A stretch of 64,000 nt of DNA from Euzebyella marina (lineage in GTDB: Bacteria; Bacteroidota; Bacteroidia; Flavobacteriales; Flavobacteriaceae). Within the stretch, counting starts at the first letter, position 1. Each line of letters opens with the position of its first letter. The stretch covers positions 62,001 through 126,000 of the forward strand of contig NZ_JACYFK010000001.1 of assembly GCF_014855515.1 (NCBI RefSeq). Reading direction: 5' to 3'. Below the pieces are notes generated by a model that was not told the DNA's origin, searched no databases, and saw only the letters and a program-made list of their open reading frames with translations. Position numbers and translations under genes: made by a program. Shown here piece after piece: positions 1 to 64,000 of this stretch.

Positions 1-700
1 CGGCAAATTCACGGGTGAGTTCAAAATCTCTCATAGCGGCTAGCCCCAACTCTCCCGGCCATTGTGTAAACGGGGTTTTACCTACTGTTAGGCCTATAGA
101 GGCATCTATAGCAATATGATTTCTAGGATTAGAGGTAATGATTGCCGGGATGCCATGTGTATGGGCCTCACACAATTCTTGTAGGTTATTGGTATACTCT
201 GCCAAGATTTCGACGGAAGGGTTCGCACGTAAAATAAAATGCCTTTTGTGAAACTCGGTTACGTCTTTCGTAGTACCGGCAGCTGATATGGTCGGGTACG
301 GCAAAGGCTTTCGCGTAAAGATATTAGTTTCATTTACTTGGTCCACTTCATTAAAACCACTTGTTATCGGCTCATTATTCTGGGGCCTACTAAACGACCA
401 ATCGTTTTCTAATCTGGTGGTGCTGATAAGCATAAAACCGGCTTTCTCCTCCAAACTCATTCGAGATAGAAGATCTGCACTTCGCTGCTCTACAGATAAG
501 CGCCAATCTTCGTATGGGTTGAGTACTCCATCTTTATTTAGGTCTTTAAAATCTAGCTCATCCTCGGTCAAAACGTTCACCGATCTAAAACCAAGTTCGA
601 CTTGTTTAACCGGAGCTAATTCTTTCACTTTTACGTCACTTTTACAAGCCGTCATTATTAAAGCAAGTACGGACACATAGATATATCGAAGTCGAGCCAT
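1..700 (-). CDS. Glycoside hydrolase family 3 lipoprotein (partial, N-terminal part)
   Basis: Reading the minus strand from the ATG at 700 gives an open frame of 233 codons that runs off the left edge. The start encodes a lipoprotein signal with a TAC-type lipobox (cysteine about residue 19). Next comes an EF-hand-like DLNKDGVLNPYEDWR segment and then RSADLLSRMSLEEKAGFML, the typical opening of secreted GH3 beta-glucosidases/beta-xylosidases. GH3 enzymes remove terminal sugars from beta-linked oligosaccharides; the catalytic Asp and Glu lie beyond the window. The gene is divergent from a SusC/SusD pair, so it probably trims oligosaccharides imported by that pair. The substrate cannot be read from this part. 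Confidence 0.85.
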   Translation of the reverse strand, partial: MARLRYIYVSVLALIMTACKSDVKVKELAPVKQVELGFRSVNVLTEDELDFKDLNKDGVLNPYEDWRLSVEQRSADLLSRMSLEEKAGFMLISTTRLENDWSFSRPQNNEPITSGFNEVDQVNETNIFTRKPLPYPTISAAGTTKDVTEFHKRHFILRANPSVEILAEYTNNLQELCEAHTHGIPAIITSNPRNHIAIDASIGLTVGKTPFTQWPGELGLAAMRDFELTREFA

Positions 701-770
701 GATATGAGTTTATGGCTCTTAAATTAAAAAAAATCTTCAAAATACTGGCAAATGTTAAAGGCCAATGAGA

Positions 771-807
771 GTGGGACTATACGAAGAAAATGAGTCCCTC
801 ACTTTTT
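771..807 (+). promoter_or_regulatory. Leader hairpin with T-run upstream of SusC (possible attenuator)
   Basis: GTGGGACT (771-778) can pair with AGTCCC-T-CAC (793-802) through one bulged T, and five Ts follow at 803-807. It lies about 95 bases before the chosen SusC start. The shape is that of a weak intrinsic terminator in the sense direction, but the 14-base loop and the bulge make it marginal. Confidence 0.3.
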
Positions 808-868
808 CAAGAGCAGCACAGTACAGGATGCGAAATTAGAAATTGCCGTCTACAATTGTATAATCAAT

Positions 869-880
869 GTAATCGATTAC
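869..880. promoter_or_regulatory. LacI-type operator palindrome GTAATCGATTAC
   Basis: A perfect 12-base palindrome with a central CG sits 20 bases before the SusC start codon at 901. Central-CG palindromes of this form are typical binding sites of LacI/GalR-family repressors. No LacI gene lies in the window, so the regulator is unknown. The site would fall inside the coding region if the upstream start at 790 were used, which supports the start at 901. Confidence 0.5.
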
Positions 881-900
881 TCAACTTTAACAACTTAATT

Positions 901-3900
901 ATGAAAATGACTCTTAAACTACTACACAAAGCACTTGCGCTACTTGTGTTCGCCTTTACAATAGGTGCTGGAGCGCAAGAAATTGAGGTGTCGGGAACGG
1001 TTTCCGATACCGGGGGCATTCCCATCCCGGGGGCCAACGTTATCATTCAAGGCACACAGACAGGTACCGCTTCCGACTTTGACGGTAACTACACCATTAG
1101 CGTAAGTCCCGGGCAAATTTTGGTGTTCTCTTCCATTGGTTTTAAAACAGTTGAAAGAACTGTTGGCCAATCTACGACCATTGACGTGCAGATGGAGGAA
1201 GACAGTGCCCTTTTGGAAGAAGTAGTGGTCGTCGGCTACGGCTCAACTAGTAAAGCCGATGTTACAGGTGCCATCGTGGGTGTAAGCTCTGAAGAAATCA
1301 GCTCTCGGCCAGTAAATAATGCGGTCGAGGCCATGCAAGGTAAGGCTGCAGGTGTAGATATTTCATCTAACGAACGACCCGGTAGTGTCGGTAGCATAAC
1401 CATTCGAGGGGTGCGTTCTCTTTCAGCATCGAACTCTCCTCTTTATGTATTGGATGGTATTCCCTTGACTTCTGGGGGAATTGAGAACATTAACCCGACC
1501 GACATCGAATCGATCAACATTCTAAAAGATGCATCCGCTACGGCAATCTTCGGTTCGCGAGGTGCTAACGGGGTGGTCATTGTAACCACCAAAAAAGGTA
1601 AAACAGGTCGTTTTAACTTAAACTACAATACTTCGGTAACCGTTGAAAATCTTGATGAGATGGCCGCTCAATTTAATGCCGGTGAATACGTTGATTACCG
1701 TCGTTGGGCCAAATATTATGAAAACTCTGAAACCTACCCAAGGGGAGACCAGCCAACACAAGCCAATGACGCCGCTATTTTTTCAGGTGACGACACAGCT
1801 TTCAATAACATTCTTAGAGGCTGGGAAGGTGGCACCTGGGATGGTTCGAAACTTATAACCACCGATTGGACGGACTTTGTGACCCGTACCGGAGTGACCA
1901 CTATGAATACCTTAAGTGCCAGTGGAGGTACCGAGCGTATGAAGGCTTATGGTTCTTTTGGGTACATGAACAATACGGGTACCGTTGTGGGTCAAAGTTT
2001 TGAACGTTATAATACCAATGTAAGCGTAGACATTGAAGCTACCGATTGGTTTACCTTAGGTGGAAACATCAATGCGGCTTTCAGTACTCAGGAATACGGG
2101 CAGTCAACAGCAGGTGGAGCCGGGGTGTCTTTGCAAAGTGGTCTTTACCAAAGTGCGCGTAGCATCTTTCAGTACACCTTGCCCTATGACAGTGCCGGAA
2201 ACAGAATAGAGTTTCCAGGTGGCGACATTGCCGTAAAAACAATCATTGATGAGGTAAAGTATTCTCAAGATCAAAGAGTGACCGTCCGTGCCTTTGGAAG
2301 TTTCTACGGAGAGCTCAATCTAGGAAAAATGATTTCCGGATTGGACGGATTGCGGTTCCGTACCAATTTCGGACCTGACATTCAAACTGTTCGAAACGGA
2401 TCATATTTAGACGGACTTTCAGTAGCCAGGAATGGTTCTAGTTTCGCCTCCCTTGCAAAAGAACAAAGACTATCCTATACCTTGGACAACCTTATTTACT
2501 ATGATAAGGTACTAAACAAACACACTTTGGGTCTGACCTTATTACAAAGTCAAACCCAATATAGGGCCGAATCAAACCTAATGTCAGCTGACAACGTACC
2601 TTTTGCCAGTCAAAAATGGAACGCGTTAAGTAGTGACAACGTAGCCTTAGCCAACTGGGAATCGGATTTAGTGGAAAGGCAATTACTATCTTATATGGCA
2701 CGTGTGAATTATGGTTATGATAATAAATACTTATTGACACTTTCCGGTCGTTATGATGGTGCGTCACAGTTGGCCGATGGCAACAAATGGGCGTTTTTCC
2801 CCAGTGCGGCTCTAGGTTGGAGTTTGGATAAGGAGAACTTTTTGGCCGAAAGCAATTGGGTGGATCAATTAAAGCTCCGTTTTGGTGTTGGGGTTACCGG
2901 TAACTCTGCAATTGACCCTTATTCGACCCAAGGAGGTCTTATACCTCTCTTCTACCCTGTGGGTAACACAACGACTGCAGGTATAGAGAATGCAGAAACT
3001 CTGGCCAATCAAGACTTAGGTTGGGAACAAACAACACAGTACAACTACGGTCTTGACTTTTCTTTCTTTGCAGGCAGGTTGTCAGGTGGTCTAGATTACT
3101 ATCACTCCAATACGACCGACCTATTGTTAAGAAAATCGGTACCTACCGTTACCGGATATAGAGATACCTTTGCCAATGTGGGCGAAACCAACTCAAAAGG
3201 TATCGATTTAACATTGAATACGGTCAATGTTCAGACCGATAGTTTTGAATGGTCTACCAACTTTAGTGGGTCATGGCAAGACAATGAGATTGTAACCCTG
3301 GCCAATGGTAATGAAGACGATTTAGTCAACGAATGGTTCATTGGTGAATCACAAAGTGTTATTTATAACTATGCCTCTAATGGCATCTGGCAAGAATCGG
3401 ACGCCGAAGAAATGGCACGATTCAATGCCAATGGACATACTTTTACTGCAGGTAACGCTAGACCGGTTGACCAAAATGGCGATTATGTAATCGATGCCAA
3501 CAATGATAGAGTCATCATTGGTAGCCAGATTCCCAAATATATTGTGGGTCTCACCAATACGTTCAACTATAAAGGTGTTGAATTATCGATTTTTCTTTTC
3601 GGAAGAATGGGCTACACCTACAACACCGGTGGTGAAGGTTTAGTGGGTAGGTACAATTCAAGAAAGGTAGATTATTATACCGTTGCCGATACCAACTCAG
3701 AATACCAAAAACCTATTTACTCTGCCGGTTACGGAGATCAATATTATGAGACACTTGGTTATAGAAGTGGGTCTTTTCTAAAAGTGAGAAACATCTCATT
3801 AGGATACAATTTACCTAACAAGTTGACCGAAAAATTAGGGCTCTCTACCTTCAGATTTTATGCACAGGCAACCAACCCGGGTATGTTATTCTCGAAAGTA

Positions 3901-4011
3901 GATTGGATCGATTTAGATGTTACGAGGCCGGCCAATAATGATAATGGGTACAGTTTGGGTAACTCAGCTGTTAATAGAGGTTTCACTCTAGGTATGAATT
4001 TGGGATTCTAA
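901..4011 (+). CDS. SusC/RagA-type TonB-dependent outer-membrane transporter (no STN domain)
   Basis: A protein of 1036 residues that imports oligosaccharides across the outer membrane using TonB energy, paired with the SusD that follows. Visible order: signal peptide (1-25, cut after AGA-Q), carboxypeptidase-regulatory-like domain (about 28-100), TonB-box-like EEVVVVGYG (106-114), plug with LYVLDGIPL and GANGVVIVTTKKG, then the barrel ending in phenylalanine. It lacks the STN domain found in the three other SusC proteins here, and no FecR or sigma gene is beside it. The frame is open back to 790, but 901 puts the signal peptide at the N-terminus and leaves the palindrome at 869 outside the gene. 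Confidence 0.93.
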   Translation: MKMTLKLLHKALALLVFAFTIGAGAQEIEVSGTVSDTGGIPIPGANVIIQGTQTGTASDFDGNYTISVSPGQILVFSSIGFKTVERTVGQSTTIDVQMEEDSALLEEVVVVGYGSTSKADVTGAIVGVSSEEISSRPVNNAVEAMQGKAAGVDISSNERPGSVGSITIRGVRSLSASNSPLYVLDGIPLTSGGIENINPTDIESINILKDASATAIFGSRGANGVVIVTTKKGKTGRFNLNYNTSVTVENLDEMAAQFNAGEYVDYRRWAKYYENSETYPRGDQPTQANDAAIFSGDDTAFNNILRGWEGGTWDGSKLITTDWTDFVTRTGVTTMNTLSASGGTERMKAYGSFGYMNNTGTVVGQSFERYNTNVSVDIEATDWFTLGGNINAAFSTQEYGQSTAGGAGVSLQSGLYQSARSIFQYTLPYDSAGNRIEFPGGDIAVKTIIDEVKYSQDQRVTVRAFGSFYGELNLGKMISGLDGLRFRTNFGPDIQTVRNGSYLDGLSVARNGSSFASLAKEQRLSYTLDNLIYYDKVLNKHTLGLTLLQSQTQYRAESNLMSADNVPFASQKWNALSSDNVALANWESDLVERQLLSYMARVNYGYDNKYLLTLSGRYDGASQLADGNKWAFFPSAALGWSLDKENFLAESNWVDQLKLRFGVGVTGNSAIDPYSTQGGLIPLFYPVGNTTTAGIENAETLANQDLGWEQTTQYNYGLDFSFFAGRLSGGLDYYHSNTTDLLLRKSVPTVTGYRDTFANVGETNSKGIDLTLNTVNVQTDSFEWSTNFSGSWQDNEIVTLANGNEDDLVNEWFIGESQSVIYNYASNGIWQESDAEEMARFNANGHTFTAGNARPVDQNGDYVIDANNDRVIIGSQIPKYIVGLTNTFNYKGVELSIFLFGRMGYTYNTGGEGLVGRYNSRKVDYYTVADTNSEYQKPIYSAGYGDQYYETLGYRSGSFLKVRNISLGYNLPNKLTEKLGLSTFRFYAQATNPGMLFSKVDWIDLDVTRPANNDNGYSLGNSAVNRGFTLGMNLGF

Positions 4012-4045
4012 ACCCGCAAATCACAACGAAATAAAAAAGTACAAA

Positions 4046-5986
4046 ATGAAAAATATAATAAAATCAAAAGCATCTAGATATTTGGTCTTGGCGCTGCTAT
4101 ACTTGGCAAGTTCGTGTAATGACGATTTTCTGGACGAGGAACTCACTACCCAGAGAAGTAATGAATTTTACACTACAGAGCAGGGTATTCAACAATTGGC
4201 CATCGGAGCGTATTACCGCGTTTTGGCTTCTACATTTTCATCCGAACAACAATTTGGCACCACCAACTATGGTACCGATGAATTTCATGTTGGGGGTGAC
4301 GATACGAACAGCCAATGGAACAATTATGACAGTAGGTTCAATTCTATCATTCCCACAACGAGAACAACGGCAGAAGAGCCTTGGGACAATTTTTATGTGG
4401 GTATCGGTCTGACCAATCAACTTATCAAATCGGCCACCGAAATAGAATCGGACAATCCAGAAATAAAAAGAACCGCTTTAGGTGAAGGATACTTTCTTCG
4501 CGCTTATAATTATTTGAAGCTCGTTAGACAATATGGTGGTGTGCCCTTAAAGCTCGATGTAAGTACAACTGTAGAGCTCGAATTTACCAGAGCTTCGGCA
4601 GAAGAGGTATTGGCGCAGGTAATCGACGATTTAACCAATGCGTATAATTTGTTGGATAATGGCGGTGCACCTGCCCGCATTACCAAAGATGCTGCAGCTC
4701 ATTACTTGGCAAAGGCTTATTTGACAAGAGCTAGCGAAATCAACGATTCTTGGAACTCTTCTACCAAAGCTGCAGATTTAGATCAGGTAGTAGATCTATG
4801 TGACGAGGTTATTGCTAATCATCCCTTGGCTACAAATTTTCAACAACTTTGGGATTATACAGAGCCCGATGGCGATAATGAATTTTTACCGGAGCTTATT
4901 CTTTCTGCTCAATTTGGCAGGGATAAATCTTTAGAAACATCAAACTTTAGCACGGTACCTTTTACCTCCCGTTATGATGATCTTCAGATGATGAAAAGAG
5001 ACTTGACCGGCATGCGCCCTTACAGTCGGTTGGCAGCTACCTACTTCACTTATGACGTTTACGACCACATAAATGATTCCCGTTTTTGGAAGACATTCAG
5101 AACCAAACACCGTGTCAACAGTGGTGGTACTTTTGATGGTGTCAATTATGTGGCAGGAGAAGATTTAGGTATCATGTACGTCATTAACTCACCTGATGAT
5201 AACAGGTTCTCAAAGACCATCAACAACAACGACCCAAGCATTCTATATAATGGCAAGACCATACCTCATGTATTCGTTGCCTATGCAGCAGATGGAGTGG
5301 GCCTAATGGCAAACCCTAGGTTTCCGTCACTTAGCAAGCACTTTGATGCAGCCAGAACCTCTATCAACGACAACAGGGGCCTACGTGATGAAATATTGGC
5401 CCGCTCAGCAGATACCTATCTAATGGCGGCAGAAGCCAAAATTAGACAGAATGCTTTTGCAGAGGCGTTATCGTATATCAATGCGGTTAGAAACCGTGCC
5501 GCTTACAAAAGCGGTGAAGACCGAAGCTTTTATACTGATGGCGCAGCCGCGTATCCGACTTCTGAATTTACACAGCCCATTACTGATAATTCATTCATGC
5601 TTGAAAACTCGTATTACGAGTCGAATAACATTCCGGTGACAACAGATGCAACTGATTTGACTATTACCAGTACTGCCAGTTTACCTGAGGAAGATGAAGC
5701 GATTATTGCCACTTTGGGTTATGCAGGAGATTATGACCGTATGATGTGTTTACTCTTAAATGAGCGTTCCAGAGAGCTGTGCGGCGAATGGCACCGTTGG
5801 GAAGATTTAAGCAGAACTTTAACCTTGGTAGACAGGGTAAGAGCTTATAACCCTAACGCATCTTCTAACATTCAAGACTTTCATGTATTGCGACCTATAC
5901 CGCAAACCTTTTTAGACGGCGTTTATACAGAAGGACGTACTTTGACCCCAGAGGAAAAAGAGAATATGCAAAATCCTGGTTATTAA
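4046..5986 (+). CDS. SusD/RagB-family substrate-binding lipoprotein
   Basis: Surface lipoprotein of 646 residues that captures glycan and lids the SusC barrel. The lipobox ends at Cys24 (ASSC) and is followed by NDDFLDEE, an acidic stretch like the Bacteroidota surface-export signal. Internal TPR-like SusD features include the GEGYFLRAYNYLKLVRQYGGVPL segment, described here in part as FLRAYNYLKLV, and the C-terminal NERSRELCGEWHRWEDL region. It starts 34 bases after susC and the strong hairpin terminator downstream shows the pair is a closed two-gene unit. Somewhat longer than the commonest SusD proteins (500-600 residues). Ligand unknown; the neighbouring GH3 suggests a beta-linked glycan (inference). 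Confidence 0.93.
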   Translation: MKNIIKSKASRYLVLALLYLASSCNDDFLDEELTTQRSNEFYTTEQGIQQLAIGAYYRVLASTFSSEQQFGTTNYGTDEFHVGGDDTNSQWNNYDSRFNSIIPTTRTTAEEPWDNFYVGIGLTNQLIKSATEIESDNPEIKRTALGEGYFLRAYNYLKLVRQYGGVPLKLDVSTTVELEFTRASAEEVLAQVIDDLTNAYNLLDNGGAPARITKDAAAHYLAKAYLTRASEINDSWNSSTKAADLDQVVDLCDEVIANHPLATNFQQLWDYTEPDGDNEFLPELILSAQFGRDKSLETSNFSTVPFTSRYDDLQMMKRDLTGMRPYSRLAATYFTYDVYDHINDSRFWKTFRTKHRVNSGGTFDGVNYVAGEDLGIMYVINSPDDNRFSKTINNNDPSILYNGKTIPHVFVAYAADGVGLMANPRFPSLSKHFDAARTSINDNRGLRDEILARSADTYLMAAEAKIRQNAFAEALSYINAVRNRAAYKSGEDRSFYTDGAAAYPTSEFTQPITDNSFMLENSYYESNNIPVTTDATDLTITSTASLPEEDEAIIATLGYAGDYDRMMCLLLNERSRELCGEWHRWEDLSRTLTLVDRVRAYNPNASSNIQDFHVLRPIPQTFLDGVYTEGRTLTPEEKENMQNPGY

Positions 5987-6093
5987 TCACAATTTAATAT
6001 CAGATAATGCATATAAAATTTATTCGTGAACATTTTGAAAATGTACTTTTAAAGTTGACCGAATAAAACAAGTTTTAGTTAATTATGTGTCGG

Positions 6094-6135
6094 AAGGACA
6101 TGTTTCTTAGAAGCATGTCCTTCTCTTGTTTTAAA
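6094..6135 (+). terminator. Intrinsic terminator after susCD
   Basis: Perfect 9-base arms AAGGACATG (6094-6102) and CATGTCCTT (6114-6122), with the inner loop able to pair further (TTCT/AGAA), are followed by CTCTTGTTTT. It closes the susC-susD unit. Confidence 0.8.
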
Positions 6136-6224
6136 GCTTGGAAATTCTAGATCAAGCTTTTACCGAAAATAGGGAAACTATGAGCAACCTTTTTCAGTTT
6201 TCGGCATCCACCAAATAAAAGTTC

Positions 6225-6683
6225 ATGATGAAGTATGTTGTTTTAATTCCCATGTTTTTATTGGCATTCTGTTCTTCAGATGATGACTCAGTCGATAACT
6301 GTCTTGCTGCCGATTGCATAGCCAACTTCACTCACCTTTATATCAAATTGATTCAGGAAACCTCCGATAAAAATGTTTTAAGTGATGACATCTATTCCCT
6401 TGATGATATTTCCATTTCAAGTGATATTGCTTATAGCCTCGAAACTCAGTCGGTTCTAGAAGAAGAAGTGCTGGCCATCACTCAAAAAGAATGGGGTTTG
6501 GCCAATTATGACCTCACACTCAAAGTTGGTGAAAATGAACCTGCCCAAATACGATTTACCTTGGCAAAAACCGGTAAAATGGGTTGCTGTAGCAATCTAC
6601 TGTATATTGAAGCGCTTTATTTAAATGATACCCTTCTTAGCACTGGCGAATACTATCCTATTTTGACCGTAATGGTCAAATGA
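6225..6683 (+). CDS. Small hypothetical lipoprotein
   Basis: A 152-residue protein that I do not recognise. It has a short lipoprotein signal with Cys16 (LLAFC) followed by SSDDDS, which fits surface or outer-membrane anchoring. The mature part is acidic at first (SLDDISISSD) and ends in short beta-type segments, with a CLAADC pair near the start and an adjacent Cys-Cys at MGCCSN. ATG ATG at 6225/6228 leaves the exact start open by one codon. It follows the SusCD terminator, so it is transcribed separately. Its stop lies two bases from the stop of the convergent outer-membrane protein gene. Confidence 0.65.
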   Translation: MMKYVVLIPMFLLAFCSSDDDSVDNCLAADCIANFTHLYIKLIQETSDKNVLSDDIYSLDDISISSDIAYSLETQSVLEEEVLAITQKEWGLANYDLTLKVGENEPAQIRFTLAKTGKMGCCSNLLYIEALYLNDTLLSTGEYYPILTVMVK

Positions 6684-6685
6684 AC

Positions 6686-9445
6686 TTACAAGCTTCTGAA
6701 CCGGCCCCCTCTAGAAGGTTTTGCACCACCGAATTGATCGAACTTATAAGTAAAACTTCCCATAAAATAACGTTTGAGAACGGTACCCTGAAAATCTTGG
6801 ATGAAATCTTCACCCGTTGTTCTACGCGTATTGATGTTCTGATCTAGAAGGTCATAAGCCAGTATTTTAACCGTAGCCTTTTTCTTTAGTATCTCGAGAC
6901 CTAAACTCATATTCCAAAAAACCGCGTCTTTTCTAAAACCCGGTCCTACGTTGCCATTATAAGAGTAGCGAATATCGTTACCAAAAATCACGTTCTTTGG
7001 CCAATAGGTGGTCAACCTTAAAGAGGCATTTTGAGAAGTAAATTTGACATCTTCTACATTATCGAGATTGTACTTGGTATTATTGAACGAAATACCATAC
7101 CCAGGTTCAAACTCGACCATCTCTTTGTAATTGATTGTGGTTGATAAATAGGGAGAAACATCTAGGCTTTTTGCTTCTAACCGAACATTGTTCGTCAAAC
7201 TTACCTGTCTACTAAAATTCATTCCTGGGCGAAGGTTGAACTTGGCACTAAAGACACTGTCTTTTTTGACCTCTTTGGAGTAACCGAAACCGGCCCAACC
7301 ATTATAATTACCGTCAATATTGGCAAAACGGGTGGTTCTCAAAAAGTTTTCATCAGTGGTTGAAATGGCTGAAACGCGGTCATTTTGAAATTCTACTTGA
7401 GCATAGGCATAGACCCCTGTACGTTCTTTCCAATTAAAGTCATTGTAATTGATATTGATATTATGATTTATTCCAGGAGATAGACCAGGGTTACCGATGA
7501 CGATATTTAACGGGTTACTTACATTCGGAATGGGTTGAAGTTGATTGACCGAAGGCAAATTCAAATTAGAGCGGTATCTGGCGAACAAACGCTTGTTACT
7601 ACCAAACGAGTAGCGTAATCTGGCGTTGAACAAAAGGTTTTTATACGATTTAGAAAAATTGGAATCTTGTAAAAAATCTTCGTTGCTCAGTTTGGTGAAC
7701 TGATATTCGGCCGCCACTCGAAAGTTCAGTTTTTCCCCGTTCCTTCTAAATCCGATGGACGGCGTCTGCTGAATGTTCTTAAAATTAAAGTTGGAACTCA
7801 ATTCTTCGTTAAAAAGGCTGTACTCACCAACTTCTTCATCAAAATCATTAACCAGTTTACTGTTCACCCGATTATCATGACTGTACTGATATTCAAAATC
7901 AAGAAAGTTCTTTTCCGAAATGGGATGGCGGTATTCCCCTTGAAGTTCATACCCATCTCTTTTATTACTGACTTCAGAGAGTTGATCCAACTCTTGAATA
8001 TTAGCATTCTCGCCAAATACCTCTCTTAAAGAATTAAGGTTAGAAACATTACGATCTTCGTTATTCGTATTAGAAAAACCGAAACTCACAAAACGACCCA
8101 AGGTATCTAGCTTCTTGATAATGTTCAATCGGTTTGAAAAATTTCTCTGAAAACCATCATCGGTGGTCGTTCGGTTGTTACTATTAATCATATTGCCCGC
8201 TTCATCTGTTGTTACGGAACTGTTTAAATTATAGCTTTCCGTTCGGTTAACGCTCATTGAAGGCTGTAAAGAAATACGAAGCGTCTCATCAATATCAAAT
8301 TCAAGGTTGGCCGAACCTCTATTCGAATTCGAGGTACCGCTAAAATTGCTCTCGCTATCTGAATAAAACCTACCATCTGGCAATATGTTTTCTCGGCTTG
8401 TCATCTGGTCGTTAAAAGAATCGCTGTATCCGAAGAAATAATTACCATCTATTTCGTATTTGCCCTTTTCGGCATTGGCGTAACTGGCCCCCGCATTCGA
8501 ACTAGTGGTAATTCCGTTACCAAAATTATTCAACAACCCACTCTCACGTGCACCATCATAACCTCCTCTCGTTCTTCCGACCATATCATAAATTTCATCA
8601 AAAGAAAACCCAGAATTATTGATGTTGTTCGAACTGGCTATAAAGCTCACCCTTTCAGTATCGTTAAAGTAATTCACGAGCCCGTTCAATTGGTAGCGTT
8701 CGTCGGTACCATAACCTGCGGAAACGCGCCCCATGATACCTTTATTCTTGTCTTTTTTTATGGTAAGGTTAATTGTTTTGCTTTCACCATCGCCTTCTTC
8801 TCCGGTAAATTCTTGTGTTTTTGTCTTGGTATCGGTAATCTGTATTTTATCGATTACTTCTTTTGGGAGACTTTTGGCAGCCACTTTGGGGTCGTTACTA
8901 AAGAACACTTGTCCATTGACCAAAACCTGGCTCACTTCTTTACCATTCACCGTAATTTTTCCGTCACTATCGACATCGACCCCCGGAAGCTTTTTCAGCA
9001 TGTCTTCAACATTGGCATCGGGCCTTGTTTTGAAAGAATCGGCGTTAAACTCCAAAGTATCTTTTTTAACGGTTATCGGCACCCGTTCACCAACTACGTT
9101 CACCCCTTCTAACTGTTGGGCTTGCGCCTCTAGTTGAACCGTACCGAGTTTGGTTTCCGGTTTCAGGTCAATTTTCATGACCAAAGTCTTGTATCCATTA
9201 TATGAAAAGAAAAGATTGACAGATTTTAAAGAGGTGCGATCTTCCAGTTCAAAAAAACCATTGACGTCAGATATGGTATAGGCTACCAAGCTGCTGTCTC
9301 TAGGAGATTCTGCATAAACGGTCGTAGACTCTAATGGTAATTGCGAATCGGAATCTTTGACAGTTCCGGTAATTTTAAACTCTTGTGCCGATAAAATGGG
9401 GGTAAAAAAAATGCACAGTACAAAAGCTTTGAAGGCTTTGTGCAT
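6686..9445 (-). CDS. Outer-membrane beta-barrel protein, TonB-receptor-like with regulatory-like N-domain
   Basis: A 919-residue protein starting at ATG 9445, which begins the signal peptide (cut near LSA-QE, residue 20). A carboxypeptidase-regulatory-like domain follows (about 22-110), then a plug-like region with NVEDMLKKLPGVDVDSDGK, and a long barrel rich in Asn, Ser and aromatics. This order fits the 'outer membrane beta-barrel family' proteins of Bacteroidota, which resemble TonB-dependent receptors but have no SusD partner. The cargo is unknown. An in-frame ATG at 9487 would add a non-signal tail, and a TACTTTTG -7-like box on this strand (9492-9485) would overlap it, so the shorter form is preferred. 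Confidence 0.85.
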   Translation of the reverse strand: MHKAFKAFVLCIFFTPILSAQEFKITGTVKDSDSQLPLESTTVYAESPRDSSLVAYTISDVNGFFELEDRTSLKSVNLFFSYNGYKTLVMKIDLKPETKLGTVQLEAQAQQLEGVNVVGERVPITVKKDTLEFNADSFKTRPDANVEDMLKKLPGVDVDSDGKITVNGKEVSQVLVNGQVFFSNDPKVAAKSLPKEVIDKIQITDTKTKTQEFTGEEGDGESKTINLTIKKDKNKGIMGRVSAGYGTDERYQLNGLVNYFNDTERVSFIASSNNINNSGFSFDEIYDMVGRTRGGYDGARESGLLNNFGNGITTSSNAGASYANAEKGKYEIDGNYFFGYSDSFNDQMTSRENILPDGRFYSDSESNFSGTSNSNRGSANLEFDIDETLRISLQPSMSVNRTESYNLNSSVTTDEAGNMINSNNRTTTDDGFQRNFSNRLNIIKKLDTLGRFVSFGFSNTNNEDRNVSNLNSLREVFGENANIQELDQLSEVSNKRDGYELQGEYRHPISEKNFLDFEYQYSHDNRVNSKLVNDFDEEVGEYSLFNEELSSNFNFKNIQQTPSIGFRRNGEKLNFRVAAEYQFTKLSNEDFLQDSNFSKSYKNLLFNARLRYSFGSNKRLFARYRSNLNLPSVNQLQPIPNVSNPLNIVIGNPGLSPGINHNININYNDFNWKERTGVYAYAQVEFQNDRVSAISTTDENFLRTTRFANIDGNYNGWAGFGYSKEVKKDSVFSAKFNLRPGMNFSRQVSLTNNVRLEAKSLDVSPYLSTTINYKEMVEFEPGYGISFNNTKYNLDNVEDVKFTSQNASLRLTTYWPKNVIFGNDIRYSYNGNVGPGFRKDAVFWNMSLGLEILKKKATVKILAYDLLDQNINTRRTTGEDFIQDFQGTVLKRYFMGSFTYKFDQFGGAKPSRGGRFRSL

Positions 9446-9555
9446 GAAATTTTGGTTTAGTGGTTTGAAAATTTTGGTCCAAACCAAAAGTAACCGAAGT
9501 CAAAAGAAGACCTGCTTCCCTTAACAAAAGTTTGTGCTTTATAACAAAATGTTAG

Positions 9556-9573
9556 AATCTAACCGGTTAGATT
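9556..9573. repeat. 18-base perfect palindrome at the end of der
   Basis: AATCTAACCGGTTAGATT reads identically on both strands and overlaps the der stop codon by two bases. It could form a 7-base stem with a CCGG loop ending the der transcript, but no clear T-run follows. It could also be an operator for the outer-membrane protein gene that starts 111 bases further along the minus strand. Confidence 0.4.
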
Positions 9574-10876
9574 ATTTTTTACGCATGAATATGGAAACCG
9601 GCACTCCGGTGAAATCAAAGTTCTCTCTAAGCTTGTTTTCCAAAAAGCGTCTGTAAGGGTCTCTAATGTACTGCGGTAAATTACAGAAAAACGCAAACTG
9701 CGGGTATGGCGTAGGTAACTGCGTGATGAACTTAATTTTTACGTATTTGTCTTTGTACGCCGGTGGTGGTGTTCGTTCAATGATAGGAAGCATTACATCA
9801 TTCAACTGACGGGTCTTGATTTTTTTCGAACGGTTCTTATAGACATCGACAGCAGTTTCGATGGCCTTGTAAATTCGTTGCTTGGTCAGCGCCGAAATAA
9901 AAATAATAGGTACGTCGACAAATGGCTCGATAGCCTTTTTGATTTGCTTGGTATACTGTTTAACAGTATTGGTCTCTTTATCTTCTACCAAATCCCATTT
10001 ATTGACCAAAATAACCACGCCCTTGTTGTTGCGTTGCGCCAGCCAAAATATATTTTCTACCTGCCCATCAAAACCTCTTGTAGCATCAAACAACAACAAA
10101 CAAACATCGCTATGTTCAATAGCTCTAACGGACCTCATCACAGAATAGAACTCTAGATCTTCTTTGACCTTTCTTTTTCGACGGATTCCTGCTGTATCGA
10201 CCAGATTAAATTCAAACCCAAAACGGTTGTATTTGGTATCGATACTATCACGGGTCGTACCGGCAATATCGGTAACGATATACCTATCTTCACCGATAAG
10301 GGCATTGATAAAGCTTGATTTACCTGCATTGGGTCTACCGACCACGGCAAACCTTGGCAAATCGGCCTCTTCATCATCTTTTTCAGGAAGCACCTCGACC
10401 AAAGCGTCCAGTAATTCGCCTGTTCCGCTTCCGTTGATACTTGACAAAGTATAATATTCGCCCAATCCCAGAGCGTAAAACTCAACAGCATCTTCGGCAC
10501 GTTGCGCATTGTCAACTTTGTTAATGGCCAAGAAAACTGGCTTCTCAACCCTGCGCAAGAGCTTAGCGACATCTTCATCCATTCCCGTAACACCGGTTTC
10601 AACGTCGACCATAAAAATAATCGCGTCGGCCTCATCAATAGCCAATTCTACCTGACGGTCTATCTCTTGTTCAAAAACGTCATCGCTTCCCAATACATAA
10701 CCTCCGGTATCTATGAGCGAAAATTCCTTTCCGTTCCAATCACTCTTGCCGTAATGGCGGTCACGGGTAACCCCGCTTACCGCATCGACAATAGCTTCCC
10801 TTCTTTGAATAAGTCTATTAAAAAAGGTGGATTTACCCACATTCGGCCTTCCTACAATAGCAACAATCGCGCCCAT
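9572..10876 (-). CDS. der: Ribosome-assembly GTPase Der (EngA)
   Basis: A 434-residue cytoplasmic GTPase needed for 50S ribosomal subunit maturation. Two tandem G domains are plain: first GRPNVGKS (9-16), DTGG (56-59), NKVD (119-122); second GRPNAGKS (180-187), DTAG (227-230), NKWD (292-295). A KH-like domain completes the protein from about 350, including [18 protein letters not shown]. This tandem arrangement is unique to Der and the length is normal. It is on the same strand as the era gene further upstream but separated from it by a lipoprotein gene with its own terminator. Confidence 0.98.
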
Positions 10877-10960
10877 ACCACGTTAAATTTGGCGCAAAAA
10901 TACTACATACCAATTATTTGCAGGTTCTTTTGCCTATATTTCTCGATAAGGGTACTTATG

Positions 10961-10995
10961 AAAAAAGAAACCCTCACGGAAAATTCCGCAAGGGT
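10961..10995 (-). terminator. Intrinsic terminator after the choice-of-anchor-I-like lipoprotein gene
   Basis: On the minus strand ACCCTTGCGGAA (10995-10984) pairs with TTCCGTGAGGGT (10981-10970) with a small internal mismatch, followed by TTTCTTTTTT (10969-10961). It separates this gene from der downstream. Confidence 0.75.
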
Positions 10996-11016
10996 AACCC
11001 AAAAATGTACTAAAAA

Positions 11017-12543
11017 TTAAGAGTTGATTTCGTAAATCGAAACCGTATTCGAGACTTCATTGGTAATGATCAACAAATCTTCTTTCGTTGGGCTCTTCTC
11101 TGCTGGCACCACTAGCAGCCCTTCTGGAGCAATGTCTTGGGCATCAAAAATCCAATTCAAAAATTCAGGCGCCGTTGGGTTGGTTATATCATATACCAAA
11201 ACACCACCTGTACGCTCTAGCCCGACAAATAGTAAGGTCGACCCACCTACTTTCAGCGTAGTTACGGCTTCAGGTTCCGCTCCTTTATCATCGCTTCGGC
11301 CATCTGCCTCCCCTTCATCTGCATTAAAAAATGCAGGGGCAATCTCAAAGGTTTGGCGCCCTATATCGTCGCCACTATCGTAAACCAAAGTACCATAGGT
11401 ATCCCAAATAGAGAACGAACGGGCACCGTACGAATAGATTTTATCATAGTCTCCATCACCATCTATATCACCATTGGCCAAAGTCGTTTTTAGCCTTCCT
11501 AAATTCTCATCTTCTTGAAGCTCTTCGGCATTCGGGAATACAGTGGCATCAAGCTCTAGGTCTTTTACCCTTGCCTCTTCTGAATATCCATCATAATCCC
11601 GAGCATCTCCTTCATTGGCCGTAATTAGATAATTGGTTCCTTTTATCTTTGCAAATGTGATGGCATCAGGCATATAAAAACCGTAGACGGGCCAATTCTG
11701 AAAGTTACCTACGATACCGTCATCATTGCTGGCATCTAATTGGTTTTCAGGAAGCGAATGGTCTTTTACACCAAGCCCATACACTTCTTTAATGACCATT
11801 GATTTTAAATCGACCACTGCCATTCCGTTATTCTCTTGCAGGGTTACATAGGCATATTTACTATCATCTGAAATAGCCACATATTCAGGTTCGATATCTT
11901 GGGCCAAGTTGGCTCCAGGGCCAAAAACCCTAAAATCGTTGCCAATGCCCTCTTTCGTAAAGTTGGTAAAAAACAAGGTGCCGATTTCTTTCTTTTTCAA
12001 ATCGATCACGGTTATAGACCCTTCGGGATCAACCGTATAATCATCATTAGGTTCACCTTCATTGGCAGCAACGATATATTTACCATTAGGGGAAAAGGTA
12101 ACCATATCTGGCAACGCACCAGCAGTGTAAGTTTCCAACAATTGCAACGATTCGGTATCATAAAGAGCTATCGACCCGTTGGCCTGCTTGTTCGGGTTCT
12201 CTACGGCCACCGCCAATACACCCTCATGCACATCAACACTATTCGGTGTTCCCGTTAGAGAAATACCTGATTGCTTAACTGCTGAAGAAGGATTGGAGAT
12301 ATCCCATACGGAGACTTCTCCGTCGTTCGGATTAACGATAAACAACCTTTTGGTCTTATCATCATAAGCGCTAATCTCGGCAAAGCCTTCATCGCCGGTT
12401 CCGTTTATAAAAGTGCCGATTTTAGTGAATTTAAGCCCCGACAATCCTTTATCAGGCTCTTCGCCAGGGTGCCCTATGTAATCTTTAATACATGAGGAAA
12501 GAAAAACGCCCGCCATGAGCGCAATTACTAGTGGTTTTTTCAT
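11017..12543 (-). CDS. Choice-of-anchor-I-like beta-propeller lipoprotein
   Basis: A 508-residue secreted lipoprotein with Cys18 in LSSC. The mature protein shows repeated propeller-like blades (LFIVNPNDGEVSVWD, YIVAANEGEPNDD, YAYVTLQENNGMAVVD) and a calcium-loop-like NGDIDGDGDYDK. The repeated ANEGE/TANEGDARDYDGY signature is characteristic of the 'choice-of-anchor I' proteins, which are often annotated next to alkaline phosphatases. The molecular role of that family is not settled. Here it stands between der and era with its own terminator, so the neighbours give no functional clue. Confidence 0.8.
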   Translation of the reverse strand: MKKPLVIALMAGVFLSSCIKDYIGHPGEEPDKGLSGLKFTKIGTFINGTGDEGFAEISAYDDKTKRLFIVNPNDGEVSVWDISNPSSAVKQSGISLTGTPNSVDVHEGVLAVAVENPNKQANGSIALYDTESLQLLETYTAGALPDMVTFSPNGKYIVAANEGEPNDDYTVDPEGSITVIDLKKKEIGTLFFTNFTKEGIGNDFRVFGPGANLAQDIEPEYVAISDDSKYAYVTLQENNGMAVVDLKSMVIKEVYGLGVKDHSLPENQLDASNDDGIVGNFQNWPVYGFYMPDAITFAKIKGTNYLITANEGDARDYDGYSEEARVKDLELDATVFPNAEELQEDENLGRLKTTLANGDIDGDGDYDKIYSYGARSFSIWDTYGTLVYDSGDDIGRQTFEIAPAFFNADEGEADGRSDDKGAEPEAVTTLKVGGSTLLFVGLERTGGVLVYDITNPTAPEFLNWIFDAQDIAPEGLLVVPAEKSPTKEDLLIITNEVSNTVSIYEINS

Positions 12544-12627
12544 TTTCAGTGGTGTTATTTAACTTTTACGAAAATGAAAAACCATCGTAACCAGAACGTA
12601 ATCTTATCTATAAGCTATAGTTATGAA

Positions 12628-13515
12628 TCAATTTTGATTGTAACCGAAGCGCTTGAGTTGCCTCATATCGCTTCGCCAGTTTTTGTTCACTTTTACATAA
12701 AGCTCGATATGAACTTGCTTACCGAAAAACTGCTCTAGATCTTTACGCGCCTCTACCCCTACTTTCTTTAGGGCAGCCCCTTTGTGACCTATAATGATGC
12801 CTTTTTGGGAATCACGCTCTACCATAATGACTGCTCGCATTCGAATAATATCATCATCTTCAAGAAACTCTTCCGTTTCTATTTCTACCGCATAAGGAAT
12901 CTCTTTTTTGTAGTGAAGAAGAATTTTTTCACGAATGGTCTCATTCACAAAAAACCTTTCAGGCCTATCGGTCAATTGGTCTTTAGGGTAGTAGGCAGGC
13001 CCCTCGGGAAGCAATTCGATGATGCGCTCAAATACATTTTTGATATTGAAATTACTCAAGGCCGAGATAGGATGCAATTCAACCGTAGGAAGCAACTCTT
13101 GCCAGTACTGTACCTGCTCTTCCAACAATTCTTGGGTGGCCGTATCTACTTTGTTCAATAGAAGAAGTACGGGTATTTTGCTATTTTTTATTTTTTCGAA
13201 AAAAGCTTCGTCCTTTAGAGCTTTCTCCCCTATTTCTACCATATAAATCAATACATCTGCATCTTCAAAAGCAGTCTTTACGAAGTTCATCATAGATGTT
13301 TGAAGCTCGTAAGCGGGTTTAATAATGCCTGGTGTATCAGACAATATCACCTGAAAATCATCTCCATTTACAATACCCAAAATACGGTGTCTTGTAGTCT
13401 GTGCCTTTGAGGTTATTATCGAAAGCTTCTCACCCACAAAGGCATTCATCAAAGTTGACTTGCCTACATTAGGGTTGCCGATAATATTTACAAACCCTGA
13501 TTTATGTTCTCCCAT
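12628..13515 (-). CDS. era: GTPase Era
   Basis: A 295-residue GTPase that binds 16S rRNA and assists 30S assembly. G motifs: GNPNVGKS (13-20), DTPG (60-63), NKVD (121-124). The C-terminal KH domain contains GHKGAALKKVG. The order of one G domain plus a type II KH domain and the length match Era. The gene lies 11 bases after the SPOUT methyltransferase gene on the same strand, suggesting a shared transcript with other RNA-maturation functions. Confidence 0.97.
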   Translation of the reverse strand: MGEHKSGFVNIIGNPNVGKSTLMNAFVGEKLSIITSKAQTTRHRILGIVNGDDFQVILSDTPGIIKPAYELQTSMMNFVKTAFEDADVLIYMVEIGEKALKDEAFFEKIKNSKIPVLLLLNKVDTATQELLEEQVQYWQELLPTVELHPISALSNFNIKNVFERIIELLPEGPAYYPKDQLTDRPERFFVNETIREKILLHYKKEIPYAVEIETEEFLEDDDIIRMRAVIMVERDSQKGIIIGHKGAALKKVGVEARKDLEQFFGKQVHIELYVKVNKNWRSDMRQLKRFGYNQN

Positions 13516-13526
13516 GATTAATTCTA

Positions 13527-13991
13527 TTAGCGCATTCGTGGTTTTGGTAGATTTCTATCGTACATAACAATGCTTCCTGCAACGGCAACATTCAAGCTTT
13601 TGGTCGATTTGAATTGGACCAAATGATGTGATTTTTCACAGGCTCTATTCGATAGACCGTGATCTTCAGCTCCTAATAAATAAACACATCTTCTGGGGTG
13701 ATTAAAAGATTCTAAATCAACGGATCCATCTTTCATTTCAACCCCCACCAACATGGCACCTTTAGGTAAATTGGCGTAAAAATCATCAAAAGTCTCATAA
13801 TGAAAATACGGCATTGCCTTAACCGCGTGATGCGTATCACTAGATTGCTTAGCATACCTGTTTCCTATGGTAAAAATAAAGCTTGCGCCAAGATTTTGGG
13901 CCGTGCGCCATAGCACCCCTAAGTTCTCGGGTGTTTTTCCGTTCTGAATGCCAATCCCAAAAAACTCATGTTCAAAATTATCAGTGCTCAC
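13527..13991 (-). CDS. SPOUT (TrmH/SpoU) family RNA methyltransferase
   Basis: A 154-residue protein with the three SpoU motifs: N23/R29 (motif 1), YLLGAEDHGLSN (104-115, motif 2) and SLNVAVAGSI (132-141, motif 3, part of the trefoil knot that binds S-adenosylmethionine). Such enzymes make 2'-O-methyl ribose in tRNA or rRNA. It has only the catalytic knot and no extra RNA-binding domain, as in TrmL-like members, but the target base cannot be inferred from sequence. Its start overlaps the end of the AGCS transporter gene by 11 bases and era follows closely. Confidence 0.9.
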   Translation of the reverse strand: MSTDNFEHEFFGIGIQNGKTPENLGVLWRTAQNLGASFIFTIGNRYAKQSSDTHHAVKAMPYFHYETFDDFYANLPKGAMLVGVEMKDGSVDLESFNHPRRCVYLLGAEDHGLSNRACEKSHHLVQFKSTKSLNVAVAGSIVMYDRNLPKPRMR

Positions 13992-15342
13992 CTTTCAACC
14001 TCTGAAAATATTTCTTTGCCTCTTTATTCACTTTAGGCGCCAACAAAAGTACGGCAATCATATTGGGTATGACCATTAATGCATAAGAAAGATCGATGAG
14101 ATTTTTAACCAGTTCTAAAGATGCCACGGCCGCAAAAACAATCATAATTACGAAGTACCAGTTATACAGTTTACCGATTTTGGGATTCGTTAAAAACGAT
14201 AGGCACTTTACCCCATAGTAAGAATAGGTGAATAGTGTAGATAGAGCAAACGCAGTAACAATTAGCATCAACAGGTCATCGCCATAACCGAACAATGTCT
14301 TTTCAAATGCGGAAAGTGTCATAACAATTCCGCTACTATCTTCTAAATAAGCGCCACTTAGAATAATCACGACCGCCGTAAAGGTGCAAACCAAAATAGT
14401 ATCTATAAAGGGGCCTAACATGGCCACCAAACCCTCTTTGATAGGGCTATCAGTTTTCGACTGCCCGTGATACATGGGCGCACTACCAAGACCGGCCTCG
14501 TTAGAAAACATGGCCCTGCGTATACCGATAATGACCAGCCCCCAAAATCCGCCGGTTACCACAGTCTTAAAATTCCAAGCTTCGGCAAATATCATTTTAA
14601 GAGAGGGAATAATTTGAGATGCATTGAGCGACATAACCACCACGACGGCAATGAGATAGACCAATACCATAAATGGCACAATAGCAGAAGCCACTTTAGC
14701 AATTTTTGTAAGTCCACCGAAAATCACAAATGAAGTAATAATGGCCAAAACGACACCTATGCCCAATTGCCAATTAAAATCGCCAAAATTGGCAATAGAT
14801 TCATTTGGCTCAACCACGCTCATAAAAGTCTCGGTAAACTGATTGGCCGTAAAGACACCTAAAAAACCAAAGAGTCCACAAATCGCAAAGAATACGGCCA
14901 AAGGTTTTGCCTTTTCTCCCAAACCTTTGGTTATATAATACATCGGCCCGCCCTGCAGTTTTCCATCGGCGTCTGAAGATCGGTACATAACCGCAAGACT
15001 ACAGGAATAGAACTTGATACACATGCCGATCAAGGCGGTAACCCATATCCAAAAAACAACGCCAGGCCCACCATCATGAATGGCAATGGCGACCCCAGAT
15101 ATATTACCAAGACCAACGGTCGCGGCCACTGCAGCAGAAAGAGCCTGAAATGAGCTCACATCGCCTTGCGCCGATTTATCATCGTATTTACCGGCTGTAA
15201 TAGCAATGGCGTGGCCAAAAAAACGATAGGGCAAAAATTTAGAGTACGCGACCAAGAAAAGTCCGCCACCAATTAAAAGTATAAACATGGGCCACTCGGT
15301 GAATGGTAAGGCCCTTGCAATAAAGTCGTTGATTATCTCCAT
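13981..15342 (-). CDS. Sodium:alanine (AGCS family) symporter
   Basis: A 453-residue inner-membrane amino-acid carrier of the alanine/glycine:cation symporter family. Diagnostic stretches are AATVGLGNISGVA (near residue 75), GGPMYYI, and FSNEAGLGSAPM in the middle. About ten or eleven hydrophobic helices are visible and the length is normal for AlsT/DagA-type proteins. Likely imports alanine or glycine with sodium. It is the first gene of a cluster with the SPOUT methyltransferase and era (11-base overlap, then 11-base gap). Confidence 0.93.
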   Translation of the reverse strand: MEIINDFIARALPFTEWPMFILLIGGGLFLVAYSKFLPYRFFGHAIAITAGKYDDKSAQGDVSSFQALSAAVAATVGLGNISGVAIAIHDGGPGVVFWIWVTALIGMCIKFYSCSLAVMYRSSDADGKLQGGPMYYITKGLGEKAKPLAVFFAICGLFGFLGVFTANQFTETFMSVVEPNESIANFGDFNWQLGIGVVLAIITSFVIFGGLTKIAKVASAIVPFMVLVYLIAVVVVMSLNASQIIPSLKMIFAEAWNFKTVVTGGFWGLVIIGIRRAMFSNEAGLGSAPMYHGQSKTDSPIKEGLVAMLGPFIDTILVCTFTAVVIILSGAYLEDSSGIVMTLSAFEKTLFGYGDDLLMLIVTAFALSTLFTYSYYGVKCLSFLTNPKIGKLYNWYFVIMIVFAAVASLELVKNLIDLSYALMVIPNMIAVLLLAPKVNKEAKKYFQRLKGEH

Positions 15343-15417
15343 AAAATGTATAGCAAGTCTCGAAGGTATGCATTTTAAGTATTTATGAAGGTAGTTAAAA
15401 AAGATTCTGCAACAAGT

Positions 15418-15449
15418 TTTGATAATACCATAAAACAGTTGTATATTTG
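15418..15449 (+). promoter_or_regulatory. Bacteroidota-type promoter of the initiator tRNA
   Basis: TTTG at 15418-15421 and TATATTTG at 15442-15449 (exact match to TAnnTTTG) are separated by 20 bases, the spacing of the Bacteroidota housekeeping promoter. The tRNA begins 81 bases downstream. The intervening leader has a possible CTTCTC/GAGAAG pairing that could guide 5' processing. Confidence 0.75.
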
Positions 15450-15529
15450 TCGCCCGTTACGAATAGTAGCGCTCTTCTCGGCAGTGTCATGAACTGCAGT
15501 AGTAATTGCAAGAGAGAAGAAACCCACAT

Positions 15530-15602
<73 letters not shown>

Positions 15603-15609
15603 CAAAGCC

Positions 15610-15648
15610 AAAAGCCATCAATCTTTGTTGATGGCTTTTCTTTTTTCT
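15610..15648 (+). terminator. Intrinsic terminator after tRNA-fMet
   Basis: Perfect 12-base arms 15610-15621 and 15628-15639 (AAAAGCCATCAA / TTGATGGCTTTT) with loop TCTTTG, followed by a T-rich tail. It begins eight bases after the tRNA end, so the tRNA is a single-gene unit. Confidence 0.9.
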
Positions 15649-15869
15649 AATACTGCGGTTTATAGGAAAAAGTGAATTACCATAATGATTTTAAGTCTAT
15701 CACTTCCTAATTGCAATTTTTGTACTTTACTAGCCATAACTTAGAAACTTGGCCTGCGCTTTGACGAGAAAATGTCAAAGCCAAATTTACCTCCCCCTTT
15801 TCATTTTGCCAAGATTCTTTGTAGCCCCTTTAACATATGGCCTTTAAAGGCTTAGTCGAATATTTGATT

Positions 15870-16790
15870 ATGAAAGCAGTTGTATACAAACAATATGGCC
15901 CGCCCCATGTTTTGATATTGATGGATATCGAAAAACCAACAGTCAAAAAAAATGAAATTCTGGTAAAGATTTATTCTACCACCGTTACTTCAGGCGATAC
16001 CAGATTACGCGCCAGTAACTTTCCCCCTATAGCATGGTTATTCGTTCGCTTGATCTACGGGCTGTTCAAACCTAAAAAAGAAATTTTAGGGCATGAATTT
16101 TCCGGAGTTGTAGAAGCGGTAGGTAAAGATGTTACTTTATATAAAATCGGAGACGAAGTTCTTGGCACCCCAACCACTCTTTCGACCGGTTCGTATACCG
16201 AATATATAAGTGTACCGGTAGTAAGAAAAAAGGGGGTGCTTGGCAAAAAACCGAAAAATTTAGATTTTAACGAAGCAGCCGCTCTACCTGTAGGGGGTAT
16301 GACGGCCCTATTCCTTCTTGACAAAGCTGGCCTTAGTAAAGGACAAAATGTTTTGGTTTATGGTGCATCAGGTAGCGTGGGTAGCTTTGCCGTGCAAATT
16401 GCCGAAAGCCAAGGCGCCAAAGTTGTGGCCGTTTGCAGTGGCTCTAATTTCGAAATGGTACAATCTCTCGGAGCCGACAGTGCTATTGACTATCACCAAA
16501 ATGATTTCACACTGATCAACGAGAGGTTTGACATCGTTTTTGATGCGGTCGGCAAGATAACCAAATCGCAGGCAAAGAAAGTATTGAAGCTGAATGGTAG
16601 CTTCGTTTCAATCAACGCCATCACGAACCCCAAACAAGAACATTTGAACCGCCTACTTGAACTTACCAAAGAAGAAAAAATCAAACCCTATATAGACCGG
16701 TGCTTTTCAATTTCTGAAATAGTAGCTGCCCATGAGTATGTTGATCAAGGAAGAAAAAAAGGGAACGTAGTGGTTGAGGTAGCACACTAA
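15870..16790 (+). CDS. NAD(P)-dependent quinone-oxidoreductase-like (MDR superfamily) enzyme
   Basis: A 306-residue cytoplasmic oxidoreductase. The GroES-like N-terminal part contains the conserved EILGHEFSGVVEAVG (about 71-85); the nucleotide-binding domain shows VYGASGSVGSFAVQIA (163-178), the AxxGxxG form typical of NADPH-using quinone/enone reductases. There is no structural zinc loop and no zinc-ligand cysteine, so it is a zinc-free MDR. The actual substrate is unknown; quinones or alpha,beta-unsaturated carbonyls are usual. Start set at MKAVVYKQYG, the customary N-terminus; 11 extra in-frame codons upstream are unlikely. Single gene. Confidence 0.9.
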   Translation: MKAVVYKQYGPPHVLILMDIEKPTVKKNEILVKIYSTTVTSGDTRLRASNFPPIAWLFVRLIYGLFKPKKEILGHEFSGVVEAVGKDVTLYKIGDEVLGTPTTLSTGSYTEYISVPVVRKKGVLGKKPKNLDFNEAAALPVGGMTALFLLDKAGLSKGQNVLVYGASGSVGSFAVQIAESQGAKVVAVCSGSNFEMVQSLGADSAIDYHQNDFTLINERFDIVFDAVGKITKSQAKKVLKLNGSFVSINAITNPKQEHLNRLLELTKEEKIKPYIDRCFSISEIVAAHEYVDQGRKKGNVVVEVAH

Positions 16791-16869
16791 AGGCTCCTTA
16801 TGCCCTTACTATTTAAAAGGATTATAGTAAAAACCATTTTTCAAATTTCTTACTAAGAATCATTTTCAA

Positions 16870-16911
16870 TTTTATTGAAATACAAATTATTTTTATTGAA
16901 TATCAATAAAA
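16870..16911. promoter_or_regulatory. Candidate operator of the DUF2975/HTH pair
   Basis: TTTTATTGA (16891-16899), ATA, TCAATAAAA (16903-16911) form a perfect 9-base inverted repeat. A further TTTTATTGA half-site lies at 16870-16878, exactly 21 bases upstream of the first arm, i.e. two helical turns and on the same DNA face. It is 40 bases before the membrane-protein start. The HTH protein two genes on is the obvious candidate ligand (inference). Confidence 0.5.
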
Positions 16912-16950
16912 AATTGTAATCTTGTCTTAGATTTTATTCTAAGTGTAGTT

Positions 16951-17430
16951 ATGAAAAAAACTTCTATCAGGTTTCTTCAGTCGGGCGTTGTTCTTCTGGC
17001 CATCGTCACCCTTATCATATTGATTCGATTTCCGATGCTCGAAGGCAGAGCCGAGAATTTAGACTTATTACATATTTATATGGACCCCTTAATTTTATAT
17101 GGATATCTAGCATCCATAGCATTTTTTGTGGCTTTGTATAAGGCTATCAAACTTCTAGGATATATTGGTCAAAATCGACTGTTTTCCCTCACCTCATTGA
17201 GAACCTTAAAAAGTATTAAGCATTGTGCGATTATTGTCAGTATCGCTATTGCTCTTGCGGCCATTTATGTACGGATATTTCATCATAAAGATGATGACCC
17301 TGCTGGGTTTCTGGCTATGTGTATAGTATCCTCATTTGCATCCATATCAGTGGCTGTTGCGATAAATGTTTTAGAAAGAATCTTGCAGAACGCTATTGAC
17401 ATGAAATCAGAAAACGAAATGACCATATAA
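16951..17430 (+). CDS. DUF2975-type four-helix membrane protein
   Basis: A 159-residue inner-membrane protein with four hydrophobic segments at about 11-30, 48-73, 88-110 and 118-144. Length, topology and coupling to a tiny XRE regulator two bases downstream match the DUF2975 family. The role of that family is not established. The inverted repeat upstream suggests autoregulation by the partner. Confidence 0.8.
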   Translation: MKKTSIRFLQSGVVLLAIVTLIILIRFPMLEGRAENLDLLHIYMDPLILYGYLASIAFFVALYKAIKLLGYIGQNRLFSLTSLRTLKSIKHCAIIVSIAIALAAIYVRIFHHKDDDPAGFLAMCIVSSFASISVAVAINVLERILQNAIDMKSENEMTI

Positions 17431-17432
17431 TT

Positions 17433-17642
17433 ATGCCAATTATCGTAAACTTAGATGTCGTTATGGCGCAACAGAAGATTTCTCTCAACGAACTTTCAGA
17501 TAGAGTGGGTCTTACCTTATCAAACCTATCAATTCTAAAGACGGGCAAAGCCAAAGCCGTACGTTTCAGTACGTTGGAAGCAATCTGTCAAGCCTTAGAT
17601 TGCCAGCCGGGCGATATCTTAGAATACTCTGATGAAGAATAG
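17433..17642 (+). CDS. XRE/Cro-type helix-turn-helix regulator
   Basis: A 69-residue protein that is almost only a DNA-binding domain. The helix-turn-helix is seen in SLNELSDRVGLTLSNLSILK (residues 17-36), followed by ALDCQPGDILEY, the usual end of the YozG-like small Cro/C1 family. It starts two bases after the DUF2975 gene stop, so the two are co-transcribed and probably translationally coupled. It probably binds the palindrome at 16891-16911. Confidence 0.9.
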   Translation: MPIIVNLDVVMAQQKISLNELSDRVGLTLSNLSILKTGKAKAVRFSTLEAICQALDCQPGDILEYSDEE

Positions 17643-17807
17643 GGATTAGGTCTAATTGGCACACAAATGTGAGAAAGCAAAGCTTAAAGCTCTCGAAGAC
17701 ATCGCCATTAAACAAATATTTTAAAAACTTTACAACCCTTTTTAAATGTGCGACACCATACTTTTCCTATGGACCAATTAGGTGCATAAAGACTATTTTT
17801 CCTTCAT

Positions 17808-19274
17808 CTAAAAGGGTCCGCTAGCATCAATTAAATCAGCCTTATGTTTTAATCCGGGCATAACCCCGCGAGTTTGAAAACCTTCTTCAATTCGGCTTCC
17901 ATCGTCTCGAGTGTACCAGTCTCCTGTAAGATTATCGGGTATAGAATCACCTGTTTCTATCATCCACTTTTCTAAAATCGTTCTAAGAGTTATATGAATG
18001 TCTTGATAAGTGTTATTTCCTAACAAATTGTCATACTGATTTGTATCAGTCGATAATTTAAAGAGCTCTTCCATTGACCGTGGTTTCAGAAAAACATCAT
18101 TTTGCGCCTCCGTAAGGCTTCCATCTATTTTTTCTTGTTTTAAGGCTTGAAATGATGGGCTCTTCAAGGCGTCTGCCGGCCCCTGATTAGCGTACTTGGG
18201 TCTTGAATTAAGAATATATAAGTATTCTGATGTTCTAATAACCCTTTCATGTGCTTCATGGTCATGCCAATTATGTTCACCAAAAGCATAGTTTCTAAAA
18301 CTTGCCGCAGGATTTGTCAATAATTTTTTGAAGCTTCTGCCTTGAAAACTTTTTGGGGTTTCTGCACCACAAACTTCCAGAATTGTTGGAGCCAAATCCA
18401 TTATACTAATTAAAGCTTTACTAACACCCTTTTTAATCTTATTCGGCCAGTGAGCAATAAAAGGTGTCTTTAGACCTGAATCATACATTCTGGTTTTATC
18501 TCTTGGAAACGGTCTCCCGTTATCCGCCATAATAAGAATAAGGGTATTATCATATTGCCCTTCTTTTTTTAACAAAGTCACCACTTGACCTATATGGTGG
18601 TCAAACCGTTTGATCTCATCATAGTATCGGGCTATATCAATTTTTGTAGGTCCATCATTCACCAAGGTTTTTGGCACCTCAACAGTCTCCGGTAAATGAG
18701 TTCCAGAAAAATTATTAGCACCCCACGGCCTGTGAGCATCCATGGATGCGAACCAAAAGAAAAATGGTCGGCTTTTATCTCGGTCTTTAAGTGCAGGTAA
18801 CCACATGTCCTCTCCCCCATCTCCATTTGCCTTTCCATTATCATGAATTACATCGAAACCGTTTCGCAAAAGATCTCCCATGTGCCATTTACCTGCCTGG
18901 CCTGTGTGGTAGCCTTTATTTTTCAATTGTGAGGCAATCGAACTAAAATTTCTTTTTGGTTCCGTATGTAGTTCTGCAGCACCTGTATTATGAGGATATC
19001 GACCAGTCATGATACTAATTCTACTAGGACTACAGGAACTAGTTGTTAAAATGGCATTATCAAATCTAAGACCTCCCTCGGCCAACCCATCAATATTTGG
19101 TGTTTGAACATCTTTGTTACCATAGCATCCGAAGTCGTTCCAGCTAATATCGTCTGCTATGAATACGATGATATTGGGTGGTATGGTATCAAATGTTGGA
19201 TTTATGCCGATTGACATTAATTCAAAAGGGAAAATTCCAAAAAAAAGAAAATATAAAATGGCTTTTTTCAGCAT
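17808..19274 (-). CDS. Secreted type I (formylglycine) sulfatase, SGSH-like
   Basis: A 488-residue hydrolase releasing sulfate from sulfated substrates, presumably glycans. After an N-terminal hydrophobic signal it shows metal-binding DD (41-42) and the activation motif C81-S-P-S-R85, whose cysteine is turned into formylglycine by a maturase not present here. GKWHMGD (129-134 region) and DAHRPW follow. The SSCSPSR form and PHNTGAAELH stretch resemble heparan-N-sulfatase (SGSH)-type enzymes, but this does not fix the substrate. It is the last gene of the locus, three bases after the FG-GAP lipoprotein gene, with no terminator seen after it. Confidence 0.92.
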   Translation of the reverse strand: MLKKAILYFLFFGIFPFELMSIGINPTFDTIPPNIIVFIADDISWNDFGCYGNKDVQTPNIDGLAEGGLRFDNAILTTSSCSPSRISIMTGRYPHNTGAAELHTEPKRNFSSIASQLKNKGYHTGQAGKWHMGDLLRNGFDVIHDNGKANGDGGEDMWLPALKDRDKSRPFFFWFASMDAHRPWGANNFSGTHLPETVEVPKTLVNDGPTKIDIARYYDEIKRFDHHIGQVVTLLKKEGQYDNTLILIMADNGRPFPRDKTRMYDSGLKTPFIAHWPNKIKKGVSKALISIMDLAPTILEVCGAETPKSFQGRSFKKLLTNPAASFRNYAFGEHNWHDHEAHERVIRTSEYLYILNSRPKYANQGPADALKSPSFQALKQEKIDGSLTEAQNDVFLKPRSMEELFKLSTDTNQYDNLLGNNTYQDIHITLRTILEKWMIETGDSIPDNLTGDWYTRDDGSRIEEGFQTRGVMPGLKHKADLIDASGPF

Positions 19275-19277
19275 TAC

Positions 19278-22200
19278 CTATTCATTGATTTCGAGCAAAA
19301 GCAGCCTATCATCATTTCTTGCCACTAAAATTGCTTCATCCCCTTTGTGTCCTAAAGATATAAATGATGCCCCCCTCACATCACCCCTAACAACTAGACC
19401 TGATGATTTAGAAGGAACTACTTCAAAATCAAATGCTCCAATATTACGAAGGTAATGCCCAAAACTTGCGTCGTTTCTAGGAGTTTCTACCTCTGACGCA
19501 TATAAATTACCTAAAAGAACTAAATCCGTTCGATTACTATCATCATTATAATGAGGGAGAATTCTGTTAATCGAGGAAATTTGAATTTCGTTTGGCAGAT
19601 GACGAAATTCAAAACGCTTATTATCTACATTTTCAAATATTCCACTGGCAAAGTTAGTTGCTTTCCTATGAATACTATTTGTTAGCCCATCACCATAAAC
19701 TTCTTGTAAACTTGCCTTTGCGAAAGCGTCATAGGTCTCAAATTTCTTTTTAACAAAAGGCATTTGATTTGATGTACACTCTCTACCTCTTAAAGGATAT
19801 TGTTTGTCACTTTGCTGGAAGCCCAATACAATATCGCTGGTACTATTCTTATCAAAATCATTTACATACAAATGAAACGGAGCGTCATGAGAAGCCTTAT
19901 ACTTGTAATTAAGCCCCAAATTACCTGCAAGAATATCTATATCTCCATCATCGTCGATATCACTGGGCACAATAGTATTCCACCAGCCAATTTGATTTTT
20001 TAACCCCCATAATTCTGATTTATTTGAAAATCGACCATCTTCATATTTAAATATGGATATGCCGCCCCACTCTTCTGAAATAAGCAGTTCCTTTATAGTA
20101 TCCCCATCAATATCTATCCAAATGGCATCTGTGACCATCCCAAATTTCAACATTTCGGGAATCAATTCAGAAGTAACATCCTCAAATCTGATTTCTTCGG
20201 ATTCTGACTTGTTTTCCAACAGATAGCTTTTTGCCGGCAACCCGTATTTTTTTGGAAGTAACCTGGAACCAACAAACAAATCAAGATCACCATCTTGATC
20301 GTAATCGTGAGCATCAACTGACATTCCGCTGGCCGTAAGAGTAGGCAAGGCCGAAGATACATTATGAAAATCACCTTTTCCTCCATTCAGGTACAGGCGA
20401 TCCTGATAATAATCACTATCGGCTTCTTCTTCATTACCTCCGCTTACCACATAAAGGTCCTTATCTCCGTCACCATCGGCATCAAAAAACAAAGCGCTCG
20501 TATCTTCGTGATTTTTATCTTTTTCAAAGTCTGAAATTTTAAGAGGGTGAAAACTGGAATTTTCGTTTTGCAGATACAAAACCCCTTTTTGTCCTTTTGC
20601 TCCCCCAATATAAAAATCCTCCAAACCATCTCCGTTTACATCTGCTACGCTCAGGGCAGGCCCAAATTGAGACATTTTGTGAGGTAAAAGGGTCTCAAGC
20701 TCAAAATCGTTATAGTCATTTTCTGCATGGGTGAAATCAACACCACGACCTAAAGTGTTTTCCTTAAATATTGGGTTTAAATCATTCTGAGAGGGATATT
20801 CTTTGTTTGGATCATATACTATTTCTAACTTTTGGTTAGAGACTATTTCATTCAATACTTGGTATTTACCATTTGGCCATAATACAACAATAGAATCGAT
20901 CATGGCATTATCTTTCAACCCAAAGTGCATAGGCCCGGCCATTGAAGATTGAAAACCTCTTGTGAAAAAATTTTCAGCCATACTTACATGACCTTTCGTA
21001 TAAATGTTTACTCGTGCTCCCAGAGCATCCAAATTTTTCGGATATCCCTTAAGTGAAATGTCAATGTAGTTATTACTATCAGCGATATTTTCGTATAGGT
21101 GGGCAAAATCGTCAGTATTGTTAACCACTACATCAAGGTCTCCGTCATTATCAAAATCTGCGTAGGCGGCACCACTTGCAAAAGTTTCGGGCTGTTCCAT
21201 ATTCAATTTTTGAAAATTAAGATTCCCTAAGTTACGATAGAGGTAATTTTGCTTTGCCCTTTCAGGTAACCTATCCAATAAATCATCGATATGTTCGACC
21301 AGGTCAATTTTCTTCTTTCGTTTTCCCTCTTGGTATTTTTCCTCGAAATAATTCACAAAATCATTATTTCTAAAATCTCTTTTTATACCATTCGTAATGA
21401 ACAAATCTCTATTTCCATCATTGTCCATATCAAAAAGTAGTGGTGCCCAACTCCAATCAGTGCTAGATACTCCCGCAATTTGCGCTACATCAGAAAAAAT
21501 AGGAATACTTTCTTCAAGTAAAGCCCCATTGTTCAGCTGAAGGGCATTGTACATATATTGACTATGCAAACCTAAATCTTCTACCTTATAAAAATTGGCC
21601 ACGTTCATACCGCTCATACTGGTCTTCTGCGTATAATTATCTTCGGCCATCATATCTAAAGTCATTATATCAAGCAGGCCATCGTTGTTGATGTCTGCCA
21701 TGTCGCTACCCATTGAAAAAGTAGATATGTGGTTAAACGCTTTCAACGAAACTTCTGAAAAAGTTCCATTTTTATTGTTTAGATATAAATGGTCTTTTTC
21801 GTAGTAATCATTACTCGTGTAAACATCAGGCCATTCATCATTATTGACATCTCCAATGGCAACGGCGAGACCGAACCCTAGATTATTACTTACAATACCG
21901 GTGTTTGCTGTTACATCTATAAAAAAACCATTATCGTTTCGAAAAAGTTTTTCGCCAATTCTATCTGAACTCTCTTTTTGTATTTCCTCAATATTTTCAA
22001 GGTCATACGTCTCGATATTATGATTGACCAGAAACATATCTAAATCACCATCTTTATCATAATCGAAAAAACTGGCCTGTGTGGAGTAATGCGGTAAATC
22101 TAATCCGTAGGAAGCTGCATCTTCCTTAAACATCGGTAAGCCGTTGCTGTTTACACCTTGATTTATTAATAGTTCATTTTTCAATAGCTCATCGTCTTCA

Positions 22201-22643
22201 AACCTCCCCGATTTTAGAATATAAATATCTTTTAAACCATCATTATTGATATCAATTACGGATACACCTGTAGGAAAACCTCCTCTTCCTTGGGTATTTG
22301 ATTGAACACTTACGTTTTTAAATTTCAACTTTCCTTGATTCAAATAAAGCTTGTTGGTTCTTAGGTTACTAATGAAGTAAACATCTTCTAGACCGTCATT
22401 ATTAAAATCGGCTACCGCAACACCTCCCCCGTTATAGTAATATTCATAATAAAATCCGTTCATAGTAGTGGTCTCTTGAATTTTATTCATAAAATTCAAT
22501 CCGGTATCCTCATAAGTCAATATTCGATAGATGGGCTTATTAATGTCTATACTTTTGAGTAGCTCTTCTGATGAGCTATTATCACCGCAAGAGTTCATCA
22601 GTAGGGCCATACCTACAACAAAAACAACATAAAATTTACTCAT
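19278..22643 (-). CDS. FG-GAP/VCBS-repeat lipoprotein with ASPIC/UnbV domain
   Basis: A 1121-residue surface-type lipoprotein (Cys19 in MNSC, followed by GDNSSSEE). Many blades carry calcium loops of the form DxNxDGxxD or DxDxDGDxD (for example DFNNDGLEDVY, DYDKDGDLDMF, DIDDDGDIDIL), as in FG-GAP/VCBS propellers. An ASPIC/UnbV-like segment (about 535-607) contains LGARVNIYTKG and VVLWPNGKYQ. Such proteins often accompany SusCD pairs and may bind ligand at the cell surface; no catalytic role is established. ATG at 22643 overlaps the cstA-like stop as ATGA, implying coupled translation. The longer frame to 22736 lies inside the upstream gene and lacks a signal at its start. Confidence 0.88.
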   Translation of the reverse strand: MSKFYVVFVVGMALLMNSCGDNSSSEELLKSIDINKPIYRILTYEDTGLNFMNKIQETTTMNGFYYEYYYNGGGVAVADFNNDGLEDVYFISNLRTNKLYLNQGKLKFKNVSVQSNTQGRGGFPTGVSVIDINNDGLKDIYILKSGRFEDDELLKNELLINQGVNSNGLPMFKEDAASYGLDLPHYSTQASFFDYDKDGDLDMFLVNHNIETYDLENIEEIQKESSDRIGEKLFRNDNGFFIDVTANTGIVSNNLGFGLAVAIGDVNNDEWPDVYTSNDYYEKDHLYLNNKNGTFSEVSLKAFNHISTFSMGSDMADINNDGLLDIMTLDMMAEDNYTQKTSMSGMNVANFYKVEDLGLHSQYMYNALQLNNGALLEESIPIFSDVAQIAGVSSTDWSWAPLLFDMDNDGNRDLFITNGIKRDFRNNDFVNYFEEKYQEGKRKKKIDLVEHIDDLLDRLPERAKQNYLYRNLGNLNFQKLNMEQPETFASGAAYADFDNDGDLDVVVNNTDDFAHLYENIADSNNYIDISLKGYPKNLDALGARVNIYTKGHVSMAENFFTRGFQSSMAGPMHFGLKDNAMIDSIVVLWPNGKYQVLNEIVSNQKLEIVYDPNKEYPSQNDLNPIFKENTLGRGVDFTHAENDYNDFELETLLPHKMSQFGPALSVADVNGDGLEDFYIGGAKGQKGVLYLQNENSSFHPLKISDFEKDKNHEDTSALFFDADGDGDKDLYVVSGGNEEEADSDYYQDRLYLNGGKGDFHNVSSALPTLTASGMSVDAHDYDQDGDLDLFVGSRLLPKKYGLPAKSYLLENKSESEEIRFEDVTSELIPEMLKFGMVTDAIWIDIDGDTIKELLISEEWGGISIFKYEDGRFSNKSELWGLKNQIGWWNTIVPSDIDDDGDIDILAGNLGLNYKYKASHDAPFHLYVNDFDKNSTSDIVLGFQQSDKQYPLRGRECTSNQMPFVKKKFETYDAFAKASLQEVYGDGLTNSIHRKATNFASGIFENVDNKRFEFRHLPNEIQISSINRILPHYNDDSNRTDLVLLGNLYASEVETPRNDASFGHYLRNIGAFDFEVVPSKSSGLVVRGDVRGASFISLGHKGDEAILVARNDDRLLLLEINE

Positions 22644-24076
22644 AGTTTTAAAGTCATTTTCTTTCTTTGAATGATGTGATGCCAAAATGCGACAGAAACC
22701 ATTGCGGTCGCAATTGTTCCACCACAATAGCCCCAATTAATCGGTAACCCGAGCCCCTCGGGTGCAACAAGAATATAGGTCGTCGTGACCATCGTCATAA
22801 ATAATGCAGGTAAAAAGGAAATCAAAAAAAGTTTGTTCTCATAAACCAAATAAGTGGTTACCGTCCAAAGAACGACCGTTGCCAAAGCTTGATTACTCCA
22901 AGCGAAATACCTCCAAATAATTCCGAAATCTATTTGGGTCAAGAGAAAGGCAATGACAAATAACGGACCACTAATTAAAAGTCTGTTTTTCACCTTACCC
23001 TGATTGAATTTAAAAACATCACTTAGTATCAGACGAGCAGACCTGAACGCAGTATCTCCTGATGTTATTGGAGCGGCAACTATGCCCAACAACGCCAAAA
23101 TACCTCCTATGCCGCCTAACATATTCAAAGAAATTTCATTCGCCGCCCAGGCTGCATTATTGTTATTTGCGCGCATAGAACTATTTAGCCCATCAACATC
23201 TCCAAAAAAAGCCATTGCTGCAGCAGCCCATATCAATGCTACCACACCTTCTGTTATCATGGTACCAAAGAATACTTTCTTGCCGAGGCGTTCATTCTTT
23301 ATGCAGCGAGCCATTAAGGGGGATTGTGTAGCATGAAAACCTGAAATAGCACCACAAGCTATAGTCACAAACAAGATAGGAAACAAAGGCGTCGTTTCAG
23401 GATCTGAACTCATATTATACAAATTGGACACCACCAGTTCAGGAACCTCATAATCACCTAAAAAAAGTGCTATTAACAGGCCAACGGCCATGAATAGCAT
23501 TGCTATTCCGAATATTGGATAGAACTTACTTATTAATTTATCTATAGGTAAAACTGTTGAGAGAATATAGTACACTAAAATAAAGCCAACCCATAGCCAT
23601 ACACCTATCGAATCTGGCACCATACCATTTAATATTTTTGCCGGACCAACGAGAAAAACAGTTCCCACAAAAATCAAAAGAATCACGGTAAAAATGCGCA
23701 TCAAGTATTTGGCACCCGATCCAAGATAAATACCCACAATTTCACTTATGCTCAACCCATCGTGCCTTACTGAAAGCATGCCTGACATATAATCGTGTAC
23801 AGCACCCGCAAAAATGCTTCCCAAAACGATCCAAAGAAAAGCAGATGGCCCGAACATTGCACCAGATATGGCTCCAAATATGGGACCCAGACCTGCAATA
23901 TTTAAAAATTGAATCAAAAATACCTTCCAAGTAGGCAAGGGTAGGTAATCTACATTATCGCGCAGCCTGTGAGCAGGAGTTTTATTATCCTTGAGGCCAA
24001 ATACCCTTTCTACAAACCTGCCGTATAAAAAATAGCCGGCAATTAAGGCTAAAATGGAAATAATAAGAGAAACCAT
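22640..24076 (-). CDS. CstA-family inner-membrane transporter (short form)
   Basis: A 478-residue membrane protein of the carbon-starvation CstA family, whose studied members take up pyruvate or peptides. Recognisable parts: FLYGRFVERVFGL, QFLNIAGLGPIFGAISGAMFGP, SVRHDGLSISEIVG and GDTAFRSARLILSD, with about a dozen hydrophobic helices. It is of the short class (E. coli CstA has about 700 residues). Its place inside a SusCD operon suggests uptake of a small product made in the periplasm (inference). 42 bases follow the DxxxGAT protein gene; its stop overlaps the next start by four bases. Confidence 0.9.
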   Translation of the reverse strand: MVSLIISILALIAGYFLYGRFVERVFGLKDNKTPAHRLRDNVDYLPLPTWKVFLIQFLNIAGLGPIFGAISGAMFGPSAFLWIVLGSIFAGAVHDYMSGMLSVRHDGLSISEIVGIYLGSGAKYLMRIFTVILLIFVGTVFLVGPAKILNGMVPDSIGVWLWVGFILVYYILSTVLPIDKLISKFYPIFGIAMLFMAVGLLIALFLGDYEVPELVVSNLYNMSSDPETTPLFPILFVTIACGAISGFHATQSPLMARCIKNERLGKKVFFGTMITEGVVALIWAAAAMAFFGDVDGLNSSMRANNNNAAWAANEISLNMLGGIGGILALLGIVAAPITSGDTAFRSARLILSDVFKFNQGKVKNRLLISGPLFVIAFLLTQIDFGIIWRYFAWSNQALATVVLWTVTTYLVYENKLFLISFLPALFMTMVTTTYILVAPEGLGLPINWGYCGGTIATAMVSVAFWHHIIQRKKMTLKL

Positions 24077-24118
24077 GATTAATTATAATAGAAAAGCTCT
24101 ACGGCTTTAGAACTTTTC

Positions 24119-25240
24119 TCATTCAACATAATCTTCTAAAAAATTATCAACCAAATAGTTATAAGTCTCATTGGGGTCATCGGCAAATGATTTTAGAGAT
24201 TCAATTAGAACTTTATCGATACCCTTAGTATTTGACAAATGATTTAAATATTGCTTCAATTGGTTTTTGGTCATTACCCCAAGATTTTTGGACAACTCAT
24301 AGATAATAGTCAAAGGAGCCATTGCTATTTTTTCAAGCAACAAACTCCTCGAGTTGATGTCTAAATCAGAGAAACAATTCCAAAAAGGTGTTTGTAAGGT
24401 TTCATTTTCCCAAAATGAGCTTGGTACATTTTTAACTATGTAACTTCTTACCAGAGGTATTCCGTCTTTAAATATGGCGGCAATCTGCTTATAGTTCTTT
24501 TCATATTGAGCCTTTGAGAATCTTTTAAGTACAAATATCTGATAGTCTGGATTATCTACTGATAACATAGAAACCAACTGATCCTCGCTCAAACCCTTAA
24601 CCGTAAGTTCTCGTATTTGGTTCTTAACGACGCCATGCACTATGTGCCATGCCGTATAGCAAGAATATAATGCTCCTGAAACGACGGATTCCTTAACTTC
24701 TTTTATCGTTGCACCTGCGACAGCATCAACATTCTCATTTTCTGAAACTTGCGGCTTTTTGACAAGTTCATCAACTTTTCTACGTTTTAGAATCGAGTTA
24801 TCATCCAACAAAAGTTGATGTAGCTTAAGGTAATCGGCATACACAAACTCATCATGGTCGTGTTTTGTAAGTGGACTCTGTTGATAACTATCAAAACCTG
24901 CATATCCTCCAAGTAAGGTCCAATAAAACCGAATGTCCATTAAGCGACAATCACCATCTGCACAAACCGGTGTAGAGATATCTGAAACATAAATAATTAT
25001 TGTACCTGAACTATCTTGTAGTGCCTTGACAGGTTTTAAACCTAAAGAGTCGACCTTAATACTCAAATTGGTTTCCTTTTCAACAAGTTGAGTTCCCGGT
25101 TGCCAGGGTAAAATAAAAAATTGTGGCTTTTCAAGTTGTTGGCCACCAGCCCACTTATTATTTGAAAACGAATTGACCCTATCAAACTGCGACCATGACA
25201 TGTGCACGGCAAAAAAGAATATGACCGCAATTAGTTTCAT
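24119..25240 (-). CDS. Secreted protein with candidate covalent-flavin (DxxxGAT) motif
   Basis: A 373-residue protein with an N-terminal signal (1-17, MSWS-Q). I do not recognise the full family. At 172-178 it has D-A-V-A-G-A-T, close to the D-x-x-S/T-G-A-T site where ApbE attaches FMN to threonine in RnfG/NqrC-type FMN-binding domains; Thr178 would be the attachment residue. Before it is a CADGDC pair (93-98). The C-terminal third is alpha-helical with repeated Leu-rich helices, HEAT-like in appearance. ATGA overlap couples it to the FAD oxidoreductase gene upstream, suggesting an electron partner. An alternative is a non-redox helical adaptor with a chance motif. Confidence 0.7.
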   Translation of the reverse strand: MKLIAVIFFFAVHMSWSQFDRVNSFSNNKWAGGQQLEKPQFFILPWQPGTQLVEKETNLSIKVDSLGLKPVKALQDSSGTIIIYVSDISTPVCADGDCRLMDIRFYWTLLGGYAGFDSYQQSPLTKHDHDEFVYADYLKLHQLLLDDNSILKRRKVDELVKKPQVSENENVDAVAGATIKEVKESVVSGALYSCYTAWHIVHGVVKNQIRELTVKGLSEDQLVSMLSVDNPDYQIFVLKRFSKAQYEKNYKQIAAIFKDGIPLVRSYIVKNVPSSFWENETLQTPFWNCFSDLDINSRSLLLEKIAMAPLTIIYELSKNLGVMTKNQLKQYLNHLSNTKGIDKVLIESLKSFADDPNETYNYLVDNFLEDYVE

Positions 25241-27030
25241 TGTTTTGAAGCTGGAATTTTCAGATACTTTTGATCTTCTATCAATTTCAAGTACTCATTG
25301 AGATACCCAACATAAACATCTCGCGGGTTTACATCGTATTTTTTACAAAGCGATGCGGCTAGGCCTACAGCTGCACCCATTTGACCTGTGGTACGCATAA
25401 CCCTCGGGCCGCCGAGCCCCACATGTGAGGTACTAAAATTTCTACCCGCCATAAATAGATTAGTAATATTCTTTGAATAAAGGCTTCTGTAGGGGATGTA
25501 ATATTTTGGTGTTTTAAAGAACAAAGCCTCAGAAATGAAATCAGGATTCTTCTCATTTTCCAAAACAGTTTGATAATGTACGTCTACTTCCCTTGTTTCT
25601 TCCACCACCGCATCAGGAAATTTTGTGCCAGCTTTGGCATCGTTAAAGGTGAAAATATGGTCGCCTACCAACCTTCTTGACTCTCTTTTACCCACCAGAT
25701 ATGACACCCATTCTAATTTTCTATTGGCATTTTTAGGGTCTTTTTTGGCATTAGCGAAAGAACCATATATTGCCATTAACATGTGGTCTCTGATTTCTTC
25801 TGCATCATCAATCTGATTCAAATCGTTTCTACTGAACTCCCATTGCCATTCACCGTTTATTTCTTGATATTTTTTGGCTACAGTCATTGCCCAAGGCACC
25901 TCAGGAAATTGCTGTTCTTGTTCGGTCTCTTTTGACCCCCATAATACCGAAGAGCCCATTACAGCGTTGTCAGCCTCTTCCGGGCTCCATAGTTCGCCCC
26001 ACTCTTCCCAATCTTCTCCATACTTATCAACGCTCTCCCTCCCGTATGAAAATTCTGCTCCCGCCCAATAGCCTATCCATCCGTCGCCCGTCGAATCAAC
26101 GAAATATGGGGCCGAAAATCTTTTTCTCTCTCCTGTCTTTGTTTGACGTGCATCAACATATTTTATAGTTTCTTCCTCAGTCACTGCATCGTAGGCCCTC
26201 CAATTAAGATAAAGATGAATATTCTTATAACTTTTGACATTATCATCCCTTTTTTTCTGGTCAATCTTAGCATCGGCTGAGCCATTTGGGTAATGTTCGG
26301 TATCCAACTTTTTAAGAATACGCTCGAAATGCCCGTAAATTCCCAGCGTATGAACTCTTATTTCACTACTGGCGTTACCTCCCAACACTGGTCTATCATG
26401 AATCAAGGCTACTTTCATTCCCTGTTCTGCAGCTGCAATGGCAGCCGCACAACCTGCAATGCCACCTCCTGTTACAACCAAATCATAATCTTCCGATTTA
26501 GCAGGCTTGTTCGGTTCTTGAGCTATTTTGGCCCTCCATTCTGCCAGGTTTTTAGGAGATGAGGGCGGTGAGATTTTTTTACTAGAAAAATATACAGCAT
26601 CACACCGACCATTGAATCCAGTAAAATCAATCAATTCAAGCTTTGCCGTTTTAGTATCTAAATTTATTGAACCTACATATTCCCAACCCCATCCGGAACG
26701 TTTACCGAGTTCATTTTCAAAGGCGTGACCATTGATTGTAAGCCCGAATCTGCCCGGAGCTTCCCAATCTCCAGGAGCCCAATTCATGGTACGAACCCAT
26801 ACGTGGTATTCTCCCTTTTTAGGAAACTCAACAGAGGTTACTGCATTGGCAACAGGTTCACCCATGCCGTGAGCCATTAAATAAGGTGAACCCATTTGTT
26901 CAACAAATTGAGGGTCAACTACCCACCCGCCAGGCTGATCAAAACTCTCGGCCTCGACAAGAAGTTCTTGTGCTGCACTGATTTGCACACAACTAGTAAT
27001 AATGAGTACCAATCGAAAAAGCATATTCAT
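25237..27030 (-). CDS. Secreted FAD-dependent oxidoreductase with N-terminal beta-sandwich domain
   Basis: About 597 residues. After a signal peptide (ending near ISAA-Q) comes a carbohydrate-binding-like beta domain (about 22-155) with the GEYHVWVRTMNW and FTGFNGRCDAVYF stretches. Then a Rossmann FAD domain of the FAD_oxidored type: DLVVTGGGIAGCAAAIAA (about 183-200), PVLGGNASSEIR, and the C-terminal NLFMAGRNFSTSHVGLGGPR that closes the cofactor site. It probably oxidises a glycan or glycoside in the periplasm; the substrate is not readable. In-frame ATGs at 27057, 27030 and 27024 are possible; 27030 gives a clean signal peptide, 27057 would overlap the upstream gene. Its stop overlaps the next start as ATGA. 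Confidence 0.88.
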   Translation of the reverse strand: MNMLFRLVLIITSCVQISAAQELLVEAESFDQPGGWVVDPQFVEQMGSPYLMAHGMGEPVANAVTSVEFPKKGEYHVWVRTMNWAPGDWEAPGRFGLTINGHAFENELGKRSGWGWEYVGSINLDTKTAKLELIDFTGFNGRCDAVYFSSKKISPPSSPKNLAEWRAKIAQEPNKPAKSEDYDLVVTGGGIAGCAAAIAAAEQGMKVALIHDRPVLGGNASSEIRVHTLGIYGHFERILKKLDTEHYPNGSADAKIDQKKRDDNVKSYKNIHLYLNWRAYDAVTEEETIKYVDARQTKTGERKRFSAPYFVDSTGDGWIGYWAGAEFSYGRESVDKYGEDWEEWGELWSPEEADNAVMGSSVLWGSKETEQEQQFPEVPWAMTVAKKYQEINGEWQWEFSRNDLNQIDDAEEIRDHMLMAIYGSFANAKKDPKNANRKLEWVSYLVGKRESRRLVGDHIFTFNDAKAGTKFPDAVVEETREVDVHYQTVLENEKNPDFISEALFFKTPKYYIPYRSLYSKNITNLFMAGRNFSTSHVGLGGPRVMRTTGQMGAAVGLAASLCKKYDVNPRDVYVGYLNEYLKLIEDQKYLKIPASKQ

Positions 27031-27049
27031 ATTATTTATTTTAAATTCA

Positions 27050-29644
27050 TTATTCATAGATAAACCAAGAAGTTATCTTACAATCTTCATCTGATTTTAG
27101 TTGAGCCCAGTGAGCACTAAAACCGTCAGGAAATTCATATGTTATTTTTTTGTTCGGTTGAAGTTCAAAAGTTTTGTAGGGAATCGCTTCATCGAGATAG
27201 TGGTTGACATGAACATAGAGTGTAACTTTCGTTTTCTTATCAGCTTGTAATTCGAGGGTCTTCTTATCGTACCCGGTCATTAGGTATAAATCGCTCATTT
27301 CACCCGCAATAACCTTTGAATCTTTCCAAGGGCCACCTTCACCTACCGGCTTTCCATACTTCCACAAATCATCGATTCCGCCGAGCCATATACTTGCCGA
27401 ATTATCTTCATTCGTATAAACATGTTCTGATTTAAGAGCTCCTTTTTTTACTCCGCTTAGTACCAAAAGGCCATTCCAAGTATTAAAATCAGTAATTTGT
27501 TTGTTATGCGTTGAGACGGGTCGCATCATTTTATACCTAGGTTCTTGACCCACTTTAAATAGGGGCAGTTCATAGAAAGTACCCCCTACGTTTGCAAGCT
27601 CTCTTTCTGATTCTACCTCTCTTCTGAAGCGAGCCGTTCCGGCGGGTAAAATAGACTTATAATCAGACTTACCCTTTGGTAGTCTTAATTTATATTCCTT
27701 TGCATTAATTATTATTGAGGCTGCGTCTTCAGACCAAACGGGTAAACTTGAATTGGAGTTCTCTTCAGATTCTTCTTTCTTGTTATCAAAGCTCACTTGC
27801 TTCCCTATAGTTTCCAAAACCAAGGCCTCTCGAGCGGTGGTATCCTGAATACCTGGTTGAAACTTAAAATCGAACTTGCTAAACTCCCATTCATTACCGG
27901 GCTCAAACTTGCCTTCAACAATAGCACCATTAAAAATACTTAGGTTAAAATTTGTCTTATTGCTGTATAATTTCGCATGGTTTACTTCACTATCATCATC
28001 AATATCTACCAAATCTCTAAAAAGGGACCTACCTTCAACCCCATCATTCAAATCATCATCAGTTAAGTGAATAGAAGCTGTCAATTGGGCATCGATATCA
28101 GACTTTAAACGGATCCATTCACCATCCAGTCCCTCATCGAAAATATCAGCAACATAACCGTCAGCAGGAATCGTTAAAACCTTCAATTCTTCCCAAGCGT
28201 TATTACCTTTTATGTCAATCTCAATGATAAGTTCTACCGAAGTATTGCCGTAATTTCTAAAATGAATCATTCGGTTATCAAAACCAGAAATTAGAAACGG
28301 ATCAGAGGGTTTGTTTTTCTGTACATCTTCTTTAAGCCAAATAGCGCCATAAGCGGATGAAGGGCCCCATTCAGATAGTTGCGAATAACTACCGAACCAT
28401 AGGTTCGACTGCGGCTGACCAGCTAAGGGGTTACCCTGAATACTGGTTTCATCGGTTGCCAAAATTAATTGGCCGTTCCAATTTATAAAATCGGGTATAT
28501 ATCTTAGATGAGAGCCTATTGGCCTTATACCACTCGTGTTCGAAGCTGAGAAAGTTTTAGGAAAATCGAAAAACATTCCGTGCATATCCATCATCATTTT
28601 ATCATTACCGATCGACCTTATTCTTGGCCATTCGGTAAACCAACCATGAGGTGGGTCATTGTTGTAGGTTGCCTTTGGCAAAAGATAGGTATACCATTTT
28701 CCCGCATCCAGTACTTTCAATCGCACAGACTTCGCATCCCAACCTATCGCCCAAAGCGGCGAATCATCATTCGGTATGGCATAAATACCATTTTTGGTGG
28801 TAATATCGGTATACTGTTTTCTTTCTACTACTTTAAAATTCTTACCGTCGAATTCGGCCAATATCCCCAGTTTATCATGACCGAAAATATTTTCTTTATC
28901 AACTTTCCAACTCTCTTCCCATTGAAAATCATTGTTATCCCAGTCTTGCGTGTCATGAGTCACCCTACCTTCGCTAGCGTGCTCGCCATTATTTGATATA
29001 ACCAAACGGCCTTGACTTGTATAACCGCCTTTTCCGTGCCATCCTGGAAGCGGATCCTGATACAACTTATTAACACTTAAGTCATTTACATTAAGTTCGT
29101 AAAGCATACCCTCCATATCATACATATAGACCCAATTTTCAGGATCTTTCAAATGTCTTGCATAGGCATTAAGCCTTCCTTCCATTTTGCTGTAGGGAAC
29201 TACCCTTATTTGTCCGGTACTATCAATAACATATGGACCTATCAATAGTTGGTTGGATTCTTGATGTACCATTCTAGCAGTTGGTGTACCACCTATACTG
29301 CCCTCGAAAACCTCCATATTAAGATTTTCATCAATAATATAGAGTTTGTGCTCACTTCCTTTGGGCTGATGTGCAGCATAGTTGATCATATAAAGTTTAT
29401 CATTCCATTCGGCCAAAGCTCCAATACCACATTCATTACCATAGCCATAAACGCCATTTTCACGACCATGGGCATAAGTTGTTAGATGGGGATAAACACC
29501 ACTTATCTGGCGTGTACCACTGATAGACTTTATTTCTCCATTCTTGGTTAAAACCTTCGTTTGCCCCTCTGAAGAACTTATTTGTTTTTTACAGGATGCT
29601 ATCGTTACTAGGAAAGCAAAACCTAATACTATCTTTTTAAACAT
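27050..29644 (-). CDS. Large lipoprotein with internally duplicated domain, function unknown
   Basis: 864 residues from ATG 29644; Cys18 in TIASC makes it a lipoprotein. The first ~330 residues look propeller-like (KLYMINYAAHQ, NQLLIGPYVID, GYTSQGRLVISNNGEH). Two copies of a ~190-residue module follow at about 337-528 and 670-864: RPIGSHLRYIPDFINWNGQLIL pairs with RPVSTHNKQITDFNTWNGLLVL (aligned in part as DFxxWNGxLxL), then SNLWFG/ASIWLG, LISGFDNRMIHF/LMTGYDKKTLEL, and WIRLKSD/WAQLKSD. I know no function for it. It follows SusD in the operon and precedes the FAD oxidoreductase. The frame extends to 29683, but the lipobox favours the later start. Confidence 0.8.
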   Translation of the reverse strand: MFKKIVLGFAFLVTIASCKKQISSSEGQTKVLTKNGEIKSISGTRQISGVYPHLTTYAHGRENGVYGYGNECGIGALAEWNDKLYMINYAAHQPKGSEHKLYIIDENLNMEVFEGSIGGTPTARMVHQESNQLLIGPYVIDSTGQIRVVPYSKMEGRLNAYARHLKDPENWVYMYDMEGMLYELNVNDLSVNKLYQDPLPGWHGKGGYTSQGRLVISNNGEHASEGRVTHDTQDWDNNDFQWEESWKVDKENIFGHDKLGILAEFDGKNFKVVERKQYTDITTKNGIYAIPNDDSPLWAIGWDAKSVRLKVLDAGKWYTYLLPKATYNNDPPHGWFTEWPRIRSIGNDKMMMDMHGMFFDFPKTFSASNTSGIRPIGSHLRYIPDFINWNGQLILATDETSIQGNPLAGQPQSNLWFGSYSQLSEWGPSSAYGAIWLKEDVQKNKPSDPFLISGFDNRMIHFRNYGNTSVELIIEIDIKGNNAWEELKVLTIPADGYVADIFDEGLDGEWIRLKSDIDAQLTASIHLTDDDLNDGVEGRSLFRDLVDIDDDSEVNHAKLYSNKTNFNLSIFNGAIVEGKFEPGNEWEFSKFDFKFQPGIQDTTAREALVLETIGKQVSFDNKKEESEENSNSSLPVWSEDAASIIINAKEYKLRLPKGKSDYKSILPAGTARFRREVESERELANVGGTFYELPLFKVGQEPRYKMMRPVSTHNKQITDFNTWNGLLVLSGVKKGALKSEHVYTNEDNSASIWLGGIDDLWKYGKPVGEGGPWKDSKVIAGEMSDLYLMTGYDKKTLELQADKKTKVTLYVHVNHYLDEAIPYKTFELQPNKKITYEFPDGFSAHWAQLKSDEDCKITSWFIYE

Positions 29645-29685
29645 TGTTTGATTGTTTGTTTTGATAATCGTTGATAATGTCATAA

Positions 29686-29719
29686 AAAGGGCTCCCTGAA
29701 ACTCAATTCAGGGAAGCTC
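29686..29719 (-). terminator. Hairpin with T5 between susD and downstream genes
   Basis: On the minus strand TTCAGGGA-type 8-base arms (TCCCTGAA at 29714-29707 as read on the minus strand, TTCAGGGA at 29700-29693) with a 6-base loop are extended by GC-rich flanks and followed by CCTTTTT. It can act as a partial terminator or 3' end-protecting hairpin, making susCD transcripts more abundant than the six genes after it. Confidence 0.6.
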
Positions 29720-29745
29720 CTTCTCAGTCAAACTAACATAACTAA

Positions 29746-31524
29746 CTAGTATCCTTCGTTTTGGGTCAAATTGGAGTTTAACAACCTCTCTTCTGCAGGT
29801 ATTGGCCATAAATATTGGCGCTCCGGAAAACTGGTAGTATTCAATGCCCTGCACAAGCCTGCTTCCAATAGCGGTGAAAAATCAGGTAATCCATCTTCAT
29901 CGATTTCTGGCACTATACCCCAAAACCATAAACCAGGAGTAACCACATCATCAACCAAAGGCCCACTGGGCGGTATGCTCACATCACCATCACTAGCTAC
30001 ATCGAGCATTCCATACAATACTCCGTTCAGGGCTTTTTCGGCGAGACGCCATCGAATCAAATCCATATAACGCATACCTTCAAAAGCAAGTTCTGAACGA
30101 CGCTCTTGCCTTATCTTTAATCTCAGGACCGATTGATCGGTCGATGTAATCAATGGAGTATCTAAACCTGAATTTGCATAGGCCCTATTTCTAACTTCGT
30201 TAATGGCGTCGAGAACACTTTGATCGATTTGATTTAATTCAATCTTGGACTCGGCATACATCAATAGAACATCGGCATATCGTATAACTATTCTATCACT
30301 ATCTGTTTGAAAGTCTTTCCAATCTTCAGTAATGCCCTTTTTCCAAGCTAGACCGTTGAATGATGCAAATCGTGCAATTGAACGAGTATCATTATTTAAA
30401 ATCAACTCATTAGATGAAAAGTTCAATACTTGCTTTGAAGCCGGGTGAGGGGTATATTCAATACCCATAAAATTGGTACCATCACTAGGTTCTCTTCCAT
30501 CCCCATCTTCTAATTGCCCAAAAGGCACTATGGTCATTGCACACCGAGGATCTCTGTTCTTAAACGGATTTTGGGGGTCAAAAAGAGGTGATTCATCTAT
30601 GGGAAGGCCATCTGTACATTCAAAACTTGCCAACAATTCCCAGGTAGGTTGTCTGGCACCCCAACCACCATGGTTACGCGGCAGATAATCTTGTTCATCG
30701 TCAGGGTCAAATGTATTAAGCGCCTCACTTCTAGGTATATGAAATATGGTTTCGATAGAATTTTTGGTGGTTGATTCAAACAACTCGGCAAAATCAGGAT
30801 GTAATTCATATTCTCCCAAATCCATACAATCTTCGGCAGCCTCGGCTGCTGTTGCATAATCACCCATATACAATGCGATTCTGGCCTTCATGGCATAGGC
30901 AGCTCCTTTAGTGGCATATTTAACACCATCCCACCTTACCGGTAAGTTCAAGGCAGCGTCATCGTAGTACCCGTAAATTTTTTGTAGTATCTCATTTTTA
31001 TCGGTTCTGGGCAACTCAAAAGATTCATCTACGGTAAGTTCTTGCTCATAAAATGGCACATCGCCAAAATGCGCAATTAAATATGAATAATAAGACGCCC
31101 TTAGATAATTGACCTCAGCCCTATATTGGCTTACCTCATCATCTGTCAACACACCTGATTGATTTTCTACTTGCTCGAGAACCACCAACATTCTGGTAAT
31201 CGCCTTGTACAAATTGGCCCATTGCGTCGATGCAGCACCATATTCAGAAGAAACCGTTCCTGCTTTAATGGGGTCTAAGGCGTCCCTTCTTTGAAAGTCA
31301 TCGGTCCAACCATTGATACCAATGCTATTTGCACTTGAAGGCTTGTCCAAAGGCCAGAAAACTTCTCGATAACCTTCATTAAGGGATTGTCTAAACTGTT
31401 CTTTTGTCTGATACCACGTTGCAGAACTGGCAGCATCTTCTTGGGCAAGGTCTAATTCGGTACAAGACAATGCCAACATGGCCATGTAAAGGCCAAAAAT
31501 TATTTTTTTTATATATGTAGTCAT
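29746..31524 (-). CDS. SusD/RagB-family substrate-binding lipoprotein
   Basis: 592 residues, lipoprotein Cys21 (LALSC) followed by TELDLAQEDAA. SusD features: NYLRASYYSYLIAHFGDVPFYE region (in part ASYYSYLIAHFGDVP), ADVLLMYAESKIE, and RQERRSELAFEGMRYMDLIRW, in the usual order. It would bind the ligand on the cell surface over the SusC encoded ten bases upstream. The hairpin at 29686-29719 follows directly. Ligand unknown; the sulfatase at the operon end hints at a sulfated compound (inference). Confidence 0.93.
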   Translation of the reverse strand: MTTYIKKIIFGLYMAMLALSCTELDLAQEDAASSATWYQTKEQFRQSLNEGYREVFWPLDKPSSANSIGINGWTDDFQRRDALDPIKAGTVSSEYGAASTQWANLYKAITRMLVVLEQVENQSGVLTDDEVSQYRAEVNYLRASYYSYLIAHFGDVPFYEQELTVDESFELPRTDKNEILQKIYGYYDDAALNLPVRWDGVKYATKGAAYAMKARIALYMGDYATAAEAAEDCMDLGEYELHPDFAELFESTTKNSIETIFHIPRSEALNTFDPDDEQDYLPRNHGGWGARQPTWELLASFECTDGLPIDESPLFDPQNPFKNRDPRCAMTIVPFGQLEDGDGREPSDGTNFMGIEYTPHPASKQVLNFSSNELILNNDTRSIARFASFNGLAWKKGITEDWKDFQTDSDRIVIRYADVLLMYAESKIELNQIDQSVLDAINEVRNRAYANSGLDTPLITSTDQSVLRLKIRQERRSELAFEGMRYMDLIRWRLAEKALNGVLYGMLDVASDGDVSIPPSGPLVDDVVTPGLWFWGIVPEIDEDGLPDFSPLLEAGLCRALNTTSFPERQYLWPIPAEERLLNSNLTQNEGY

Positions 31525-31534
31525 GATCTGTTTC

Positions 31535-34500
31535 TTAAAAATTAGCTTTGACCCCTAACAGGAAAGATTTATTTATTAAATACCCTGAAAAGCGCAAATT
31601 TTGCTCTGGGTCGATACCATCGATAAGGTTATCAAATGTAAAAATGTCATTGCCTGATATGTAAATTCTCAATTTTGAGAATCCGGAATCTCCAAAAATA
31701 TCAGATGGAAGGGTATAGCCAAAAGTGAGGTTCTTTATTCTTAAGTAAGACCCATCTACCAACCAATAATCCGAGAAACGATAGTTGTTACTTGACGCAT
31801 TTTCAGACAACCTAGGGTATTTCACGCTTTGGTTTTGCGATGCAGAATTATAAACACTCCAGTAACTATCGGCATACTCAAAAGATGGAGACAACCACGT
31901 TTCAAGAAAAGGCCTTATATAATTTTGAGCCAAGTAAAAACTCTGCTTTCCTACACCCTGAAAAGTAAGTCCTAAGTCAAAATTTTTATAATTCAAGTTG
32001 AACGTTCCCCCATATTGGTAACGGGGTAGAGAACCATCAAGAACTGTTCGATCCAATTCGTTTATAACGCCATCAGGAACACCTTCGGGACCACTAATAT
32101 CTTTATACTTTATATCACCTGGACCAACAGCATCGCTGGTGACAGGTGAAGCATCGACTTCATCTTGGGTTTGAAACAACCCATCTGATTGATAGCCATA
32201 CCAAGACTGGTATTCAACACCAGTTTCGGAGAGCAACCTATCATCATATTCAAAAATTCTTTTTCCCCTAACATCACCAATAATCGATTGCGAATCGAAA
32301 AAATTCGTAGTTATAGAATATCTCCAATCTCCTATTTGATCCTTCCATCCCAAGGCGATTTCCCAACCATCAGAATCCATACTACCTACATTTACAGTTG
32401 GATCATCGTATCCGCTCAAAGACGGTATACTTAAATCAAGAAGCATATCTGTAGTCTCTTTTTTGAAATAATCTGCAGTTAAAGACAACCTACTATTGAA
32501 CATGTTAAGATCGATACCAAAATTTAAAGAGGTAGTTGTTTCCCAAGTTACATCCTCGATTGCCAGAAAGCGTTGCGCAGCAGCCCTAACGGCTTCAACA
32601 TTTGATCCATTGGCGAGTAGAACGTCGCTAAATTGCAAAACCGATTGATAAAGGTAATTGCCCAATCTGTCGTTACCTAAACTTCCATAAGACGTCCTGA
32701 ATTTCAAAAAAGAAATTGCTGGGTCTAATGATTGCATGAAACCTTCATTGGAAATTACCCACCCCAAAGAAACTGATGGGAAAGTACCCCATCGATAGTC
32801 TTTTCCAAATCTTGAAGAACCATCTCTTCGCACCGTACCCTGTAAATAATAAGTATTATCATAATTATACTCAAGCCTACCAAAATAAGAGGAATAGGCA
32901 TTTTCGGAAAAAGATGTTCCGCTACCGCCAGTTTCATTAAAGACCTTGTCTATAGGAGCTTGGTTCAAAAACGGATAATCGTTGCTTACAAATTCATTAC
33001 CTTGAACCGAAAGTCTTTCAAATTTATTTGAGAACTCTTCATAACCTATAACACCACTAATGTTGTTATTGCCAAAAGACTTATCGTAATTTACCAAAGC
33101 CTGTGTCGTCAAGGTGTTGGTATTGGCCCTTCGTTCGGTCAACCTTCTTTGGGCTTCATTATGATTGGAAATATAACCCGGGGCGGCCAGTTGTTCGGGG
33201 TCTGTAGCTGCCCAATAAGGTATTGCCCGATTAAAGGACTTATATTTGTTAAATTCAAAATTTGGCGCCAAGTTGACCGAAATCTTAAGTTCTTCAATTG
33301 GCTTATACCAAACACTTGCCATACCATAAATCAGATAAGAATCGCTAGAGGAAAATCCTCCATCAACAAGCCTAGCGTAAGTATTATCGCCAGACTTGCT
33401 TTCTGCTATTCTTCCATCTTGCCATATTGGCGCATATATCGGACCTGATTGAATCGCTCTTGAAGTAGGATCTATTACAGGTTGATCATCCTTGGTGATT
33501 TTTAAGGCGAAATCTACATTACCACCAAACTTTTCTGAGATTTTTATATCGTTGTTTACCCTAGCCGTATAACGCTTCCAATCTCGATGATTATATAGGG
33601 CGTCCTGAAATTCGTATCCTACATTGATATTGGTCTTGAGTTTTTCAGTTCCGCCACTCATGGTAATATTATGTCTATAACCCGATGAAGATTTTCTAAG
33701 TATCAAACTCCTCCAATCAAAGTCTGGGTATTGATCAGGATTTTGTGCATTAAGAGCGGGATAATTCTCTATCAAATCTTGAGGCCACAAGGGAAATTCA
33801 TTCTCACCATTCCCATTATCGTTCCATGATTTTTCATTATCCATTCGCATATAAGGAATTGCACTTACAGTACCTCTAAGTTCGGTTGGTGTGTTAACCA
33901 TATATTCACCGCTATAGCCTAAACTAAAGACGCCCGACTTGGCTCTTTTTGTAGTTATAATGACAACACCTGCAGCTGCTCGGGAGCCATAAATAGACGC
34001 AGCAGCTCCGTCCTTTAAAATTGAAATGCTTTCGATTTGGTCGGGATTCACATCATCTATATTTGAAACAGGAACATTGTCAACTAAAACCAAAGGGGCA
34101 CTGGCTCCTTGAAGAGTGGTTACACCACGAATCAAAATATTACTTCCGGACCCGGGCGCCGAACCACTTCTAGTAACACTAACACCAGCTACAGCACCCT
34201 GTAAGGCATTCGACACATTGGTTACACTTCTCGACTCGACGGCCGCTCCGTCAATAACACTAACAGAACCGGTTAAATCTTTCTTCGTTTGAGTTCCATA
34301 ACCGATTACTACCACTTCTTCTAAACCTGCTGCACTTTCCTGTAATATTACAGCTAGTGATTTTTGACCATTTACAGGTACATCTTGAGTTTCAAAACCA
34401 ATGTAAGAAACCGTTAATTCTGCACTAGGGTCATTGAGTATGATCGAAAAATTACCATCAAAATCGGTTTGGGTACCATTAACAGTTCCTTTCTCAACAA

Positions 34501-34972
34501 TATTGGCGCCTGCAAGGGGCAGACCACTTTCATCGGTGACCTTTCCGGTAACAGGTTCTTGCTCATCCGGCAAAACAAACACCTTTCTTTCAGGGTCCGC
34601 CGATTTTTCATTTCTCCTTAAGAGAATTTTACGATCATCCAGTTCATAACTTGTTTCTTCTCCCTTGAACAATTTTCTTAAAACCTCGCCTATAGTGGCT
34701 TTTTTTGTTTTTATAGTGACCCTTCGGGCTAGATTGACTGCATCAGTATGGTAAAAAAATTTAAACTCGGTCTTGGATTCAATTGCATCAAGAACTTCTC
34801 TTAAGGTTGTGTTCTCTTTGTCCAATGAAATTTTAGTTCTCTGGGCATAAGAAGAATTTGCCTGAACTAAAAAACTTATGGTAAGAAAAAACAGAAGCGA
34901 AAACTTCATTTTTAGTTCATAATTAATTCGCCAAAGAGGTACGTTACCTCCCGACTTTGGTGGTTTTTTCAT
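31535..34972 (-). CDS. SusC/RagA-type transporter with STN signalling domain
   Basis: 1145 residues. A polar lead-in is followed by the signal segment (MKFSLLFFLTISFLVQA, ending near SYA-Q at about 44), an STN domain (about 45-118, with TLREVLDAIESKTEFKFFY), a carboxypeptidase-regulatory-like domain (about 140-215), the TonB-box-like LEEVVVIGYG, plug (LVLVDNVPV, SRAAAGVVIITTKRA) and barrel ending in ANF. The STN domain is the part that contacts FecR in sigma-regulated loci, and the fecR gene lies immediately upstream. A polar N-tail before the signal is common in SusC proteins of this type, so ATG 34972 is kept; ATG 34909 is possible. Confidence 0.93.
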   Translation of the reverse strand: MKKPPKSGGNVPLWRINYELKMKFSLLFFLTISFLVQANSSYAQRTKISLDKENTTLREVLDAIESKTEFKFFYHTDAVNLARRVTIKTKKATIGEVLRKLFKGEETSYELDDRKILLRRNEKSADPERKVFVLPDEQEPVTGKVTDESGLPLAGANIVEKGTVNGTQTDFDGNFSIILNDPSAELTVSYIGFETQDVPVNGQKSLAVILQESAAGLEEVVVIGYGTQTKKDLTGSVSVIDGAAVESRSVTNVSNALQGAVAGVSVTRSGSAPGSGSNILIRGVTTLQGASAPLVLVDNVPVSNIDDVNPDQIESISILKDGAAASIYGSRAAAGVVIITTKRAKSGVFSLGYSGEYMVNTPTELRGTVSAIPYMRMDNEKSWNDNGNGENEFPLWPQDLIENYPALNAQNPDQYPDFDWRSLILRKSSSGYRHNITMSGGTEKLKTNINVGYEFQDALYNHRDWKRYTARVNNDIKISEKFGGNVDFALKITKDDQPVIDPTSRAIQSGPIYAPIWQDGRIAESKSGDNTYARLVDGGFSSSDSYLIYGMASVWYKPIEELKISVNLAPNFEFNKYKSFNRAIPYWAATDPEQLAAPGYISNHNEAQRRLTERRANTNTLTTQALVNYDKSFGNNNISGVIGYEEFSNKFERLSVQGNEFVSNDYPFLNQAPIDKVFNETGGSGTSFSENAYSSYFGRLEYNYDNTYYLQGTVRRDGSSRFGKDYRWGTFPSVSLGWVISNEGFMQSLDPAISFLKFRTSYGSLGNDRLGNYLYQSVLQFSDVLLANGSNVEAVRAAAQRFLAIEDVTWETTTSLNFGIDLNMFNSRLSLTADYFKKETTDMLLDLSIPSLSGYDDPTVNVGSMDSDGWEIALGWKDQIGDWRYSITTNFFDSQSIIGDVRGKRIFEYDDRLLSETGVEYQSWYGYQSDGLFQTQDEVDASPVTSDAVGPGDIKYKDISGPEGVPDGVINELDRTVLDGSLPRYQYGGTFNLNYKNFDLGLTFQGVGKQSFYLAQNYIRPFLETWLSPSFEYADSYWSVYNSASQNQSVKYPRLSENASSNNYRFSDYWLVDGSYLRIKNLTFGYTLPSDIFGDSGFSKLRIYISGNDIFTFDNLIDGIDPEQNLRFSGYLINKSFLLGVKANF

Positions 34973-35016
34973 AATTTTGAATGTTTATTTGTGATTACGT
35001 AAAGTGATCATTCACT

Positions 35017-35050
35017 AAATCGGGAAATGTTGCAGCATTTTCCGATTTTT
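35017..35050 (+). terminator. Antisense-strand intrinsic terminator in the fecR-susC gap (locus 3)
   Basis: Arms 35017-35029 and 35036-35048 pair over 13 positions with hexaloop TTGCAG; T-run 35046-35050. The fecR and susC genes are on the minus strand, so this terminator acts on antisense RNA. The one non-Watson-Crick position (35024/35041) is G-U in plus-strand RNA but A-C in sense RNA, favouring the antisense reading. Likely the 3' end of a cis-antisense RNA starting within or near the susC 5' end. Confidence 0.65.
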
Positions 35051-35114
35051 AGTTTAGGCACTTAAGTAAAGATGCCTTTATATGGTCGGTCATTTATGTT
35101 CTATTCGCATGTTC

Positions 35115-36284
35115 TCAATTTTGGTTAATTATTATTTTATTCTCAATTATGGTAAAATCAACATCATAGACTTTTTTGAAATAGGTAAAGACCTGTTCTA
35201 TGGTTTCATACTCGGTCTCAACCGTAGCATTGAAAGTCTCTTTTGAGATTGATGTATTATTATTAATGACCACTACATTATAGTGCCTTTCTAATTTTCT
35301 GATGATGTTTTCGAAAGTCTCATCCCTAAAAACAAGATTACCCTGCATCCATGAAGTATATAGTTCTGTATTCACTTTTCGAGATTGGTAGGCGTTATCA
35401 CTTTTCTCTATCGTAGCCATAAAGCCCGGTTCTAAAAACTCTTCTAGGCCATTATTGGCATTTGTAGAATCTGTACTAGCAACACTAACCGAACCATCTA
35501 CAAGCACAACTTCGTATTTTTCATCTTCAGGATAGTTAGATACATTAAACCTGGTACCATAAACGCTAACACTAAGTTCTTGAGAATTCACCATAAACTT
35601 TCTAGAACTGTCATGAGCTACCTCAAAAAAAGCTTCACCTATCAAATCAACCTTTCGATTCTCACTAGATTGAAAACCGGTGGGATATGTTAGTGAACTA
35701 CCCGCATTCAAATGAACTTTTGTCCCATCTGATAGCGTAATGGAGAACTTCTTTCCGTTTGGAACGGATAGCGTATTTTTTTCTATAGCAGGGTAACCCT
35801 TTTCTTCATAGGTGATTTCATTTCCTTTTTGATGTCCTACTACCGTTCCGTTTTTATCAATGACTTGTGAACTATCTTTTTCGGCTAGAACACGAACTTG
35901 ACCATTACCTAATTTTAAAGTAATCGCATTTTCTCTTGGTACAACTACTGGTTCTTCTACACTTACGAAAACATCTTTTTTCAGTAAAAAGCCAAGTGCC
36001 AGAAAAACGATAGCTATGGCAGCATACTTTAAATATTCATTGAATCGCACCCTATAAACAGGTTTCGAATCAATTTTTATCTGTTTTAAAAGCTCATCTT
36101 TTATCTTATCAAGATTTGGGTCGTGCATTGCTATAGTGATTGCAAAATTGGTCTTAACGTACTCCTTAAATACCTTTTGATTGTTTTCATCTTTCAACCA
36201 ATTGTTCAATAGGTCTAAATCATCGACATCGGCAGATTGAGCGAAATACTTTATGATGCTATTTTCAATATTCGGAGGCAGCAT
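35115..36284 (-). CDS. FecR-type anti-sigma factor
   Basis: 389 residues. A cytoplasmic N-terminal sigma-binding part, one membrane helix (about 86-101), then the periplasmic FecR domain with NTLSVPNGKKFSITLSDGTKV, GEAFFEVAHD and VYGTRFNVSNY, and a C-terminal STN-like DUF4974 domain (FENIIRKLERHYNVV). It is longer than the other two FecR proteins here (313-314) through an insert between helix and FecR core (about 115-170). It would hold the divergent sigma factor (36401-36991) inactive until the STN domain of SusC reports substrate. Confidence 0.93.
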   Translation of the reverse strand: MLPPNIENSIIKYFAQSADVDDLDLLNNWLKDENNQKVFKEYVKTNFAITIAMHDPNLDKIKDELLKQIKIDSKPVYRVRFNEYLKYAAIAIVFLALGFLLKKDVFVSVEEPVVVPRENAITLKLGNGQVRVLAEKDSSQVIDKNGTVVGHQKGNEITYEEKGYPAIEKNTLSVPNGKKFSITLSDGTKVHLNAGSSLTYPTGFQSSENRKVDLIGEAFFEVAHDSSRKFMVNSQELSVSVYGTRFNVSNYPEDEKYEVVLVDGSVSVASTDSTNANNGLEEFLEPGFMATIEKSDNAYQSRKVNTELYTSWMQGNLVFRDETFENIIRKLERHYNVVVINNNTSISKETFNATVETEYETIEQVFTYFKKVYDVDFTIIENKIIINQN

Positions 36285-36400
36285 TTATCAACTAGTCTTT
36301 TTAATACTACAAGTGACATTTACAATACCCTAACATATTTTTGTTTTTTTTTTCATAATCGCATAATTTTTATTGTTTATTTGTGAAATACCCACAACAA

Positions 36401-36991
36401 ATGAATTTTGAGGACAACAGTACTTTAGTAAAAGCATTAATTGAAGGCAATGAAAAAGCCTATATGTTCTTGCTTAAAAAATATCATAGACAGCTTAACG
36501 CTTATGCCATTTCGTTGACACACGAACCTTCCAGTGCCCAGGACATCGTTCAAAATGTATTTTTAAAAACTTGGAAATCAAGAAAAAAGCTGAATGCAGA
36601 ATTTTCTATTAGAAGTTTTCTTTATAAATGTGTTTACAACGAGTTTCTAAACCATTATCAAAAAAACAAAGCCGTCTTTTTACTCCATCAAAAATACTTG
36701 GAATTTACCCATCAAACTATTGAAGAGAGTGATGACAATGTTATTGCCAAAATGATCGATTTGGTTAATAACGAGATAAAAAAACTTCCACCAAAATGCC
36801 AAAAAGTTTTCATTTTGAGTAAAAAAGAAGGACTGACAAACAGCGAAATCGCTAGCTATCTAAACATTTCAATAAAAACAGTCGAAGCCCAAATGACCAA
36901 GGCATTTGTAATTCTCAAAAATCGCCTTGGGGAACAATATACCAGTATTATGCTCTTAATTTTTGGTAATCAACTTACCGATAAAGCCTAG
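36401..36991 (+). CDS. ECF sigma factor (FecI-like)
   Basis: 196 residues from ATG 36401 (a GTG at 36383 in frame is the alternative). Region 2: LLKKYHRQLNAYAISLTHEPSSAQDIVQNVF; stated in part as SSAQDIVQNVFLKTW. Region 4: LPPKCQKVFILSKKEGLTNSEIASYLNIS, in part EIASYLNISIKTVEAQM, the DNA-binding helix-turn-helix. It is divergent from fecR with a 116-base gap that contains a TATTTTTG -7-like box (36336-36343) but no clear -33. It should direct RNA polymerase to the susC operon of locus 3. Confidence 0.93.
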   Translation: MNFEDNSTLVKALIEGNEKAYMFLLKKYHRQLNAYAISLTHEPSSAQDIVQNVFLKTWKSRKKLNAEFSIRSFLYKCVYNEFLNHYQKNKAVFLLHQKYLEFTHQTIEESDDNVIAKMIDLVNNEIKKLPPKCQKVFILSKKEGLTNSEIASYLNISIKTVEAQMTKAFVILKNRLGEQYTSIMLLIFGNQLTDKA

Positions 36992-37133
36992 TTTAGATTT
37001 TCTAGCCAAAGAAGTAAAAAAGATTCTCCTAAGTATTTTAAACAAAGGTTGAGGGCAATCTCCTCTTTTAATTTCTAGGCAAAAACCGTTAAAGAAGATT
37101 ATGAAGCTCGATCTTAGCTCTCAAGATAAACTT

Positions 37134-38528
37134 TCATTTACCCCTCTCCTCTCGTACCGAAGCAATCCAATCGCTGTGCAATTTTAAAAGCTCATTTACT
37201 ATTTCAGGCTTAGAGTCTACCAGATTGTTTCTCTCAGAAATATCATCATCAAGATTCACCAAATAAAGCTCGGGTAATTTGACGCTTTTTTCCTTCCCCA
37301 TCGGTTCGTTAACATTACCAATGAGCTTCCATGGTCCCTTTCTCACGACCCATTGCGCATTCTTATCGTCATAGCTGCCCAACTGCCAATGCACCGTCTC
37401 GTGTGCCGTTTCTAGCTTTTCATTTTTAATGATGGGCATCAAACTTTTGCCATCAACCTTCTCTTCTATTTTTGAGCCAGTGAGTTCGGCCACGGTACTA
37501 AACCAATCCATTTCCATGGCGAGTTGGTTTCTTACCTCACCCGCCGGAATCATTTGAGGATATCTAATGATAGCCGGGACTCGTATACCACCTTCAAACA
37601 TACTAAACTTACTTCCCCGATAAGGCCCTGAATTACCACCTCCCCAAAAAGCTCTTTCTTCAAGGGAATGCCCATGATCCGATTGAAAGATTACAATCGT
37701 ATTTTGGGTCATCTCTTCCTCATCCAAATAATCGAGTACTTCACCAATTTTCTCATCGGTGCTGGACACAAAAGCGGCATATTCCTTTCTCGGTGTTGTA
37801 AGATTACTGTAATGATCTAACCATTTTTTGTTTCCTTGGTAGGGATAATGGGGCGCATTAAAAGCCCAATAAATAAAAAATGGCTCTTTATTTTCTTGAC
37901 CAATGAAACCTTTTATTTCATCAACCATCAAGTCGGAAAAATGCTGGCCGGAATAATATACTTCTTCCGAATTTCGGTAAAGGTCATGTTTGTTCGGGCC
38001 ATCCCAAAAAAAGAAATGGGAAAAGTTATCGATACAACCCCTCTGATGACCAAAAAAATAATCAAACCCTTGTCCGTTGGGCAGATTCTGAGGTCTATGC
38101 CCCAAATGCCACTTACCAATCAATGCCGTGCGGTAACCATTATCTTTTAGTATTTCTGCCATGGTAATCTCTTCAGTCGGCAAACCATATTGACCGGTCG
38201 CTTCAGCCTTCTCCGGAATCGGCACATTATTTGGGAGACCTGCACGTAAATTAGTTTTTCCTGTCAGCAATGCCGCCCTCGACGGTGAGCAGACGGGGGC
38301 TCCGGCATAAAATTGTGTAAATCGCACACCTTCTTTGGCAAGCCTGTCCATATTCGGGGTGTATAGGTCTTTTGCTCCATAAGAGTTTAGGTCTATCGAA
38401 CCTTGGTCATCGGTTAAAATGACTATCACATTAGGTTTAGTAGGTTCTGCCTTTTGGGCGCAGGCGTAATAGCTGGCGGATAGAAAGAGTAAACAGAATA
38501 AATACGATTTATCAAAAATGGAGGTCAT
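37134..38528 (-). CDS. Secreted type I (formylglycine) sulfatase, arylsulfatase/GALNS-like
   Basis: 464 residues from ATG 38528; the frame is open to 38624 but the hydrophobic signal (YLFCLLFLSASYYACAQ) fits the later start, and could be a lipoprotein signal with Cys23. Motifs: metal-binding DD (40-41), activation C80-S-P-S-R84 with AALLTGK, GKWHLG (138-143), FDYFFGH, HAPHYPYQ-like NAPHYPYQG. The layout matches arylsulfatase A / N-acetylgalactosamine-6-sulfatase relatives. It is divergent from the sigma factor of locus 4 and convergent with the sigma of locus 3, so its operon membership is unclear; locus 4 is more likely. Confidence 0.92.
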   Translation of the reverse strand: MTSIFDKSYLFCLLFLSASYYACAQKAEPTKPNVIVILTDDQGSIDLNSYGAKDLYTPNMDRLAKEGVRFTQFYAGAPVCSPSRAALLTGKTNLRAGLPNNVPIPEKAEATGQYGLPTEEITMAEILKDNGYRTALIGKWHLGHRPQNLPNGQGFDYFFGHQRGCIDNFSHFFFWDGPNKHDLYRNSEEVYYSGQHFSDLMVDEIKGFIGQENKEPFFIYWAFNAPHYPYQGNKKWLDHYSNLTTPRKEYAAFVSSTDEKIGEVLDYLDEEEMTQNTIVIFQSDHGHSLEERAFWGGGNSGPYRGSKFSMFEGGIRVPAIIRYPQMIPAGEVRNQLAMEMDWFSTVAELTGSKIEEKVDGKSLMPIIKNEKLETAHETVHWQLGSYDDKNAQWVVRKGPWKLIGNVNEPMGKEKSVKLPELYLVNLDDDISERNNLVDSKPEIVNELLKLHSDWIASVREERGK

Positions 38529-38824
38529 GACTAAATAACTTTGGTAGGGTTGGTATTGGTGACTAAAATAGGCTTCTTTATTCAACACACCTAGAGAATT
38601 ACAAATCAAAAAAGCTGAAAACACCTTTTAGACATTGATTTGAAGGAACCTGCACTTAATCCTTCATATTCTATTTTAGAATAATTCATTCCTCTCCTCC
38701 CCAGACGCAACACACAATTTTAACACTTAAAAATGCGACTCATAAGAAACCTCACAGAAAGTAATCTTCTCGTTAATTAAGAATTTGTAAATTGCCGCCG
38801 CAAATTGTTTCGTATCCGAAAAAT
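38529..38824. other. Divergent intergenic region between sulfatase and sigma factor
   Basis: 296 bases with no gene. It must contain the promoters of both flanking genes. I see no exact TAnnTTTG box with a correctly spaced TTTG on either strand, and no convincing operator. Confidence 0.6.
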
Positions 38825-39406
38825 ATGATGCCAGAATATTCGCAGAATGTTAAAATCAAAACTTCCTCTCCTCATAGTGGTGAAGACGATTTTAACACTA
38901 TGTACAAATTCTATAAACCCAAATTGTTTGTTATCGCGAACAGCTACATCTCTTCAAAAGAAGACGTAGAAGAGATTGTTCACGATGTATTGATCAAACT
39001 TTGGGAGAAAAAAGACAAGCTAAACGTAAAGTCTAACTTTACCGCCTATGTCTATAGCATGACGCGCAATGCCTGTCTAGATTACCTAAGAGCGCGCAAA
39101 AACAAGCTATCAAAAGAATTAAGTGCAGACCAGCAAGAGTATTGGCTCAACTACTCGGCCCTTGCCGATGATGCAGCATCCAATATTATAGCAGACGAGC
39201 TTCAACATCTGGTCGATAATACCATTCAAGACCTACCCGAGAAATGCAAAAGAGTATTTCAAAAAAGTAGAATAGATGGTTTGGCACATAAGCAGATTTC
39301 AAAAGAAATGGAGATTTCTACAAAAACGGTAGAAAACCATATCACCAAGGCCTTACGAGAGCTCAAAACTGCCTTAAAGGAGTACCTTCCTCTATTTTTA
39401 TTCTAA
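38825..39406 (+). CDS. ECF sigma factor (FecI-like)
   Basis: 193 residues from ATG 38825 (a second ATG follows at once; the frame is open to a TTG at 38792). Region 2 contains YISSKEDVEEIVHDVLIKLW; region 4 contains LPEKCKRVFQKSR and HKQISKEMEISTKTVENHI. It lies 71 bases before the fecR gene on the same strand, the standard sigma, anti-sigma, susC, susD order. It would activate the susCD of locus 4. Confidence 0.93.
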   Translation: MMPEYSQNVKIKTSSPHSGEDDFNTMYKFYKPKLFVIANSYISSKEDVEEIVHDVLIKLWEKKDKLNVKSNFTAYVYSMTRNACLDYLRARKNKLSKELSADQQEYWLNYSALADDAASNIIADELQHLVDNTIQDLPEKCKRVFQKSRIDGLAHKQISKEMEISTKTVENHITKALRELKTALKEYLPLFLF

Positions 39407-39477
39407 ATTTTCTTTTTTCGACTAGGGGGTATCATTGATTATTGCGTCTAGTTAATGAACACTGACCTCTGACCAAA

Positions 39478-40422
39478 ATGAACAAAAGGGATATTAAAGC
39501 CTTAATTGAAGGAAAACTTTCGGGCAACCGAAAGCAGGAAGTCATAAAATGGCTCCTGAAAAATCCGCAGCAACAGCAACGTTACAACAAAATGAAAGCT
39601 GAACATGTTGCTCGGCTTTTGAGGTCTTCCGAACCCGATTCCCTAAATACCGCAAAACGCAGGAGAAATAATTTATACCAATTACTTGGCTATGCAGCTG
39701 TAGTATTAGTGCTTTTCTCACTATCCTTTTTATTCTTGCCATCAGAGAAACCTAGTGAGGTCACCATACCGCAAATAGTACAAACCGCTACGGCCATTGG
39801 TGAGAATAGAACGATTGAATTACCCGACGGATCTAAAATAACACTGAACGCGAACACTTCCTTATCATTTCCTCAGACGTTTTCAGATACGATTCGAGAA
39901 GTAAGCCTAAGCGGCGAAGCTTTCTTTGATGTTACCCATGATTCCGACAGGCCTTTTATTGTTTCAACCGATAACGGAATGAAAATTCAGGTATTGGGCA
40001 CTACTTTCAACGTAAAGTCGTACCCTGAAGACCAAAATGTAGAAACCACCTTGGTTTCCGGGAAGGTCAGGGTAGTAGAAGAAAAAGACCATAAGACCGT
40101 AGTGCTTAACCCTTCGCAAAGGGCCACCTATGACAAGAACGAAGACAAGTTGATTGTCGACAAAGTAGAAACGGAAAACTTGACCGCTTGGCGATTGGGA
40201 AAATTGGTCTACGACGAAACCCCGATTCATCAGGTCATACGTGATTTACAGAGAAGGTTCAGCATATCGATTTCGGTCGAATCACCCGAAATAATGAATT
40301 ATGAGTACACGGGAACTTTCGACAACCTTTCTATAGAACAGATTATGGACCTCTTTGAGGTTTCATCACCCATACTTTATAAAAAGAACAATAATAAAAT
40401 CACCTTGTATATGAATAAATAG
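39478..40422 (+). CDS. FecR-type anti-sigma factor
   Basis: 314 residues, normal length. Cytoplasmic head, one membrane helix (about 69-87), periplasmic FecR core with NRTIELPDGSKITLNANTSL, stated in part as LPDGSKITLNANTSL, GEAFFDVTHD and VLGTTFNVKSY, and a C-terminal DUF4974 domain (IHQVIRDLQRRFSISI). It controls the sigma factor immediately upstream and is read by the STN domain of the SusC 98 bases downstream. Confidence 0.94.
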   Translation: MNKRDIKALIEGKLSGNRKQEVIKWLLKNPQQQQRYNKMKAEHVARLLRSSEPDSLNTAKRRRNNLYQLLGYAAVVLVLFSLSFLFLPSEKPSEVTIPQIVQTATAIGENRTIELPDGSKITLNANTSLSFPQTFSDTIREVSLSGEAFFDVTHDSDRPFIVSTDNGMKIQVLGTTFNVKSYPEDQNVETTLVSGKVRVVEEKDHKTVVLNPSQRATYDKNEDKLIVDKVETENLTAWRLGKLVYDETPIHQVIRDLQRRFSISISVESPEIMNYEYTGTFDNLSIEQIMDLFEVSSPILYKKNNNKITLYMNK

Positions 40423-40429
40423 AAACTAA

Positions 40430-40468
40430 CAAAAAAAGAAGAGGAAAGTGCGGCAACACCCTCCTCTT
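40430..40468 (-). terminator. Antisense-strand intrinsic terminator in the fecR-susC gap (locus 4)
   Basis: On the minus strand, arms 40468-40457 and 40450-40439 form a continuous 12-base stem with hexaloop TTGCCG, followed by C and seven Ts (40437-40431). Positions 40460/40447 and 40461/40446 are G-U pairs in minus-strand RNA but A-C mismatches in sense RNA. The genes here run on the plus strand, so the terminator serves antisense RNA. Confidence 0.7.
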
Positions 40469-40520
40469 TGGAAAATTATTTAACTACCTAGTAATTAAAC
40501 AACTTAAACTATTCAAAATT

Positions 40521-43500
40521 ATGGAAAAAAAGGATCATTTTTTTTCAAAGGTCCCTATTATCAGGATAATGAAAATCTACGTCGTCTTAGTGGCCATTAC
40601 TCTGGGCAAATTATTTGCTTCTGAGGTCAATGCCCAAAACATCTCGTTAGAGTTAAACAACGTAAGGCTAAAGAAGATACTCAACGAAATCGAGCGCAAA
40701 AGCGAATTCAGCTTTTTTTACAACAACAGTATCATTGACGTCTACAAAAAGCAGTCTTTGAATGTCGAGAACAAGAATCTTTCAGAAGTACTGGAAGCTC
40801 TTTTCGAAGATTCGAACATTGATTTTAGTTTCGTTCGTGATCAAATCATTTTATTTCCTAAAGACAGCCCGGAAATAAAAGAAAAAATCGAAAACCTATT
40901 GAACGGGCAAGTAGATAAACTGCCTTCGGTCTTGAGCCCGCAAAAAATCAACGAGCTCATTCAGACCAATGTACAATTTACTGTTCAAGGGGTTGTTACC
41001 GATAATGCGGGTACCCCAATACCGGGTGTTTCCGTTGTGGTGAAAGGCACTTCAAAAGGTACTGCTACCGATTTTGATGGTAATTATAGTATCATGGCAG
41101 ATACCGGTGATGTTCTTTCTTTCAGTTACATCGGCTTTACTACCAAAGAAGTTGAGGTTCAAAGCGAGCAGACCATCAATGTTACCCTTGAGGAAAACGT
41201 TGACGCCCTTGAAGAGGTTGTCGTAGTCGGTTATGGTACTCAAAGAAAATCTGACCTTACTGGTGCCGTAAGCGCGGTAAGCAGCGAAGATCTTTTAAAA
41301 GCTCCGGTAAATAACGCCCTTCAAGGTATGAGAGGTAAGGTTGCCGGTGTGAATGTGTTCTTGAACTCTGGTTCTCCTACGGGATCACCAAGAATCGTAA
41401 TTCGTGGTGTGGGAACCATCAACTCTTCATCTGACCCTCTTTATGTAGTGGATGGTGTTGTAATGGATGATATTAAGTTCATCAACCCTAACGATATTGA
41501 GCGTATGGAGGTTCTTAAAGATGCTTCCTCTGCTTCTATTTATGGTGCGCGTGGTGCCAACGGTGTTGTTTTGATCACTACCAAAAGAGGTGGTCAAGAA
41601 GGAAAAGTAACCATTGGTTATGATGGCTTTATCAGCGTTGGAAGCATTCGTAAAAAGATGGACCTTTTAAATGCAGATGAGTGGCTAGAGGTTGTTAGAA
41701 CAGGTATGGAGAACACTCCAAAATACCGTCCTGATTCTCCAGCTCCGGTATTTACTACGAACGATCCGAATCTATTTGATGCTAATGGCAACCCATTATA
41801 TGATACCGATTGGCAAGATGAGGCTACTAGAACTGCCTTTTCAACCAACCACCAATTATCGGTTCAGCAGGGTAACGAGAAATCTTCTGTGGGGGTTTTC
41901 CTTAACTATTCTCACGTTGAAGGTATCATGTTGAACAACAAGTTAGACCGTATCAGCGGTAAGATTGCCTATGATGTTACACCTAAAGATTGGTTGAAAA
42001 TCGGTGTAAACCTTATGGTGAACGATGTGAAGGATACTGAATTCGAAGAAGGTGGCGGTGGTCAAGTACCACGTAGAACGATGATCGAGATGCCTCCTAT
42101 CTTTCCGGTAAAATTCCCTGATGGAACATGGAGCAATAGCCAAATGATTTCAGATGCCTATAACTTGGAGTCTATGGCCAACCCTGTTCACGTATTGGAA
42201 ACACAAGAACGTTTCTGGGAAAGAAACCAGTTGTTCGGTAACTTCTACGTTAACTTCAACATTCTACCTGGTCTTGACTTCAGAACCCAATTCGGTTTTG
42301 ATAAGAACATCAGAAATAAAAAAGAATACTCTCCAAGAGATTTGGTCAACATTTCAGCACCTGATGGCTTTGGTAGAATATTCAACGAAAAAAGCACCTA
42401 CTGGCAGCAAGAAAATTACTTGACATACACCAATGATTTTGGTAAGCACAGAATCAACACCATGTTAGGTTTAAGCTGGCAAGAGCGTCAGTACGAGTCT
42501 TCTACTATCTTCGCAAGAGGGTTTAGCGATGATTTCTTCAAGTACAACAATATCGGTTCTGCCAGTAACCCTAGCGCACCCGAATCTGCTACTGAAGAAT
42601 GGGCATTGAACTCGTACTTCGTAAGGGCCGGTTATACTTTTGATGACAAATATCTGATTACTTTGACCGCAAGGGCCGATGGTTCTTCAAGGTTCGGTAA
42701 AGACAACAAGTATGGTTTCTTCCCATCCATCGGTGCTGGTTGGAATATCAATGAAGAATCGTTCATGGAGAACCTTGAGTTCATCAACCGTTTGAAATTA
42801 CGTGGTAGTTACGGTATCACCGGTAACACTGAAATTCCTCCTTACAGCTCTTTGGCAACCGTTTCTGCCGGAACTGTTTTGTTGAACGGTACCCGTGTTA
42901 GCTCTAGTTCTGTTAACAGATTGGCCAACCCAGGTTTGGAATGGGAAAAGACAAGCCAGTTTGATATAGGTCTTGATTTAGCGGCCTTCAATTACCGTTT
43001 ACGTTTTGAATTCGATTACTACGACAAATTGACCAAAGATCTATTGTTAGATAGACCGGTACCTTATACTTCAGGGTTTACCTCTGTAAGAGATAATATC
43101 GGTTCTGTTTCCAACAAAGGTATCGAGGCCATGGTTTCTGGAGAAATTATTCGTGGTACCGATTTCGGATGGGAATCTTCATTCAACATGAACTACAACA
43201 AGAACACCATCGAGAGTTTGGGTGAAAATGATGAGGATATCGAGCCAGGTCCGTTTTGGGTATCAGGTAGCCAGACAATCCTTCGTGTAGGTGAATCTCT
43301 AAGTTCATTCTATGGCTATGAGCGATTGGGCACTTGGGGAACCGACGAAGTAGCTGAAGCTGCTGAAGTGGGTGCAGTACCTGGTGAAGCTAAGCGTTCT
43401 GCTGATAAGAGAATTCTTGGTAAAGGTTTACCTGATGTTACCGGTAGCTTTATCAACAACTTTAGATATAAGAATTTTGACTTCACGGCCGATATTCAAT

Positions 43501-43943
43501 TTGTTGCCGGTGTTGAAATCATGCAGCAGTACTACCACTCTACTGAAGACCGTTCAGGTATCGCCAACGGTTTGGCAAGTATTCTTTATGACGGATGGAC
43601 CGAGGACAATCAGAACACCATGGTTCAGGAAATCAGAAACCAAGCTTACGCCGGGCAGAACAGCCAGGTTGACAGCAGATGGGTAGTTGACGGGTCTTAC
43701 ATTAGAGGTAACCTTTTCTCTTTAGGTTACAATTTCGATCAGCAATTCTTAGATCTATTCGGTTTCAATAGCCTTAGGGTTTACGCAAGTTTGGAGAATG
43801 CTTTTGTAATCCATTCAAAAGACTTCCAAGGATATGATCCGGAAGCTTCTTCTTGGGACAATAACCAGTGGGGACAGAATATTTTTTTCTTCCAGTACCC
43901 AAAACCAAGAACTTTCACCTTGGGTTGTAGCCTTAAATTTTAA
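40521..43943 (+). CDS. SusC/RagA-type transporter with STN signalling domain
   Basis: 1140 residues. Polar N-tail then signal (MKIYVVLVAITLGKLFA, cut near VNA-Q about 39), STN domain (about 40-115, RLKKILNEIERKSEFSFFY), linker, carboxypeptidase-regulatory-like domain (about 150-230), EEVVVVGYGTQ TonB-box region, plug (LYVVDGVVM, GARGANGVVLITTKR) and barrel. Codon choice leans to C-ending forms (AAC, TTC, TAC) and GGT more than in the SusC at 31535-34972, which suggests strong expression. The stop shares bases with an in-frame upstream ATG of susD (TAATG). Confidence 0.94.
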   Translation: MEKKDHFFSKVPIIRIMKIYVVLVAITLGKLFASEVNAQNISLELNNVRLKKILNEIERKSEFSFFYNNSIIDVYKKQSLNVENKNLSEVLEALFEDSNIDFSFVRDQIILFPKDSPEIKEKIENLLNGQVDKLPSVLSPQKINELIQTNVQFTVQGVVTDNAGTPIPGVSVVVKGTSKGTATDFDGNYSIMADTGDVLSFSYIGFTTKEVEVQSEQTINVTLEENVDALEEVVVVGYGTQRKSDLTGAVSAVSSEDLLKAPVNNALQGMRGKVAGVNVFLNSGSPTGSPRIVIRGVGTINSSSDPLYVVDGVVMDDIKFINPNDIERMEVLKDASSASIYGARGANGVVLITTKRGGQEGKVTIGYDGFISVGSIRKKMDLLNADEWLEVVRTGMENTPKYRPDSPAPVFTTNDPNLFDANGNPLYDTDWQDEATRTAFSTNHQLSVQQGNEKSSVGVFLNYSHVEGIMLNNKLDRISGKIAYDVTPKDWLKIGVNLMVNDVKDTEFEEGGGGQVPRRTMIEMPPIFPVKFPDGTWSNSQMISDAYNLESMANPVHVLETQERFWERNQLFGNFYVNFNILPGLDFRTQFGFDKNIRNKKEYSPRDLVNISAPDGFGRIFNEKSTYWQQENYLTYTNDFGKHRINTMLGLSWQERQYESSTIFARGFSDDFFKYNNIGSASNPSAPESATEEWALNSYFVRAGYTFDDKYLITLTARADGSSRFGKDNKYGFFPSIGAGWNINEESFMENLEFINRLKLRGSYGITGNTEIPPYSSLATVSAGTVLLNGTRVSSSSVNRLANPGLEWEKTSQFDIGLDLAAFNYRLRFEFDYYDKLTKDLLLDRPVPYTSGFTSVRDNIGSVSNKGIEAMVSGEIIRGTDFGWESSFNMNYNKNTIESLGENDEDIEPGPFWVSGSQTILRVGESLSSFYGYERLGTWGTDEVAEAAEVGAVPGEAKRSADKRILGKGLPDVTGSFINNFRYKNFDFTADIQFVAGVEIMQQYYHSTEDRSGIANGLASILYDGWTEDNQNTMVQEIRNQAYAGQNSQVDSRWVVDGSYIRGNLFSLGYNFDQQFLDLFGFNSLRVYASLENAFVIHSKDFQGYDPEASSWDNNQWGQNIFFFQYPKPRTFTLGCSLKF

Positions 43944-43963
43944 TGCTTAAAAAAGAAAACATC

Positions 43964-45538
43964 ATGAAAATTAAATATATAGCTTGTTTAATAGGACTCG
44001 TTTTATTGGGGTCATGTGACGATTTCCTTGAAGAGGAACCGCTAAGCGAATTGAGCTCTGACCAGTTCTTTTCTGAGCCCGATCAGGCCTATAGTGCAGT
44101 TAACTCCTTATACAGAAACGGCGCACCTAACCTTACCGATGGTGGTGTATATAGTGGTACCCCATTAATGTTGGGCGCTTATATGAGCGGTTTCTTCACC
44201 AATGAGTACGCAGGTCAAGAATTACATGTAAGCAACACGCAACAATTGACCCTGAACGGTGATAACATCGGAGGTTATTTGCAGGATAGGTGGAGAGAAC
44301 TTTATCTAGGTATCTCAAGGGCCAATAACGCCATTAAATACATTCCTGAGACTCCAGACCTAACGGATGCTCAGCGTAACCAACTAATTGCCGAAGCCAA
44401 ATTCTTTAGAGCTTTTGCTTATTACTATTTGGTAAGATGGTTTGGGCCAGTGCCTTTGACTACCGAGCCTTACGAATCGTTGGATGGTCTTTATTTGGAA
44501 AGAAGCCCTATCGCCGATGTTTACGGTTTGATAGAGTCTGATCTTACCGATGCTTTGGAGCAAGGTAACTTACCCAAAACAACCATGGTCGATAACGGTA
44601 AAAGGGTAACTGCAGGTGCCGTGGCCACGTTACTTGCTGACGTTTATTTGACTATGAGCGGTAATCCTTTGAACGTTGATAGGTATGCCGATGCAGCTGG
44701 CTTGGCGCAAGACATTATCAATGGTGAATATGGTTCTTATGCATTGGTTCAGCACGATGAAGTTGATGGAGCTATAGACTTTGAGAATTCTGCTTATAAC
44801 AAGATCAGAAAGTCAGATGCATCTGCTAGCGAGCATATTTACATCAAAGAGTACGATCCAGAAATCGGTACGGCCGTATATCCAAGATACTCTTATCCTG
44901 TAGCTTTGGCTTCAGAAGTATTGTACGATATTACCAACGGTGCCTACCAACCTTCTGATCAATTCTTGAATTTCTATAATTCCGATATTGATCTTAGGGC
45001 GCAAGAAAGACAGTTCTTTCACAGTACTTACCTACCAACAGGTCAGACTTTCGAAACTGCTCCTTTCGTATGGCACGATGACACCGCAATTTTTGAAACT
45101 GCCAACTCAGGCAAAGATTTCGCAGTGTATAGCTACTCAGATGTATTGTTGATCGCTGCCGAAGCGATTGCCATGTCAAGTGGTGTAAACGCGAATGCAG
45201 TTGATTATTTGGCACAAGTACGTGGTAGAGCTTATTGGACGACCGATGCGACCACTATTACTTCTGAATTGTCAGGTTTGGGTACCGATGCTTTCGTTGA
45301 AGAGGTTTGGAAGGAAAGACATAGAGAATTGGTTTTCGAATTTAGAAACTGGTTCGACATCGTTCGTACAGGTCAATTTCCTGTAGCTGATGCTCCTGGA
45401 ACCATCTCTTTCGTGGCTGCTGTTGGACACACCACTGAAAACGGAAAACAAATTCAACAAAAACACATGTTATTACCCTTACCAGGGCCTGAACTACAGA
45501 GAAATCCTAGTTTAGGAAGCGATAACAACGGCTATTAA
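43964..45538 (+). CDS. SusD/RagB-family substrate-binding lipoprotein
   Basis: 524 residues from ATG 43964, giving a signal ending at Cys18 (LLGSC) followed by DDFLEEEPL, the acidic surface-export type. ATG 43943 overlapping the susC stop is an alternative and may serve coupling. SusD features: FFRAFAYYYLVRWFGPVPLT (in part AYYYLVRWFGPVP), YSDVLLIAAEAIA, WKERHRELVFEFRNWFDIVRT (in part RHRELVFEFRNWFDIV). The terminator at 45557-45590 closes the operon. With a sulfatase next to the sigma gene, a sulfated glycan is a reasonable guess. Confidence 0.93.
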   Translation: MKIKYIACLIGLVLLGSCDDFLEEEPLSELSSDQFFSEPDQAYSAVNSLYRNGAPNLTDGGVYSGTPLMLGAYMSGFFTNEYAGQELHVSNTQQLTLNGDNIGGYLQDRWRELYLGISRANNAIKYIPETPDLTDAQRNQLIAEAKFFRAFAYYYLVRWFGPVPLTTEPYESLDGLYLERSPIADVYGLIESDLTDALEQGNLPKTTMVDNGKRVTAGAVATLLADVYLTMSGNPLNVDRYADAAGLAQDIINGEYGSYALVQHDEVDGAIDFENSAYNKIRKSDASASEHIYIKEYDPEIGTAVYPRYSYPVALASEVLYDITNGAYQPSDQFLNFYNSDIDLRAQERQFFHSTYLPTGQTFETAPFVWHDDTAIFETANSGKDFAVYSYSDVLLIAAEAIAMSSGVNANAVDYLAQVRGRAYWTTDATTITSELSGLGTDAFVEEVWKERHRELVFEFRNWFDIVRTGQFPVADAPGTISFVAAVGHTTENGKQIQQKHMLLPLPGPELQRNPSLGSDNNGY

Positions 45539-45556
45539 CCAAACGGCCACTTATGT

Positions 45557-45590
45557 AAAAACCACCAACTTTCGTTGGTGGTTTTTTTAT
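45557..45590. terminator. Bidirectional intrinsic terminator between susD and the minus-strand sigma gene
   Basis: AAAAACCACCAA (45557-45568) and TTGGTGGTTTTT (45575-45586) are perfect arms with loop CTTTCG; Ts continue to 45588. The A-tract on the other side gives a T-run on the minus strand too, so it can stop both convergent transcripts. Confidence 0.88.
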
Positions 45591-45625
45591 TTCTGTACCT
45601 TTGGTTCGTCTAAATCTGTACTCTT

Positions 45626-46150
45626 CTAATACACCTTAAAATATTGAAGGGCATTGCTAATATGCGTTTCAACGGTACGTATAGAAATGTCGAGTTCTTC
45701 GGCAATTTCTTTGTTACGGTAATTCTTTATTCGACTTAAATAGAAAACGTTTCTACATTTTCGCGGCAAACGGCTTAATAGATTTTTAAACTCTGATTCT
45801 AAATCGGTCTCCTTTTGCTTTTCTTCAATTTCATTGACCCCTGGCAATGCTTCAATGATGGTCTCATCTAAATCGACGTATCTATTATTGCGATAAACAT
45901 TGATGATTTTATGTCGAAGAGCCGTTACTAAATAAGCCTCTAAGTTGACGATATTCAAATGACTTCGCTTCATCCAAAGAGTGGTAAAGAGTTCTTGAAT
46001 AATATCTTCACTCAGTTGGCCGTCAGTTATCATTGCCTGTGAATACCTATATAATCGGTCAAAATATTTGTTGTAGACCATTTGAAAAGAAACATTGTCT
46101 CCCCGCTTAATTCCGTCTATCAGTTGTCTATCAGAAATTTGGCTGTTCAT
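45626..46150 (-). CDS. ECF sigma factor (FecI-like), separated from its fecR
   Basis: 174 residues. Region 2: SEDIIQELFTTLWMKRSHL; region 4: LPRKCRNVFYLSRIKNYRNKEIAEELDIS, in part NKEIAEELDISIRTVETHI. Normal for the Bacteroidota FecI-like group. Unusual position: it is at the far 3' end of locus 5, beyond the susC, susD and phosphatase-fold genes, and a hairpin terminator (46252-46278) separates it from them, so it needs its own promoter. No other sigma gene is near the fecR at 52522-53463, so the two probably work together, though this is not proven. Confidence 0.92.
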   Translation of the reverse strand: MNSQISDRQLIDGIKRGDNVSFQMVYNKYFDRLYRYSQAMITDGQLSEDIIQELFTTLWMKRSHLNIVNLEAYLVTALRHKIINVYRNNRYVDLDETIIEALPGVNEIEEKQKETDLESEFKNLLSRLPRKCRNVFYLSRIKNYRNKEIAEELDISIRTVETHISNALQYFKVY

Positions 46151-46164
46151 CTAATGGGTGGTAT

Positions 46165-46211
46165 TGGCCATCTAAATTACAAGTACCTAATTCGTATATG
46201 GCCATTTAGAT
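46165..46211. repeat. Two 13-base near-identical repeats upstream of the sigma gene
   Basis: TGGCCATCTAAAT (46165-46177) and TGGCCATTTAGAT (46199-46211) are direct copies 34 bases apart with two differences; each contains palindromic TGGCCA, and the tails ATCTAAAT and ATTTAGAT are also mutual inverted repeats. Their place just before the sigma start (46150, minus strand) suggests a regulator site. Confidence 0.4.
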
Positions 46212-46251
46212 TTTATAAATAGGTTATGAAATGGTTAGACCTATTAAAATA

Positions 46252-46278
46252 GATGTCGCCCCTAAATGGGGCGACATC
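46252..46278 (-). terminator. Hairpin terminator after the endonuclease/exonuclease/phosphatase-like gene
   Basis: Perfect 11-base arms GATGTCGCCCC (46252-46262) and GGGGCGACATC (46268-46278) with a 5-base loop, followed on the minus strand by TATTTTAATAG. It ends the FecR-SusC-SusD-phosphatase transcript before the sigma gene. Confidence 0.75.
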
Positions 46279-46290
46279 AGAAAAATGAAA

Positions 46291-47145
46291 CTAACGCAAA
46301 CTAACAATTGCCATTATCGGAAAGTGATCTGATATGAAATCACCTCCCCTTTGTCCGTCAAGGGTGTGGTGCTTTTTCACCTCAACCTTATCACTACAAA
46401 ATATATAATCGATTCTTTCTCGTGTTTGGTCGGGCTCTAAAGCGAACCCGTTAAACGTATAGGTAGGGCCGTAAGTTTTTTGGGCCACTTCGTGAGTATC
46501 GTTGATACCAATTGCTCCAGTATTCGTGTCAACCAGCTCTTTATAGGCACCATTCGAAGGTGGAATATTGAAATCACCAGTCACCAAAAAGGGTATGTCA
46601 CCTGCAATCTTGGCAATTTGCTTACGAAGCAATTTAGCACTCTCGAATTGTGCCTTCTCCCCTCTATGATCAAAATGGGTATTGAAAAAATAAAATTCAT
46701 GCCCATTAGCTTTATGTCGTAGTTTAACCCAAGTTACGATTCTGGGCAATGCGGCGTCCCACCCTTTTGAATTGGTCTTTTCCGGTGTTTCAGAAAGCCA
46801 AAACGTATCGCTCTCCAATAACTCAAAAATTTCCTTTCGGTAAAAAACAGGACAAAATTCGCCTTCAGAACCTCCATTTCTACCGATACCCACATGGGTA
46901 TAATCGGGAAGCCTTTCGACTAAATCTTTTAATTGGCTTTCAATCACTTCTTGGGCACCAAAAACATCCACCTCAAAGAAATTGATACTCTCCGCTACCC
47001 AATCCCTTCTATTTTCCCAAATATTGATTCCGTCTTTAGGATTGGCGTATCGAACGTTAAAGGTCATCGCCTTTATTGAATTTACCGATTGCCCCGAAAC
47101 AAACATCGGGGCTACCAGCAAAAGTGTTATGATTATTCTTCTCAT
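46291..47145 (-). CDS. Secreted endonuclease/exonuclease/phosphatase-fold hydrolase
   Basis: 284 residues, signal peptide 1-18 (FVSG-Q). All fold signatures are present: N30 (TFNVRY), metal-binding E66 (GAQE), H157 in NTHFDH, GDFN (190-193), RIDYIF (244-249) and the terminal SDHFP (272-276). The family hydrolyses phosphodiester or phosphomonoester bonds; the secreted Bacteroidota members near SusCD pairs are not well characterised. Seven bases follow the susD stop, so it belongs to the locus 5 operon and may act on a phosphorylated glycan or lipid-linked head group (inference). DNA cleavage cannot be excluded. Confidence 0.88.
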   Translation of the reverse strand: MRRIIITLLLVAPMFVSGQSVNSIKAMTFNVRYANPKDGINIWENRRDWVAESINFFEVDVFGAQEVIESQLKDLVERLPDYTHVGIGRNGGSEGEFCPVFYRKEIFELLESDTFWLSETPEKTNSKGWDAALPRIVTWVKLRHKANGHEFYFFNTHFDHRGEKAQFESAKLLRKQIAKIAGDIPFLVTGDFNIPPSNGAYKELVDTNTGAIGINDTHEVAQKTYGPTYTFNGFALEPDQTRERIDYIFCSDKVEVKKHHTLDGQRGGDFISDHFPIMAIVSLR

Positions 47146-47152
47146 TTTCGTG

Positions 47153-48886
47153 TTATTCCCAACCTGGGTTTTGTTCTAAATTCGGGTTCAATTGTAATTC
47201 TACCCTTGGCAGCGGATATAGATAATCACGCTCTTCGTCGAATGTTCTATTATTAAAATCCGGTTGTGGGTCAATCAAGTTATTCTCATCAAAGAAAATG
47301 TCTGAATTGATCTTGATATACTGTACTCCTTGGGTTTGTCCCGCAGGTTCTGTACCATCGTATAAAACCACATCGATAGTACCGTCTTGATCCATATCGT
47401 ATTCACCTGCTCCTGGAAAATAGAGCCCGCGCAAGGGCTGCGTAAGGGTCTGTCCCGATTTCCATCTTACAATGTCATCCCATCGGTGGTCTTCCATATA
47501 CAGTTCGATTCGGCGCTCTCTTCTCAATTCTAGAATAATACCTTTGTTAGCACCGGCCAGAGTTGGGTATTGTGCTTCGATAAAGCTATCAGGCGAATTA
47601 TTGGATTCCGTTAGATCCATCGGGGGCATGCCTACCCTATTTCTCAACAATTGAATGGATGCATCAAGATCAGCCTGTGTCAAAGTACCTAGTTCTGCCT
47701 TCGCCTCGGCAAAATTCAAAAGCACCTCACCGAATCTTAAAATCGGTAAATCGGTAATCGATTCATCATTGGTATCATATACAGGCTCAGTCACATATTT
47801 GGTCAATTGATAGCCCGTCATGGTCGCACCCAAATTGGGCGCCAAGGTCATCGCTTCACCCTTTCGCATGTAACCAGGGGTCCTAATTGTTTGGGACAAT
47901 CGAGGATCTCTATTTGCAACCTCATCGGCAAACAATACTTGGTTGTAATTGAGTATATCTGTAAATCGCGAACCATCAACCATCAGATAGCTGTTGACCA
48001 AATCTTTTGGCATTCCGGGTCTACCATACGAGGATGTCGTTGTATAATAATTAACATTATGGTCAACGGCGACCGTCTGAGTGAACTGTCGACTTAAAAT
48101 CATCTCACTTGTTTGGGCATCATGAGAATTAAAAAGTTCCATATAATCCATCTCGATGTTCCCCGTACTATAAACGGAATAGGGTGAATTTTGCATCAGT
48201 TGCAATGAAGCATCGACACTTGCATTCAGATAGGTTTCATATCCTGAAATATCACGGTATTTCTCAAAAGTACCCTCATAAAGGCCTACCCTCGATTTAA
48301 GGGCGAGCGCACTGTACTTAGTGATGCGATAGGCCTGTACTTCCTCATTAAGATTGGTGATGGCCCTATCCAAATCCTCCAAAATTCTATCGGTAATGAA
48401 CTGCCTAGTTTCCCTAGGGGCTTGAAGACTTTCCATATCATCGGCACTCAGGGTAGTTTCATAAAAAGGAACCTCACCAAAGCGCTTCAACTTTTGAAAA
48501 TAGAAATACGCCCTGAAAAAATAGGCTACTCCGCTAAAATGCCGCTTGGCCGCTTCATCTTCGCAACGCTCATAATTTTCCAATAAATAATTGATATCCC
48601 TTAGATAGCCCCAATCCCATCCACCACCGGTGGTAGGAATAGTTCTTGCGCCACGCATTTCATCACTTAACGTGGTAGAGATAATATTGTCGGCCATCGC
48701 ATCACCATTATAAATTGAGGTGCTGGGGAACATTCTGTAGAAGCCGTTGGTATACAGCTGCAAATCACTTGCCTTAAGAAAGAAATTATTCTCTGTTACA
48801 TCGGATAATGGTTCTTTATCAAGAAAGTCGTCGCTACAGCTGAACAGCAGTAAAAAGCATACTATTATTGTAAAATTAAATTTCAT
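47153..48886 (-). CDS. SusD/RagB-family substrate-binding lipoprotein
   Basis: 577 residues, Cys17 (LLFSC) followed by SDDFLDKEPL, the surface-export type. SusD features: AYFFRAYFYFQKLKRFGEVPFYE (in part YFYFQKLKRFGEVPFY), FGEVLLNFAEAKAELG and ELRRERRIELYMEDHRWDDIVRW (in part RRERRIELYMEDHRWDDI). It begins 11 bases after susC and is followed at seven bases by the phosphatase-fold gene. Ligand unknown. Confidence 0.93.
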   Translation of the reverse strand: MKFNFTIIVCFLLLFSCSDDFLDKEPLSDVTENNFFLKASDLQLYTNGFYRMFPSTSIYNGDAMADNIISTTLSDEMRGARTIPTTGGGWDWGYLRDINYLLENYERCEDEAAKRHFSGVAYFFRAYFYFQKLKRFGEVPFYETTLSADDMESLQAPRETRQFITDRILEDLDRAITNLNEEVQAYRITKYSALALKSRVGLYEGTFEKYRDISGYETYLNASVDASLQLMQNSPYSVYSTGNIEMDYMELFNSHDAQTSEMILSRQFTQTVAVDHNVNYYTTTSSYGRPGMPKDLVNSYLMVDGSRFTDILNYNQVLFADEVANRDPRLSQTIRTPGYMRKGEAMTLAPNLGATMTGYQLTKYVTEPVYDTNDESITDLPILRFGEVLLNFAEAKAELGTLTQADLDASIQLLRNRVGMPPMDLTESNNSPDSFIEAQYPTLAGANKGIILELRRERRIELYMEDHRWDDIVRWKSGQTLTQPLRGLYFPGAGEYDMDQDGTIDVVLYDGTEPAGQTQGVQYIKINSDIFFDENNLIDPQPDFNNRTFDEERDYLYPLPRVELQLNPNLEQNPGWE

Positions 48887-48897
48887 AATTAGAGACT

Positions 48898-51800
48898 TTA
48901 AAATTGTAATGAAATACCTAAAGAGTAAATTTTAGAAAAGGGTATCGTCTGCGCCGTACTTCTATTGGTCGAAGTAGATGGGGCATTGAAGTTTACCGAA
49001 TTACTCGCCGCTTCGGGATCGATATAATCGGTGAGCTTACTGAAGGTCAATAAGTTTTCACCGCTGAAATACACCCGTAGTTTATTGAACGGAAGCCTAT
49101 CGGATATACTGCTGGGCAAAGTATAGCCAAGGGTAACGTTCTTCATTCTTAGGTATGCGACGTTTTGCAGATACCTATTGTTGACGGCACCAAGTGCATC
49201 GTTATCAGAAAGGGCTATGTAACCGAATAATCTTGGAAAATAGGCATCGGTGTTTTCAGGTGTCCAAATATCATCGACCATATCTTTTCTAATGAAAGAA
49301 TCGTACGGTCTGTTGTACATGGCCCAAAAAAGCCTTGAATCGGTATTCGGATACCAATCTTGCTTGCCCACCCCTTGAAAGAAAGCGGAAAAATCAAATC
49401 CCTTATAACCTGCATTCACCTTAAAGCTGTACAAATATTGAGGAGCGGTGTTTCCAATAATACGGCGGTCTCCTGAATTTTCGGCCGTATTCTCGCCTTC
49501 GTCGATCACCCCGTCATTATTGAGGTCGTTGTACTTGACATCACCGGGTTGAAGCCCTCCAGCAGCAACAATTCGGTTAGAGACACGTGTTTGGTCGGCA
49601 TGGGCCGCAACTTCTTCCTCTGTCTGAAAAAGACCGTCCACATTATAGCCCCAAAGCTCACCAATGGTCATTCCTTCATAAAAATCCAACAAGCTGTTAT
49701 TCGGGTTATCGAATCTGGTAATCTTGGTTTTTGAATTAGATAGGTTGGCAACAATCGAGAAATCGAAGGTATCGTTGCCCAAATCGAAATAATCATTGTA
49801 ACCCAATGAAAGCTCGAAACCTCTCGTCTGTAAATCTGCCGCGTTTTCCTGTGGTGAAGGTGCACCCAATACACTTGGCAAAGTAGCCCCCTTGGTCAGC
49901 ATGCCTTCGGTATCACGCTGAAACCAGTCAAAATTGACCGACAGCCTATTTTTGAAGAAAGAGAGGTCTGTACCTAAATTGAGGGTTTTTACCTCTTCCC
50001 AAGTAATGGCCCGAGGGTTCAAGTTAGGCGATTCGATATAGTCTAAAGTAGAACCGTCAATGGCGTAACCGGTATCGATATCTTTATTTAAAGTGGGGAT
50101 GTAGGCATAATCAGCAATATTCTGATTACCTAAAGACCCGTAAGAGGCACGTAATTTCACCTGGCTGATTTCATTGATATCCTTCAAAAAATCTTCGTTT
50201 GATACTACCCAACCCGCAGAAACTGATGGAAAGAAACCCCAGCGGTAATCGGAGGGAAATCTTGAAGATCCGTCATACCTTCCATTTACTTCCAATAAAT
50301 ATTTCTTTTTAAAGTCGTAGGACAAGCGATAGAAAACACCTTGCAACGCCCATGCGGAAGCACTCCCGTTGGCTTCGGCATTGGAGGTGGCCAACCCTAA
50401 AGAATTCAAATCGTCACTGATGCTGTTCATTTTGGTGGCCTCGATACTTTTTGTTTCGTACGATTCTTGATTGAACCCGACCATACCGCTTAAAAAGTGG
50501 TTGCCCAGTTGCTTTTTATATTCCCCATATATATTAAAGGCATTATAGCTTGACTGCGTATTGTATTCTCTCAACCTATCGGCACCCATGGTACCGACCT
50601 CACCCACAAATATGGAATACGGAATTCTTGTTGAACGTTGATACCTGTTATAGGTCTGCTTTCTCAGGGCGTAACTGGCCGTGATATCAAAACCGTCAAA
50701 CGGACTAATAACCGCAGTGGCGATATTGGAAAACTCTTGATTATCGGTTTCCTGTTTAGATTTACCATGCAGAAGTGCAGCATACACACCATCACCGACA
50801 GTATAATTGTTCAATTCGGTTCGCCAAAGAGCATTACCATCTGGGTTCGTCGGCATGTACGCCGGAAGCGCATGTACCCACAATAAGCTACCCCATGGGT
50901 TGGCAAAATCACCATACTGGCTACCGCCATGCTGCAGGTCGCTCGAGCGGTTGTATTGCATGTTATTGGTAAACGTAATCCAATCATTGGCATCTACCTC
51001 CAATTTACCACGAAGGTTGTATTGTTTAAAAATGTCATCTTGCACCTTTAAGATTCCGGTCGATTGGTAATTGCGGTACGAAAAGAAAGTCCGTACTTTT
51101 TCGGAACCTCCTGATAAGGAAACGTTGGTTATGTTAGATGGAGCGTTCTTTCTAAAAAAGGTGTTCCACCAATCGGTAGCGCCGTAATGAACATATTGAT
51201 CCCTACCGTTTCTATTGTCGATTACGACCCTGGCCAATGAAGGGTCTTGAGAAACTTCAAGCAAAGCGGCATAATCTTGCTCGCTATACCCCGTATACGA
51301 CCGCCCAACAGCTGTTCTAAAAGCTTCATCGACCAACATAGTCGATTTATAAGGATCGGTCAAAAAATCGGTATTCATCGTTGGGGAGCTGAAAGCCGTA
51401 GTGTTGCTTACGTTCACCGTAATATTGCCTTCTTTTGCCCTTTTGGTAGTTACCAAAACCACCCCGAAAGCACCACGCGCCCCATAAATGGCAGAAGCAC
51501 CTGCATCTTTCAGAACACTTATTGATTCAATATCATCGGGGTTCAGGTTATTGATGTTGCCCTCTACCCCATCGACAATAACCAAGGGAGAACCACCATT
51601 GATCGATGTAAAGCCGCGAATATTGATTCTTGGCGATTCACCAGGTTTGCCACTGGTTTGCGAAATGTTCAGGCCTGGGCTTACCCCTTGCAGCGCATTG
51701 GCGGCATTTGAAAGCGGTCGGTTCTCAATGGTCGAAACATCTACCTTTGTAACCGCATCGATCAGCTTTTCCTTGCTTTTGCTTCCGTAACCCACAACGA

Positions 51801-52416
51801 CCACCTCTTCAAGCATTTGCTCATCAGACTTGAGCTGAACGACCAAATTTGATTGTGGCTCGGAAATATCCAAGGTTTGGGTCACCATGCCCAAATACGA
51901 AAATGCCAAGGTGCCGCCGCGTTGTAAATTGATAGTAAACATTCCATCAAAATCGGAGATTACGCCATTTTGAGAGCCCATTTCCATGATGCTGGCCCCC
52001 ATAAGGGCATTTCCCTCACCATCTAGTACCTGACCAGAAACTTTGATACGGTCTTGATTGATACTTTTTAATGTTACGGTTACCGTATTTGCGATGATTT
52101 TATATTGAATAGGAAAGCTTTGGGAGATTTCATGCATAACGGAAGGCAAAGGGGTGTCATTAAAATCGATACTGCGCTTTTGGCCTAGCTCCATTACATT
52201 TTTATTATAAACAAAAGACACTTCAGATGATGATTCGATATCATCGAAAAGTTCTATTAGGGTCCTACTTTTTTCCGAAAGCGTAATCTTGATATCATCT
52301 TTCGATTTTTCGAAGGGCACATCGAAAGGACTGGCCAGCGATTTTAAACTGAACCAAAGAAGCAGGTAAGCCAACATTTTAGGCTTCACTCTTATTTTTA
52401 GTATTTTTATTTTCAT
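48898..52416 (-). CDS. SusC/RagA-type transporter with STN signalling domain
   Basis: 1172 residues. Signal region (MLAYLLLWFSLKSLA, about 14-28), STN domain (about 40-115, TLIELFDDIESSSEVSFVY), carboxypeptidase-regulatory-like domain (about 125-205), EEVVVVGYGSKSKEKLIDAV region, plug (LVIVDGVEG, GARGAFGVVLVTTKRA) and barrel ending LQF. It is the longest of the four SusC proteins. FecR is 105 bases upstream with the antisense-strand terminator in between. Confidence 0.93.
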   Translation of the reverse strand: MKIKILKIRVKPKMLAYLLLWFSLKSLASPFDVPFEKSKDDIKITLSEKSRTLIELFDDIESSSEVSFVYNKNVMELGQKRSIDFNDTPLPSVMHEISQSFPIQYKIIANTVTVTLKSINQDRIKVSGQVLDGEGNALMGASIMEMGSQNGVISDFDGMFTINLQRGGTLAFSYLGMVTQTLDISEPQSNLVVQLKSDEQMLEEVVVVGYGSKSKEKLIDAVTKVDVSTIENRPLSNAANALQGVSPGLNISQTSGKPGESPRINIRGFTSINGGSPLVIVDGVEGNINNLNPDDIESISVLKDAGASAIYGARGAFGVVLVTTKRAKEGNITVNVSNTTAFSSPTMNTDFLTDPYKSTMLVDEAFRTAVGRSYTGYSEQDYAALLEVSQDPSLARVVIDNRNGRDQYVHYGATDWWNTFFRKNAPSNITNVSLSGGSEKVRTFFSYRNYQSTGILKVQDDIFKQYNLRGKLEVDANDWITFTNNMQYNRSSDLQHGGSQYGDFANPWGSLLWVHALPAYMPTNPDGNALWRTELNNYTVGDGVYAALLHGKSKQETDNQEFSNIATAVISPFDGFDITASYALRKQTYNRYQRSTRIPYSIFVGEVGTMGADRLREYNTQSSYNAFNIYGEYKKQLGNHFLSGMVGFNQESYETKSIEATKMNSISDDLNSLGLATSNAEANGSASAWALQGVFYRLSYDFKKKYLLEVNGRYDGSSRFPSDYRWGFFPSVSAGWVVSNEDFLKDINEISQVKLRASYGSLGNQNIADYAYIPTLNKDIDTGYAIDGSTLDYIESPNLNPRAITWEEVKTLNLGTDLSFFKNRLSVNFDWFQRDTEGMLTKGATLPSVLGAPSPQENAADLQTRGFELSLGYNDYFDLGNDTFDFSIVANLSNSKTKITRFDNPNNSLLDFYEGMTIGELWGYNVDGLFQTEEEVAAHADQTRVSNRIVAAGGLQPGDVKYNDLNNDGVIDEGENTAENSGDRRIIGNTAPQYLYSFKVNAGYKGFDFSAFFQGVGKQDWYPNTDSRLFWAMYNRPYDSFIRKDMVDDIWTPENTDAYFPRLFGYIALSDNDALGAVNNRYLQNVAYLRMKNVTLGYTLPSSISDRLPFNKLRVYFSGENLLTFSKLTDYIDPEAASNSVNFNAPSTSTNRSTAQTIPFSKIYSLGISLQF

Positions 52417-52460
52417 TTTAGGTTTTCTATTAGTTTTTCAGGCTTTTAGTGAAATCTTCG

Positions 52461-52492
52461 GCCTTTTCTATTGGCGTAGAAAAGGCTTTTTT
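52461..52492 (+). terminator. Antisense-strand intrinsic terminator in the fecR-susC gap (locus 5)
   Basis: Perfect 10-base arms GCCTTTTCTA (52461-52470) and TAGAAAAGGC (52477-52486) with hexaloop TTGGCG are followed by six Ts (52487-52492) on the plus strand. The flanking fecR and susC genes run on the minus strand, where the same hairpin has an A-run before it and no T-run after it. Confidence 0.75.
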
Positions 52493-52521
52493 GTGGGTTG
52501 ATGTTACATAGGCTATGGTTG

Positions 52522-53463
52522 TTAAGGAACTATTCGATAGGTTTCAGGGGTTATTTCTTCAAATTTTGCTTGCAGTAGAAAACTGAGGCTTTCAAAGGTT
52601 TGCTGCAGTTCGGGGTTCTGGTACTTGCCCATGATTTTTCTATCGGCAAGGTCACCTTCGGGCATTTCTATTTTAATGTTGAACCAGCGCTCGATGATCT
52701 GCACTGCTTCCTTAACTGTTTTATTATCAAGGTGGATGGTGTTAAGCGTCCATGCCCGGTCTACCATGGCATTTTTTTGTGCCTTTCTAAAGGCATGGGT
52801 ATTTTTATGGTAATGCAATTGTTGGTCGGGCAGTAATATTTCGTTGACACCTTTCTGGTTTGAGACCCTTACTTTTCCTGTGGCCACACTTACAGAAATA
52901 CTATCGTTTTCAGGAAATGCGTTTACGTTAAAAGAAGTACCTAGCACTTGGGTTTTTACACCTTCCGTCGAGATTACAAAGGGATGCAGGGTGTCGCGAT
53001 GTACATCGAAGAAAGCTTCCCCAACGAGATTCACTTCGCGCTTTTCACCTTTAAAATATGTTGGAAATTCAATGCGGCTGCCTGAGTTCAGTAGTACCTT
53101 AGAACCATCTGGCAAAATGATTTCTTTCTTCTGACCATACTCAGTCTGCACCCATTGAATTTCTGGGTCGCTACTGCCGTTGAAAACCATAAAAAGGCCG
53201 AATAGCAGAGCAATGCTAGCTGCTACGGCCCATACAGGAGGAATACGGAAGGTAGATTTTTGTTGCTTAGCCCCGAACAGGGAAGATTGAAGTCGGATAT
53301 TGACTCGGTCTTTGGCAGCATCACTAGAAGAACTAAGTACCGAGGCGCTATCTTTTAGTTTAGCCTTAAAGTACTTTTGCACCAAAAGGTCTTCTTCAGG
53401 TGAGGTGAGACCGGCCTGATGCTTCTCGAGAAGCTTTATAAATTCATTAGTTTTCAAATTCAA
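52522..53463 (-). CDS. FecR-type anti-sigma factor
   Basis: 313 residues, normal length. Cytoplasmic head (1-75), membrane helix (about 77-94), FecR core with EIILPDGSKVLLNSGSRIEFP (in part LPDGSKVLLNSGSRIE), GEAFFDVHRD and VLGTSFNVNAF, and a C-terminal DUF4974 domain (VKEAVQIIERWFNIKI). No sigma gene is directly upstream; the only candidate partner is at 45626-46150. It leads the locus 5 operon. Confidence 0.94.
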   Translation of the reverse strand: MNLKTNEFIKLLEKHQAGLTSPEEDLLVQKYFKAKLKDSASVLSSSSDAAKDRVNIRLQSSLFGAKQQKSTFRIPPVWAVAASIALLFGLFMVFNGSSDPEIQWVQTEYGQKKEIILPDGSKVLLNSGSRIEFPTYFKGEKREVNLVGEAFFDVHRDTLHPFVISTEGVKTQVLGTSFNVNAFPENDSISVSVATGKVRVSNQKGVNEILLPDQQLHYHKNTHAFRKAQKNAMVDRAWTLNTIHLDNKTVKEAVQIIERWFNIKIEMPEGDLADRKIMGKYQNPELQQTFESLSFLLQAKFEEITPETYRIVP

Positions 53464-53629
53464 CTATTATATGTTCCTATTAAGAGGACACATAAAAGCG
53501 CTCGTACACGTAAATTGAAAATGAAAAATCAGCGCATTTAATGTTTTGGTAACACAGCGCACGGTAGCCGATAATGGAAAGTTAACATTACGGTATTTTG
53601 GCTGACCGAAGTTATTAGTCAGAAGTGAC

Positions 53630-54007
53630 CTAATACATGGTATTAGGATTTTCAGAAGTCTCGGGAATCTGTTGAATACTGTCCCAATGTTCGCAGATTT
53701 TGCCTTCGGTATCAAACCGGAAAAAATCCATTGTAACGTATTGGTCGTTGCCTGGCCAGATTTGGCGAGTATGCAGAGCCACTAAATCACCTTCCGCAAT
53801 ACAGCGAACAAACTCTATGGTTTTATAAGGATATTCCTTTTGCATTCTTTCAAAATAGTCGATAAAACCTTCTTTACCGTCGGCCACATGAGGGTTGTGT
53901 TGTATGTACTGTTCTCCCACATAAATTTCTATCGCCTTCTTCGGATTACCTTCGTAAGCGGTTCGATAAAAATCGATAGCGGCTTTTTTGTTTCGGTCTA
54001 AATTCAT
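53630..54007 (-). CDS. NTF2-like (SnoaL-type) small protein
   Basis: 125 residues from ATG 54007 (the frame is open to 54067, inside the upstream gene). The cone-shaped NTF2 fold is suggested by AAIDFYRTAYEGNPKKAIE, YIQHNPHVADGKEGFIDYF and the DFFRFDTEGKICEHWD ending, a pattern shared with SnoaL-like polyketide-cyclase-related and stress-associated proteins. QHNPH and EHWD are the residues usually lining the pocket. It begins one base after the KefB-like gene, so it is part of that operon. Ligand or reaction unknown. Confidence 0.85.
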   Translation of the reverse strand: MNLDRNKKAAIDFYRTAYEGNPKKAIEIYVGEQYIQHNPHVADGKEGFIDYFERMQKEYPYKTIEFVRCIAEGDLVALHTRQIWPGNDQYVTMDFFRFDTEGKICEHWDSIQQIPETSENPNTMY

Positions 54008-54008
54008 T

Positions 54009-55919
54009 TCATGGTTTGTTAGACTTCTTTCGATTAGCGGCAGCAGCGGCCATACGCATTTGCTCACTGTCCCAATGATTGTCGTTCTGGTAAATGCCCC
54101 GTTGCCAGTCTTGGTCCATTACCTTTTCTTGTTGGGCCATTTCTTCGCGAGCCTTAAAAATATATTCCTTTTCATCTTTGGGCCGTTCAGCAGCCAAGCG
54201 GCGAAGGCTTTCTTCGTCTAACTTAATAAAATTCTGTGCCTGACGATAGAGCGTATATTTGCGAAAACCCATTTTACTGAGTACGTCGCTGGCCATTTTT
54301 ACCGAAGTATCGAGCGATTCACGGTAAATATTCTCTACCCCCATATTCAAAAGTTCATAGGCCTCGTACCTATTTTTCGCCCTGACCATCATGTCAACAT
54401 TTGGGTATTTCTTTTTGACTATTTCAATCAATTTGCGCGTAGTGGCAGGGTGATCCAATGCGCTTATCAGCACTTGGGCATCGGCAATACCCGCAGATTC
54501 CAACAAATCGATGCGTGTGGCGTCACCATAGTGGACTTCAAAACCCATTTTTCTTAGAAAATCGACCCGGTTGGAGTCAAAATCAAGAATGGTCGCCTCA
54601 ATACCATGCGAACGCAGAAAACGCCCAATGGTGCTTCCGAAATGACCAAATCCCACCAAAATAACCTTATGCTGTTTGGCAATATGGTCGATAGGCCTTT
54701 TCTCCGTTTCCCGAGTACCTATATTAGGCAAAATAAGCCGTTCGTTCATCATTGCCAATATAGGCGTCAAGGCCATGGTCAATGCCGTTACCACTAACAT
54801 GGTATCCATCTGCTCACCACTCAATATGTTCAGTTGAAAAGCAAACGAAAGCAGAACAAAAGCAAATTCACCAATTTGTGCTAGGCCTATGGTCAGAAGC
54901 AATCGTTGATCTAACTTGAGTTTAAAAAGCGCTCCTACAGCGTATAATACCAATGCTTTTAAAAGAATGATGGAAAAGAGGAGTCCGCCAATACCCCATG
55001 GATTTTCTTTGATGACAATAAAATTGATGGATGCCCCCACCGCAATAAAAAACAGACCCAACAATAGGTCTTTGAAAGGCTCGAGAGTACTTTCCAGCTC
55101 GTGCTTAAATTCACTCGTAGCTAAAACCACCCCGCCTAGAAAGGCACCCAGTGCAGGACTCAATCCTACCAATTCCATCAAAAACGATATCCCAAAAACG
55201 ATGAGTAAGGCAGAAGCCGTCAATAATTCCCGAACCCTGGTCATGGCCACTTTCCGCAGCATGGGTACAAAAAGGTATCGGCCCGCAACGACTATTAAAA
55301 CAACTGATACGATAATGGCCAATGTCTGTAAACCCAACGGTAAATTCTCCAGAAGATTGGCGTGGTCGCTATGCTCCTCTGCAGGTAAGGTAGCTGTATC
55401 CATAGAAGACAACAACGGAATAACGCCCAACATGAAAATAACGATGATATCTTGAAACAACAAGATGGAAAAAGAAGATGCCCCGTAGGTGGTTTCAAAA
55501 AGATTCTTCTCTTTAAGTGTTTGGAGTGTAATGGCCGTAGAAGACAGGGCCACCGCCATTGAAAAAGTTAGGGAAACCTCATACGAGTATCCCATCATAT
55601 CAAATAGAAAGTACGCCACCAGCATGGTAGCTAGTACCTGCGCGCCCCCCATGCCCAAAATGGTCTTACGCATGTTCCAGAAGTTCTTGGGTTCGATTTC
55701 CAATCCTATGAGAAAAAGCATCATAACCACTCCGAACTCCGCAAAATGGAGAATATCTTCCCCTTCCTCTCCGACAAAACCCAGTACATAAGGGCCAATC
55801 AATATACCCGCCATGAGATAGCCCAAAACCGAACTAAGCCCGAGCCGTTTGGCCAAAGGAACACATATCAAGGCCCCTGCCAAAAAAACGATAGCCTCAA
55901 AAAGAATACTTCCCGTCAT
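54009..55919 (-). CDS. KefB/KefC-type potassium:proton antiporter (CPA2 family)
   Basis: 636 residues. Inner-membrane antiporter domain with about 12 helices (1-395), including LFQDIIVIF (154-162) and IGLAQIGEFAFVLL (344-357), then a TrkA-N/RCK nucleotide-binding domain starting about 418 with GFGHFG (423-428) and D448-type acidic end of beta strand 2. KefB/C proteins export potassium during electrophile stress and are gated by glutathione adducts and NAD(H). The KefF-like gene four bases upstream supports this over a plain Na/H exchanger. Whether it senses glutathione or another thiol is not visible. Confidence 0.92.
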   Translation of the reverse strand: MTGSILFEAIVFLAGALICVPLAKRLGLSSVLGYLMAGILIGPYVLGFVGEEGEDILHFAEFGVVMMLFLIGLEIEPKNFWNMRKTILGMGGAQVLATMLVAYFLFDMMGYSYEVSLTFSMAVALSSTAITLQTLKEKNLFETTYGASSFSILLFQDIIVIFMLGVIPLLSSMDTATLPAEEHSDHANLLENLPLGLQTLAIIVSVVLIVVAGRYLFVPMLRKVAMTRVRELLTASALLIVFGISFLMELVGLSPALGAFLGGVVLATSEFKHELESTLEPFKDLLLGLFFIAVGASINFIVIKENPWGIGGLLFSIILLKALVLYAVGALFKLKLDQRLLLTIGLAQIGEFAFVLLSFAFQLNILSGEQMDTMLVVTALTMALTPILAMMNERLILPNIGTRETEKRPIDHIAKQHKVILVGFGHFGSTIGRFLRSHGIEATILDFDSNRVDFLRKMGFEVHYGDATRIDLLESAGIADAQVLISALDHPATTRKLIEIVKKKYPNVDMMVRAKNRYEAYELLNMGVENIYRESLDTSVKMASDVLSKMGFRKYTLYRQAQNFIKLDEESLRRLAAERPKDEKEYIFKAREEMAQQEKVMDQDWQRGIYQNDNHWDSEQMRMAAAAANRKKSNKP

Positions 55920-55923
55920 GAAA

Positions 55924-56517
55924 CTAGGTATTAAGTTGTTCCAAATCGTTCAACATAGAACAATCCTTCATTGCTTGTGGGGAGCAGTCATCTTGCAAAA
56001 ACTGCAGCATTTGAGCGTATTGCCTGCCCATGTCAAGAAGTTCATCGTCAGAAAGGCGGTGCGTTCCCATAATGGCAAACGGGGGCAAGTATTGCATACC
56101 ACAAAGTCGTGCGGTCTGCTCAAAGGGTCTTAAAAATTCATTGACGGAATAGTGGTTGCTACCCTCCGAGCAATAGAGTTCACGAGAGCCTCCCGTAGTG
56201 ATTACATTGAGGCACTTTTTGTTCAAAAGGGCCTTACCATCCGGCCCGTAGGCCCAATTATACTCTAAAACGAGGTCTATCCACTGCTTCATCAATGGCG
56301 GACAACTGTACCAATACATCGGATGGTGCCAAACGACAATATCGTGCTGCGCCAACAGCTCTTTTTCAAAAGAAATATTGATATGAAAATCGGGATAGTG
56401 CTCGTAAAGATCATGAAAGGTCACGCCTTTCATTTTCTCTATTTCGCCTACCAACATTTTATTGGTTCGGCTTTGCTCGAATTTGGGATGGGCAAAAAGA
56501 ATTAGGATGGAGTTCAT
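55924..56517 (-). CDS. KefF-like NAD(P)H quinone oxidoreductase / potassium-efflux ancillary protein
   Basis: 197 residues, cytoplasmic, flavodoxin-like NQO1-type fold. Seen: ILILFAHPKFEQSRTN at the N-terminus, HHPMYWYSCPPLMKQWIDLVL (in part PMYWYSCPPLMKQWID), and ITTGGSRELY. These are the hallmarks of the FMN-dependent MdaB/KefF family, which reduce quinones; KefF also activates KefC. First gene of a three-gene operon (four-base gap to the antiporter). Confidence 0.92.
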   Translation of the reverse strand: MNSILILFAHPKFEQSRTNKMLVGEIEKMKGVTFHDLYEHYPDFHINISFEKELLAQHDIVVWHHPMYWYSCPPLMKQWIDLVLEYNWAYGPDGKALLNKKCLNVITTGGSRELYCSEGSNHYSVNEFLRPFEQTARLCGMQYLPPFAIMGTHRLSDDELLDMGRQYAQMLQFLQDDCSPQAMKDCSMLNDLEQLNT

Positions 56518-57076
56518 GCCCGAATTTAAGGGAAAAAAATTTCAAATCATAAGTATGAATGTTGAATGAATCAGCTAAACTTCGCTTGAATAAAAGATTA
56601 GAAATTTCCACTAGCCATAGTATTATAGCCCTATTTATCTTCACAAATAAAAACGAACTTTTTACTGAGGCCTTTCTAAAAAAGTGTCAAATCTTAAAAA
56701 GTTAAAACCTTATTTTTTTCTATCTCAAGAATTAGAATCACAATTATTGCTAAATAAAATTCAATGTTAATTCCAAAATTAAAATGTACAATTAGCAATA
56801 AAACCGCTCCATAAAAAACCATCAAGAAATATTTTATAGGAAAAAGAAGCAATTAATGATTTCTTCATCTTGAAACAGTAAAACTTGTAAAGAGATTTTT
56901 AATTTGATACTATAAATATTAAAAAATTTCAATTTGAAAGTTTAATACCATTTTTATTCATTTCATCCACATTTAAGGTGTTTTGTCTATACTTTTAAGA
57001 TATGTACTTTCAATAAAAAATTTAATCTTACTTTGGCCATCATAATACCACTTCCCCCACCAAACTTTTTATACTC
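56518..57076. other. AT-rich divergent intergenic region before the exopolysaccharide locus
   Basis: 559 bases, visibly richer in A and T than the region to the left, and no gene on either strand. It must carry the promoters of the kefF-like operon and of the exopolysaccharide operon. A TTTTG at 56981-56985 and TACTTTC at 57005-57011 are at promoter-like spacing but match poorly. No terminator, operator or conserved leader was convincing. Confidence 0.55.
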
Positions 57077-57907
57077 ATGAAATTTATCGAGGAAACCTTC
57101 CTATCATCGCTATTGACAAAATTTCGAGAACGATGTAGTTTTAATTCTCTGGCTATCTGCTTATCCCTTGCCGCACTTTGTTCTTGTGTCAATGTTAAAA
57201 AAGCGACTTATTTTAATAATGTTGGCAATTTGGAATTCTTAGATGAGTTCGAGGTTCAAGAACCAATTCTTAAGAAGAATGACATTCTAAGTATTTCAGT
57301 TAGCAGTCTTAATCCCGAAGCTGCTGAAATGTTCAATGTATCTAATCTAACCGCAACCCAAAGCTCTTCTTCTGAAGGTAAAACGACACAAGCCTCAGGT
57401 TATCTCATCGACCAAGATGGGTTTATAAGTTTTCCTTTTTTAGGAAAAATAGAAGCGGCAGGAATAAGTAAAAAGGCTTTACGCGAATACATAACTCAAC
57501 AATTAGTTGATAGAAAATTACTATTAGAACCAATTGTTGATGTAAGATATCTAAATTTCAAGGTTTCAGTCCTGGGTGAAGTTAACGACCCTTCAGTTCT
57601 AAGTATCCCAAATGAAAAGGTGACCTTATTAGAGGCGCTTGGACTAGCAGGCGATATGACCATATATGCTAAGCGAGATAATGTCTTGTTAATTCGTGAA
57701 GAAGGAGGTATTAAAAAGACAAGAAGAATTGATCTTACAACCAATGAATTATTTACATCACCTTTCTATTATTTAAAATCAAACGATATTATTTATGTAC
57801 AACCTAGCAAGTCAAAAGTTGCTACAACCTCACGTGCAACTCAGTGGCTACCTGTGGTCATTAGTGCTCTGTCATTAATGGTAATCTCTATTTCAAGTTT
57901 CAGATAA
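57077..57907 (+). CDS. Wza-like polysaccharide export lipoprotein
   Basis: 276 residues. Signal with LCSC lipobox (Cys37), a Poly_export domain (about 60-150, LKKNDILSISVSSLNPEA, GYLIDQDGFISFPFLGKI) and an SLBB-like domain (about 165-220, VSVLGEVNDPSVLSIPN), then a C-terminal hydrophobic helix (about 257-273). This short form with one SLBB and a tail helix is the usual Bacteroidota version of the outer-membrane capsule/exopolysaccharide channel component. Its stop shares bases with the kinase start (TAATG), so they are translated together. Confidence 0.92.
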   Translation: MKFIEETFLSSLLTKFRERCSFNSLAICLSLAALCSCVNVKKATYFNNVGNLEFLDEFEVQEPILKKNDILSISVSSLNPEAAEMFNVSNLTATQSSSSEGKTTQASGYLIDQDGFISFPFLGKIEAAGISKKALREYITQQLVDRKLLLEPIVDVRYLNFKVSVLGEVNDPSVLSIPNEKVTLLEALGLAGDMTIYAKRDNVLLIREEGGIKKTRRIDLTTNELFTSPFYYLKSNDIIYVQPSKSKVATTSRATQWLPVVISALSLMVISISSFR

Positions 57908-60231
57908 TGAATAATCACCCAATGACCGATGCAAACTCAATGAAAACCAAAGACAACTTGTTCTTGGCCCTCTTGGGCAAGTACCTGCCCTTTTGGCCAA
58001 TTTTTATAATGCTCTTTGTTTTCTGTATGATTTTGTGCTGGAGCTACTTGCAATTCGAAAAGCCACTTTTCGAAATTTCTGCCGCAATGATGATAAAAGA
58101 CGAAAGAAAAGGGGTCGATGATTCAGAAATAATAGAAGCAATAAATTTATTTGATTCTAAAAAGATATTAGAAAACGAAATTGAAATAATCAGGTCGAGA
58201 GAGGTAATAAGTAATGTTGTTGATAGTTTATCCCTGTACATATCGCAATTTGAAGAGACTGGATTTTTTGATAAGTCGGCATACCACTCCTCACCTATTC
58301 AAATCAGGTTTAGACATTCAGATAGCATTAAAATAGACCCAAAAATTGAACAAAAAATATTCTTTCAATTTGATACCGAACAAAAGACGGTATCTATTGA
58401 GAACAAAACTTACCCATTGAACAAATGGGTAAGAATACCGTTGGGGGAATTAATTTTCACCGCCAGTAACTCTCAAATAGAAAAAACAGTAAACCCTATA
58501 TACTTCACTATTAGTAACGTAAAAAATGTAACTAATAATATCATTGAAAATCTAGAAGTAAATACAACCGATAAAGTTTCTACTGTTGTCAATCTCACTA
58601 TAAGAGACGCAATACCTCAAAGAGGTGAGACTATTTTAAATGAGATAATCAAAGCATACAACCAGAAAGCCCTAGCTGATAGAAATTATTTGGCCAAAAG
58701 CACATTGGCTTTTATTGAAGATAGAATGACCAGTGTTGAAAACGACCTGAACTCTTTAGAGGCCGAAGTTCAGAAATTCAAATCATCGACAGGTGCAGTA
58801 GATTTAAGCGAACAGGGAAAACTATATTTACAAGATGCCGGACAAAATGATCGAAAAATTGAAAACATTCGTCTGCAAATGGCTGTTTTAGACCAAGTTG
58901 AAGATTATGTTTTATCTAAAAATAAATTAGGTGGCCTTGTGCCCTCTACCTTGGGCATTGAGGACCCTATTTTAAGTCAACTATTGGAGAAACTTTACGA
59001 TTCAGAAATTCGATACGAGCGGCTAAAAAAGACTACTGCTGAAAACAACCCGATTTTACTTTCAATTACTAATGAAATTGAAAAGATTCGGCCAAGTATA
59101 CTAGAAAATATCAAAAATCAACAGGTCAATCTGAATGCGAGTTTAGGAAATTTAAATAGAAATTCAGGAAAATTCAATTCGGCCCTAAAAACGTTACCCG
59201 AACAAGAACGTGCTCTTTTAGAAATTAAAAGAAGAGAAGAAATTAAGAAAGACCTCTTCTCATATCTACTACAGAAAAGAGAAGAAACGGCTTTAGCCTA
59301 TGCCCCCACTCTAGAAGACACAAGAATTGTAGATAAAGCCGAGGCATCGCCTCTACCTGTCAGCCCAAATCCTAAAATGGTTTATGCAATGGGCATTCTA
59401 ATATCATTATGCTTGGCGATGGGCTTTATCGTCATAAAAGAAGGACTAAATAATAAGATTCTTTTTAGACATGAAATTGAAAAATTGACTCAAATTCCAA
59501 TTATTGCCGAAATCACGCATCAATATGAAAAAGAAAGTAAAGCTGCAATAGCATACAATGAACATAATCTTAATCAGTTTCGAGATCTTAGGTTAGCATT
59601 GGGTTTATATGGAACTTCCAAAGACATCAAGAAAATTACCGTAACCTCAAGCATTGAAGGCGAAGGAAAGAGTTTTCTTTCCAAGAATCTTGCTCTCAGT
59701 TTAGCATCATCGGGCAACAAAGTAGTTCTAATAGACTTCGACCTTCACAAAAAACAGTCATCCCCTTTATTTAAAAAATACAAATCCGAAGGCATATGTG
59801 GCTTTATTTACGGCAAAACACAAGTGCAAGAATTGCCTCAAGAAACGAATATTAACAATCTATTCATTATAGGTAGTGGTGCTAATAATGCCAACACCAA
59901 AATTTCAGATTTGCTATTGGGCTTCGATTTAAATAATCTTTTCGGGTATCTAGAAAATAAATTTGATTATATTATTATTGACACCCCGCCTATAGGTTTT
60001 GCTACTGATTCCTATGTTCTTGCAAACCATTGCGACCTTACTTTATTTGTTGTCAAACACGCATATACGCCAAAAGAATTGGTAGGAATACTTGACAGCA
60101 GTAAAAATCTGCAAATGATAAACAAGGTCTTCATTGTTTTTAATGGTTTAAAAAATAGAGGGTATAAAACTCTAGGCTATGGAGACAATTATGGCCAAGT
60201 ACCGAGTAAGATAGCATATTACAATCATTAA
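57907..60231 (+). CDS. Wzc-like polysaccharide co-polymerase with tyrosine autokinase domain
   Basis: 774 residues, inner membrane. First helix about 29-49, periplasmic Wzz domain with coiled-coil helices (about 250-460), second helix about 492-513, then a BY-kinase domain: Walker A SSIEGEGKS (about 581-589), Walker A' VVLIDFD (about 605-611), Walker B YIIIDTPP (about 687-694). The C-terminus has a tyrosine cluster (GYK, GYGDNYG, AYYNH) for autophosphorylation. It controls chain length and export with the Wza-like partner. A 1-base TAATG overlap links it to that gene. Confidence 0.93.
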   Translation: MNNHPMTDANSMKTKDNLFLALLGKYLPFWPIFIMLFVFCMILCWSYLQFEKPLFEISAAMMIKDERKGVDDSEIIEAINLFDSKKILENEIEIIRSREVISNVVDSLSLYISQFEETGFFDKSAYHSSPIQIRFRHSDSIKIDPKIEQKIFFQFDTEQKTVSIENKTYPLNKWVRIPLGELIFTASNSQIEKTVNPIYFTISNVKNVTNNIIENLEVNTTDKVSTVVNLTIRDAIPQRGETILNEIIKAYNQKALADRNYLAKSTLAFIEDRMTSVENDLNSLEAEVQKFKSSTGAVDLSEQGKLYLQDAGQNDRKIENIRLQMAVLDQVEDYVLSKNKLGGLVPSTLGIEDPILSQLLEKLYDSEIRYERLKKTTAENNPILLSITNEIEKIRPSILENIKNQQVNLNASLGNLNRNSGKFNSALKTLPEQERALLEIKRREEIKKDLFSYLLQKREETALAYAPTLEDTRIVDKAEASPLPVSPNPKMVYAMGILISLCLAMGFIVIKEGLNNKILFRHEIEKLTQIPIIAEITHQYEKESKAAIAYNEHNLNQFRDLRLALGLYGTSKDIKKITVTSSIEGEGKSFLSKNLALSLASSGNKVVLIDFDLHKKQSSPLFKKYKSEGICGFIYGKTQVQELPQETNINNLFIIGSGANNANTKISDLLLGFDLNNLFGYLENKFDYIIIDTPPIGFATDSYVLANHCDLTLFVVKHAYTPKELVGILDSSKNLQMINKVFIVFNGLKNRGYKTLGYGDNYGQVPSKIAYYNH

Positions 60232-60314
60232 TGAAATTGAAAATTTCTCGATGACATTGCAACATAGAAAATAGCCAACAATTTTGATTTAAGCTCAATG
60301 GAGCTTTTATATAC

Positions 60315-61658
60315 ATGCACGAAAAAAGACAAAACTTTCTATTAAATAAGATAAAAGCTTTAAGCATGAATGAAGGTGTTAAAAAATATGCATTTAACAC
60401 TTCTTGGCTATTTAGCGAACAGATTATTAGAATGGTCGTGGGTCTTCTTGTTGGTGTATGGGTCGCAAGGTATCTTGGGCCTTCAAAGTTTGGCCTTTTA
60501 AACTACGCCTATAGCTTAGTGGGCCTTTTCGGAGCTATAGCTACTCTTGGCCTAAATAGTGTTGTCATTAGGGATATTGTAAAAAGCAAAGAGAAAGATG
60601 TCAACATACTCTTGGGCACTGCATTTTTCTTAAAAATAATTGGGGCGGCTATTACCATCTGTATTTTATGGGTTTCTATTGTGTTGATAGATGGCGATAA
60701 ACTTACATCAATCTTAGTGTTTATCATTGCTTCTTCAACTATCTTTCAAAGTTTCAATGTAATCGATTTCTATTTTCAGGCTAAAGTAAAATCCAAGTTC
60801 GTCGTCTATACCAACTTTATTGTTTTAGGGGTAGCTAGCCTTCTTAAGGTTATATTAATAGTTACAAAAGCCCCTTTACAGTATTTCGCAATGGTTTTTC
60901 TTGTTGAGAGTATTATACTTGCCCTAGGGCTATTCTTATTTTATAAACTTCAAAAAAACAATATTAAAAATTGGAAATTCAGAAAACTCATTGCAAAAAA
61001 GTTATTAAGGGATAGCTGGCCTCTTATTCTATCAAGTATTGCAGTCTCTATTGGAATGCGTATTGATCAAGTTATGTTAAAAACATTAATAAATGAAGAA
61101 AGTGTTGGCTATTATTCGGTAGGGGTAAAACTAGCAGAAGTATTTAATTTCATTCCTGTTCTTATTGTCCAATCGGTATTTCCAAAAATTGTAGGCATGA
61201 ATTTTAATTCCGATAGAAAAGTACTTGTTCTACTAATTCGATACGTTTTTTTCGCACTAATAATTTTGGGACTAGTTGTTAACACTTTGTCTCAATTTAT
61301 AGTAAATCTTTTGTACGGTCCTAATTATTATCCCAGTTCAAATGTTCTTGACATTTTGATTTGGACAATCCCTTTCGTATATCTCAATTTAATCACCATT
61401 GCAATCCTACAGACCAAGAACTTTAATAAAATGGTATTAATAAGACAAGCAACTTTAGCAGGATTAAATATCCTCGTCAATCTTTTTCTTATACCTCGCT
61501 ACGGGATACTCGGAGCTGCAATTGCTACAGTTTTTGCAGAATTTTCGGTTATATTATTGGGTTTTCTAATTCCCAAAGAAAGATGGGTTTTTGGTGTTAG
61601 AGCACAAGCTTTACTATTCATACCTGAAAAATTTTTTACCACTCAAAAAAAAATATGA
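60315..61658 (+). CDS. Oligosaccharide-unit flippase (Wzx-type, MOP superfamily)
   Basis: 447 residues with about 12-14 hydrophobic helices. The N-terminal NTSWLFSEQIIRMVVGLLVGVWVARYLGPSKFG (in part VGVWVARYLGPSKFGLLNYA) is the characteristic polysaccharide-biosynthesis flippase opening. It moves lipid-linked repeat units across the inner membrane. ATG 60366 is a possible later start; the residues before NEGVKKY resemble those of related proteins, so 60315 is kept. Strongly AT-rich. Its stop overlaps the next start as ATGA. Confidence 0.9.
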   Translation: MHEKRQNFLLNKIKALSMNEGVKKYAFNTSWLFSEQIIRMVVGLLVGVWVARYLGPSKFGLLNYAYSLVGLFGAIATLGLNSVVIRDIVKSKEKDVNILLGTAFFLKIIGAAITICILWVSIVLIDGDKLTSILVFIIASSTIFQSFNVIDFYFQAKVKSKFVVYTNFIVLGVASLLKVILIVTKAPLQYFAMVFLVESIILALGLFLFYKLQKNNIKNWKFRKLIAKKLLRDSWPLILSSIAVSIGMRIDQVMLKTLINEESVGYYSVGVKLAEVFNFIPVLIVQSVFPKIVGMNFNSDRKVLVLLIRYVFFALIILGLVVNTLSQFIVNLLYGPNYYPSSNVLDILIWTIPFVYLNLITIAILQTKNFNKMVLIRQATLAGLNILVNLFLIPRYGILGAAIATVFAEFSVILLGFLIPKERWVFGVRAQALLFIPEKFFTTQKKI

Positions 61659-62569
61659 AAACACCTTTACTCTTCATAACATTCAATCGCCCGGATACAA
61701 CGGCGAAGGTTTTCGAAAAAATAAAAAATCTTAAGCCGAAAAAACTCTTTATCTCTTCAGATGGGCCAAGGAATTATGTTGAAGGTGAATTTGAAAAGGT
61801 AATGACCTGCAGAGAAATGTTTAAAAAAGAGAATATTGACTGGGATTGCGAAGTTAAGCGCCTCTATTATGATGAAAATAAAGGCTGTGCGCTTGCAGTG
61901 TCAGACTCAATTACCAAATCATTTGAGCTTGTTGACGAATTGATTATTCTTGAGGATGATGTAATTCCGCATCCTTCTTTCTTTACTTTTTGCAGCAAAA
62001 TGCTAAATCAATATAGAGATAACCATAAAGTTATGCACATCTCTGGAACCAGGTGGAACCCTGAGTTCGAAGTTGGGAAAGGAGACCATTTCTTCAGCCT
62101 TATAGGACATATTTGGGGTTGGGCTACTTGGAAACGGGCTTGGAAAAAATATGATTACGACCTTAAAGATTTACCTCAGTTTGAAAAAGACAAATCATTA
62201 CAAAAATTATATCAAAGTAAATCAATAAGTAAATTTTGGCTCAAAAATTTTCACTCGGTTAATATGCCAAATAAAAAAACTTGGGACTATCAGTGGCAAT
62301 TTAGCATATTTTTTAATGAAGGGCTTGCGGTAGTACCTGCTGTAAATCTAACCTCAAACATAGGCACTCAAGGTGTTCATTATCAAGGAGAAGCAACAGA
62401 ACATCATTTTCAAGAGACTTTTTCATGGGAAGAACAACCTGACATCTTTGTTAATATCAAGGTTAATATGGAGTATGAGAAATATCATATGAGAAAAAGA
62501 TTTATGAAAAAACCTCCATTAAGTAAACGAATTAGAGATAAAGTCAGAAGAACAATTGCTAGGCCATAA
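61655..62569 (+). CDS. Glycosyltransferase (GT2/GT-A fold, nucleotide-sugar transferase)
   Basis: 304 residues, cytoplasmic. Opens with PLLFITFNRPDTTAKVFEKI and has LFISSDGPR, ENKGCALAVSDSI and the metal-binding region IILEDDVIPHPSFF (EDD near residue 99-101), as in the GT-A sugar-transferases related to GnT-I/HlpA-like proteins found in surface-polysaccharide clusters. WGWATWKRAWKKYDYD is typical of the group. Adds one sugar to the repeat unit; donor and acceptor unknown. Confidence 0.85.
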   Translation: MKTPLLFITFNRPDTTAKVFEKIKNLKPKKLFISSDGPRNYVEGEFEKVMTCREMFKKENIDWDCEVKRLYYDENKGCALAVSDSITKSFELVDELIILEDDVIPHPSFFTFCSKMLNQYRDNHKVMHISGTRWNPEFEVGKGDHFFSLIGHIWGWATWKRAWKKYDYDLKDLPQFEKDKSLQKLYQSKSISKFWLKNFHSVNMPNKKTWDYQWQFSIFFNEGLAVVPAVNLTSNIGTQGVHYQGEATEHHFQETFSWEEQPDIFVNIKVNMEYEKYHMRKRFMKKPPLSKRIRDKVRRTIARP

Positions 62570-62636
62570 TGAAAAAAATCCAATGAAGTCTGACAATATA
62601 TGACTAGAAAACTTTAAAAGAAAGATTCCTTTTTAC

Positions 62637-63869
62637 ATGAAAATTACTCATATCTCAACATTCGGCAGTGGTGGGGCGGCAAAAGCGGCAAAAAGAATTC
62701 ATGACCAAATGAAGAAAGATGGTCATGACAGTAGATTTTTGTTTCTTGAAAAAGGGTCTGAAAGTAAATATGAAATTAAATATTCTAAAAAGCTATACTT
62801 AATTGACTTGGCAGCTCGAATATTAAAGAAAATGGGCTTACCTCCTAATCTTGAGCAGTCGAATGACTTTAAGATTAGGAGATTCAAGAAAAAATTTGAA
62901 TATTTTTCATTTGCCAACACTTCTTATATTGATCTACCCAACCATGAGGCTATTCAGCACTGCGATATTATAAACCTGCACTTTGTAGCCAATTTTATTG
63001 ATGTGCCTAGTTTTTTTAAGAACATTAAAAAGCCCATTGTTTGGACCTTACATGACATGAACCCCTTTCAAGGCGGTTTTCACTACAAACTAGATGAAAA
63101 AGCTTATGCTTTTCAACTCAATGGTCTTGACGACGAGCAATATGACTTTAAAAGAAGGGCTTTCAAACCATTATCTAAGAATTTATTGACCATTGTAACG
63201 CCATCATTTTGGATGTATCAAAAATCAAAAGATTCACAACTCCTGAGAAAATTCTCGCATTTTCATATTTCAAATGGTATAGACACCGAAATATTTAAGC
63301 CATTAAACAAAAAAGAATGTGCAAAAAGTTTAGAGATGTCTACAAATAAACCTATAGTCCTTTTTGTTGCAGAGAGCCTTCGAAATAAGAGAAAAGGGTT
63401 TAATCTTGTTTTAGACCTTGTAAAAGACCCCAATTTGCTTCTTAAATATCACTTTGTCGCAGTTGGGGAAGTTCAAAATTCTAGAGCAACAAAAGATATC
63501 ACATTTTTAGGAAGAATCAGCGATGAAGTTCAGATGAGCAAAGTTTATAATGCTGCCGATTTTTTTATACTCCCAAGCATTGAAGATAATTTGCCGAATA
63601 CAATGATAGAAAGTCTCTGTTGTGGCACTCCAGTAGTAGGGTTTGAAGTGGGCGGAATTAAAGAGACCATTACAAACGGTGAGAATGGGTTTTTAAGCAA
63701 AGAGATAACTGTGGATGGTCTCAAAAAAGCTCTTTTGAATTGCGATGAAATCGGGATGGCGAAATATGGCCAAAAAATAGCTGAAAATGCACGATTAAAA
63801 TTTCAACTTACTCTACAAACGGATAAATATATTGCTTTATACAATAGTCTTGTTCGACAGTTGTCTTAA
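62637..63869 (+). CDS. Glycosyltransferase family 4-like (GT-B fold)
   Basis: 410 residues. N-terminal domain starts ITHISTFGSGGAAKAAKRIH (positions 3-22; glycine-rich acceptor loop), with WTLHDMNPFQGG in the middle; the C-terminal domain has NGIDTEIFKPLNK, FLGRISDEVQMSKVYNAADFFILPSIEDNLPN (in part YNAADFFILPSIEDNLPN) and the E-x7-E-like ESLCCGTPVVGFEVGG sugar-nucleotide site. Likely a mannosyl-/glucosyltransferase-like retaining enzyme of the exopolysaccharide pathway. Confidence 0.9.
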   Translation: MKITHISTFGSGGAAKAAKRIHDQMKKDGHDSRFLFLEKGSESKYEIKYSKKLYLIDLAARILKKMGLPPNLEQSNDFKIRRFKKKFEYFSFANTSYIDLPNHEAIQHCDIINLHFVANFIDVPSFFKNIKKPIVWTLHDMNPFQGGFHYKLDEKAYAFQLNGLDDEQYDFKRRAFKPLSKNLLTIVTPSFWMYQKSKDSQLLRKFSHFHISNGIDTEIFKPLNKKECAKSLEMSTNKPIVLFVAESLRNKRKGFNLVLDLVKDPNLLLKYHFVAVGEVQNSRATKDITFLGRISDEVQMSKVYNAADFFILPSIEDNLPNTMIESLCCGTPVVGFEVGGIKETITNGENGFLSKEITVDGLKKALLNCDEIGMAKYGQKIAENARLKFQLTLQTDKYIALYNSLVRQLS

Positions 63870-63883
63870 AAGAAAAAACTTGA

Positions 63884-64000
63884 ATGATACTACAGACAAA
63901 TAGCTTAAAAATTATACAGGTTAGAGACCACTCGTCTCCTACATGGTTATTAACCTTGAGTATCATTTTGATGACTTTATTTGGTTGTCTGACCGATGCA
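63884..64000 (+). CDS. Membrane protein of the exopolysaccharide locus (partial)
   Basis: ATG at 63884 opens a frame of 39 codons to the window end without a stop. The translation has a polar start and then a hydrophobic segment (WLLTLSIILMTLFG), consistent with the first helix of an inner-membrane protein. In this place an oligosaccharide polymerase or O-antigen-ligase-like protein would be expected, but the fragment is too short to tell. It starts 14 bases after the preceding glycosyltransferase. Confidence 0.55.
   Translation, partial: MILQTNSLKIIQVRDHSSPTWLLTLSIILMTLFGCLTDA

Follow-up and report, generated by a model that had tools for sequence, protein, structure and literature searches.

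The window examined here, a stretch of 64,000 nucleotides from Euzebyella marina, raises a question of strand: in the gap between a fecR and a susC gene lies a hairpin that faces the opposite direction, and it may be asked which RNA this hairpin would end and whether that RNA would act on susC. The genes of the locus, all on the plus strand, encode an ECF sigma factor (38792..39406, Pfam sigma-70 r2/r4), the FecR anti-sigma protein (39478..40422, Pfam FecR and FecR_C), SusC (40521..43943, Pfam STN, CarbopepD_reg_2, Plug and TonB receptor barrel), and SusD (43943..45538, Pfam). According to the sequence and the terminator scan, positions 40468-40431 of the minus strand are AAGAGGAGGGTG-TTGCCG-CACTTTCCTCTT-C-TTTTTTT, which is a 12-bp stem (40468-40439) with the loop TTGCCG, followed by a C and a run of seven T residues (40437-40431); this hairpin has the form of an intrinsic terminator for minus-strand transcription. 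Two stem pairs are G-U on the minus strand and A-C on the plus strand, and the T and G at the ends of the loop could form an extra wobble pair. An earlier sequence-only reading had given the 12-base stem, the T7 run, the wobble positions, the loops and the coordinates, all of which were right on re-reading the sequence. On the plus strand, a TATATG at 40408-40413, at the fecR stop, may be the ECF -10 of susC; TATG was located at most 70 nt upstream of the hairpin in 45 of 78 loci versus 14.3 expected in shuffles, and this putative ECF -10 is a lead.

Judged from sequence comparison, it is very probable that the hairpin at 40468-40431 ends a short cis-antisense RNA to the susC leader, which would be transcribed by sigma-A polymerase and probably lowers susCD expression. 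TAnnTTTG at -12 to -5 is described in PMC9723704 as the sigma-A -7 box of Flavobacterium psychrophilum. A match to it, TAATTTTG, was found at 40521-40514 on the minus strand; it shares the A of the susC start codon, and its last base is at 40514, where the plus strand has a C outside the coding sequence. With the box at -12 to -5 the predicted antisense start falls near 40509, 5 nt past the box. With this box-derived start and the terminator as the other end, the predicted RNA occupies 40431..40509 (-), is about 79 nt long, and is complementary to the susC leader, which it spans without reaching the coding region. The predicted fold contains two hairpins, the terminator and an AT-rich 5′ hairpin at 40473..40505 (-).

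The strand on which the element acts was assessed over FecR loci from the genus, named genomes and 100 family genomes, of which 175 with a next gene gave 142 distinct loci; in 120 of these the gap measured 50-260 nt and the ORF after it was 150 aa or longer. At a cut of 20, terminators were called on the antisense strand only in 77 of the 120 gaps, on the sense strand only in 1, on both in 3, and on neither in 39; a lax cut of 18 gave sense-only calls in 6 of 80 loci (L077 and five Pedobacter loci). A strand-neutral hairpin finder, which scored G-T and A-C alike and required no T run, detected hairpins with a score of at least 20 in 88 of the 120 gaps versus 12 of 600 mononucleotide shuffles. 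The stems of these 88 hairpins, taken as antisense RNA, had 106 G-U versus 8 A-C pairs (shuffles, 15 versus 13), with G-U in excess in 72 hairpins, A-C in 2, and equal numbers in 14, and the larger T-tract was on the antisense side in 78 and on the sense side in 5. Because each G-U pair of the antisense RNA corresponds to an A-C mismatch in the sense RNA, selection acts on the antisense RNA; what had been proposed from two positions of a single stem is borne out by the 106 versus 8 pairs and by the direction of the T-tracts, although these locus counts are not independent because the loci are related. As a control, receptor genes without fecR had an antisense terminator in 1 of 28 cases (L201, bidirectional) and sense calls in 2 of 28. 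Within the family to which a Phocaeicola genome belongs (61 genomes; of 30 loci kept, 28 were usable and two had no next gene), the box was present in 3 of 28 fecR loci and the hairpins had 10 G-U versus 5 A-C pairs; two of the 28, L271 and L297, combined the box with such a hairpin.

Antisense-direction hairpins were also found by the terminator scan in both other fecR-susC gaps of the window, at 35017-35048 (+) with the loop TTGCAG and at 52460-52487 (+) with the loop TTGGCG, in agreement with the claim that all three gaps carry one. The three hairpins ranked third to fifth among the 23 terminator-like sites listed between 34.9 and 54.8 kb, where shuffles gave 17.8. At the second locus, a predicted antisense RNA with approximate ends (34984..35054, +) includes the 35017-35048 terminator (48.1 bits with the covariance model described below), and a -7 box identified by sequence match, TAATTTTG at 34972..34979 (+), overlaps the start of susC (31535-34972, -). 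The third locus, at 52 kb, has no exact TAnnTTTG, the closest sequence being TAGGTTTT at 52419-52426. The stems had been taken as unrelated; those at 35 kb and 40 kb instead share one consensus, GGgaagUG-loop-CAcuucCC (48.1 and 46.6 bits), while the one at 52 kb scored 31.1 bits, all three window hairpins being among the model's own 55 sequences. It had also been stated that an STN-less susC of the window lacks the hairpin, and for the susC starting at 790 indeed no terminator was called on either strand between 561 and 850; however, the missing STN does not explain the absence, since the 52 kb SusC is likewise without Pfam STN (E<=1e-5) and has a hairpin in its gap.

In the whole genome of this strain, 11 FecR matches were found, 9 of them followed by a gap and a susC-type gene; the two left out were L009, whose fecR runs into its receptor gene, and L016, in which susC is not directly downstream of fecR. 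The terminator script called an antisense terminator in 6 of the 9 gaps and a sense terminator in none. Two further gaps had antisense terminators by eye, a bulged one in L010, which the covariance model finds at E 0.01, and one with a large loop in L011, while L013 had neither box nor terminator. CAAAnnTATG, the box as it appears on the sense strand, was present at the susC start in 7 of the 9, the exceptions being the 52 kb locus and L013. A third CAAAnnTATG match within the window, a TAnnTTTG box at 36336-36343 (+), precedes the second ECF sigma gene (36383) and is likely a housekeeping promoter.

The covariance model, R1, was built from 55 hairpins, L164 being omitted from the 56 listed; because the hairpins were chosen for pairing, their covariation was not used as proof. 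In the strain's own genome, the top four matches were fecR-susC gaps, all on the antisense strand. Three of these gaps were also matched, at lower scores, on the sense strand, the antisense versus sense values being 48.1 versus 29.7 bits (35 kb), 46.6 versus 22.3 bits (40 kb), and 42.4 versus 26.1 bits (another own-genome gap). A search of relatives' genomes with such a model had been suggested as a check on the sequence-only reading. In 60 family genomes it returned 52 matches at E<=0.001, these E-values being rough, in 17 genomes, and 46 of the 52 adjoined fecR, lying on the opposite strand and downstream of a FecR match by 250 nt or less. No match at E<=0.001 was obtained in the remaining 43 of the 60, though FecR was common. 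Thirty-eight of the matches were new to the model and 14 were its own sequences or places. A long receptor-like ORF followed in the sense direction after 29 of the 31 matches examined with their surroundings, starting 32-55 nt past the match in 28 and 106 nt in one; 27 of the 31 had an STN-profile ORF and 17 the exact box. Named hosts of the element include Zobellia amurskyensis, Pseudozobellia, Euzebyella, Dysgonomonas and an Odoribacteraceae bin. Searches of Rfam at gathering score gave no match for the window element or for the gaps of 19 loci, and the sub-threshold names were taken as chance.

Among the 52 matches, four (L327-L330) lie antisense before a gene with Plug and CarbopepD_reg_2 but no STN match and no fecR directly upstream, and two (L331, L332) resemble ordinary bidirectional terminators. 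The element is thus also found without fecR. Together with L256, L327-L330 form a group of SusC-type receptors that have the antisense hairpin and neither Pfam STN nor fecR directly upstream; CAAAnnTATG is present in four of these five, the exception being L329. In these receptors the sigma/FecR switch may have disappeared while the antisense RNA was retained; as receptors lacking STN and fecR still carry the element, the RNA may be able to outlive the switch.

These cases bear on the alternative that survives best, namely that the hairpin is an insulator and nothing else, a terminator that keeps stray antisense transcripts arising in susC from running on into fecR and the sigma gene, with no regulatory RNA involved. 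A directional terminator alone would yield both the T-tract and the G-U bias, and the -33 element of the predicted promoter is not conserved; but insulation gives no reason for the element before SusC-type genes that have no fecR directly upstream to protect, nor for the second hairpin, the -7 box at the start codon or the steady distance to the ATG. Over the 78 hairpins with a T-tract, the distance from hairpin to susC ATG had a median of 52 nt, with extremes of 0 and 117, and that from the fecR stop to the hairpin ranged from -2 to 145 nt. In the 61 hairpins with a hexaloop, the loop centre lay 63-73.5 nt upstream of the susC ATG and 24-74.5 nt downstream of the fecR stop (interquartile ranges). 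The steady spacing to the ATG and the variable spacing to fecR indicate that the element is anchored to susC and not to fecR, and insulation as the sole role is therefore considered quite unlikely. At these 78 loci, the antisense RNA has a median length of 77 nt as calculated from predicted ends.

CAAAnnTATG at the susC start corresponds to a TAnnTTTG that overlaps the ATG on the antisense strand. It was found in 62 of 120 fecR loci, but in none of 102 ordinary genes and none of 28 other TonB receptors; for the latter, 77 PF13715 matches provided 30 own-genome starts, and the two with the box were fecR loci already counted. With the C left free, the numbers were 82 of 120 loci versus 2 of 102 ordinary genes. 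The exact box is absent from 58 of the 120. Among 163 loci whose downstream protein matches the STN profile, 50 had both box and terminator, 16 the box only, 35 the terminator only, and 62 neither, so that box and terminator co-occur (OR 5.5, p 6e-7). A TTG at -33 with fixed spacing from the box was looked for and none was conserved, and a CAAA at +25 in 11 of the 62 box loci was taken as an orthologue-group effect. In the aligned orthologues of the 40 kb locus, TAnnTTTG was present in 12 of 12, and the box and the 5′ half of the RNA were nearly invariant. Synonymous identity of susC in nine orthologues was 0.93 for codons 1-10, 0.74 for codons 11-20, and 0.36-0.71 for the ten-codon blocks from 21 to 240, which indicates an extra constraint on the start of susC.

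It could be argued from the overlap with the start codon, the A-rich first codons and the lack of an evident -33 box that CAAAnnTATG is a signal of the sense strand, for translation initiation or as a regulator site, and that the antisense RNA, if made, starts elsewhere; the low synonymous change in codons 1-20 could likewise reflect translation initiation. Against this, none of the 102 generic genes and none of the 28 other receptors has the motif, and it co-occurs with the antisense terminator; this explanation is very unlikely. A second Met followed by Lys or Arg, situated between residues 10 and 32 and immediately ahead of the signal peptide, was observed in 56 of 62 SusC proteins with the box versus 26 of 58 without it. 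The first susC start (e.g. 40521-40620) may encode an N-terminal extension overlying the antisense promoter.

The predicted RNA itself folds well. The antisense 79-mer had a folding energy of -28.2 kcal/mol (z -6.1, none of 200 shuffles as good), versus -13.9 kcal/mol (z -2.1, 5 of 200 as good) for the sense strand of the same 79 nt. In 42 other loci that have both the box and the terminator, the segment preceding the terminator folded with a mean z of -3.2 versus mononucleotide shuffles. The second, 5′ hairpin was detected by the strand-neutral test in 40 of 73 loci with 67 G-U versus 11 A-C pairs, compared with 63 of 365 shuffles with 47 versus 28. In the terminator helix, 5 pairs were changed on both sides among the 12 orthologues; the covariation score for this set did not clearly exceed that of shuffles, 44 of 500 of which reached it, and further pair types were in no excess over shuffles (reached by 500 of 500). 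That the hairpin instead serves in the fecR-susC mRNA, for processing, stability or attenuation, is the least probable of the readings considered: the leader contains the same DNA, folds weakly, and has the few sense-only calls at the lax cut, but this is opposed by the T-tract on the antisense side, by the model scores at 35 kb and 40 kb, and mainly by the count of 106 G-U versus 8 A-C, on which a sense-strand element was set aside.

The cis-antisense RNA thus remains the preferred reading. Housekeeping sigma-A polymerase would start on the minus strand at the TAnnTTTG overlapping the susC start codon, transcribe back through the susC leader, and stop at the terminator just after fecR. The resulting two-hairpin RNA, fully complementary to the susC leader, would probably pair with it, loop-loop contact coming first, and this pairing would probably lower the translation or stability of susCD mRNA until the ECF sigma/FecR pathway supplies enough susCD mRNA to overcome this. 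Convergent transcription may contribute as well. The proposal that each sigma/FecR locus encodes a cis-antisense RNA at the 5′ end of susC is supported at the level of sequence, and what speaks for a DonS-like RNA is the G-U/A-C asymmetry, the T-tract, the ATG spacing, the start-codon box, the second hairpin and the specificity of the model.

The shared loop had been suggested to mark a common protein or RNA target. Among 52 distinct hexaloops, 18 were UUGNNG, 10 CNNCAA, 9 UNNCAG, 2 CUGNNA, and 13 others, so that the four related classes make up 39 of 52, versus 3 of 10 hexaloops of ordinary terminators with a comparable frame, a small control. The U...G and C...A types are mutually reverse complementary, and leader and antisense RNA therefore carry matching loops. 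Contact between leader and antisense RNA would be the simplest use of such loops, and they may serve a protein target; a reading as a YUNR U-turn, made by eye, was dropped as several loops do not fit. Because loops are shared and stems differ, the loops may start pairing in cis and permit weak cross-contact with other leaders. Whether all this represents one ancient RNA family of the Bacteroidota, a two-hairpin antisense RNA with its promoter over the susC start codon, a loop of U(UGNN)G or C(NNCA)A, and cross-contact among loci, is doubtful, and we regard it as rather unlikely; if true, nutrient receptors would share a common brake at the RNA level.

Bacterial antisense RNAs are often dismissed as noise. 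Here strand, promoter, spacing and terminator are all constrained at many loci, which argues for function. As far as sequence can tell, the PUL antisense control of Bacteroides would extend to marine Flavobacteriaceae and to loci of Chitinophagaceae, Pedobacter, Cytophagales and Bacteroidales, and the analysis yields a searchable model and the exact bases to mutate. The antisense design appears to recur at many sugar-uptake genes across the Bacteroidota and resembles asRNAs reported to damp such genes in gut Bacteroides.

Several known RNAs invite comparison. Flavo-1 (RF01705), described in PMC9723704 as a small structured motif widespread in Flavobacteriaceae, is also a small structured RNA, yet it gave no curated-score match to the window element or to the gaps of the 19 loci; two Flavo-1 matches were seen near a Pedobacter fecR locus, outside the gap (L121:1221-1339(-) and 1016-1108(+)). 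In the relevant part of that flavobacterial transcriptome paper (PMC9723704), such RNAs are suggested only as a starting point for functional studies. Our literature search, whose coverage excluded the founding description of DonS, found no report of the element in Flavobacteriaceae.

FopS and GibS of B. thetaiotaomicron, ligands of RbpB, are likewise small RNAs, and FopS has a 3′ terminator hairpin and represses a susC at its translation start in trans (PMC11697453). As described there, FopS acts through a shared 5′ seed and consists of a single-stranded 5′ stretch and one terminator, whereas the RNA predicted here would be cis-encoded, fully complementary and two-hairpinned. The FopS structure was deposited in Rfam according to the same source (PMC11697453); the Rfam searches of the window and the 19 loci gave no FopS match, and release 15 may not include its model.

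The closest resemblance is to the DonS family of Bacteroides fragilis and B. thetaiotaomicron. DonS-type loci typically possess ECF sigma and anti-sigma genes, and such genes, by Pfam, precede susC 40521. What the two have in common is that a short RNA lies antisense to the 5′ side of a susC homologue, as the terminator at 40468-40431(-) and the box at 40521-40514(-) indicate for the predicted RNA. DonS-type RNAs are described in PMC7366714 as antisense to susC homologues, on which they have a negative effect, and as 78-128 nt long, versus 77-80 nt from predicted ends here, and according to PMC10994844 the annotation of B. thetaiotaomicron contains 32 PUL-associated asRNAs. The hosts differ, Bacteroides for DonS and a flavobacterium for the predicted RNA. 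Comparison defined, for the RNA predicted here, a -7 box at the start codon, a fold of two hairpins and a loop of the UUGNNG type, features that DonS may or may not share. PUL cis-antisense RNAs are thus a known kind, and the new part is the architecture.
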